NCBI RefSeq assembly: GCF_000294655.1
Contig: NZ_CAHP01000022.1
Coordinates: 30,729 to 65,987, forward strand
Direction: 5' to 3'
Length of the DNA: 35,259 nucleotides
Origin: Magnetospirillum molischianum DSM 120
GTDB taxonomy: Bacteria > Pseudomonadota > Alphaproteobacteria > Rhodospirillales > Magnetospirillaceae
Shown here in pieces: positions 1 to 35,259 of this stretch. A program made the translations under genes and the position numbers. The notes under the pieces are model-generated. The model searched no databases. It had not been told where the DNA came from and saw nothing but the letters and a program-made list of their open reading frames with translations. Every line of letters starts with the position of its first letter. The first letter of the stretch is position 1.

Positions 1-223
1 GGGGCAGCCCGCCGAGGCCGCCCCTCCCCCTCCGCCGCCGGCTGGTGTGGGAGGGCTGACTCGTGCCCAGGCGTATGAGATACTTGGCCTCTCCCCCAAT
101 GCCCGTCCAGACGAGATCCGCGCCGCCCATCGTAAACTGATGCAGGCCAATCATCCCGATCGCGGCGGATCGACCTGGATCGCGGCCCGGCTTAATCAGG
201 CTCGCGACCTGCTGCTGGGATAG
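1..223 (+). CDS. C-terminal part of a TIM14/Pam18-like J-domain protein (5' end outside window)
   Basis: The frame is open from the left edge (first whole codon at base 2) to TAG at 221-223. The visible 73 residues are a proline/glycine-rich linker followed by a compact J domain. This carries the HPD motif inside HPDRGGS and a conserved tail, AARLNQARDLLLG. HPD(K/R)GGS plus that tail is typical of the TIM14/Pam18 branch, in which an N-terminal membrane anchor precedes a C-terminal J domain that stimulates DnaK-type ATPases. The anchor, if present, lies outside the window. nadD starts 5 bases after the stop, suggesting cotranscription. The family call is firm; the partner and role are unknown. 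Confidence 0.85.
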   Translation, partial: GQPAEAAPPPPPPAGVGGLTRAQAYEILGLSPNARPDEIRAAHRKLMQANHPDRGGSTWIAARLNQARDLLLG

Positions 224-228
224 GATCG

Positions 229-858
229 ATGCCGCCCCTGTCTCCTCTTCCCCTGCCCCCCAACCCGCACGGCAATCGCTGCCGGGCGCGAGTCGGGTTG
301 CTGGGCGGTTCGTTCAACCCCGCCCATGACGGCCATCGCCACGCCGCGCTTCAGGCGATGCGGCGGCTTGGCCTCGATCAGGTCTGGTTGATGGTGAGTC
401 CGCAGAACCCGCTAAAATCCACTGCCGAGACCCAACCCCTGTCCAGCCGGGTCGAGTCTGCCCGGCGCATGGCGGCCGGTCATCCCGCCCTGCGGGTCAC
501 CGCGCTGGAGACCAGCCTTGGCACCCGCTTTACCGCCGATACGCTGGCCGTGCTGGTCCGCCGCTTTCCCCGGATCGAGTTCGTTTGGCTGATGGGGGCC
601 GATAATCTGGCCCAGATTCACCTTTGGACCCGTTGGGCCACGATCTTTCGCACGGTTCCAGTTGCGATTCTGGCGCGGGAACCGTATTCTGAACGTGCCT
701 TGGCCGCAAAGGCATCGCGGCGATTCGCCCGCTTCCGCTGTCCCTCGGGTGCGGCGCGCGGGCTCTGCCGGAAGCATCTTCCCGCCTGGGTGTTTCTTCA
801 CATTCGGCGTCATCCCGCTTCCTCTACCGCGCTGCGGGCGGCCATACCCATTCCCTGA
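229..858 (+). CDS. nadD: Nicotinate-nucleotide adenylyltransferase
   Basis: This 209-residue enzyme adenylates nicotinate mononucleotide with ATP to give deamido-NAD in NAD synthesis. The nucleotidyltransferase motif GGSFNPAHDGH lies at about residues 26-36, with the HxGH-type histidines at 33 and 36. The C-terminal SSTALR (about 198-203) matches the family's SSTxxR signature. The ATG at 229 is used; about 20 proline-rich residues precede the core, slightly more than usual. It follows the J-domain gene by 5 bases and is in the same frame as the following rsfS. nadD-rsfS-rlmH is a common bacterial gene order, which supports all three assignments. Confidence 0.95.
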   Translation: MPPLSPLPLPPNPHGNRCRARVGLLGGSFNPAHDGHRHAALQAMRRLGLDQVWLMVSPQNPLKSTAETQPLSSRVESARRMAAGHPALRVTALETSLGTRFTADTLAVLVRRFPRIEFVWLMGADNLAQIHLWTRWATIFRTVPVAILAREPYSERALAAKASRRFARFRCPSGAARGLCRKHLPAWVFLHIRRHPASSTALRAAIPIP

Positions 859-874
859 ATCAGGCCCAAGCGAC

Positions 875-888
875 AGGAGCCCGTCATT
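875..888 (+). promoter_or_regulatory. Ribosome binding site and ATT start codon of rsfS
   Basis: AGGAG at 875-879, six bases, then ATT at 886-888. It decides the start because the only other conventional candidate in the frame, TTG 928, has no Shine-Dalgarno. ATT is an established rare start codon (infC of E. coli). Confidence 0.6.
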
Positions 889-1284
889 ACCCAGCCTCTT
901 CCTTCCGAGTCCACCCCGGCGACCGATTTGCTCGCCCTGGTCACCGCCGCTCTGGAAGACCTCAAGGCCGAAGACATTGTTACCTTCGACCTGCGCGGCC
1001 GTACTTCGATTGCCGATGGCATGGTGATCGCCAGCGGGCGTTCGGCCCGTCAGGTTGGCGCGATGGCCGATCACATCGGACGGGCGCTGAAACAGGCCGG
1101 ATGCCACGTTTCATCCGAGGGCGAGCCGCAATGCGACTGGGTTCTGGTCGATGGTGGCGATATCATCGTCCATCTGTTCCGGCCCGAAGTCCGCGCCTTC
1201 TATAATCTGGAAAAGATCTGGGCCCGTCCGGCCGAGTCCGCCGGACAGGTTGCCTCGCGTCCCCAGGCTGCCGCAGGCGTCTGA
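886..1284 (+). CDS. rsfS: Ribosome silencing factor RsfS, probably with an ATT start
   Basis: The product resembles RsfS (Iojap/DUF143), which binds uL14 on the large ribosomal subunit and blocks subunit joining when nutrients are scarce. The core with KAEDIVTFDLRG and the DGMVIASGRSARQV stretch is clear, and the length (132 residues from 886) fits the family. Between the nadD stop (in the same frame) and the core there is no in-frame ATG, GTG or CTG. The only options are TTG 928, which has no Shine-Dalgarno and cuts into the first helix, and ATT 886, preceded by AGGAG at 875-879 with a 6-base spacer. I chose ATT. The stop overlaps the rlmH start by one base. Confidence 0.88.
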   Translation: MTQPLPSESTPATDLLALVTAALEDLKAEDIVTFDLRGRTSIADGMVIASGRSARQVGAMADHIGRALKQAGCHVSSEGEPQCDWVLVDGGDIIVHLFRPEVRAFYNLEKIWARPAESAGQVASRPQAAAGV

Positions 1285-1742
1285 TGCGGGTTACCCTGGC
1301 GGCGGTCGGCCGGGCCCGTTCGGGTCCGGAGCTGGATCTGTTCCAGCAATATGTCCGCCGCCTGACTCCGCCATTGACCTTGCGCGAGGTCGAAGAGCGT
1401 CGCCCGTTGCCGTCCGATCGTCTCAAGGCCCGCGAGGCCGAGCTTCTACTCGGCTGCGTGCCGCCCGGCGCGGTGACGGTCGCGTTGGACGAACGCGGCG
1501 TGGCGATTGGCTCGATGGCCTTCGCGACCCGCCTGCAAGGCTGGCGCGAGTCTGGCACCAGCGATCTGGTGTTTCTGATCGGTGGTGCCGATGGACATGG
1601 CGAGGCGGTGCGCAGTCGTGCCGATCTGCTCTTGTCGTTCGGTCCCATGACATGGCCGCACATGCTGGTGCGCGCGTTGCTGGCCGAGCAATTGTGGCGG
1701 GTGCAGGCGATCCTGTCCGGCCATCCCTATCACCGGGCTTAA
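1284..1742 (+). CDS. rlmH: 23S rRNA (pseudouridine1915-N3)-methyltransferase RlmH
   Basis: A 152-residue SPOUT-class methyltransferase that uses SAM to methylate pseudouridine 1915 in helix 69 of 23S rRNA. The length is normal for the family. The knotted SAM-binding part is visible as FLIGGADGHG (about 88-97), followed by the characteristic tail with PHMLVRALLAEQLWR and a terminal GHPYHR. The ATG at 1284 overlaps the last base of the rsfS stop (TGATG), which indicates translational coupling. The gene ends 38 bases from the convergent HNH gene. No strong terminator is seen in that gap. Confidence 0.96.
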   Translation: MRVTLAAVGRARSGPELDLFQQYVRRLTPPLTLREVEERRPLPSDRLKAREAELLLGCVPPGAVTVALDERGVAIGSMAFATRLQGWRESGTSDLVFLIGGADGHGEAVRSRADLLLSFGPMTWPHMLVRALLAEQLWRVQAILSGHPYHRA

Positions 1743-1780
1743 CGCCATTTGCGTTTGATCCAGCGAGGGGTATCGAGGCG

Positions 1781-2341
1781 TCAGAACTGTTCGAGTTCGG
1801 TATCCCAATACAGATAATCGCGCCAGGATTGGTGCAGGTAATTGGGCGGGAAAGACCGGCCATTGACCTGAAGCCGAAACGTCGAGGGTTGTTCCGGTCT
1901 GGCCAGCAGGGTCATTCCTGCGGCACGGGCCGAGCGGCACCCCTTGCGGAGATTGCACGGTGAACACGCGGTGACGACGTTGTCCCAGGTGGTTCGCCCC
2001 CCGCGTGAGCGCGGAACAACGTGGTCGAAGGTCAGTTCATGGGTCGGGAATGAGTGGCCGCAATACTGACAACTGAAGCGGTCGCGCAAGAAGACGTTGA
2101 AGCGTGTAAAAGCTGGTCGCCGCGTCGTGGGAACGTATTCCTTCAGCGAAATAACGCTGGGCAGCCGCATCGTAAAGGTGGGAGAGCGAATCTCCCGGTC
2201 ATATTCCGATACGACGGACACACGATCAGAGACCACCGCTCGGATCGCGTCCTGCCACGACCACAGCGATAACGGGAAGTAACTGAGTGGCCGGAAATCG
2301 GCATTCAGCACCAGGGCAGGATGGTTGTCGAACGCGACCAA
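1781..2341 (-). CDS. HNH endonuclease-family protein
   Basis: A 186-residue protein with a C-terminal HNH (beta-beta-alpha metal) motif. A first CxxC is at 91/94, then DH at 106-107, an Asn near 121 and a second CxxC at 126/129 followed by Asn130. The two CxxC pairs bind a structural zinc, and the D-H-N residues would form the nuclease centre. The N-terminal 80 residues are a conserved extension. The start is TTG at 2341, with purine-rich GGGAGAGG just upstream on the minus strand; no in-frame ATG fits. I know similar proteins as conserved chromosomal genes of many alphaproteobacteria rather than intron or phage parts. The biological substrate is unknown. Confidence 0.85.
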   Translation of the reverse strand: MVAFDNHPALVLNADFRPLSYFPLSLWSWQDAIRAVVSDRVSVVSEYDREIRSPTFTMRLPSVISLKEYVPTTRRPAFTRFNVFLRDRFSCQYCGHSFPTHELTFDHVVPRSRGGRTTWDNVVTACSPCNLRKGCRSARAAGMTLLARPEQPSTFRLQVNGRSFPPNYLHQSWRDYLYWDTELEQF

Positions 2342-2412
2342 ACGCCTCTCCCTTCACGGGTTGAGAAACGATAGTCGTTTTGTCCTAGATAATCTATGCC
2401 GACATCATGACG

Positions 2413-3099
2413 TTATGTTGAAACCGGACACTCGAAAGTCTGGGCTAGAAAGGCCTGAGCCAGACGTGCGCTCGACTCGTCGATGCCATGGCCCAGGCCG
2501 GGCTGCATCTGGGCCAGCACCGGCACCCCGACGGCGGCCAAAGCCTGTTCGGCGGTAGCCAGACTGGCAGGATTGACCACTTCGTCCTGCTCGCCATGGA
2601 TCAGCAGCACCGGCGGGCGGACTGTGATTTCGCTGGCCAGTGACGCGGCATCGACCAACGCCCCAGACAGGCTGATCAGTGCTGCGGGGGATTTCGCGCG
2701 GCGCAGGCCGACATGAAGCGCCATCATCGCGCCCTGGCTGAAGCCGACCAGGGCAAGGTCGCCATTGCCGACGCCCCAGTGCGTCAGTTGTTGCTCGATA
2801 TAGGCATCAAGCCGAGGCGCGGTGGCGCGCAAAGCGGCGGAAATGGCCGGGCCGCTGCGGTCTTGCAAGCTGAACCATTGCCGCCCGAACGGAGCAAGAT
2901 CGAACGGCTCGGGCGCATCCGGGGCGACGAAGGCGGCGTCGGGCAGGACTGCCGCGAAGAACGGAGCCAACTCGATCAGGTCGGAGCCATCGACGCCGAC
3001 ACCGTGCAGCAGGATCACTAACTGCGCTGCCGGTCCGCCGGATGCAGGCGGAACTTCGGGTCCGGTCAGTGGGGGCAAGGTCGGGGACGGCTCGGTCAT
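2413..3099 (-). CDS. Phospholipase/carboxylesterase-family alpha/beta hydrolase
   Basis: A 228-residue cytosolic serine hydrolase of the carboxylesterase/acyl-protein thioesterase-like family (the YpfH/EstB branch is closest in my judgement). The oxyanion-loop LLHGVG is at about 30-35. The nucleophile elbow GFSQG has Ser121, the acid is Asp172 in HGEQDEVV, and the His is 204 in GLGHG, so the full triad is visible. ATG 3099 is preferred over a start 12 codons upstream because GGAGG lies a few bases before it. It lies upstream of the HNH gene with a 71-base gap and is divergent from gluQ. The natural ester substrate cannot be told from sequence. Confidence 0.9.
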   Translation of the reverse strand: MTEPSPTLPPLTGPEVPPASGGPAAQLVILLHGVGVDGSDLIELAPFFAAVLPDAAFVAPDAPEPFDLAPFGRQWFSLQDRSGPAISAALRATAPRLDAYIEQQLTHWGVGNGDLALVGFSQGAMMALHVGLRRAKSPAALISLSGALVDAASLASEITVRPPVLLIHGEQDEVVNPASLATAEQALAAVGVPVLAQMQPGLGHGIDESSARLAQAFLAQTFECPVST

Positions 3100-3188
3100 G
3101 ACACCTCCAGCGAAGCGCGCCCGGTTTCCAGCCATGCTAGACTGGAACCAGTACGGGGCCGTAATAAGATCATGCCCCGCCGTCGCCT

Positions 3189-4040
3189 GTGAAGGACCAA
3201 ACCGCGCATTCGGCCATGATCGTTACCCGTTTCGCCCCCAGCCCAACCGGAGAGCTTCATCTCGGCCACGCCTTTTCCGCTCTGAGCGCCTTCGCGGCCG
3301 CGCGGATGGCGGCGGGACGGTTTCTTTTGCGGATCGAGGATATCGACCTGGGCCGCTGCCGTCCGGCTTTCGTCGACTCGATTCTGACCGATCTGTCCTG
3401 GCTCGGTCTTGTTTGGGAAGAACCTGTGCGGCGACAGTCAGAGCATTTTGACGAATACCGCGCCGCTCTCGACGTTCTTTCCGCTCAGGGACTGCTCTAT
3501 CCTTGCTTTTGCACCCGCAAGGACATCGCCGGAGCCGGACAGGCACCGCACGGCCCCGATGGTCCGCTTTATCCCGGCACCTGTCGCAATTTGTCTCCGG
3601 CGGAGCAATTGGAGCTGCGGGAGTCCGGCCAGCCCTTTGCCCTCCGTCTCGATTGCGCGGAGGCGACCCGGCGGGTGGGGCGGTTGGTTTGGCATGACCG
3701 CTTCGCCGGGACCGTCGTTGCCCGTCCCGAATTGTTTGGCGATTTCGTGCTGGCCCGCAAGGATTGCCCGGCGAGCTATCACCTCGCCGTCACCCTTGAC
3801 GATGCCCATCAGGGGGTAACGCTGGTGACGCGGGGTGAGGATTTGTTCGCCGCCACTCATGTTCACCGCCTGCTTCAGGCGCTGTTTGATTTGCCCGTCC
3901 CGGATTACAGCCACCATCCGCTGTTGACTGGTCCCGATGGCCGTCGTCTGGCCAAACGCGACCACGCCCAGACCCTGCGTTCGTTGCGAGAGGACGGGCG
4001 CTCGGCGGTTGAGGTGCGGGCGATGGTCGGATTGGTCTAA
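3189..4040 (+). CDS. gluQ: Glutamyl-Q tRNA(Asp) synthetase
   Basis: A truncated class I glutamyl-tRNA synthetase paralogue of 283 residues. It charges glutamate onto queuosine at position 34 of tRNA-Asp and not onto a 3' end. The HIGH-like element is in RFAPSPTGELHLGHA and the KMSKS-like element is RLAKRDH near the C-terminus. A zinc site is suggested by CFC (about 106-108) and a later YPGTC. The anticodon-binding domain of GltX is absent, which is diagnostic. The start is uncertain: GTG 3189 gives 283 residues, and ATG 3216 gives 274 and begins just before the catalytic core. Neither has a convincing Shine-Dalgarno. Confidence 0.94.
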   Translation: MKDQTAHSAMIVTRFAPSPTGELHLGHAFSALSAFAAARMAAGRFLLRIEDIDLGRCRPAFVDSILTDLSWLGLVWEEPVRRQSEHFDEYRAALDVLSAQGLLYPCFCTRKDIAGAGQAPHGPDGPLYPGTCRNLSPAEQLELRESGQPFALRLDCAEATRRVGRLVWHDRFAGTVVARPELFGDFVLARKDCPASYHLAVTLDDAHQGVTLVTRGEDLFAATHVHRLLQALFDLPVPDYSHHPLLTGPDGRRLAKRDHAQTLRSLREDGRSAVEVRAMVGLV

Positions 4041-4079
4041 GGCTGCGCCCTTTTCCTGCGCATCGCCTCATCCATCCGA

Positions 4080-4793
4080 TCAGCGCGGAATGCGGCGATA
4101 GCGGAAAAAGGTCGGTTCACGTCCCGTCAGGCACTTGATTTCGTAACGGGTGGCGGGCCAGTCGGACGGCAGAGTTGCGCGCGCGGTGGTGACCTGCTCG
4201 CGGCGAAAAGCGGGATGAGCGTCGAGCTGGCGGGTGGCCCAGGCGACATAAATCGGATCATCGCTGGCGACGCGCAATTCACCCTCGTCCGTGAGCAGGC
4301 GGGCGATCTGATCGAGATTGTCGGGGTTGATGAACCGGCGGTCGGAATGGCGCGATTTCGGCCAGGGATCGGGAAACAACACGAAAACCCGGCTCAGGGA
4401 TGCTTCGGGCAATGCCGGGAGCAACAGGCGAGCGTCGTCAGGAAAAACGCGGACGTTTTCCAGATCCTGGGCCTGAACATGACCCAGCAGGCTGGCGATG
4501 CCGTTACGGAAGACCTCGCTGCCGATCATTCCGATACCGGGATGAGCTTCGGCCAGGGTGGCGAGATGCTCACCGCCGCCGAATCCGACTTCGAGCCAGA
4601 TCTCGTCTACCGGGCAAGGGAACAGGGTAATGGGATCGATTTGTTCGTTCGGCCCCGGTATGGCGATGGCAAGACGGGGCAGCAGGCCGTCGATCAGGCC
4701 GAGGGCTGTCCGACGCAGGGCCTTGCCGCTGCGCCGTCCGAAGAAGCGCGGCCGATCTCCGGCCGCGCCGCTTTTTTCATTGTCCTCGGCCAT
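4080..4793 (-). CDS. trmB: tRNA (guanine46-N7)-methyltransferase
   Basis: A 237-residue class I methyltransferase making m7G46 in the variable loop of tRNA with SAM as donor. The SAM-binding motif LEVGFGGGEH and the family signature FPDPWPKSRHSDRRF are both present, as is the tail with TGREPTFFRYRR. The ATG at 4793 lies 10 bases after the metK stop on the same strand, so it is almost certainly the second gene of a metK-trmB operon. That places it downstream of the SAM riboswitch-like element at 6043-6095. The 3' end converges on gluQ, 39 bases apart. Confidence 0.96.
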   Translation of the reverse strand: MAEDNEKSGAAGDRPRFFGRRSGKALRRTALGLIDGLLPRLAIAIPGPNEQIDPITLFPCPVDEIWLEVGFGGGEHLATLAEAHPGIGMIGSEVFRNGIASLLGHVQAQDLENVRVFPDDARLLLPALPEASLSRVFVLFPDPWPKSRHSDRRFINPDNLDQIARLLTDEGELRVASDDPIYVAWATRQLDAHPAFRREQVTTARATLPSDWPATRYEIKCLTGREPTFFRYRRIPR

Positions 4794-4803
4794 CTCACCG
4801 ACG

Positions 4804-5970
4804 TCAGAAAGCGCGCTTCAGCGCATCGACCAGATCGGTCCGTTCCCAAGAGAAGCCGCCATCGGCTTCCGGGGCGCGGCCGAAATGGCCATAGGCGGCG
4901 GTCCGCGCATAAATCGGCTTGTTGAGGCCGAGATGGGTGCGGATGCCGCGCGGGCTGAGATCGACCAACTGCTGAAGCACGTCGGACAGCTTGTCTTCAT
5001 CGACCTGGGCAGTACCGAAGGTATCGACATAGACCGACAGCGGCTTCGACACGCCGATGGCGTAGCTGAGCTGGATGACGCACCGGGACGCGAGACCCGA
5101 GGCGACGACGTTCTTCGCCAGATAGCGGGCGGCATAGGCAGCCGAACGATCGACCTTGGTCGGGTCCTTGCCCGAGAACGCCCCGCCGCCGTGCGGAGCC
5201 GCGCCGCCGTAGGTGTCAACGATGATCTTACGCCCGGTCAGGCCGGTGTCGCCATCGGGACCGCCGATGACGAAGCGGCCGGTCGGGTTGACGTAGAAAT
5301 GGGCTTCATCGGGGAACCAGCCTTCGGGCAGCACATTCTTGACGTGCGGACGGACCAGTTCGCGGATCTCGGCCTGGGTGGCGGCTTCGATGTGCTGGGT
5401 CGAAACGACCACCGACGCGGCGCGAACCGGCTTGCCGTCGCGGTATTCCAGGGTAACCTGGCTTTTCGCGTCGGGCAGGAACTGCGCGGCGGCGCCGGAA
5501 TGGCGAGCCTCGGCCATCGACTTCAAGATTTCGTGCGAATAGTAGATCGGGGCCGGCATCAGCGTCTCGGTCTCGTTGACCGCATAGCCGAACATGATGC
5601 CCTGATCGCCCGCACCTTCGTCCTTGTCGCCCGCGGCATCGACGCCGACGGCGATATCGGCGGACTGGGCGTGGACGTGATACTGCACCTCGGCGTTCTT
5701 CCAGTGGAAGCCGTCCTGCTCGTAACCAATGTCCTTGATGGCGTGGCGCGCAGCGTCGATCAGCAGATCTTTGGTAACCGAAGCCGGTCCACGTACTTCA
5801 CCGGCCAAAACCACCAGATTGGTGGTGCACAGCGTCTCTACCGCAACCCGAGACTGGGGGTCGGCGGCAAGAAAGGCATCGACCACGGCATCGGAAATGC
5901 GGTCGCTGACCTTATCTGGGTGCCCTTCGGACACCGATTCGCTGGTGAAAAGAAAATTCTTTTTGGACAC
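4804..5970 (-). CDS. metK: S-adenosylmethionine synthetase
   Basis: A 388-residue methionine adenosyltransferase converting ATP and methionine to SAM. The signatures are all present: [19 protein letters not shown] at the N-terminus, the [12 protein letters not shown] loop, and [20 protein letters not shown] start it at GTG 5970 (product SKKNFLF...), because GAGGAGG sits about 8 bases upstream and the family normally begins with this sequence. An in-frame GTG at 5997 would add nine unconserved residues. It is the first gene of a unit with trmB and lies about 70 bases downstream of a SAM-II-like aptamer, so feedback by SAM is expected. Confidence 0.97.
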
Positions 5971-6006
5971 GGGCAAGCCCTCCTCGATCCTATCCACAGG
6001 GGACCA

Positions 6007-6047
6007 GGGGCATCAGACGCTGGGAACGTCGCCATCGTGATGCACCC
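6007..6047 (-). promoter_or_regulatory. Hairpin between the metK riboswitch and metK (possible expression platform)
   Basis: On the minus strand GGG(T)GCATCA at 6047-6038 can pair with TGATGCCCC at 6015-6007, giving nine pairs with one bulged T. A shorter inner GACG/CGTC pairing lies in the loop. No U-run follows, so it is not a simple intrinsic terminator. The 5' GGG overlaps the 3' end of the aptamer, so the two structures could compete. This is inference from complementarity only. Confidence 0.4.
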
Positions 6048-6095
6048 ACTTAGCCGTTTTGACGTGGCGGCAAGCGGTCAAAATCTCCACAGGAG
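6043..6095 (-). promoter_or_regulatory. SAM-II-like riboswitch upstream of metK
   Basis: Read on the minus strand, P1 is TGTGG (6091-6087) with CCACG (6067-6063). Between them the loop holds the U-rich GATTTTGACCG and then CTTGC. After P1 come CAAAA and CGGCTAA (about 6056-6050), which can close the pseudoknot by pairing CGG with loop CCG. These elements match the SAM-II (metA) aptamer as I remember it, and they recur in the second copy at 26875-26932. The position, about 70 bases before metK, makes SAM sensing sensible. The differences from that copy are a U-G outer P1 pair and AGTGGG in place of AAGAGG after CTAA. Confidence 0.72.
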
Positions 6096-6160
6096 CGAGT
6101 GACCCGCTCCGGGGGGTTCTTCTGACAGCCGAAGAGGGAACCGTCAAGGGCTAAGCCGGG

Positions 6161-6766
6161 TTATTGTGCCGGTTGTGTCGGTTCTGCCGATTGCGCCGGA
6201 AGCGGGGGCGGCGTGATTGCGGCGGCAGGCGGCATAGTTGTCGGAGCCGGAGCGGGAGCCGGAGCAACTGCGGGGGCGCTCGGAGGGGGGGGCTTGGATG
6301 GGGGGATCGCGGCCGCATCGGCGGATTCAACGAAAACCACCACCACCTCGACCGCGCTGGGATCGGGCCGTTCCAGCAAAAGTTTGAAGCTGGTGGTGCC
6401 CTGGGGGTCGAGTGCCGCAGTCGGCGGCCGAGCCTGTTTTTCCTGGACTGGCTGACCGGCTTTGTCGAGCAGGATCAACTTCATCGTCGGTACGGCACGA
6501 ATCCGGTCGCTGATATTCGCGATGATGCCGCGTACCACCAGGACGTCAACATCGTTGATAACAAGGCGCTCTGGGGTTCCGGCCTTGCGCAGTTCCAAAC
6601 CGGCGCCGGGCTTTTCGTGGCGGAGTCCGGCCTGGGTCAACAGGTCTCCGGCCTCGGGCACCAGATCGACGACCTGATCCTGGAAGTAATAGACGCCACC
6701 ACCCAGCCCGCCCAGGACCAGCAGGACCAGCACAGCCCATAGGGCGGAGGTGCCGCCACGGGAACT
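6161..6766 (-). CDS. DUF3426-type C-terminal part of a frameshifted zinc-ribbon membrane protein
   Basis: This frame encodes a membrane segment (VLVLLVLGGLGGGVYYF), then a beta-rich domain containing VVRGIIANIS and PTMKLILLDKAGQPV, then a Pro/Ala-rich tail. That is the DUF3426 domain, which in alphaproteobacteria normally follows an N-terminal MJ0042 zinc ribbon in one protein. Here the zinc ribbon is in another frame. From about 6766 this frame reads SSRGGTSALWAVLVLL, a natural lead into the membrane helix. Its only conventional start is GTG 6733, inside the helix, with no Shine-Dalgarno. It is therefore probably expressed only as a fusion, or is a broken half. Function of the domain is unknown. 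Confidence 0.72.
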   Translation of the reverse strand, partial: SSRGGTSALWAVLVLLVLGGLGGGVYYFQDQVVDLVPEAGDLLTQAGLRHEKPGAGLELRKAGTPERLVINDVDVLVVRGIIANISDRIRAVPTMKLILLDKAGQPVQEKQARPPTAALDPQGTTSFKLLLERPDPSAVEVVVVFVESADAAAIPPSKPPPPSAPAVAPAPAPAPTTMPPAAAITPPPLPAQSAEPTQPAQ

Positions 6767-7173
6767 TTTTCTTGAACGGAGCCGAAAATGTCGGGCACCG
6801 ATGGCGGTTCTTCGCTGAGCAGCCCATGCGACAGATCGATGTCCGGCCGTTCCGGCGGCAGGCGCGAGCCGAAATTGGGTCCCGGCGGCGGTTCGAGATC
6901 GGGAAAAGCGGAAAGAACCGGGCGGGTCTGGGACGGAAACGGCGGCGGGGGTGTGGGCGTGGACTCGGCAGAAGAGAAAGGCGAAGGCGTCGCCGGTTCC
7001 GCCTGCGGTTCGAAGTCGAGATCAAGGACGTCATTGTCCTCGATCTCCAGCCGCAGCGGAGCCTGGAACCACTTGTGCTCGCATTTGGCGCATTTAAGCT
7101 TGCGCCCCTCGGTGCCGAGCGCGGCATCGGGGATCGAGAAGTTGGTTCCGCAATTAGGGCAAGTGATCAGCAT
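6637..7173 (-). CDS. MJ0042-type zinc-ribbon N-terminal part of the same gene
   Basis: The ATG at 7173 begins a zinc ribbon with CPNCG (about 5-9) and CAKCEHKWF, the MJ0042 family pattern. A long Pro/Ser/acidic linker follows to about residue 134. Past the A5 run at 6766-6770 the frame turns into an unlikely cysteine- and tryptophan-rich tail ending at 6637. Meanwhile the -1 frame carries the expected membrane helix and DUF3426 domain. The intact protein would be about 335 residues, with a cytoplasmic zinc ribbon and an exported C-terminal domain. The gene is divergent from hisB. Zinc binding is firmly suggested; the cellular role is unknown. Confidence 0.72.
   Translation of the reverse strand: MLITCPNCGTNFSIPDAALGTEGRKLKCAKCEHKWFQAPLRLEIEDNDVLDLDFEPQAEPATPSPFSSAESTPTPPPPFPSQTRPVLSAFPDLEPPPGPNFGSRLPPERPDIDLSHGLLSEEPPSVPDIFGSVQEKVPVAAPPPYGLCWSCWSWAGWVVASITSRIRSSIWCPRPETC
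6763..6771 (-). other. A5 frameshift site in the zinc-ribbon/DUF3426 gene
   Basis: On the minus strand the zero frame reads GAA AAA GTT, with five A at 6770-6766. A -1 slip of the AAA codon gives AAA AGT and restores the DUF3426 frame. One additional A would do the same. This is either a homopolymer-length error, a real mutation, or a slippery site. Confidence 0.6.
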
Positions 7174-7347
7174 GCTGACTGTAACCGCGAGGGGGACGCT
7201 CTAGACTTATAGGCCGGAGGCGCGGCCAACACAAGCGAGGGCCTTTCACAACAGTGGTGGACCGGATCGAAAACGCCCCGTCCGTCAAGTGCTTGAGACC
7301 GTCGGCGAGACCTGCTAAACCGAGGCCCTTGCGATCAGGAGGCTTGA

Positions 7348-7947
7348 ATGCGCCAGGGAAAGATCGAGCGCACCACCACCGAGACCGCCGTCGCCGTTTC
7401 GGTCGACCTTGATGGTGGTGGACGCTATCAGGTGGCAACCGGCATCGGCTTCCTCGACCATATGCTGGAGCAGTTGTCGCGGCATTCGCTGATCGATCTG
7501 GTGGTCGAGGCGCGCGGCGATCTGCACATCGATGCACACCACACCACCGAGGATGTCGGTATCGCGTTGGGGCAGGCGGTGGCGCGTGCGCTGGGTGACC
7601 GCAAGGGCATTCATCGCTACGGCGCGGCTTATGTCCCGATGGACGAGACCTTGACCCGCGTGGCGCTCGATCTGTCCAACCGGCCCTATCTGGTGTGGAA
7701 GGTCGCGTTCAAGCGCGATCGGCTCGGCACGCTCGACACCGAAATGGTGCGCGAGTGGTTCCAGGCTTTCGCCCAGGCCGCCGGGGTGACCCTGCATGTC
7801 GAATGCCTGTACGGCGAAAACGACCACCACATCGCCGAAAGCTGTTTCAAGGCGCTGGCCCGCGCCCTGCGCGAGGCGATCGAGATCGACCCCCGTAAGG
7901 CGGATTCAGTGCCATCGACCAAGGGTACGCTGGGGGGAAGCCTGTGA
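7348..7947 (+). CDS. hisB: Imidazoleglycerol-phosphate dehydratase
   Basis: A 199-residue monofunctional dehydratase converting imidazole glycerol phosphate to imidazole acetol phosphate in histidine synthesis. The di-manganese motifs are visible as [13 protein letters not shown] and [18 protein letters not shown], with a second set near the C-terminus ([20 protein letters not shown]). It lacks the phosphatase domain fused to HisB in enterobacteria, as expected here. ATG 7348 has AGGAGG a few bases upstream. It is the first gene of hisB-hisH-hisA-hisF-hisE, and the promoter should lie in the gap 7174-7347 shared with the divergent zinc-ribbon gene. Confidence 0.97.
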
Positions 7948-8594
7948 GCGGACGTGTCGCCATCGTCGATTATGGGTCGGGCAATCTGCGCTCGGCTGCC
8001 AAGGCGTTCGAGAGGGTCGCGGCTGAACGCGGTCAGGGGCAGCAGATTCTCGTCACGTCGCGGGCCGAAGATATCGCCACCGCCGAGCGGATCGTTCTGC
8101 CCGGTGTCGGTGCTTTTGCCGATTGCAAGGCTGGTCTCGACCGGCTGCCCGGCATGGTCGATGCTCTCGAAGACGCGGTTTTGCGTCGGGGCCGCCCATT
8201 TCTTGGCATCTGTGTCGGCATGCAATTACTTGCCACCACCGGGCGCGAGCATGGCGAACATCGCGGCTTGGGCTGGATCGCGGGCGAAGTGTTGCCGCTG
8301 GCGGTCGAGGATGCGGGGCTTAAGGTGCCGCATATGGGCTGGAATGAACTGGTCGCCGACTGTCCCGACCACCCGATCCTCGCCGGATTGCCTGCGGGGG
8401 CGCACGCTTATTTCGTCCACTCCTACCGTTTCGCCTGTGCCGATTCCACCCATCGCCTGGCTCATGTCGAATATGGTGGATCGGTTACCGCGCTGATCGG
8501 TCGCGATTCGATCGTCGGCACCCAGTTCCACCCGGAAAAATCACAGGAAACCGGGTTGCGGGTAATCGAGAATTTCCTGACCTGGAGGCCGTGA
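7944..8594 (+). CDS. hisH: Imidazole glycerol phosphate synthase, glutamine amidotransferase subunit
   Basis: The 216-residue class I glutaminase supplies ammonia to HisF. The nucleophile Cys90 lies in GICVGMQLL, and His196 and Glu198 lie in FHPEKSQ, so the triad is complete. The N-terminus [11 protein letters not shown] is typical. The GTG start at 7944 overlaps the hisB stop by four bases (GTGA), implying translational coupling. The family is very well conserved and there is little doubt about the call. Confidence 0.97.
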
Positions 8595-8597
8595 GCG

Positions 8598-9329
8598 ATG
8601 TTTTTTTTTCCCGCCATCGACCTCAAGGACGGTGCTTGCGTCCGGCTGAAACTCGGCCTGATGGAAGAAGCGACGGTGTTCAATACCGATCCCGCCGCCC
8701 AAGCCGCCGCGTTCGCCGCCGCCGGGGCCGAGTGGATTCACGTCGTCGATCTTAACGGCGCGTTCGCGGGCAAGCCGGTCAACGCCGCCGCCGTCGAGTC
8801 GATTCTGAACGCCGTTTCGGTTCCGGTTCAGCTTGGCGGTGGTATCCGCGATCTCGCCACGATTGAATCGTGGCTGGACCGTGGCGTGCGCCGGGTCATC
8901 CTCGGCACCGTCGCCTTGAAAGATCCCGAACTGGTCAAGGACGCTTGTCGGCGCTTTCCCGGTCGGGTCGCTGTCGGCATCGACGCCAAGGGCGGCAAGG
9001 TCGCGGTCGAAGGCTGGGCCGAGACCGCCGATATCACCGTGCTCGATCTCGCCCGCAAGTTCGAGGACGCCGGGGTCGCCGCGCTGATTTATACCGATAT
9101 CGACCGCGACGGCGTGTTGGCCGGTCCAAATGTCGCCGCCACGGCGGCTCTGGCTGCCGCGATCCGTATTCCGGTAATCGCTTCGGGTGGGGTGTCGTCG
9201 CTGGACGATCTGCGTGCGTTGAAAACCGTTCCGGGTCTGGAAGGGGTTATTTCCGGCCGCGCTCTGTATGACGGACGTATCGATCTGGCTGCCGCCATCG
9301 CTCTGCTGAAAGGCTGCGGCTCATGCTGA
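8598..9329 (+). CDS. hisA: ProFAR isomerase (phosphoribosylformimino-5-aminoimidazole carboxamide ribotide isomerase)
   Basis: A 243-residue TIM-barrel isomerase catalysing the Amadori rearrangement of ProFAR to PRFAR. The N-terminal PAIDLKDG with its catalytic Asp, LGGGIR in the first half, and IYTDIDRDG and IASGGV in the second half are all visible. ATG 8598 is three bases after the hisH stop; GGAGG is about ten bases upstream, inside the end of hisH. The start codon is followed by nine consecutive T, encoding three Phe. That run makes this gene prone to slippage or sequencing error just after initiation. The stop overlaps hisF. Confidence 0.97.
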
Positions 9330-10081
9330 AGATGCGGATCATCCCTTGTCTCGACGTCAAGGACGGTCGTGTCGTCAAGGGAGTCAATTTCGTCGATCTG
9401 GTCGATGCTGGCGATCCGGTCGAGCAAGCGCGAATCTATGACCGCGCCGGGGCCGACGAACTGACCTTCCTCGACATCACCGCCAGTGTCGATAATCGCG
9501 ACACCATCTATGATGTCGTCCGCCGCACCGCCGAGCAATGCTTCATGCCGTTGACCGTTGGCGGCGGGGTACGCACCAACGACGATATCCGAAAGCTGTT
9601 GCTGGCTGGAGCCGACAAGGTTTCGATCAATACCGCCGCCGTCCATCGTCCTGATTTCGTTCGCGAGGCGGCGGAGAAGTTCGGTAGCCAGTGCATCGTC
9701 GTTGCCCTTGACGCCAAGCAGGTCGCTCCCGGCAAGTTCGAGATCTTCACCCATGGCGGCCGGACCCCGACCGGGATCGACGCCGTGGGCTGGGCGCGGC
9801 GGATGGTCGAGAACGGCGCGGGCGAGATATTGCTGACCTCAATGGATCGCGACGGCACCCGCCAGGGCTTTGACATCGCGCTGACCCGCGCCATTGCCGA
9901 TGCGGTGACGGTGCCTGTGATCGCTTCGGGCGGGGTCGGCACCCTGGACCATCTGGTCGAAGGCATCCGCGACGGCCACGCCACCGCCGTTCTGGCGGCT
10001 TCGATCTTTCATTTCGGGATGTTTTCGATCGCCGAAGCGAAAGCTCATCTGGCAGCTGCCGGTATTCCGGTACGACCTTAA
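9323..10081 (+). CDS. hisF: Imidazole glycerol phosphate synthase, cyclase subunit
   Basis: The 252-residue TIM-barrel cyclase uses ammonia from HisH to convert PRFAR to imidazole glycerol phosphate and AICAR. The catalytic aspartates are in [15 protein letters not shown] and in VVALDAK, and the phosphate loops VGGGVRT and IASGGVG are present. ATG 9323 overlaps hisA by seven bases; ATG 9332, three codons later, would begin directly at MRIIPCLD and is an alternative. The paralogy with hisA next door is the usual arrangement. A 97-base gap separates it from hisE. Confidence 0.97.
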
Positions 10082-10107
10082 CCCATCGGTCATATGTACA
10101 AGGATGA

Positions 10108-10155
10108 CAGTCTAGACTGCATCTGCTACCAACTTAGGCAGTGGCACCCGGTGCC
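10108..10155 (+). repeat. Two short palindromes in the hisF-hisE gap
   Basis: CAGTCTAGACTG at 10108-10119 is a perfect 12-base palindrome. GGCAC/GTGCC at 10143-10147 and 10151-10155 closes over CCG. Neither is followed by a T run. They may be RNA-processing or weak attenuation structures inside the his operon. The rest of the gap holds nothing I recognise. Confidence 0.4.
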
Positions 10156-10178
10156 CAATTCAATCAGGGGGCGAAATC

Positions 10179-10511
10179 ATGGCCCAAGACGTCGAAATTC
10201 TGAACGAACTGTACAAGGTTATTCTCAGCCGTCGCGGCACCGATCCCGATAAGTCCTATACCGCCAAGCTGTTTTCGCGCGGTCGGGGCAAGATCGCCCA
10301 GAAGTTCGGCGAGGAATCGGTCGAGACCATCGTTGCCGCCTTGTCCGAAGGCCGCGACGAGCTTGCCGCCGAAAGTGCGGATATGCTGTATCATCTGCTG
10401 GTGCTGTGGGCCGATTGCGGTCTGGAGCCGGGTAAGGTGTGGGCCGAGCTGGAACGTCGCTTGGGCACCTCGGGTATTGACGAGAAGAAGTCCCGCGCCA
10501 AGAAAAGCTGA
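10179..10511 (+). CDS. hisE: Phosphoribosyl-ATP pyrophosphatase
   Basis: A 110-residue MazG-like alpha-helical hydrolase removing pyrophosphate from PR-ATP, step two of histidine synthesis. The metal-binding helices are recognisable in KIAQKFGEESVETIVAA and in ELAAESADMLYHLLVLW. It is a stand-alone HisE, not fused to HisI, as usual in alphaproteobacteria. GGGGG precedes the ATG at 10179. It lies 97 bases behind hisF and 32 bases before the HIT gene. The C-terminus ends in a lysine-rich tail. Confidence 0.96.
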   Translation: MAQDVEILNELYKVILSRRGTDPDKSYTAKLFSRGRGKIAQKFGEESVETIVAALSEGRDELAAESADMLYHLLVLWADCGLEPGKVWAELERRLGTSGIDEKKSRAKKS

Positions 10512-10543
10512 CGACGGGGCATGCGCACAGAGGGGGAAAGCCG

Positions 10544-10912
10544 GTGATGGTGTATGACGACAACAACGTCTTCGCCCGCATCCTGCGGGGCGAGATTCCC
10601 TGCCGTAAGGTCTATGAGGACGAGCACACGCTTGCCTTTCACGACATCAACCCCCAGGCACCGATCCATATTCTGGTGATCCCCAAAGGTGCCTATGTCT
10701 CGATGATCGACTTCACCGAGCGCGCTTCGGATGTCGAGATCGCCGCCCTGTTCCGCAGTGTCACCAAGGTCGCCGAGATCGCCGGAGTTTCGGCCGAGGG
10801 CTGGCGTTTGCTGTCCAATATCGGGATCAATGGCGGGCAGGAAGTGCCCCACCTGCATATCCATATTTTCGGCGGTCGCAAACTGGGGCCGATGATCGCC
10901 AAGTCGGCCTAA
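10544..10912 (+). CDS. HIT-family nucleotide hydrolase (HinT-like)
   Basis: A 122-residue histidine-triad protein. The motif HLHIHIFGG places the triad histidines at about 103, 105 and 107. The N-terminus NNVFARILRGEIPCRKVYED and the middle APIHILVIPK are typical of the HinT/PKCI branch, which hydrolyses purine nucleoside phosphoramidates such as aminoacyl-AMP. The start may be GTG 10544 or ATG 10547; a GAGGGGG lies upstream at either spacing. The position immediately after hisE is a common alphaproteobacterial arrangement. Confidence 0.93.
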   Translation: MMVYDDNNVFARILRGEIPCRKVYEDEHTLAFHDINPQAPIHILVIPKGAYVSMIDFTERASDVEIAALFRSVTKVAEIAGVSAEGWRLLSNIGINGGQEVPHLHIHIFGGRKLGPMIAKSA

Positions 10913-10943
10913 GCCCCAGTCCGCCAACACCCGGTCAAATACG

Positions 10944-10970
10944 GGGAGGGTCCGAGAGTCGGAGCCTCCC
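10944..10970. terminator. Hairpin between the convergent HIT gene and phoU
   Basis: GGGAGG(10944-10949)-GT-CCGA-GAG-TCGG-AG-CCTCCC(10965-10970) forms a 10-pair interrupted stem. It lies exactly between the two stops. There is no T run on either side, so as an intrinsic terminator it is atypical. Confidence 0.5.
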
Positions 10971-11699
10971 TCAGATCGTGTCGTGGCCGGGCAGGCCACC
11001 AAGGCTGGCGGCGGTGTCGCACTTGATCCGCTCTTCGGGAAGAGATTTTCCGGTAATACGGAAGTGGGTCATCTCGGCGATGTTGGTCGCGTGATCGCCG
11101 ATCCGTTCCAGATTCTTGGCGATGAACAGAAGATGGCTGCACGGGGTGATCGTGCGCGGATCTTCCATCATGTAGGTAAGAATTTCGCGGAACAGGGCGG
11201 AGTGGATTTCGTCCAGTTCCTGATCGCGGTCGCGCACCACCAGCGCCCGTTCCGAATCGCCGCCGAGATAGGCGTCGAGCACATCCTTCACCATCGCCAA
11301 CGACAGTCGCCCCAGTCGGCTGACCGAGCGGGTCTGAGCCACTGGTGGCAGCTGGTTCAGAACCAGCGAGCGTTTGGCGACATTGGCGGCGAGGTCACCG
11401 ACCCGTTCGATTTCTCCGGCGATTTTCAGTGCCGTGACAACGGTGCGCAGATCGTCGGCGACCGGCGCGCGGAGCGCCAGCACCTTGATCGCCTGCTCGT
11501 TGATGAAAGCGTCAAGGCTGTCGATACGAGCGTCGCCGCCAACCACCTCTGCGGCCTGCTCGCCGTCGCGGTTTTCCAGCGCTTCAATCGCGGCGGCAAG
11601 CTGGGCTTCGGCCAGACCGCCCATGCGGGCCAGGGCGTCTCCAAGCTTGCCGAGTTCGATGTCGTAGGATTTGACGATGTGTTGCTCGCCGATGCTCAT
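10971..11699 (-). CDS. phoU: Phosphate-specific transport regulator PhoU
   Basis: A 242-residue all-helical protein with two PhoU repeats. Each carries the metal-binding helix pattern: EIERVGDLAANVAKRS in the first and NLERIGDHATNIAEMTHF in the second. PhoU links the Pst transporter to the PhoR sensor and damps phosphate uptake and the Pho response when phosphate is plentiful. ATG 11699 lies 12 bases after the pstB stop, so the two form an operon. No phoB or phoR is visible in the window. Confidence 0.96.
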   Translation of the reverse strand: MSIGEQHIVKSYDIELGKLGDALARMGGLAEAQLAAAIEALENRDGEQAAEVVGGDARIDSLDAFINEQAIKVLALRAPVADDLRTVVTALKIAGEIERVGDLAANVAKRSLVLNQLPPVAQTRSVSRLGRLSLAMVKDVLDAYLGGDSERALVVRDRDQELDEIHSALFREILTYMMEDPRTITPCSHLLFIAKNLERIGDHATNIAEMTHFRITGKSLPEERIKCDTAASLGGLPGHDTI

Positions 11700-11711
11700 T
11701 GCGCCCGTCCT

Positions 11712-12491
11712 TTAGCCGAATCGGCCAGTGATATAACCTTGGGTTAGTTCCTTAGCGGGGGCGGTGAACACCTGTTCGGTGGCTCCCACTTCGATGATCG
11801 CGCCAAGATGGAAGAAGGCTGTTATCTGCGAGACCCGCGCCGCCTGCTGCATCGAATGGGTCACGATGACGATCGTATATTGATCGCGGAGTGAGTCGAT
11901 CAGTTCCTCGATCTTGGCGGTGGCGATCGGATCGAGCGCTGAACATGGCTCGTCCATCAGGATCACTTCTGGCCCGACCGCGATGGCGCGGGCGATGCAC
12001 AGCCGTTGCTGCTGTCCACCCGACAGGCCGGTGCCCTTTGTCGCCAGCCGGTCCTTGACCTCGCCCCACAATCCGGCGCTTTCCAGGCTGGACTGAACCA
12101 CGGCATCCATATCGGCGCCTTCGTGGCACAGCCCCATCAGCCGAGGGCCGAAGGCAACATTGTCATAGATCGATTTCGGGAACGGGTTGGGGCGTTGGAA
12201 CACCATGCCGACGCGGGCACGCAGCAGCACCGGGTCGAGACCGTCGCGGCCATAGATCGGTGCGCCGTCGAGGGTGACTTCGCCCGAGACCTTGGCCCCC
12301 GGAATGGTGTCGTTCATCCGGTTGAGACAGCGCAGGAAAGTCGATTTGCCGCAGCCGGACGGGCCGATCAGTGCCGTTACCCGCCCCGAGGCGATATCGA
12401 GATCGACGTCTTTCAGCGCCAGCTTGCCGCCATAGCGGACGGCCAGATGGCGGGCGGTCATCTTGGGGGAGGGAGCCCCTTGCTCGGACAT
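11712..12491 (-). CDS. pstB: Phosphate ABC transporter ATP-binding protein PstB
   Basis: A 259-residue ABC ATPase that powers phosphate import by PstSCA. Walker [10 protein letters not shown] is at about 43-51, the signature is LSGGQQQR, and Walker B with the PstB-specific continuation is [15 protein letters not shown]. The H-loop is in [11 protein letters not shown] 12491 was preferred to GTG 12527 because AAGGAA is well spaced upstream and the extension is unconserved. No pstS, pstC or pstA precedes it; the upstream neighbour is divergent. The permease genes must lie elsewhere. I saw no convincing Pho box in the upstream gap. Confidence 0.96.
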
Positions 12492-12677
12492 GCCAGGTTC
12501 CTTTGATCCTCGCGGAGACGATGTCACGCCCGGTTATAGCGGGCATCGGACCGGACGCAATTCGAAAAAGGTGAAGGATTCATGGCAGCGCGATTCGAGG
12601 CTACCCGAAACGGAGCGTGTCATACGACCTTGCCCTACCTTGCCTTGAGCTGCGCCAGCCATCATTATGAGGACACG

Positions 12678-13253
12678 ATGAAAGCCGCTAACTCGCGCCG
12701 CTCATGGCGCCACGCCACCACCCAGACGGCCCCCCAACCCGATCCCCGTCGTTGTGACCATCCCGGTTGCGATCAGACAGCGGAGCATCGGGCGCCGCGT
12801 TCGCGCGACCATCTGGACGAGTATTACTGGTTCTGTCTCGACCACGTTCGCGCTTATAATTCCGCTTGGGATTATTACGCCGGGATGCCGCCCGAAGCGA
12901 TCGAGGCCGAGTTGCGCCGCGACAGCACGTGGCAGCGCCCGACGTGGCCGTTGGGGCGTCAGGGTGCCACGCGCCGGTTTTCCTTTGTCCTCGACGATCC
13001 GTTCGATCTGTTCGACGAGGCAGAGGCCGAAGCCCAGGCGCGCAAGGTCCGCCCGTCCGCCGCGCCCGAAGACGAAGCAATGAAGGTGCTCGACCTTCGC
13101 CCGCCCTTGACCGCAGTGGAGCTTAAGGCCCGCTACAAGGCGCTGGTTAAGCGCTACCATCCCGACGCCAATGGCGGCGATAAGGATTCCGAGGAACGCT
13201 TCAAACAGATTAACCAAGCCTACCATATCCTGAAGACCAGCCTGGATGCTTGA
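12678..13253 (+). CDS. J-domain protein with N-terminal zinc-finger-like motif, upstream of cobS
   Basis: A 191-residue protein ending in a J domain (about 135-190) with RYHPDANGG, the HPD at about 161-163. The N-terminal half has Cys26, Cys31, Cys53 and His56 (CDHPGC and FCLDH), which looks like a small zinc site. ATG 12678 has GAGGA close upstream; an in-frame extension to 12582 has no ribosome site. Genes of this type sit before cobS-cobT in many alphaproteobacteria. I infer a chaperone role tied to CobST assembly or turnover, which is not proven. The gap to cobS is 39 bases. Confidence 0.88.
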   Translation: MKAANSRRSWRHATTQTAPQPDPRRCDHPGCDQTAEHRAPRSRDHLDEYYWFCLDHVRAYNSAWDYYAGMPPEAIEAELRRDSTWQRPTWPLGRQGATRRFSFVLDDPFDLFDEAEAEAQARKVRPSAAPEDEAMKVLDLRPPLTAVELKARYKALVKRYHPDANGGDKDSEERFKQINQAYHILKTSLDA

Positions 13254-13292
13254 CAGCACCCCGGCTGGACGATTCCCCTCAAGGACGATCGC

Positions 13293-14294
13293 ATGACCTC
13301 CAAAACCCAGATCCCGCTCGCTTCGGATCATCCGATGGCCGAGCCTGACATCGAGATTTCCGCGAGAGAGGTGTTTGGTCTCGACACCGACATGATGGTT
13401 CCCGCCTTCAGCATGGGCAGCGAGCATGTTCCCGAGATCGATCCGTCATACCGTTTTGATCCCGATACGACTCGCGCGATTCTGGCTGGTTTCACCTATA
13501 ACCGCCGGGTGATGATCCAGGGCTATCACGGTACCGGCAAGTCAACCCACATCGAGCAGGTGGCAGCCCGGCTGAACTGGCCCTGTATCCGCATCAATCT
13601 CGACAGCCATGTCAGCCGCATCGATCTGATCGGTAAGGATGCGATCGTGCTGAAGGATGGCCAGCAGATCACCGAATTCCGTGAAGGGATTTTGCCCTGG
13701 GCATTGCAACATCCCTGCGCCCTGGTGTTCGACGAATATGACGCCGGTCGTCCCGACGTGATGTTCGTGATCCAGCGGGTACTGGAAGTCGAAGGGCGCT
13801 TGACCTTGCTTGACCAGAACCGGGTGATCCGCCCCCACCCCGCTTTCCGTCTGTTCGCTACCGCCAACACGGTCGGGTTGGGCGATACCACCGGGTTGTA
13901 TCACGGGACCCAGCAGATCAATCAGGGCCAGATGGACCGCTGGAACATCGTTGCCACCCTGAATTATCTCGAACACGATGCCGAATGTGCGATCATTGTT
14001 GCCAATCAGCCCGAACTCGATTCGGTCGATGGCCGCGCCCTGGTGTCGAAGATGGTGATGCTGGCCGATCTCACCCGCACCGGCTTCATGAATGGCGACA
14101 TCTCGACGGTGATGAGTCCCCGCACGGTGATTACCTGGGCCGAGAATTTCCGGATCTTCGGCGATCAGGCCTTTGCTTTCCGCGTCACCTTCCTCAACAA
14201 GTGTGACGAGATCGAACGGCCGGTCCTGGCAGAATATTACCAGCGTTGCTTCGGCGAGGATCTGCCCGAGGGACCGGCGCGGCAATTGGCCTGA
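13293..14294 (+). CDS. cobS: Aerobic cobaltochelatase subunit CobS
   Basis: A 333-residue AAA+ ATPase that, with CobT, drives ATP-dependent cobalt insertion into hydrogenobyrinate a,c-diamide by CobN. Walker [10 protein letters not shown] lies at about 77-85, Walker B-like LVFDEYDAG near 146-154, and a sensor region [13 protein letters not shown] further on. The length fits CobS, and the alphaproteobacterial N-terminus is present. ATG 13293 is used; GGACGA before it is a weak ribosome site. cobT starts five bases after the stop, and cobN is not in the window. Confidence 0.96.
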
Positions 14295-14298
14295 TGTC

Positions 14299-16191
14299 AT
14301 GACCGTCCCCCCGCATCGCACCGAAGGTCCGAAGATCGTCACCGGGCCGAACGAAAGCCCGGCCGATCTGGTCCGTCGTACCACCGCCGCGACACTGAAG
14401 GCGGTGTCCGGCCGCATCGACGTCGAAGTCGATTATGGTGTCGGTCAGGGCAGTGTGCACGGCGCCGAGGTTCGGTTGCCGTCGCTGCCGCGCACCGTTT
14501 TGCCTGCCGATCTGGCCCGGCTGCGCGGTACCGCCGATATGGTGGCGCTGCGTCTGCGCTATCACGATGACGGGCTGCACCTGCGTCGGATGCCGCGCCA
14601 ACCCGAGGCCCGTCAGGTCTATGAGGCGGTTGAGCAGGCTCGGGTCGAGGCGCTGGGAACGCGGCGGATGGCCGGTGTCGCCACCAACCTGAACGAGTTG
14701 CTGGAAAGTCGCATTCTCGCCGAGGGGCTGGATCGGGTCACCCGCCGCGATCAGGTTCCGCTGTCCGAGGCGCTGGCTCTGATCGCGCGGGAGCGGTTTT
14801 CCGGTCAGGTGCCGCCCGCATCGGCTCGTCATGCGGTCGATCTGTGGCGCTCAGAAATCGAGGCCAAGGCTGGCAAGGCGCTCGACCGCCTGAGCGGATT
14901 GCTGCGTGATCAGGACGCTTTTTCGCGCGGATTGTTCGACCTGCTGCGCGAATTAGAGGTTGGTGGCGATCTGGAATCCGACTCCAGCGAAAGCGGCGAA
15001 AGTGAAAGCGCGGCGGACAGTCCCGAAGCCGGTCCCGGATTGGAAACGGACGATCAGGGGGACGGAAGTGACGCACCCTCCGACGGGACCGACGCCGAGG
15101 CCCCAGGATCAGAAGGCGCGGCAGACGAGGACGATGGCGGCGAGTCCGGCGATGAATTGACCTTGACCGGGGCCGGAATGGACGATCCCGGCGGCCCATC
15201 GCGGGAACGGCGCGATCAGCCCTCGGCGCCGAATGCGGAAAAGCCTTATCGTCCCTATACCACTCGGTTCGATCAGGTGGTTGGTGCCGAGGAATTGTGC
15301 GATGCCGAGGAGTTGGGGCGGCTGCGCGTCCAACTCGATCAGCATCTATCCCGGCTGCAAGGGGTGGTGTCCAAGCTGGCCAACCGATTGCAACGCAAGC
15401 TGATGGCGCAGCAAACCCGGTCCTGGGCCTTCGATCTGGAAGAAGGCATCCTCGACACTGGACGGTTGGCCCGGATCGTTGCCAATCCGACTCATTCGCT
15501 GTCGTTCAAGGTCGAAAAGGAAACCGATTTCCGCGATACGGTGGTGTCGCTGTTGATCGACAATTCCGGGTCGATGCGGGGCCGGCCGATTACTGTCGCG
15601 GCGATGAGCGCCGATATTCTGGCCCGTACCCTGGAACGGTGCGGGGTCAAGGTCGAGGTGTTGGGCTTTACCACCAAGGCGTGGAAGGGCGGGCAGGCGC
15701 GCGAGGCGTGGCAGGCCGAGGGCAAGCCCGTCAGTCCTGGCCGTCTCAACGATCTGCGTCACATCGTCTACAAGGCAGCCGATGCGCCCTGGCGTCGAGT
15801 TCGGCGCAATCTGGGGTTGATGCTGCGCGAAGGCATCTTGAAGGAGAATATCGACGGCGAAGCACTGCTGTGGGCGCATGAGCGTCTGCTTGGTCGTCCC
15901 GAACTGCGCCGTATCCTGATGGTGATCTCGGATGGTGCTCCGGTCGATGATTCCACTCTGTCAGCCAATTCGGGTAATATCCTGGAAAAGCATCTGCGTG
16001 AGGTGATCGCGACGATTGAGACCCGCTCCCCGGTTGAGTTGGCGGCCATCGGGATCGGTCACGACGTGACCCGCTATTACCGCCGTGCCGTCACCATTAT
16101 GGATGCCGAGGAGTTGGGCGGAACAATGATGAAGCAACTTGCCGACCTGTTCGATGAAGGACAGGCAGGTGGAGGCCGCCGAATCCGTTAG
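14299..16191 (+). CDS. cobT: Aerobic cobaltochelatase subunit CobT
   Basis: A 630-residue partner of CobS. It has an N-terminal helical domain, a very acidic Ser/Asp/Glu-rich linker (about 225-310), and a C-terminal von Willebrand A domain. The VWA metal-ion site is visible as LLIDNSGSM (DxSxS) near residue 420, with [10 protein letters not shown] later. This mirrors the BchI/BchD arrangement of magnesium chelatase. ATG 14299 follows the cobS stop by four bases; a longer in-frame extension inside cobS is rejected. The acidic linker may look like low complexity but is normal for CobT. Confidence 0.96.
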
Positions 16192-16223
16192 ACCGGCGCA
16201 AATGTGGGAGAGACTTTAACGGA

Positions 16224-17783
16224 ATGGTCGGACTTCCCCTCCCCCGGCTTCTCTTAGCCATCGTTGCGGCCGTTACCTTGTTGGGTGGCGTCGGTGGGCT
16301 TGTCGCCATTTCGTGGCTTGACCACAACGCCACCGAGGCCGAATCCAGCGACCGGCTCCGGCTATCGTCTCGGTTGGCTGAGAGTCATGTCCGCGCTCTG
16401 CATCAGGCCGGGCAGGAGGTTCTCGCTCGTATCGGCGAGTATTATATCTATCGTCCAGGCGGGGCCGGGGTGCGGCCCTGGCTGGCGACTCTGGTCGAGG
16501 ATGCGCCCTATATCGACGCGGTGCGGATACAGAATCTTAGCGGCGAGACTATCCTTTCGACCGACGATGCCGCGCCGCTGACCGAAACCGAGTTGGCCGA
16601 CATTCGTACTGCTTTGTCGCAGCCGGGGCGAACGGTAATCGGTATCTTGTCGTCCGAAGCCCAGTTGGGGGGGCATGCCATCGTGCTGACCCGCGCCTTT
16701 TCCGCTCCATCCGGGGCCGTATTGGGAGTAGCGCGGATTCTGGTGTCTATCTCCTATTTCAACGATCTCTATCGTGATCTCATCCCGCCGCCGGGGGCGA
16801 TTTTTTCCGTTCTGCGCCGCGACGGACTACTGATCGCGCGCTATCCGATGCCACCCAATTCGCCGCGCCTCGATTCTGCGGCCCATCCCTTCACCAAATT
16901 CGCCGAGGCTTCGGAAGGGGTCTACCAGGCGGTGTCGGTGGTCGATGGTTCCAATCGGTTGTTGTCTTATCGCGTTCTGCCCGATCTCGATCTGGTGGTG
17001 GCCGCCGGGCTGTTGACCGATACCGTGTTCCAGGACTGGGAGGTGCGGACCCAGCACGCCACCTTCTTGGTGTCGCTGGCTCTGCTGCTGATGTTGGGGC
17101 TGACGGCGTTGGCGGACAGAAGCATGCGCAAGGAATTCCTTCTATCGCGCTCGGATAAGGAAAACGCAGACAATTTGGCGGCTGCTCTGGCCGACAAGGA
17201 TGTGTTGTTCCAGGAAGTCCATCACCGGGTTAAAAACAATCTTCAGGTGATCTCTAGCTTGTTGACGATGCAGTCTCTTCATGTTCGCGATGAGGTCGCC
17301 CGCAACACATTGAAGGACGCGCTGGACCGCATCCACTCAATGGGGCTGGTTCATCAAACTCTGTACGAACGCAATCTGGCTGCCAATGTCGATCTTGGCG
17401 CTTATTTTGGGCGGTTGGCGGAGGGATTGGCGAGCAGCTACGGCTCGGGGAAGGGAGGGGTTACGGTTCAGGTCGATGCCAGCGGAACCCTGGAGCTTGA
17501 ACGGGCAGTGCCGTTGGGGATGCTGGCCAACGAAGTGTTATCGAATGCGTTGAAGCATGCTTTTGCCGATGGTCGTCATGGCAACGTCTACATGTCGCTA
17601 CATTGTGAGGACGGGCGCTGGCGGCTGGTGGTGCGAGACGATGGCTCTGGGATTGCCCCCGAGCCGGGGCGCGGCATCGGGTTCGGATTGATCCGGGCTT
17701 TATCGCGGCAATTAGGCGGCTCGGTCCAGTTTTCCGCTGCGTCGGGCGGCGGCACGATGGTGGTGGTCGATTTCCCCGCCTGA
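16224..17783 (+). CDS. HisKA_2-family sensor histidine kinase
   Basis: A 519-residue membrane kinase. The first membrane helix is at about 8-30 and a periplasmic cache/PDC-like sensor spans about 40-270. A second helix follows near 278-296. The HisKA_2 dimerization domain contains EVHHRVKNNLQVISSLL, with phospho-acceptor His at about 333. The HATPase domain has NEVLSNALKHAF (N-box), DDGSGIAPE and GIGFGL. It starts 32 bases after cobT on the same strand. No response regulator lies nearby. In alphaproteobacteria such kinases often feed PhyR-type or single-domain receivers; the signal here is unknown. Confidence 0.92.
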   Translation: MVGLPLPRLLLAIVAAVTLLGGVGGLVAISWLDHNATEAESSDRLRLSSRLAESHVRALHQAGQEVLARIGEYYIYRPGGAGVRPWLATLVEDAPYIDAVRIQNLSGETILSTDDAAPLTETELADIRTALSQPGRTVIGILSSEAQLGGHAIVLTRAFSAPSGAVLGVARILVSISYFNDLYRDLIPPPGAIFSVLRRDGLLIARYPMPPNSPRLDSAAHPFTKFAEASEGVYQAVSVVDGSNRLLSYRVLPDLDLVVAAGLLTDTVFQDWEVRTQHATFLVSLALLLMLGLTALADRSMRKEFLLSRSDKENADNLAAALADKDVLFQEVHHRVKNNLQVISSLLTMQSLHVRDEVARNTLKDALDRIHSMGLVHQTLYERNLAANVDLGAYFGRLAEGLASSYGSGKGGVTVQVDASGTLELERAVPLGMLANEVLSNALKHAFADGRHGNVYMSLHCEDGRWRLVVRDDGSGIAPEPGRGIGFGLIRALSRQLGGSVQFSAASGGGTMVVVDFPA

Positions 17784-17879
17784 TGTAATTAATAATTTTA
17801 TGTCAAAAAAGTTGATCTAAAAGACGTCAACGTCTAGCATCAGTTTCTTAATGGATAGTTGTTGTGGCGCGAGGAACAG

Positions 17880-18140
17880 ATGAAGGTTTCTGAGTTTGAG
17901 CAAAAAGTTTGGGAGCTTGATGGCATCCGGATTATTTTGCGCGCAGATTCTAATGATGAAGTTGGTGAGTATGAGAGGGTTCGTGCCGTCGCCCAAAGCT
18001 CATCGATCGCAGAATTTATTGAGAATAGAGTAAAAAAACATATTGGTGACGTGGATGTAGTCGTTGTTGATGGCCGCGGCACAATTCCAAGAAGAAACTC
18101 ATTGGTTAGTACTATTCGGGAAACCTACAATCGAGAATGA
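17880..18140 (+). CDS. Orphan 86-residue protein of unknown function in an AT-rich patch
   Basis: I do not recognise this protein. ATG 17880 has GAGGA at 17871-17875, which is why it is chosen over an upstream TTG at 17859. The product is soluble and charged, without signal peptide, membrane helix or cysteine. The N-terminal 25 residues alternate hydrophobic and charged (WELDGIRIILRAD), then come a helix (SIAEFIENRVKKH), a strand (DVDVVVVDGRG) and a basic end. Base composition is clearly more AT-rich than its neighbours (AAAAAA, TTATT), including the leader 17784-17879. This suggests later acquisition. It could be regulatory, but nothing proves it. Confidence 0.6.
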   Translation: MKVSEFEQKVWELDGIRIILRADSNDEVGEYERVRAVAQSSSIAEFIENRVKKHIGDVDVVVVDGRGTIPRRNSLVSTIRETYNRE

Positions 18141-18148
18141 GGCGGTTC

Positions 18149-18164
18149 GAACAATTTTTTGTTC
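18149..18164. terminator. Small AT-rich hairpin after the 86-residue gene
   Basis: GAACAA (18149-18154) pairs with TTGTTC (18159-18164) over four T. It sits nine bases after the stop at 18140. The stem is only six pairs and no external T run follows, so termination is a weak inference. Confidence 0.35.
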
Positions 18165-18170
18165 CATGAG

Positions 18171-18258
18171 CCTCACCCCAACCCCGCAAGGAGCCTGCGG
18201 CCCTTTGACCCGCCTTCACGGGATCGGGTTCCAAGGGCCATGCCCTTGGCGGGTGAGG
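18171..18258. repeat. REP-like palindromic element between convergent genes
   Basis: CCTCACCC at 18171-18178 is the exact inverse of GGGTGAGG at 18251-18258. Inside, CCAAGGGC (18231-18238) and GCCCTTGG (18242-18249) form a perfect 8-pair stem over a CAT loop. The layout, GC-rich and in an intergenic gap facing glnD's stop, is that of dispersed REP/BIME elements in related genomes. It may also serve as a terminator for glnD. No transposase is nearby. Confidence 0.6.
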
Positions 18259-18288
18259 GCAGAGCCCACGTACCCCCTTTTTCCTTCG

Positions 18289-21063
18289 CTACTCTGCCGC
18301 TCGCGTTTTCGGGTCGGTGCTGTTCTGTTCCTTCAAGGCTGCCAGTAAGGTGACGCGGATTCGCTCCAGCTTGCGCTCGTGTTCGACCTTATGGCCGAAC
18401 ACATCCTTGACATAAAAAACGTCAACGACCCGCTCGCCATAGGTCGAGATGTGGGCGGATGAGATTTGCAGACCCAACTGGGTCATCGCCGAGGTGATGT
18501 CGTACAGCAGTCCCGGCCGATCACGACCGTTGATCTCGATCACGGTGTGCGAGCGAGACGGCTTGTTATCGACCAGAACGCGCGGCGGGACCTTGAAGAC
18601 GTGGGCGCGGCTGGGCAGGTTGCCTTTGCGGGAAGCTAGTTCCTGGGCCAGACGCAGGCGACCGGACAAAACCTGTTCGATGGTGTTGGCCAGACGGTTC
18701 AACTTGGCCGGGCTGTCGAACGGTGCGCCCTCGGAATCCTGAACGAAAAAGGTGTCGAGCGCCATTCCGTTGGTCAGGGTGATGATCTTGGCATCGACGA
18801 TGTTGGCTCCCGATACCGCCATCGCTCCGGCGATTTGCGAGAACAGGCCGGGATGGTCGCCGGTATAGACCACCATTTCGGTGACGGCGCGCTGGGCATC
18901 GACCCGAGGCTCAACCGTCAGTGGCGCGCCGGAATCCTCGGCCGCGCGCACCAGATGGGCATGACGGGACTGGGTGGCGGTATCGCAACCAGTCCAATAG
19001 CCGGGATAACCGCGGGCCAGATGAGTCTCGATGTCTGTCAGTGGCCAGCCCTGGCGCAGCAGTTCGACGCGCAATGCATCCTGGGCCGCCTTGACTCGCG
19101 TGGAGTGGGCCAGCCCAGCCAGTCCGCCCGTCATCACCTCCAGCGTCCGCTGATACAACTCGCGCAGCAGCCCGGCTTTCCAGGCGTTCCACACTGTCGG
19201 ACCGACCGCCCGAATATCGGCGACGGTCAGGCACAGCAGTAGCCGCAGACGTTCGGGCGATTGCACCAGGGCGACGAAATCCTGGATCGTCTTGGAATCG
19301 TCGATGTCGCGCTTAAAAGCAACGCGGGTGAAGGCCAGATGGTGGCGGACCAGCCACGAAACGGTTTCGGTTTCCTCGTCGGTCAGACCCAGGCGCGGGC
19401 CGAGCTTCAACGCAACGTCGGCTCCGATCTGAGAGTGGTCGCCGCCGCGTCCTTTGGCGATATCGTGCAGGAACGTCGCGACATAAAGCGCCTTGCGCGA
19501 ACTGATCTGGTGGATCACTTCCGAGGCGGCGGGGGCTTCCTCGGCCAGATCGCCGCTTTCGATCGAGTGGAGGATGCCCAGCGCCTGGAGGGTATGCTCA
19601 TCGACGGTGAAGACGTGGTACATGTCGTACTGCATCTGCGCCACCACCCGGCCGAAATCGGGTAGGAAGCGGCCCAGAACCCCGGCTTCGTTCATGTGGC
19701 GCAGCGCTACTTCGGGGTTCTTGCGCGAGGTCAGCATCTCGACGAACAGCCGGTTGGCGTTGGGATCGAAGCGTAGAGTCGATCCGATCCGCTTCAGGTT
19801 GCGGTGGATCAGTTCCAGCGCCCGAGGATGGATATCGACATCGTTTTCCAACGCGGCATGGAACAGCCGGATCATTGCGCCGGGATCGGTTTCGAACTGA
19901 TCGGGAGCGGCGACGTCAAGCCGTCCGCCTTCCTGAACGAAGCCGTCCAACATTGTCCGCCGTGAGAATAGTCGCCGGAACGGCAGACGCCGGGGCTTGC
20001 GCCGATGCCGCTCCTCGACCAGCGCGCAGACCAGCCGGGTCAGGTCGCCGACATCCTTGGCGATCAGGAAATAGTGCTTCATGAACCGCTCGACCCCGCG
20101 CGATCCGGCGCGATCGACATATTGCATCCGCTGGGCGATCTCCGGCTGAACGTCGAAGGTCAGCCGATCCTCGGGCCGATCGGTCAGGTAATGCAGGTGG
20201 CAGCGCACCGTCCACAGGAACGCCTGATCCTTGGCGAAATGGCTGGCGGCCTGGGCGCTGATAATGCCGGCTTCGGCCAGTTCGTCGATTCCCGCCACGC
20301 CGTACATGTCGCGGGCGATCCAGAACAGAGTGTGCAGATCGCGCAGTCCGCCCTTGCCCTCTTTGACGTTTGGCTCAAGCACATAGCGGGAATCGCCCAT
20401 CTGAGCATGGCGGGTATCGCGCTCGGTCAGCTTGGATTCGATGAACTCGACGCCGGAATTGGACATAACTTCGGCGCGATAGCGGTTCTGAAGCTCGGCG
20501 AATAGATCCTGGTCGCCCCACAGCCAGCGCATTTCCAACAGCGCGGTGCGAACGGTCAGATCTTCCTTGGCACCGCGGATGCATTCCTCGGCCGAGCGGG
20601 TCGATTGCCCAACTTTCAGCCCCAGATCCCACAGCATGTAGAGGATGAACTCGACCATCTGCTCGTGATAGGGCGTTCGCTTGTAGGGCAGCAAAAACAG
20701 CAGATCGACATCGGAATGTGGTGCCAGCTCACCCCGTCCATAGCCGCCCACCGCCACCAGGGTCATCGTTTCGCCCAGGGTGCGGACGCCGGGGGGAAAC
20801 TCGTTCTCGGCGGCGAAGTCGTGGATCAGCCGCACCAACTGGTCGATCAGAAAACAGCTTTCGCGGACTGTCAGCGAGCCGTCGCCGCTCTGGTCAAAGC
20901 GGCGACGAATCTCGGCCCGTCCTTCGGCCAAGACCTGCTTGAACAGGTCAAGAACCCGGCTGCGGCGGCGATTGCGGGGCAGGTCGTCCAGAGCCAACGC
21001 CCCAAGCCGGGCAAGGACCGAGCGGCGGTTGATGATAGCGCGCTGAGAGGTGATACGGGGCAT
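18289..21063 (-). CDS. glnD: Bifunctional PII uridylyltransferase/uridylyl-removing enzyme
   Basis: A 924-residue nitrogen sensor that adds UMP to PII proteins when glutamine is low and removes it when glutamine is high. The nucleotidyltransferase site is GGYGRGELAPHSDVDLLFL (about 109-127). A GlnD helical region and an HD phosphohydrolase domain (HDIAKGRGGDHS) follow. Two C-terminal ACT domains complete it; they are recognisable by the repeated pattern DHPGLFSQIAGAM and DRPGLLYDITSAM and sense glutamine. All domains are complete and the length is normal. ATG 21063 is used; the ribosome site is weak. It lies 23 bases from the preceding GGDEF-EAL gene on the same strand. Confidence 0.97.
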   Translation of the reverse strand: MPRITSQRAIINRRSVLARLGALALDDLPRNRRRSRVLDLFKQVLAEGRAEIRRRFDQSGDGSLTVRESCFLIDQLVRLIHDFAAENEFPPGVRTLGETMTLVAVGGYGRGELAPHSDVDLLFLLPYKRTPYHEQMVEFILYMLWDLGLKVGQSTRSAEECIRGAKEDLTVRTALLEMRWLWGDQDLFAELQNRYRAEVMSNSGVEFIESKLTERDTRHAQMGDSRYVLEPNVKEGKGGLRDLHTLFWIARDMYGVAGIDELAEAGIISAQAASHFAKDQAFLWTVRCHLHYLTDRPEDRLTFDVQPEIAQRMQYVDRAGSRGVERFMKHYFLIAKDVGDLTRLVCALVEERHRRKPRRLPFRRLFSRRTMLDGFVQEGGRLDVAAPDQFETDPGAMIRLFHAALENDVDIHPRALELIHRNLKRIGSTLRFDPNANRLFVEMLTSRKNPEVALRHMNEAGVLGRFLPDFGRVVAQMQYDMYHVFTVDEHTLQALGILHSIESGDLAEEAPAASEVIHQISSRKALYVATFLHDIAKGRGGDHSQIGADVALKLGPRLGLTDEETETVSWLVRHHLAFTRVAFKRDIDDSKTIQDFVALVQSPERLRLLLCLTVADIRAVGPTVWNAWKAGLLRELYQRTLEVMTGGLAGLAHSTRVKAAQDALRVELLRQGWPLTDIETHLARGYPGYWTGCDTATQSRHAHLVRAAEDSGAPLTVEPRVDAQRAVTEMVVYTGDHPGLFSQIAGAMAVSGANIVDAKIITLTNGMALDTFFVQDSEGAPFDSPAKLNRLANTIEQVLSGRLRLAQELASRKGNLPSRAHVFKVPPRVLVDNKPSRSHTVIEINGRDRPGLLYDITSAMTQLGLQISSAHISTYGERVVDVFYVKDVFGHKVEHERKLERIRVTLLAALKEQNSTDPKTRAAE

Positions 21064-21086
21064 GGCGGTGACATTTCGTCAGGGTA

Positions 21087-23468
21087 TTAACGGACCAGTA
21101 TAGGAATCGCCGTGCCCCGGTCGCTAGCCGAATCGGAGGCCGAGGGGGAATGAGCGCGAACGAAAGCGATGAAATCGTCAATGGGCATCGGCCGGGCGAT
21201 CAGATATCCCTGGATTTCGTCGCAATGGAAGAGGCGCAGCCGGTCGAGCATTTCCTGGTCCTCGACTCCCTCGGCGATCGTGCGCAGGTTCAGGCTGTGC
21301 GCCATCTGGATGATGGTGCGGATGATCGCGGCGTCGTCAGGATCGCTGGCCAGATCGCGGACGAAGGATTTGTCGATCTTCAGCTTATCGACCTTAAATC
21401 GCTTCAGGTAACTGAGGCTGGAATAGCCGGTGCCGAAATCGTCGATTGCCAGTTTCAGCCCCAGCGACTTTAGCTGGAACACGGTGGCCAGCACCTCCTC
21501 GACATCCTTGATCAGGATCGATTCCGTCAGTTCGAGTTCCAGGCAGGTTGGATCGAGGCCAAATTCGGCCAGGGCGTCGGTGACGGTTTGCTTCAGGTTG
21601 CCGCGCTTGAATTGCAGCGCCGACAGATTGACCGCCACCGTCACGCCGGCCAGTCCCTCCTTCTGCCATGCCGCCGCGCGACGACAGGCTTCGCGCAGGA
21701 CCCATTCGCCGATGGGAACGATCAGCCCGGATTCTTCGGCCACCGGGATAAAGCGGTCGGGTGAGACGCGGCCCAGTTCGGGATGGTTCCAGCGAATCAG
21801 CGCCTCAGCTCCGATCACCCGACCACTGGCCAGATCGATTTGCGGCTGGAAATGCAGCTCGAATTCATCATGGTCGAGGGCGTTGCGGAGGCCGTTGCGC
21901 ATTCGCAACAATTCCGCGACCCCGACATTCATCCGCTCATCGAAGAAGCGGTAGGTGTTCCGTCCTTCTTCCTTGGCGTGATACATCGCCGTATCGGCTT
22001 TTTTCAGCAGGGTGGCAAAATCGGTTCCGTCGCCAGGATAAACCGCGATCCCGATCGAAGCGGTGGTCAGCAGAGTCTGGTTCTGGATATCGAACGGTTG
22101 GGCAATTTGTGCCAGGATTTTGCCGGCGGTGGTGCTGATCGCATCGCTGGTGCGCGGGCCGGTCAGCACGATCAGGAACTCGTCGCCGCCATGGCGAGAT
22201 ATAGTGTCGGTATCGCGCACGCAATTGCTCAACCGTTCGGCCACCGCGCGGATCAGGTCGTCGCCGCAGGAATGGCCCAACGAATCGTTGACGCCCTTGA
22301 AGCTGTCGAGGTCAAGGAACAGCAAAGCCGCCATCGTTCGGTCGCGCTGGGCATGGGCGGCGGCCTGGGTCATCCGGTCTTGGGCCAACAGGCGATTGGG
22401 CAGGCCGGTCAGGGAATCGTGATAGGCCAGATGCTCGATTTTCTGCTCAGCTGTTTTTCGTTCGGTTATGTTTTCGAAGATAATCGCCAGTAAACCGTCC
22501 TCGGTCATGAAAAAAGATGAGACGAACCAGATGTTAAGTGCGCTGAAATAGCCCTCGTGTTTTTCCGGCTGGCCGGTTTCGGCGACACGAACTCCCATCT
22601 CATAGATTTCTGCGTCTGTTTCCTTGATGGTCGGAAACATTTCGGATACCAGCTTTCCGGTTACATTTTTAAGCCCGGTCTGTACTTCAAAGCTGGGATT
22701 GGTGAACAGATAGCGGAAATCGACCGGGCGGCCGTTCTCGCGGATCACTTCGTAAGACGCAAAGCCGCTCAGCATATTCTCGAACATCGAGCGATAACGC
22801 GCCTCGCTGCGCCGCAGGGCTTCGCTGGCCATCAACAATTCTGTGATGTCGCGGGAAACGCCGATTATGCCGACCACCCGGTTCGATGTGTCGAGCAGGG
22901 GAGCCTTGGTGACCGAAAACGTGCGCACTCCCAATCGGGTGGTCAGGGTTCGGTCGTAGGTTTCGATCCGCCGCTCCGCCATCATCTTGCGGTCGATTTC
23001 CATCAATTCCGCCGCCTCGTCCGCCGGGAACAGCACATGGTCGTCCCGCCCGATCACATCGTCGGCGGTGCGGTTCAGCATCCGCTCTGCGGCGCTGTTG
23101 AACAGAAGATAACGTCCGCACTCATCCTTGACGTAAATCGCTTGCGAAGCTTGCTCCGAGATGGCCTGAAGGCGGCGGGCGAGTCGCGCCATACTTGAAG
23201 CCCGGTCTCGGGGTGTTTCGGTCGCCATGGTGCGGCGAAGCAGCGCGGCCAGAATCAGGGTGGAGACAGCGACAAAGGCCAGCCCTTTAGTTAGCCCCGA
23301 TATTCCGCCGGTAAGGTTTGCAAACACACCCTCGGTTAGTCCGAACCAAGCTGCGGCAGCGACCCCGTATATGGTAACAACCCGGATCGACCCGCTTGGG
23401 TCGGAGGGGGCTACGGACGGAAGCGGAGGGTCCTGAGCCGTAACGTGGCTCTGCTTATAGTCTGGCAT
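21087..23468 (-). CDS. Membrane PAS-PAS-GGDEF-EAL cyclic-di-GMP enzyme
   Basis: A 793-residue protein with two membrane helices near 31-50 and 60-78. A first PAS lies at about 98-212 and a second at about 220-335. The GGDEF domain (about 340-510) has an intact GGDEF at 427-431 and the inhibitory I-site RDTD at 418-421. The EAL domain (about 520-775) keeps EAL at 555-557, DDFGTGYSS and the AEGVE motif. Both diguanylate cyclase and phosphodiesterase sites therefore look functional. The signal sensed by the PAS domains is unknown. ATG 23468 faces takQ across a 108-base divergent gap. It lies just upstream of glnD, and cotranscription is possible. Confidence 0.94.
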   Translation of the reverse strand: MPDYKQSHVTAQDPPLPSVAPSDPSGSIRVVTIYGVAAAAWFGLTEGVFANLTGGISGLTKGLAFVAVSTLILAALLRRTMATETPRDRASSMARLARRLQAISEQASQAIYVKDECGRYLLFNSAAERMLNRTADDVIGRDDHVLFPADEAAELMEIDRKMMAERRIETYDRTLTTRLGVRTFSVTKAPLLDTSNRVVGIIGVSRDITELLMASEALRRSEARYRSMFENMLSGFASYEVIRENGRPVDFRYLFTNPSFEVQTGLKNVTGKLVSEMFPTIKETDAEIYEMGVRVAETGQPEKHEGYFSALNIWFVSSFFMTEDGLLAIIFENITERKTAEQKIEHLAYHDSLTGLPNRLLAQDRMTQAAAHAQRDRTMAALLFLDLDSFKGVNDSLGHSCGDDLIRAVAERLSNCVRDTDTISRHGGDEFLIVLTGPRTSDAISTTAGKILAQIAQPFDIQNQTLLTTASIGIAVYPGDGTDFATLLKKADTAMYHAKEEGRNTYRFFDERMNVGVAELLRMRNGLRNALDHDEFELHFQPQIDLASGRVIGAEALIRWNHPELGRVSPDRFIPVAEESGLIVPIGEWVLREACRRAAAWQKEGLAGVTVAVNLSALQFKRGNLKQTVTDALAEFGLDPTCLELELTESILIKDVEEVLATVFQLKSLGLKLAIDDFGTGYSSLSYLKRFKVDKLKIDKSFVRDLASDPDDAAIIRTIIQMAHSLNLRTIAEGVEDQEMLDRLRLFHCDEIQGYLIARPMPIDDFIAFVRAHSPSASDSASDRGTAIPILVR

Positions 23469-23576
23469 CAGCCTCTCGCAAGCAGGGGCTAAAAACGATA
23501 GCCTGTGCCGCGCCGGGGATAAAGCCCCGACTGGGCACGCGGTATCTTTTAGTTGCCGCTCGGGGAGATTTATCCG

Positions 23577-24140
23577 TTGAAAGTGCTTTTGTCATTCAGC
23601 GCATTGATCGATGGTGTCAATGCACGGGTAGGAAACAGCGTTCGCTGGTTAATTCTAGCGATGGTCGTGATTTGTACCGCGACCGCAATAATGCGTTATT
23701 TGTTCAGTGTCGGCTCGAATGCCTGGCTTGAAATACAATGGTATCTGTTTGCGGCGGTCTTCCTGCTGGGGGCGGGAGATACATTGCGACGCAACGAGCA
23801 TATCCGTATCGATGTCATTGCCCAACGTCTGTCGCGACGGACCCAGGCCTGGATTGATATCGTCGGGACCGTGCTGTTTCTGGCACCGCTGGCAGTCATC
23901 ATCATCGTGTTGTCCTGGCCGATGGTGATGGCGTCGCTGGCGCAGGGTGAATTGTCGAGCGATGCTGGCGGGCTGCTGCGCTGGCCGGTCAAGCTGCTGA
24001 TCCCGGTCGGTTTCGGGTTGCTGCTGTTGCAAGGGCTGTCGGAACTGATCAAAAAGGCGGCGTTTCTGACCGGGCGGATTCCCGATCCGGCCGAGACCGC
24101 TCCGCCCGGTCTCGATCCCAAGGCGGGAGGCGTGCTGTGA
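23577..24140 (+). CDS. takQ: TRAP transporter small permease (TakQ/DctQ type)
   Basis: A 187-residue integral membrane subunit with four hydrophobic helices: about 17-36, 49-66, 90-115 and 130-150. The family pattern W...QWYLFAAVFLLGAGDTLRRNEHIRIDV is clear. With the large permease it forms the membrane part of a sodium-driven tripartite uptake system. I start at TTG 23577 (LKVLLSF...) because GGGGAG lies nine bases upstream; TTG 23553 would add eight residues without a ribosome site. The last four bases overlap takM. The Tak assignment rests on the substrate-binding gene at 25651-26739. Confidence 0.88.
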   Translation: MKVLLSFSALIDGVNARVGNSVRWLILAMVVICTATAIMRYLFSVGSNAWLEIQWYLFAAVFLLGAGDTLRRNEHIRIDVIAQRLSRRTQAWIDIVGTVLFLAPLAVIIIVLSWPMVMASLAQGELSSDAGGLLRWPVKLLIPVGFGLLLLQGLSELIKKAAFLTGRIPDPAETAPPGLDPKAGGVL

Positions 24141-25588
24141 CCGCCTTTATCATCGCCAATATCGCCCCGCTGATGTTTGCGTTCCTGGTGCTGTTCCTAC
24201 TGTTCGGCTATCCGGTCGCCTTCGCTCTTGCCGCCAATGGTATTCTGTTCGGCTTGATCGGAATCGAACTCGATCTGTTGACGCCATCGCTGTTCCAGGC
24301 GCTGCCCGAGCGGGTATTCGGGATCATGCGTAACGACACCTTGCTGGCGGTGCCGTTCTTCACCTTCATGGGGCTGATTCTGGAACGCAGCGGGATGGCC
24401 GAGGATCTGCTCGACACGATCGGCCAGTTGTTCGGACCGATTCGTGGCGGACTGGCCTATGCCGTGATCCTGGTGGGTGCGCTGCTGGCGGCGACCACCG
24501 GGGTGGTGGCTGCCTCGGTAATCTCGATGGGGCTGATTTCGCTGCCGATCATGCTGCGTTACGGCTATGACGCGCGGGTCGCGACTGGTGTGATTGCCGC
24601 CTCGGGAACGCTGGCCCAGATCATTCCGCCCTCGCTGGTTCTGATCATCATGGCCGATCAGTTGGGGCGCTCGGTCGGCGACATGTATCAGGGCGCGTTG
24701 GTGCCCGGTCTTCTTCTGACCGGATTGTATGCCGGGTATATCCTGCTGGTCAGCGTGGTGTTCCCCAAGGCGGTACCGGCCTTGCCGCTTTCCGCCCGAA
24801 ATCTTCATGGTCTGGCGCTGGTCGGGCGGGTCGTCACCTCCCTGTTGCCGCCGTTGGTGCTGATTTTTCTGGTGCTGGGCACGATCTTCCTGGGCATCGC
24901 CACCCCCACCGAGGGCGGCGCGATGGGAGCCGCCGGGGCCTTGGTTCTGGCCTTGATCCGGCGGAAACTAAGTTGGGCGCAATTGTCTCAGGCGATGGAG
25001 AGCACGGCGCGGCTGTCGTCCTTCGTGCTGTTCATCCTGATCGGTTCGACAGTGTTCGGTCTGGTGTTCCGGGCCGTCAACGGCGATTTGTGGGTCGAAC
25101 ACCTGCTGACCGCCTTGCCGGGTGGAGCCATCGGCTTCCTTGTCGTCACCAATCTGTTGATCTTTGTCCTCGCATTCTTCCTCGATTTCTTCGAGCTGGC
25201 CTTCATCCTGGTGCCGTTGTTGGTCCCGGTGGCCGATAAGCTGGGGATCGATCTGATCTGGTTCGGGGTGTTGCTGGCGGTCAACATGCAAACCTCGTTC
25301 ATGCATCCGCCGTTTGGTTTCGCCCTGTTCTTCCTGCGCAGCGTAGCGCCGCGCCGTGACACGATCGACCGCATCACCGGGCGGCTGATCCCCAAGGTGA
25401 CCACTGGCCAGATTTATTGGGGCGCAGTGCCGTTCGTGCTGATTCAGCTGGTGATGGTCGCTCTGGTGATTACCTTTCCCGATCTGGTGCGGGGGTCGAT
25501 CGATACGGCCCACACGATAGATGCTTCGAAGGTACAGATCGAGGTGCAGCAGGAAGATTACGGCGGCAGTCCCGCCGAATCGCCGTAA
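24137..25588 (+). CDS. takM: TRAP transporter large permease (TakM/DctM type)
   Basis: A 483-residue DctM-family permease, the ion-coupled transport subunit. Multiple hydrophobic helices cover the whole length. Family signatures include the FFTFMGLILERSGMAEDLL stretch, TGVVAASVISMGLISLPIML and SGTLAQIIPPSLVLIIMADQ, and the later IATPTEGGAMGAAGAL. GTG 24137 overlaps the takQ stop as GTGA, showing translational coupling. A C-terminal hydrophilic tail of about 30 residues follows the last helix. The stop is 13 bases before a strong hairpin. Confidence 0.93.
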   Translation: MTAFIIANIAPLMFAFLVLFLLFGYPVAFALAANGILFGLIGIELDLLTPSLFQALPERVFGIMRNDTLLAVPFFTFMGLILERSGMAEDLLDTIGQLFGPIRGGLAYAVILVGALLAATTGVVAASVISMGLISLPIMLRYGYDARVATGVIAASGTLAQIIPPSLVLIIMADQLGRSVGDMYQGALVPGLLLTGLYAGYILLVSVVFPKAVPALPLSARNLHGLALVGRVVTSLLPPLVLIFLVLGTIFLGIATPTEGGAMGAAGALVLALIRRKLSWAQLSQAMESTARLSSFVLFILIGSTVFGLVFRAVNGDLWVEHLLTALPGGAIGFLVVTNLLIFVLAFFLDFFELAFILVPLLVPVADKLGIDLIWFGVLLAVNMQTSFMHPPFGFALFFLRSVAPRRDTIDRITGRLIPKVTTGQIYWGAVPFVLIQLVMVALVITFPDLVRGSIDTAHTIDASKVQIEVQQEDYGGSPAESP

Positions 25589-25601
25589 GGTCGGTCGAAG
25601 A

Positions 25602-25635
25602 ATAAGGGAGCCATCATGTTCGCTGGCTCCCTTAT
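25602..25635. terminator. Bidirectional intrinsic terminator between takM and takP
   Basis: ATAAGGGAGCC (25602-25612) pairs perfectly with GGCTCCCTTAT (25625-25635), an 11-pair stem over a 12-base loop. CTCTTTTC follows on the plus strand and TTCTTC on the minus strand. It sits between two convergent stops, so it should serve both. Confidence 0.85.
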
Positions 25636-25650
25636 CTCTTTTCGCGGTCG

Positions 25651-26739
25651 CTACTTCTTTGGGATTCCGTTCAGGACGAAATTATCAAAGCCGAATTCGG
25701 CGACGCGGAACCACGAACGCTGTTCCTCCAGGAAGGCGCTCCAATGCTCGAACACCTTCTTGAAGGCCGGATTGTGAGCGGCGTCTTCGGCGAAGGTTTC
25801 CTGCGACGCCTTGTAACAAGCCTGCATGATCTCCTTCGAGAATGGCCGCAGCTTGGCACCGTTGGCGACCAATCGCTTCAGCGCGGGAGGATTAAGCACG
25901 TCGTATTTCGCGCTCATATGCAGGTTGGCATCGGCGCAGGCGGATTCAAAGATCGCCTGATAGGCTTTAGGCAGCTTTTCCCACGCGGCGATGTTAACCA
26001 GCATCGTCACGGTCGGGCCACCTTCCCACCAACCGGGATAGTAGTAATAAGGTGCGACCTTGTGGAAGCCGAGCTTTTCGTCGTCGGCTGGGCCGACCCA
26101 TTCGGCACCATCGATGGTGCCTTTTTCCAGGGCCGGATAGACATCGCTTCCGGCCAATTGCTGGGGCACGACGCCCAGCTTGGTCAGCACCCGCCCGGCA
26201 TAACCGGCGATGCGGAATTTCAGTCCCTTCAGATCCTCGACAGTCTTGATCTCCTTGCGGAACCAGCCCCCCATCTGCGTTCCGGTATTGCCCGCAGGGA
26301 AGTTGATGACGTTATAGGAGCGGAAGAAATCGCGCATCAATTCCAGCCCGCCGCCCTGATACAGCCAGGCGTTTTGTTGACGGGTGTTGGTCCCGAACGG
26401 CATCGTCGATTCGAAGCCGAAGGTCGGATCCTTGCCGACATAGTAATAGCTGACGGTGTGGCCGCATTCGACGGTTCCGGCTTGGACGGTATCGAGAACC
26501 TGGAGGCCGGGGACCAGTTCACCCGCGGCAAAGCTGCGGATCTGGAATTTGCCATCGGTGGCTTCGGCTACCCGTCGGGTGATGTATTCGCCGGTGCCAA
26601 ACAGGGTTTCCAGACTTTTGGGAAAACTTGATGCCAGTCGCCATTTGATCTCGGGCTGGGTCTGGGCCAGCGCCGGGGCGGCCAAAGCGCTGGCCGCCGC
26701 GCCCAAGGTCGCAGTGGTCAGAAAAGTCCGTCGTTCCAT
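25651..26739 (-). CDS. takP: TRAP substrate-binding protein, TakP-like (2-oxo acids), Tat signal
   Basis: A 362-residue periplasmic solute-binding protein. It closely resembles TakP of Rhodobacter sphaeroides, which binds pyruvate and other 2-oxo acids with a sodium ion. Matching blocks are IKWRLASSFPKSL, AGELVPGLQ, TVECGHTVSYYYVGKDPTF, GNTGTQMGGWFRKEI, the AGYAGRVL arginine region, DGAEWVGPADDEKLGF and APYYYYPGWWEGGPTV. The leader ERRTFLT...ALAAPALA is a Tat signal with twin arginines at 3-4. ATG 26739 has GAGGAG seven bases upstream. The permease genes face it from the other strand, an unusual layout. Substrate class is likely, not proven. Confidence 0.9.
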   Translation of the reverse strand: MERRTFLTTATLGAAASALAAPALAQTQPEIKWRLASSFPKSLETLFGTGEYITRRVAEATDGKFQIRSFAAGELVPGLQVLDTVQAGTVECGHTVSYYYVGKDPTFGFESTMPFGTNTRQQNAWLYQGGGLELMRDFFRSYNVINFPAGNTGTQMGGWFRKEIKTVEDLKGLKFRIAGYAGRVLTKLGVVPQQLAGSDVYPALEKGTIDGAEWVGPADDEKLGFHKVAPYYYYPGWWEGGPTVTMLVNIAAWEKLPKAYQAIFESACADANLHMSAKYDVLNPPALKRLVANGAKLRPFSKEIMQACYKASQETFAEDAAHNPAFKKVFEHWSAFLEEQRSWFRVAEFGFDNFVLNGIPKK

Positions 26740-26874
26740 CGAACGTCTCCTCGATTTTGTCGTTCCGGGACAGAGCGGGTCACCCCGGTTCAAGCGGGCT
26801 CTATCCTACAGGATCGCGCGCGCTCCGCCAGCAGAGGCGCTTGACGGCCGGGGCGGCAGAGGACTATCACTGGT

Positions 26875-26932
26875 CCCCGTGGTGATTTGTCCGACCGGAT
26901 TGCGGCCACGTTAAAAAAACCGCTAAAGAGGT
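26875..26932 (+). promoter_or_regulatory. SAM-II riboswitch upstream of metZ
   Basis: P1 is CGTGG (26878-26882) with CCACG (26906-26910). The loop carries TGATTTG, then CCGACCGG and ATTGC. After P1 come TTAAAAAAA and CCGCTAAAGAGG (26920-26932), whose CCG can pair with loop CGG to close the pseudoknot. GTGGTGATTTG, TTGCGGCCACGTTAAA and CGCTAAAGA are the hallmarks of the SAM-II (metA) aptamer as I know it. The location before a sulfhydrylase gene in methionine synthesis is classical. It lies about 90 bases ahead of the metZ ATG. Confidence 0.88.
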
Positions 26933-26963
26933 CCTGCTCCGGTTTCGGAGCAACGGTGCCTCT
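26928..26963 (+). promoter_or_regulatory. Hairpin following the metZ riboswitch (possible expression platform)
   Basis: AGAGG at the aptamer's 3' end (about 26928-26932) is complementary to CCTCT at about 26959-26963. Between them GCTCCG-GTTT-CGGAGC forms a perfect six-pair stem. The outer pairing would use the same AAGAGG that ends the aptamer, so it could be exclusive with SAM binding. No T run follows. Complementarity is seen; the switching role is inference. Confidence 0.45.
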
Positions 26964-27023
26964 CAGTGCGGCCATTTGCCGGTCAGACCAGCAGATTGTG
27001 CATGCCTTAAGGAGGCAAGACCG

Positions 27024-28229
27024 ATGAGCGAACGACTTCCCACCGATCCGAAGAGCTGGAGCCCTCAGACTCGTGCCATCCGTTCCGGTTTGGCCCGGAC
27101 CGGGTTTCATGAAACCGCCGAGGCGTTATTCATGACCTCGGGCTATGTCTATGACAGCGCCCAGGAAGCGGAAGAGAGCTTCGACGGCACCCGCGAGCGG
27201 ATGGTCTATTCCCGTTTCCGTAATCCGACCGTGGCCGCGTTCGAGGATCGTCTGGCCGCGATCGAAGGTGCCGAAGCGTGCCGCGCCACGGCTTCGGGGA
27301 TGGCGGCGGTGCATGCCTCTCTGCTGTGCCAGTTGAAGGCAGGTGACCGGCTGGTGGCGTCGCGGTCGCTGTTTGGTTCGTCGCAATGGATCATCGACGA
27401 TCTTTTGCCCCGCTTTGGGGTCGAGCGCGAGTTCGTCGATTGCGGCGATCTTCCCGGCTGGGAACGGGCGTTGTCCCGTCCGACCGCGTGTGTCCTGATC
27501 GAGACACCATCGAATCCGACGCTGGAAATCATCGACATTCCGGCAGTGGCCGAGCTGACTCACCGCGCCGGAGGGCGGCTGGTGGTTGACAATGTTTTCG
27601 CCACCCCGGTTCTGCAAAGTCCGTTGGAACTCGGTGCCGACGTGGTGGTTTATTCCGCGACCAAGCATATCGATGGCCAGGGTCGTTGCCTGGGTGGCGC
27701 GGTTCTTGGCAGCGCCGAATTCTGCAACGACGTGCTGGGGCCGTATTTGCGTCATACTGGTCCGGCGATGTCGCCGTTCAATGCCTGGCTGCTATTGAAG
27801 GGGCTTGAGACGTTGGGCCTGCGCGTCGAGCGCCAGACCGCCAACGCCCTGGCGCTGGCTCAATTGCTTGACGGTCATCCCGCCGTCGCCCGTGCGCTCT
27901 ATCCGGCGCTGGCCAGCCATCCGCAGCACGATCTGGCGATGCGGCAGATGCGCGCGGGCGGAACGATGATCGCGTTGGAGCTGAAGGGCGGCAAGTCGGC
28001 GGCTTACCGGCTGCTCGATGCTCTTCATCTGATCGACATCTCGAACAATCTGGGCGATGCAAAAAGTCTGATCACCCATCCCTGGACCACCACCCACCAG
28101 CGCCTGTCCGTCGAGGACAAGCTGGCGATGGGGATCGGCGAGGGGATGTTGCGTCTCTCGGTTGGTCTCGAAGACATTGTTGATCTGACGGCCGATCTGG
28201 GGGCAGCTCTCGACGCCGCCCAGGGCTGA
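27024..28229 (+). CDS. metZ: O-succinylhomoserine sulfhydrylase
   Basis: A 401-residue PLP enzyme of the Cys/Met metabolism family that makes homocysteine from O-succinylhomoserine and sulfide. The PLP lysine is Lys214 in [11 protein letters not shown]; the aspartate for the pyridine nitrogen is in [10 protein letters not shown], and SGMAAV and YSRFRNPTV are the family's phosphate and substrate elements. KHIDGQGR favours MetZ over cystathionine gamma-synthase or MetY. ATG 27024 is chosen because AAGGAGG (27009-27015) precedes it by eight bases. The SAM-II riboswitch upstream fits a methionine-synthesis gene. Confidence 0.94.
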
Positions 28230-28274
28230 CACCAATAAGGCTGGGTTGGAACCTGACAAAAGAATACACTGCAT

Positions 28275-28311
28275 GGGGGAAGTCGGAGGTCGGTGGCCAC
28301 CGTCTTCCCCC
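28275..28311 (+). other. GC-rich stem-loop in the metZ-apaG gap
   Basis: GGGGGAAG (28275-28282) pairs with CTTCCCCC (28304-28311). The enclosed CGGTGGCCACCG (28291-28302) is itself a perfect palindrome. No T run follows. It lies 37 bases before the apaG ATG. It might be a transcription pause or terminator of metZ, or a protein-binding palindrome. Confidence 0.4.
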
Positions 28312-28347
28312 GCTTGCCCCGTCCGGTTCGAGGAGGCTCCCCCCGCC

Positions 28348-28740
28348 ATGTACAGCCACACCACCCGCGACATCACGGTGACGGTTCGTCCGTTCTTTCT
28401 TGAAGAACAATCGGCCCCGGACGAGGGCCGTTATGTTTGGGCCTATCGTATCCGTATCGAGAATCTCGGTCTGAGTACCGTCCAACTGCTGAACCGCCAC
28501 TGGATCATCACCGATGCCACCGGATGCAGTCAGGAGGTAAGGGGATCGGGCGTCATCGGTGCGCAACCGGTGCTTCGCCCCGGCGAGAGTTTCGAATATA
28601 CCAGCGGCGCGCCTCTCACGACCCCGTCTGGGATCATGCATGGCAGCTACGAGATGGAAGGCGAGGGGGGCGAACGCTTCGAGATCGTCATTCCCGCCTT
28701 TTCGTTGGACAGTCCGCACGACCGCCCCAGCCTTAACTGA
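28348..28740 (+). CDS. apaG: ApaG-family protein (Co2+/Mg2+ efflux protein ApaG)
   Basis: A 130-residue single-domain DUF525/ApaG protein with an all-beta, fibronectin-III-like fold. It keeps [12 protein letters not shown], the [13 protein letters not shown] strand, [13 protein letters not shown], the glycine-rich [22 protein letters not shown] region (given in part) and MHGSYEM. The length is normal. ATG 28348 follows GAGGAGG with a longish spacer; an upstream in-frame start is not conserved. ApaG is historically linked to cobalt/magnesium resistance, but its molecular role is not settled. folE follows after 20 bases. Confidence 0.92.
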
Positions 28741-28760
28741 TTGATCGGAGGCTTTCTCCC

Positions 28761-29402
28761 GTGACCGCTGACGATATCCCCCCGCGTCCGCTTTCCGGCG
28801 CTTGTCCCGTCGTTTCCGACCGTCCTTCCCGCGCCGAGGCCGAGGCGGCGGTTCGCACTCTGATCCGCTGGGCCGGTGACGATCCCGCGCGCGAAGGGCT
28901 GGTGGGCACTCCCGATCGGGTTGTGCGCGCTTATGAGGAATTTTTCTCGGGTTATGAACAGGACCCGGTCGATATTCTCCACCGGACCTTCGAAGAAACT
29001 GACGGCTATGACGAGGTGGTGCTGCTGCGCGACATCCGCCTCGAATCCCATTGCGAACATCATATGGTGCCGATTATCGGTGTCGCTCACGTTGCCTATC
29101 TGCCCGACCGGCGGGTGGTGGGAATTTCCAAGCTGGCCCGCGTCGTCGAGGTGTATGCCCGGCGCCTCCAGATTCAGGAAAAGCTGACGGCTCAAATCGC
29201 CAACACCATCAACGAGGTGTTGCAGCCGAAGGGGGTCGCGGTGGTGATTGAAGCCGCCCACCAATGCATGACGACGCGGGGCGTCCGCAAGGCCGGGGTG
29301 ACCATGGTCACCAGTCGGATGCTGGGCGTGTTTCGCGACGATTCCGAAACCCGGCGCGAGTTCATGGCGCTGATCCACAATCGGTGTGGCAGCGGAAGTT
29401 AG
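28761..29402 (+). CDS. folE: GTP cyclohydrolase I
   Basis: A 213-residue type IA enzyme that opens GTP to dihydroneopterin triphosphate, the first step of folate (and, where present, queuosine and pterin) synthesis. Zinc and catalytic residues are visible in [13 protein letters not shown] and in [11 protein letters not shown]; the [14 protein letters not shown] segment is also typical. GTG 28761 has GGAGG at 28747-28751 upstream. The gene follows apaG closely on the same strand. GluQ in this window needs queuosine, so the pathway link is real but loose. Confidence 0.96.
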
Positions 29403-29414
29403 GAATGGCGATCC

Positions 29415-29445
29415 CTTCCTCTCCCTCGTCCTGGGGGAGAGGAAG
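29415..29445. terminator. Perfect hairpin between convergent folE and the small exported-protein gene
   Basis: CTTCCTCTCCC (29415-29425) pairs perfectly with GGGAGAGGAAG (29435-29445), 11 pairs over a nine-base loop. It lies 13 bases after folE's stop. The run after it is purine-rich on the plus strand, so it is either an atypical terminator or a REP-like element. Confidence 0.55.
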
Positions 29446-29471
29446 AGAAAAGGATACGCAGAGGGTGGGTC

Positions 29472-29732
29472 TTACTTGTCCGCCTTCGGCACCGGAGTGT
29501 CCTCGACGCGGCCATATTTGGCATTAAGACGATCGTTGCAGCTGACTTGTGCCGCGCCGGTCAATGGTCCGCAATTCTCCTGCCAATCGTCGGCATAGGT
29601 GCCGGTGATGTGCAAAGAGGGACCGGCCGCCGTTGGGGCCGGGTCGGAACCGTGTTGACGCAGAGCCAACGCGGCGGTGATGGCGGCAATCAGGGCCAGG
29701 GCGATACCAATACGCAGAACGATCCGTTTCAT
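29472..29732 (-). CDS. Small exported protein of unknown function
   Basis: An 86-residue product starting at ATG 29732 with GAGGAG six bases upstream. The N-terminus KRIVLRIGIALALIAAITAALAL is a signal peptide or single anchor. A short mature part contains TYADDWQENCGPLTGAAQVSC with two cysteines eleven apart, likely a disulfide in the periplasm, and ends DTPVPKADK. I do not recognise a family. It follows ugd by 37 bases and so probably belongs to galU-ugd. A role in envelope polysaccharide is possible by position only. Confidence 0.75.
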   Translation of the reverse strand: MKRIVLRIGIALALIAAITAALALRQHGSDPAPTAAGPSLHITGTYADDWQENCGPLTGAAQVSCNDRLNAKYGRVEDTPVPKADK

Positions 29733-29769
29733 GGCGGCTCCTCGGCGAGGCGGCAAGGGACTGTCTCGG

Positions 29770-31077
29770 TTACACCCGGCCGATGCTGTAATACTCGAAC
29801 CCGAGTTCTTGCATCTCGGCAGGTTCGTAGACGTTGCGCAGATCGACGATGCGGGGGGCGGCCAGAAGGGTCTTGACCCGATCGAGATCGATGGCGCGGA
29901 ACTCATTCCACTCGGTGACGATGACGAGGCATTCCGCTCCCGGCAAGGTCGCGTAGGCATCGTCGCAGTAAATCACCTGAGACGGCAGCAGTTTCTTCGC
30001 TTCGCCCATCCCTTCGGGATCGAAGGTGCGGACGGTGGCGCCCGCCCCGATCAACCCGGCCACGATGTCGATTGAGGGGGAATCGCGCATGTCGTCGGTA
30101 TTGGGCTTGAAGGTCAGGCCCAGCACGGCGATGGCCTTGCCGGAAACCGAACCGCCGCAGGCAGCGACCACCCGGTCGGCCATGCTTTTTTTCCGCCGGT
30201 CGTTGACCGCGATCACTTGTTCGATGATCGACAGGGGCGAGTTGAAGTCACGGGCGGTTTGAACCAGGGCCAGCGTGTCCTTGGGGAAGCACGACCCGCC
30301 ATAGCCGGGACCAGGGTGAAGGAACTTCTTACCGATACGGCCGTCCAGCCCGATCCCCTTGGCGACGTCATGAACGTCGGCACCGACCTTCTCGCACAGA
30401 TCGGCGATTTCATTGATGAAGGAAATCTTGGTGGCGAGGAAGGTGTTCCCTGCGTACTTGATCAGTTCCGAGGTGCGGCGCGAGGTGAAGACGATCGGCG
30501 TCTCGATCAGGTAGAGCACCCGGTAAAGCTGCTTCATCACCTTGCGGGCGCGTTCGGATTCGGTGCCGATCACCACCCGGTCGGGGCGCAGGAAGTCGTT
30601 GATCGCCGACCCTTCGCGCAGGAATTCGGGGTTGGATACGACATCGAACTCGGCATCGGGGCGGCGTGCCCGGATAATCCGTTCAACCTCGTCGCCGGTG
30701 CTGACCGGCACCGTCGATTTGGTAACGATCACGGTATAGCCGTTCAGGGCGTCCGCGATTTCCTCGGCGGCGGCATAGACATAGGACAAATCGGCATGGC
30801 CGTCGCCGCGCCGCGATGGCGTGCCGACGGCGATGAAGACCGCATCGGCTTCGGCGACCGCCGATTTCAGATCGGTGGTGAAGGACAGGCGGTTCGCCTC
30901 GACATTGGCGGCGACCAGTTCGTCCAATCCCGGTTCGTAGATCGGCATCACGTTCTGACGCAGCAGGTCGATCTTGCGTGCATCTTTATCGACACAAACG
31001 ACCTGGATGCCGAATTCAGAGAAACAGGTTCCCGACACAAGCCCGACATAGCCGGTGCCGATCATTGCGATACGCAT
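29770..31077 (-). CDS. ugd: UDP-glucose 6-dehydrogenase
   Basis: A 435-residue NAD-dependent four-electron dehydrogenase turning UDP-glucose into UDP-glucuronate. The Rossmann start MIGTGYVGLVSG, the conserved VGTPSRRGDG and SNPEFLREG, and the catalytic Cys263 in GPGYGGSCFPKDT are present. LGLTFKPNTDDMRDSPS marks the C-terminal domain. It lies 23 bases after galU on the same strand, so substrate and product steps are co-encoded. The product feeds exopolysaccharide or lipopolysaccharide sugars. ATG 31077 has GGGGGG upstream. Confidence 0.96.
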   Translation of the reverse strand: MRIAMIGTGYVGLVSGTCFSEFGIQVVCVDKDARKIDLLRQNVMPIYEPGLDELVAANVEANRLSFTTDLKSAVAEADAVFIAVGTPSRRGDGHADLSYVYAAAEEIADALNGYTVIVTKSTVPVSTGDEVERIIRARRPDAEFDVVSNPEFLREGSAINDFLRPDRVVIGTESERARKVMKQLYRVLYLIETPIVFTSRRTSELIKYAGNTFLATKISFINEIADLCEKVGADVHDVAKGIGLDGRIGKKFLHPGPGYGGSCFPKDTLALVQTARDFNSPLSIIEQVIAVNDRRKKSMADRVVAACGGSVSGKAIAVLGLTFKPNTDDMRDSPSIDIVAGLIGAGATVRTFDPEGMGEAKKLLPSQVIYCDDAYATLPGAECLVIVTEWNEFRAIDLDRVKTLLAAPRIVDLRNVYEPAEMQELGFEYYSIGRV

Positions 31078-31100
31078 GATACGAAGACCCCCCTTGAGGA

Positions 31101-31973
31101 TCAGAACTGGAACGGGCGCAGGACCGAACGAACGGCGTCGCTAATATCCGGGCGGTCGAGGGCGAAAGCGACGTTGGCTTCAAGCCAGCCGACTTTGTCG
31201 CCGCAATCGTAGCGGTTGCCTTCGAAGCGCAGGCCGTGGAAGGGCACCGTCCCGATCGTCTGGCTGATCGCGTCGGTGAGCTGGATTTCGCCGCCTGCGC
31301 CCTTTTCCTTGCGGTCGAGCACTTCGAATACGACCGGGTGCAGGATATAGCGGCCGATGATCGACAGGGTGGATGGGGCCAATTCCGGCTCGGGCTTCTC
31401 AACCAGACCGCGCGCCTTGGCGATGCGGCCATTGTCGGTCTCGACATCGAGAATGCCATAGCGCTTGGTGTGCTCGCGCGGGACATCGGAAACGGCGACG
31501 ACATGACCACCGACTTCGGTGTGAACCGCGACCATCTGGCGCAGACACGGAGTCTTCGACAAAATCAGATCGTCGGGGAGCAGAACCGCGAACGGTTCGT
31601 CCTCGACCAGATCGCGGGCGCACCATACCGCGTGACCGAGACCCAGCGGCTCGCTCTGGCGGGTATAGGAAATCTGGCCTGATTTGGGCATCCAACTGGT
31701 GACCGCTTCGACCAGATCGAACTTACCGCGCTCCTTCAAGGTGCGTTCCAGCTCGGGAGCGTGATCGAAATGATCTTCCAGCGCGTTCTTGCCGCGCCCG
31801 GTGACGAAGATAAAGTGTTCGCACCCGGCGGCAGCGGCCTCTTCAACCGCATACTGAATTAGCGGCTTGTCGACCACCGGCAGCATTTCCTTGGGCATCG
31901 CCTTGGTAGCGGGCAGGAAACGGGTGCCCATGCCGCCAACGGGAAACACGGCCTTGCGCACATGACGAGCCAT
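31101..31973 (-). CDS. galU: UTP-glucose-1-phosphate uridylyltransferase
   Basis: A 290-residue nucleotidyltransferase making UDP-glucose. The active-site loop GGMGTRFLPATKAMPKEMLPVVDKP is present (seen from about residue 13), along with the later VEKPEPELAPSTLSIIGRY and the FEGNRYDCGDK stretch. ATG 31973 is chosen because AAGGAG lies about eight bases upstream; the frame continues upstream without conserved sequence. It is the first gene of galU-ugd. UDP-glucose also serves other envelope and storage pathways. Confidence 0.96.
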   Translation of the reverse strand: MARHVRKAVFPVGGMGTRFLPATKAMPKEMLPVVDKPLIQYAVEEAAAAGCEHFIFVTGRGKNALEDHFDHAPELERTLKERGKFDLVEAVTSWMPKSGQISYTRQSEPLGLGHAVWCARDLVEDEPFAVLLPDDLILSKTPCLRQMVAVHTEVGGHVVAVSDVPREHTKRYGILDVETDNGRIAKARGLVEKPEPELAPSTLSIIGRYILHPVVFEVLDRKEKGAGGEIQLTDAISQTIGTVPFHGLRFEGNRYDCGDKVGWLEANVAFALDRPDISDAVRSVLRPFQF

Positions 31974-32118
31974 CAACACCACTCCTTCGCGCCGAAATTG
32001 CCAGCTGGCCAGCGGGCGCGAGCCGCCAATTCCAGCCGCGCAGTTGTGACATGGCCGGTGATCGGACGCAATCGCGCGCTGAACCAACGCGCTCTGCGCC
32101 GAATGCAATGCCTCGGAT

Positions 32119-32150
32119 CGGTCGCGACCGTCATCCCGCCACAATCGGGA
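32119..32150. repeat. Palindrome and short stem in the P-type ATPase-galU gap
   Basis: CGGTCGCGACCG (32119-32130) is a perfect 12-base palindrome. TCCCG (32134-32138) pairs with CGGGA (32146-32150). They lie just beyond the ATPase stop on the minus strand and may end that transcript or precede the galU promoter. The remaining gap 31974-32118 shows nothing I can name. Confidence 0.4.
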
Positions 32151-32159
32151 CTGGGAGCC

Positions 32160-34259
32160 TCAGCGCCGCTCCGCGCGTAGCTTCCGGGTTCGCAGCGCGT
32201 TAAGCAGAATGCCGAGCGTGGTGCCGTTATGCAGGATCGCAGTCGAAATCGGTGACAGCATCCCCAGCGCCGCCGCCGACAGGATGCCGGTGTTCAGGCC
32301 GACGGTCAGGCGGTAATTGGTGGCGATCAGGTCCATTGCAGCTTTGGCGGCGGCCTTGGCATCGGCAACGCACTCGATATCGTCCTCCAGCAAGGCGACG
32401 TCGGCGGTCAGGCGGGCGATATCGGCCCCCTTCATCATTGCGATGCCGACATGAGCCCCGGCCAGGGCGGGGGCGTCGTTGATTCCGTCGCCAACAAACG
32501 CGATCCGCGCCCCCTGAGCGGCGAGCGAGTCGATGATGCGAGCCTTGTCCTCGGGCATCAATTCTGAATGGCACTCGTCCAGGCCCAGTTCGTCGGCCAG
32601 TTCGGTGGCACGGTCACGATGATCGCCGGTCAGCAGCAGGATGCGGCGGACTCCCAGGGCGCGCAGGCGGCGCAAGGTCGCGACGGTGGTGGGGCGCACC
32701 GAATCCTTCAACCCGATCACGCCCAGCAGCCGTCCGCCAAAGCCGATGAACAGTAGGGTTTTGCCGTCACGGTATAGTTGGTCGATGATCTCGGTCTGCG
32801 GGGTGATGTCGATGCCTTCGTCTTCCTGGACGAAATGGCGAGAGCCGACGACGATTCGCTTGCCGTCGATCACGCTGGCAACGCCATGGGCAACGATAAA
32901 CTGAACTTCCTGGTGATCGAAATGGCGATGATTCTCGGTGGCGCGGGCGGCGGTGACCACCGCCATCGCCAGCGGGTGGAAGTAATGTTCCTCGACCGAG
33001 GCGGCGAGGCAGATCAGATCGTCGGGGGTAAAGGTCGGGTCGAAGGCGATGGCGTCGGTCACCTGCAACAGGCCGGTGGTCAAGGTGCCGGTCTTGTCGA
33101 AGACAAAGGTATCGGCCTGGGCCAGTCGCTCCAGCGCACTGGCTCCCTTGACCAGGATGCCCGCCCGTGCCGCGCCGTACATCGCCGATTTGAACGCGAC
33201 CGGGGTGGCCAGCTTCAGGGCACAGGAATAGTCGGCTTGAAGCACGGAGGCGGCGCGCCGCCAGTCGCCGGACACCACGAAAGCGGCTCCGGCCAGTTTC
33301 AGCACCAGCGGGACCAGCCGGTCGGCCAGTCGCGACGCTTCCAACTGCGCTTCACTTTTGACCACCAGCGACTGCTCGACATAATCGGCAATGCGGGCGG
33401 CGGCGGTGCGGCGGCCGACCTGTTCGGCATAGATCGAGAGCCGTCCTTCTTCGACCAGGGTTCCAGACAAGACCAGAGAGCCGCGGCTTTTTTCGACCGA
33501 GACGCTTTCGCCCGTCATTGCTGCTTCGTTGACGGTAGCCTCTCCCGACAGCACCGTGCCATCGATCGGGATCACCGTGCCGGTGCCAACGACCACCGTA
33601 TCGCCGACGACGACTTCGGCGGCGGGGATCAACACCTCTTCGCCGTCCCGCATCACCCAGATTTCGTCGCTGGACGGGCGCAGCAGATGCTTCAGCAGAT
33701 CGTCGGAGCGGCGGGCGACCGAATGTTCGAGATGCTCGCCCAGCGCCAGCATGAACGTCGTGGTGTTGGCGGCGGTGTAGTCGGCCCGCGCCAGCGAGAT
33801 CGAGACCGCCATCGCTTCCAGGCCGTGCGAGGTCACCCCGTTCTCGGCGTAATCCTCGGCCCCGTGCCGCAGCAGCGGCAGGGCGGCGGCCAGTGCCACC
33901 GGCAGCCGCAATGGCGCGGGGAGCAGCGGCGTCATCAGCAAGGTCATCAGACTGGACCCCAGCCCGGAAGACGTCTTTGGCGCGGCGGCGGGAGCCGTTT
34001 CCGGCTGGACCGTTGGCAGCAAGGCGGCGACCGAGGCGCGTAACGCCTCGGCTCCGGTCTCGGCCGGGTCATAGGAAAGGATCAGCGAACGCGCAGCCGG
34101 ATTGATCCGTGCGGCGGTAACACCGTCCAGCTCGGAGACGGCCCGCACCAGCGGGGCGGTGGCGATCGGTCTGCCGTGCGACCGATAGCGCAGCCGAACC
34201 CGTCCCGGAACGCGGTGGACTACCTCCACCGCGTCAATCCAGCCGGCGTCCGGGATCAT
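32160..34259 (-). CDS. P1B-type metal ATPase with SCA motif (P1B-6/FezB-like)
   Basis: A 699-residue P-type ATPase. The N-terminal 80 residues look like a heavy-metal-associated fold (VHRVPGRVRLRY) but lack CxxC. Catalytic motifs are intact: TGES 249-252, DKTGT 388-392 with phosphorylated Asp388, HP 428-429 (P1B hallmark), TGD 544-546 and GDGIND 590-595. The metal-helix motif, CPC in copper and zinc pumps, is SCA (345-347) in DYSCALKLATP, followed by Pro353. I associate SCA with subgroup P1B-6, which includes FezB of ferrosomes. NY (648-649) and HNGTT (678 on) lie in the last helices. ATG overlaps the preceding small gene by four bases. Iron is the likely ion, by analogy. Confidence 0.85.
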   Translation of the reverse strand: MIPDAGWIDAVEVVHRVPGRVRLRYRSHGRPIATAPLVRAVSELDGVTAARINPAARSLILSYDPAETGAEALRASVAALLPTVQPETAPAAAPKTSSGLGSSLMTLLMTPLLPAPLRLPVALAAALPLLRHGAEDYAENGVTSHGLEAMAVSISLARADYTAANTTTFMLALGEHLEHSVARRSDDLLKHLLRPSSDEIWVMRDGEEVLIPAAEVVVGDTVVVGTGTVIPIDGTVLSGEATVNEAAMTGESVSVEKSRGSLVLSGTLVEEGRLSIYAEQVGRRTAAARIADYVEQSLVVKSEAQLEASRLADRLVPLVLKLAGAAFVVSGDWRRAASVLQADYSCALKLATPVAFKSAMYGAARAGILVKGASALERLAQADTFVFDKTGTLTTGLLQVTDAIAFDPTFTPDDLICLAASVEEHYFHPLAMAVVTAARATENHRHFDHQEVQFIVAHGVASVIDGKRIVVGSRHFVQEDEGIDITPQTEIIDQLYRDGKTLLFIGFGGRLLGVIGLKDSVRPTTVATLRRLRALGVRRILLLTGDHRDRATELADELGLDECHSELMPEDKARIIDSLAAQGARIAFVGDGINDAPALAGAHVGIAMMKGADIARLTADVALLEDDIECVADAKAAAKAAMDLIATNYRLTVGLNTGILSAAALGMLSPISTAILHNGTTLGILLNALRTRKLRAERR

Positions 34260-34576
34260 GCAGCGCCGCTTTGTTCGGCCTGAAGCTCGGCCTGAATGTC
34301 GGCGACCTGCTCCTTCACTTCTTCAAGTCCGCCGACCAGCCCGGAATAGAGCTTGACCCCCGAGCGGATCAGCTTGCCGCGCAGTTCCTCGTCGCTGAGG
34401 ACATAGGCGGCGGCAGCGCCGATTGCCGCGCCGAGCAGGAACTGTTCAGTCCGTCCCGCAGGCAGCATCCGGCCCAGACCGGCGAACAGGCCACCCGTCC
34501 CGGCCTGGGGATTCCCCACCGGAAGACCGCGTTTGCCGTATTTGTTTTTCTTAGATTTCTTCTTTTTCTTGGCCAA
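34256..34576 (-). CDS. Small membrane protein with lysine-rich N-terminus, coupled to the ATPase
   Basis: From TTG 34576 (GAGGAG about seven bases upstream) the product has 106 residues. An ATG at 34609 would add eleven. It begins AKKKKKSKKNKYGKRG, a strongly basic stretch. Next is a Gly/Pro-rich linker, then a short Ala/Gly hydrophobic segment (FLLGAAIGAAAAYVL, near 45-60 from TTG). A helical C-terminus with VGGLEEVKEQVADIQAELQAEQ follows and looks like a coiled coil. The layout recalls YtxH-like proteins. Its stop overlaps the ATPase start (ATGA). The basic head could bind phosphate-rich or anionic material; this is inference. No known family was recognised. Confidence 0.8.
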   Translation of the reverse strand: MAKKKKKSKKNKYGKRGLPVGNPQAGTGGLFAGLGRMLPAGRTEQFLLGAAIGAAAAYVLSDEELRGKLIRSGVKLYSGLVGGLEEVKEQVADIQAELQAEQSGAA

Positions 34577-34904
34577 AGCCAGTCTCCTCGTTCCGTTCGG
34601 ATGATCCATGAGTCAGCAGGTATTCCGCCGCCAGTACGCCGCCCGCGCCCAGCGCCGCCGCCGTCAGGACAGTCGGGTAATCGCGCTGTCGCAACGCTTC
34701 GGCCACCATTGTCGCGGCGGACAAGGCCGCGCCGCCCTGAAGAGCGTGGCGCAGGATCTTGCGGCCACTCGGGGCGGGCGAAACCGGCTCCAGCCGGTCT
34801 TGAAACATGCTGAGAAGGCCGGTGGTGACGAAGCCGCGTGCAAAGGCCGTCGCCGCTTCGGTTCCGGCCTTACGTTTCGCGGCTTTGCCTTTGCCCCGCT
34901 TCAT
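34551..34904 (-). CDS. Small glycine/alanine-rich membrane protein of the ATPase operon
   Basis: A 117-residue protein with basic N-terminus (KRGKGKAAKRKAG). It has two hydrophobic, Gly/Ala-rich stretches near 53-68 and 77-97 (AALGAGGVLAAEYLL) and an acidic end. The Gly spacing suggests close helix packing in a membrane. ATG 34904 overlaps the preceding stop by four bases, and its own 3' end overlaps the following gene by 26 bases or more, so translation is coupled. I recognise no family. Context ties it to the P1B ATPase and the other two small membrane proteins. Confidence 0.82.
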   Translation of the reverse strand: MKRGKGKAAKRKAGTEAATAFARGFVTTGLLSMFQDRLEPVSPAPSGRKILRHALQGGAALSAATMVAEALRQRDYPTVLTAAALGAGGVLAAEYLLTHGSSERNEETGFGQEKEEI

Positions 34905-35167
34905 GGCGTGTTCCCGGCCTCGGGCGGCTCGGTGGGAGCCGGAGCGGCGGGGGTCAGCTTGCCGCGCAGGCTGGCAGATGATTTCTCGATCGCGGTCAGG
35001 CCGGAAACGGTGGCGTCGCGCAGGCCGCTCTTGGCCTGATCCAGGCCATGGCGGGTCTTGCCGCTAAGAGACTCCAGGGCGTCCTTACCCTTGCCGCTAT
35101 TTTTCAAGGCGCGGACGCCGACAATTCCAGTCACCAGTCCGGTGGCGAAGAGCAAAACAGGATGCAT
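34901..35167 (-). CDS. Small single-helix membrane protein of the ATPase operon
   Basis: An 88-residue protein with one N-terminal hydrophobic helix (HPVLLFATGLVTGIVGVRAL) containing a GxxxG-type spacing. A basic and amphipathic middle (KSGLRDATVSGLTAIEKSSASLRGK) and a Pro/Ala-rich tail follow. ATG 35167 has AAAGGA about nine bases upstream. It could anchor in, or shape, a membrane; I know no family for it with certainty. It is the first complete gene of the four-gene unit, and the operon may begin further right with the partial frame at 35194. Confidence 0.8.
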   Translation of the reverse strand: MHPVLLFATGLVTGIVGVRALKNSGKGKDALESLSGKTRHGLDQAKSGLRDATVSGLTAIEKSSASLRGKLTPAAPAPTEPPEAGNTP

Positions 35168-35193
35168 GTCCGTGGGATCCTTTCGGGCCAGGG

Positions 35194-35259
35194 TTAAGCG
35201 GGATGACGGTCGGTTCCGACCAATCGGTGCGTCAGAGCCAGGGCTTCGGCCGAGCGGGT
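35194..35259 (-). CDS. C-terminal end of a gene continuing off the right edge
   Basis: A minus-strand frame is open from the edge to TAA at 35196-35194, ending RSAEALALTHRLVGTDRHPA. It lies 26 bases before the first small membrane gene, consistent with an upstream operon member. Only 21 residues are visible, too few to name a family. It may be a chance open frame. Confidence 0.4.
   Translation of the reverse strand, partial: TRSAEALALTHRLVGTDRHPA

Follow-up and report, generated by a model that had tools for sequence, protein, structure and literature searches.

Does the group of tightly packed genes at the end of this stretch of DNA from Magnetospirillum molischianum DSM 120 (35,259 nucleotides, hereafter the window) encode an iron organelle? 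The initial annotation had proposed a fez-type locus, on seeing three small Gly/Ala-rich membrane proteins before an unusual P-type ATPase. We assign a probability of roughly 70% to the reading that its six genes form a ferrosome (fez-type) cluster in a phototroph close to Magnetospirillum fulvum, as judged from gene content.

All genes of the cluster in the window were found on the minus strand, namely those of the 699-aa ATPase (32160..34259), a 106-aa protein with a TTG start (34256..34576), a 117-aa protein (34551..34904), and an 88-aa protein (34901..35167). The neighboring frames overlap by 4, 26, and 4 bases, respectively, and Gly and Ala make up 25-30% of each small protein, confirming the annotated arrangement of three such proteins directly before the pump in frames overlapping by four or more bases. 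The window ends within a fourth gene beyond the small proteins, of which only the C-terminal end is present (35194..35259, minus strand); it encodes a 121-aa HMA_2 protein with the motif HHIPGRIRLKL. Contig C34 of the same genome opens with the last 399 bases of the window, followed by two HMA_2 genes on the minus strand: the rest of the 121-aa gene (L018 334-699) and, upstream of it and off the window, a gene for a 153-aa FezC-like HMA_2 protein (L018 703-1164). On the window's own contig C22, undetermined bases to the right of the window are followed by a different neighborhood including DsrE/ThiF genes, which we do not assign to the locus: it is C34 that shares 399 bases with the window, and its genes follow the same order as in M. 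fulvum. The join beyond the undetermined bases is probably wrong, and the sequence to the right, which the initial annotation had singled out for inspection, yielded two further HMA_2 genes via C34 but a different neighborhood on the contig itself. As assembled from the window and C34, the full order comprises six genes (FezC-like, HMA_2, 88-aa, MamC-family, FezA-like, and FezB-like). The gene order was unbroken on one contig in five of the eight ATPase-bearing genomes (G005, G006, G009, G011, and G017), and the arrangement is therefore not due to chance.

The ATPase carries the motifs TGES, DKTGT, and GDGIND, and has four Cys residues but no CxxC. Its N-terminal domain is HMA_2-like (Pfam match below the cut-off), with HRVPGRVRLR at residues 15-24, and, as previously noted, lacks the CxxC found in copper domains. 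DYSCALK is located in TM4 (343), and HN in TM6 (677-678), as LHNG. Alignment of DYSCALKLATP with ACPCALGLATP of a CPC pump from the same genome placed Y-S-C in the CPC column; CPC is indeed absent, whereas the "SCA" annotated in its place lies one column off. The HN pair was present in all 54 YSC-type and close pumps and in none of the 8 CPC pumps. In a quick tree, following the annotation's suggestion of a comparison with copper, zinc, and nickel pumps, 52 YSC-type and close pumps formed a clade (support 98) with the 8 CPC pumps outside, these CPC pumps being the entire outgroup, without any P1B-4 or nickel/cobalt pump. In the genus of G360, the ATPase matched only at 37%, and the four such pumps typed in the tree were CPC pumps. 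An in-frame TAG in G006 and G009, considered as a sign of decay, was dropped; the match coordinates extend to the normal stop codon. Taken on its sequence, the ATPase is P1B-6-like, having no CPC, HN in TM6, and an HMA_2 N-domain without CxxC, and FezB is a P1B-6 ATPase. The HN mark, together with DUF6110 partners, has been named for P1B6 pumps (PMC9374683).

The gene directly upstream of the pump gene is a candidate for such a partner. The length of 106 aa counts from the TTG start, the longest reading frame being 117 aa from an upstream ATG, and the protein displays a Lys-rich N-terminus, then a GxxxG stretch, then ExxxDxxAE. A hydropathy scan (threshold 1.6) gave one segment each in the 117-aa and 88-aa proteins but none in the 106-aa protein; the annotation as membrane proteins thus held for the former two, while for the latter it rests on family likeness. 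On its own, the 106-aa protein showed no Pfam match above the cut-off and did not reach DUF6110 (PF19605), nor did the two proteins from Campylobacter and Shewanella at the FezA-like position. An iterated HMM, by contrast with the single-sequence scan, tied it to the DUF6110 family: its family takes in the DUF6110 proteins adjoining Firmicutes pumps, and one Clostridia member is a DUF6110 protein (E 2.3e-35). Across 24 chosen sequences, DUF6110 proteins included, G49, G53, E89, D93, and A96 were invariant; with NCBIfam, no family was matched by more than two of 24 members. The 88-aa protein, with its single hydrophobic helix, was grouped with the broad type of the 106-aa protein by an iterated profile. 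Of 80 named loci, 76 contain a member of the 106-aa/88-aa family, in 71 of them immediately upstream of the pump. In the Firmicutes DUF6110/P1B6 pairs, as in the window's cluster, the gene for a DYSCALK pump is immediately preceded by that for a small protein. The Firmicutes pairs differ in that the flanks of the loci fetched hold neither a MamC-family gene nor a separate HMA_2 gene, and in that the 106-aa protein falls short of PF19605. In Clostridioides difficile, FezA and FezB are described as a membrane protein and a transporter required for ferrosomes (PMC12574912). FezA would correspond to a DUF6110 protein, and the 106-aa protein is probably FezA-like, as judged from its position and family signature.

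The FezC-like protein combines an HMA_2 domain above the cut-off with two helices at its C-terminus and a pair of His residues 14 apart (H129 and H143, HX13H). It matched DUF4405 weakly (E 0.037), as did 13 of its 25 relatives (best E 0.0038). The invariance of the His pair among the 25 is not independent, since 23 of them were chosen for that pair; without this choice, it was observed in 39 of 68 HMA_2 reading frames bearing a hydrophobic tail. The AlphaFold model (pLDDT 85) showed an HMA-like domain and two long helices, for which Foldseek returned no match at E ≤ 0.001, the best being copper HMA domains (E 0.01-0.1). FezC of ferrosomes has been described as a DUF4405-like cytochrome (PMC10979944), and we infer that the FezC-like protein is probably a heme-b homodimer. 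Set beside published descriptions of other fez clusters, the locus has a pump of the P1B type, like FezB, and a candidate counterpart of the DUF4405-like FezC. It also resembles the fez genes of Rhodopseudomonas palustris CGA009, another alphaproteobacterial phototroph, in its number of six; the latter organism is reported to make ferrosomes from RPA2333-2338 (PMC12016538), whereas the present cluster is likened to them by description and is known at the gene level.

The proposal of a fez-type locus is largely but not fully supported: it agrees with the P1B-6-type pump, with the likeness of one small protein to FezA and of an HMA_2 protein to FezC, and with the iron genes that neighbor homologues (described below), and the refuting condition named in the initial annotation did not arise as far as comparison with the 8 CPC pumps reaches. 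The family of the helical, Gly/Ala-rich 117-aa protein, related to MamC, had not been foreseen. Against the MamC model NF038051, 20 of 49 members of this family matched at E ≤ 1e-4 and 27 at E ≤ 0.1, and 15 chosen members aligned with MamC (Mms13) over 88 of 97 columns with a profile probability of 98.9%. The best member, however, reached 55.4 bits against a cut-off of 100 bits, and the 117-aa protein of the window did not match the model, nor did any of its own branch (0 of 14, the window copy plus 13 close relatives). By sequence, this branch is tied to MamC only via the rest of its family, and the 117-aa protein is a member of a MamC-related family, not MamC itself. No MamC above the NF038051 cut-off was detected in the window's genome; MamC was present above it in three of the eight cluster-bearing genomes, including one matching Paramagnetospirillum caucaseum SO-1. 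For the 106-aa family, a relationship to MamC was unsupported (profile probability 1.4-4.3%), and a comparison with the 15 MamC-like relatives (35.4% over 33 columns, P 3.9e-4) was not counted as support.

Among 80 homologous loci, full-length FeoB was found in 13, the Fur family in 10, and a ferritin-like family in 16 (E ≤ 2e-51, with a model built from those same proteins); of three ferritin-like proteins scanned against DUF2202, one was above the cut-off, one below, and one without a match. The ORF lists adjoining the window's own cluster contained no feo, fur, or ferritin-like genes. The recurrence of these genes beside homologues makes iron the likely cargo of the pump. A canonical 19-mer Fur box was absent from 10 upstream stretches, no upstream site matched FNR/FixK or NtrC, and one Irr-like site with 4 mismatches was located upstream in P. 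caucaseum. In 153 kb, the pattern of the palindromes TGCGAATGCGTTTGCA (own upstream region, -54) and TGCGAAGCATTCGCA (G011, -51) did not occur elsewhere; it was picked after inspection and is absent from six of the eight stretches scanned, and a literature search found no report of it.

The same components could instead work without any organelle, as a cell-membrane platform for Fe(II) efflux, the small proteins clustering an exporting pump as in mycobacterial PacL/CtpC. A relationship between PacL and DUF6110 proteins has been described, and the former are reported to build membrane efflux platforms (PMC9374683, PMC13043812); the small proteins here are similar in layout, with a hydrophobic and a charged stretch, and both systems pair a small helix-plus-charged-stretch protein with a P1B pump having HN in TM6. 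The published account, however, gives CtpC a CPC motif and PacL a DUF1490 domain and a metal-binding tail (PMC9374683), neither of which occurs in this cluster, where the pump has YSC instead and the small proteins gave no DUF1490 match. Moreover, such a platform has no obvious need for a FezC-like cytochrome, a MamC-family protein, or the ferritin-like protein of relatives, and FeoAB uptake genes beside homologues suit storage better than export, so that we regard it as unlikely. A pump for zinc, manganese, or cobalt with accessory proteins appears quite improbable: the ATPase scored above the cut-offs of generic heavy-metal and cadmium-family NCBIfam models, and sequence in itself cannot give the substrate, but the CPC pumps of the same genome fall outside the 52-pump clade, and homologues repeatedly have FeoB, Fur-family, or ferritin-like genes as neighbors. 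That the cluster is a decayed or silent remnant is hardly credible: although one homologue from the same taxonomic order (G331) is broken into pieces, so that loss does happen, the reading frames in the window all overlap and are intact, and the ATPase shares 88-92% identity with the pumps of two congeners.

Returning to the preferred reading of a fez-type cluster, the FezB-like, P1B-6-type pump would load a membrane vesicle with cytoplasmic Fe(II) once iron becomes available, with the HMA_2 domains, which bear the RxxGRxR motif, passing iron to the pump or docking partners. The FezC-like protein, with its HMA_2 domain, two helices, and probable heme b, might oxidize or reduce the stored iron, and the small Gly-rich or amphipathic proteins together with the MamC-family protein may coat, shape, or organize the vesicle membrane and possibly contact the mineral.

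While the ferrosome-type cluster is of an already known kind, the link to MamC is new and unexpected here, and the presence of a MamC-related family in the cluster hints, at the level of sequence, that ferrosomes and magnetosomes share parts. We tentatively suggest, at somewhat below even odds, that a MamC homologue is a regular component of ferrosome-type clusters, representing a membrane protein family common to both iron organelles, and that either MamC came to magnetosomes from clusters of the ferrosome type or one older iron vesicle was ancestral to both organelles. A MamC-GFP fusion is used as a magnetosome label, and by analogy the 117-aa protein is a candidate ferrosome marker. These results would place a probable ferrosome gene set in the group where magnetosomes are studied, assign testable roles to unnamed small proteins as an HMA_2 cytochrome and a conserved pump partner, and offer, in the MamC link, a handle on the common parts or origin of ferrosomes and magnetosomes.

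The gene of the ATPase (699 aa; 32160-34259, minus strand) was found to be preceded on the same strand by three small genes in overlapping frames, namely a 106-aa gene with a TTG start at 34576 that overlaps the ATPase gene by 4 bases, a 117-aa gene (34551-34904) that overlaps the 106-aa gene by 26 bases, and an 88-aa gene (34901-35167) that overlaps the 117-aa gene by 4 bases. The initial annotation had described the pump and its three overlapping small partners and had read the residues in place of CPC as SCA; the description held, except that the alignment placed YSC opposite CPC. The last 399 bases of the window (34861-35259) recur as the start of contig C34 (1-399), which beyond the repeat encodes two HMA_2 proteins, first one of 121 aa (HHIPGRIRLKL) and then one of 153 aa, counted from the likely start. 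Contig C22, which holds the window, runs past it into undetermined bases and then a DsrE/ThiF neighbourhood. It is likely that C34 carries the true continuation of the cluster, and the junction on C22 is probably a false join or scaffold error. In M. fulvum (G005), the identical six-gene order was found on a single contig, as it was in G006, G009, G011, and G017. The cluster of G015 is interrupted by contig ends. In G013, a 3.4-kb contig holds the pump and 106-aa genes and a different contig holds the HMA_2 genes; the pair of genes that separates the 106-aa and HMA_2 genes elsewhere was not found. Two HMA_2 ORFs were located nearby or at a broken contig end in all eight ATPase-bearing relatives.

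Pfam assigned E1-E2 ATPase and hydrolase domains to the pump, together with an HMA_2 match at residues 9-82 under its cut-off. The protein lacks CxxC, has four Cys residues in total, and carries DYSCALK in TM4 and LHNG in TM6. In one report, an HN motif in TM6 is given as a feature of P1B6 pumps, with which DUF6110 proteins are typically co-encoded (PMC9374683). All 54 YSC-type and close pumps had an HN near the C-terminus and none of the 8 CPC pumps did, a count covering 62 of 67 tree rows, including one identical pair; the remaining five rows, neither YSC-type or close nor CPC, did not match a narrower motif pattern, the sole one applied to them. In the pump tree, built by a quick method with some long branches and with P1B-4 and nickel pumps left out, a single clade (support 98) took in 52 rows, among them the pumps of the window, Shewanella, Desulfovibrio, and Clostridia, and the 8 CPC pumps, three from the window's own genome, fell outside it. 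The pump showed the P1B-6-type ferrosome features looked for. Also outside this clade are further non-CPC pumps with different TM4 motifs, DYGTGIR in both L029 and L030 and DYSCGVR in both L031 and L200. The window's order also contains a second lineage of pumps, at 43-46% identity, with F replacing Y in the TM4 motif (L188, DFSCAVK; L192, DFACSSK; L198, DFSCATK).

The best named match of the ATPase was that of Magnetospirillum fulvum DSM 13234 (89%; records of the window's genome, G000, were possibly excluded from the search), and the ATPase of G015 stands at 91% to the window's. G000 itself encodes photosynthetic reaction-centre proteins. Counting G000, the ATPase was detected in 8 of 40 relatives at E <= 1e-100 and in 6 of 387 in the class at E <= 1e-95, two of these six pumps being of the DYGTG and one of the DYSCG type in TM4. 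At E <= 1e-90, the family of G334 gave 19 of 82 (identity 71-74% in 17 and 43% in 2), and the window's order gave 29 of 163, with identities of at least 43% in 27. Twelve plasmid records, eight of which are Azospirillum replicons, carried it at E <= 1e-100. The named genomes comprise at least 587 relatives; among the matches listed are Azospirillum, Thauera, Azotobacter, Campylobacterota, Kluyvera, Pragia, Shewanella, Photobacterium, Desulfovibrio, Clostridia, and others.

Partner and neighbour counts were made on 80 of the at least 587 named loci, with profiles seeded from the genus and iterated across 5,335 ORFs drawn from 88 loci and from the right end of the window. At E <= 1e-3, 76 of the 80 held the 106-aa family, 55 held small HMA_2 proteins, 47 the 117-aa family, and 21 ferritin-like matches; in 71, a member of the 106-aa/88-aa family ends within 250 bases of, or overlaps, the pump start. 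Iterated profiles of short Ala-rich helices are prone to drift, which is unlikely for the 106-aa family because its place beside the pump is constant. In an alignment of 24 chosen members, G49, G53, E89, D93, and A96 were invariant. At this place, a Clostridia locus encodes a DUF6110 protein (E 2.3e-35) and a Desulfovibrionaceae locus one that is barely above the DUF6110 cut-off; those of Campylobacter and Shewanella loci gave no DUF6110 match, nor did the window's 106-aa protein reach it. Sixteen ferritin-like matches were strong (E <= 2e-51 with a model trained on these same proteins; one on the opposite strand), and the others were partial or low-complexity. In Thauera, Azotobacter, and Campylobacterota, ferritin-like proteins lie inside the pump cluster just upstream of the 88-aa-like gene (L040 4006-4722, L046 4057-4731, L057 4297-4974, and others), matching DUF2202 over its cut-off in L057 and under it in L040. 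Shewanella, Photobacterium, and relatives encode, between the HMA_2 and MamC-like genes, a Met/Pro/His-rich protein of 220-300 aa that has a helix at its C-terminal end (L075 4622-5392, L079 4445-5365, L080 4514-5380) and is possibly metal-binding; neither of the two copies scanned reached the cut-off of any Pfam family.

The gene that opens the cluster (L018) encodes a FezC-like protein, in which two helices come after an HMA_2 domain. Its AlphaFold model (mean pLDDT 85) showed HMA-like strands and helices and then helices at 91-123 and 126-152; Foldseek returned nothing at E <= 0.001 for this model, the best matches being copper HMA domains. His 129 and His 143 were invariant in 25 relatives, 23 of which had been selected by that pattern. 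Without such selection, the 68 HMA_2 ORFs bearing a hydrophobic tail, among which genus loci duplicate named ones, included 39 with the pair, 33 of these at spacing 14. Thirteen residues between two His is a usual arrangement in b-type cytochromes. DUF4405 was matched weakly by 13 of the 25 relatives (best E 0.0038). The ferrosome protein FezC is reported to be a DUF4405-like heme cytochrome whose homodimer forms heme sites in a model (PMC10979944).

Among the first ten members of the 117-aa family compared with NCBIfam MamC, six matched at E <= 2.7e-5 (best 5.6e-15), two matched weakly (0.14 and 0.33), and two, one of them the window's copy, gave no match. All 15 chosen relatives outside the window's branch, the earlier six included, matched at E <= 0.1. 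Across the entire family (49 ORFs < 205 aa), 27 matched MamC at E <= 0.1 and 20 at E <= 1e-4, at which threshold no other NCBIfam family was matched; in the window's branch, none of 14 matched MamC. MamC itself was over the cut-off in 16 of the 40 relatives, G000 not among them, and proteins from 14 of these 16 genomes formed the MamC alignment. In profile comparisons, the 15 relatives were matched at 98.9% probability by this alignment (P 1.8e-17, 88 columns) and at 96.7% by the window's branch (P 3.8e-10), and MamC matched both together at 98.1%. Compared directly, MamC and the window's branch gave 3.4%, which was not significant. Reversed alignments gave 6.2% and 3.7%, the top of 100 column shuffles 4.1% and 5.3%, and MamC against the 106-aa family 1.4-4.3%. 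The 15 relatives matched the 106-aa family at 35.4% over 33 columns, indicating that some general helix likeness is present. These profile matches indicate that, at the level of sequence, the 117-aa family is MamC-related; the window's protein, predicted by AlphaFold to form three helices (pLDDT 74.6), is a member by profile and place, the direct step not being visible. The cluster and MamC over the cut-off occur together in G006, G009, and G017, and the pump of G009 is identical to that of P. caucaseum SO-1. No statement of a relation between MamC and a ferrosome component was found in the literature searched, which comprised accessible parts of sources including PMC12713370, the main ferrosome papers lying outside its reach.

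Hypothesis-free clustering of neighbour ORFs, several clusters of which were shadow ORFs, placed FeoB, a Fur-family gene, and a ferritin-like protein among the recurring families, with an ABC transporter superfamily recurring more often than the iron families. A profile search of the 80 loci (80 of at least 587; 971,587 bases) detected full-length FeoB in 13, a FeoA domain in 19, and the Fur family in 10. The frequency of feoB is estimated at one or two per 4-Mb genome, from which fewer than one would be expected across these bases. Downstream of the pump and in its orientation, FeoA matches and FeoB were found in L040 (8121-11066), L042, L043, L058, L062, and L067; in the Thauera locus L040, a FeoA match begins at 8121, ahead of the pump's end at 8124, and FeoB comes next. 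This arrangement, with overlapping frames in L040, suggests one operon for uptake and storage. At the P. caucaseum locus, a Fur-family gene (E 1.4e-14) precedes the cluster by 98 bases and has its orientation. FeoA, FeoB, Fur-family, and ferritin-like genes were not seen among the ORFs listed next to the window's own cluster. Two palindromes, TGCGAATGCGTTTGCA at 54 bases upstream of the FezC-like gene in the window's own genome and TGCGAAGCATTCGCA at 51 bases upstream of it in G011, were the sole instances of their pattern in 153 kb (shuffled mean 0.1; the pattern was set after looking), a pattern that we take to resemble alphaproteobacterial Fur-family operators. A half site lies at -55 in M. 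fulvum, and the palindrome was absent from six of eight upstream stretches.

By its parts and neighbourhood, the cluster probably works like a ferrosome system (roughly 0.7), the FezA and FezC features leaning only tentatively that way. The locus itself would be another case of the already known ferrosome type. That ferrosome-type clusters have a regular component related to the magnetosome protein MamC is put forward tentatively, at slightly under even odds. Both estimates were tempered because none of 14 proteins in the window's branch matched MamC and adjacent partners numbered 71 rather than 76. The unexpected part would be this regular cluster component related to a magnetosome protein.
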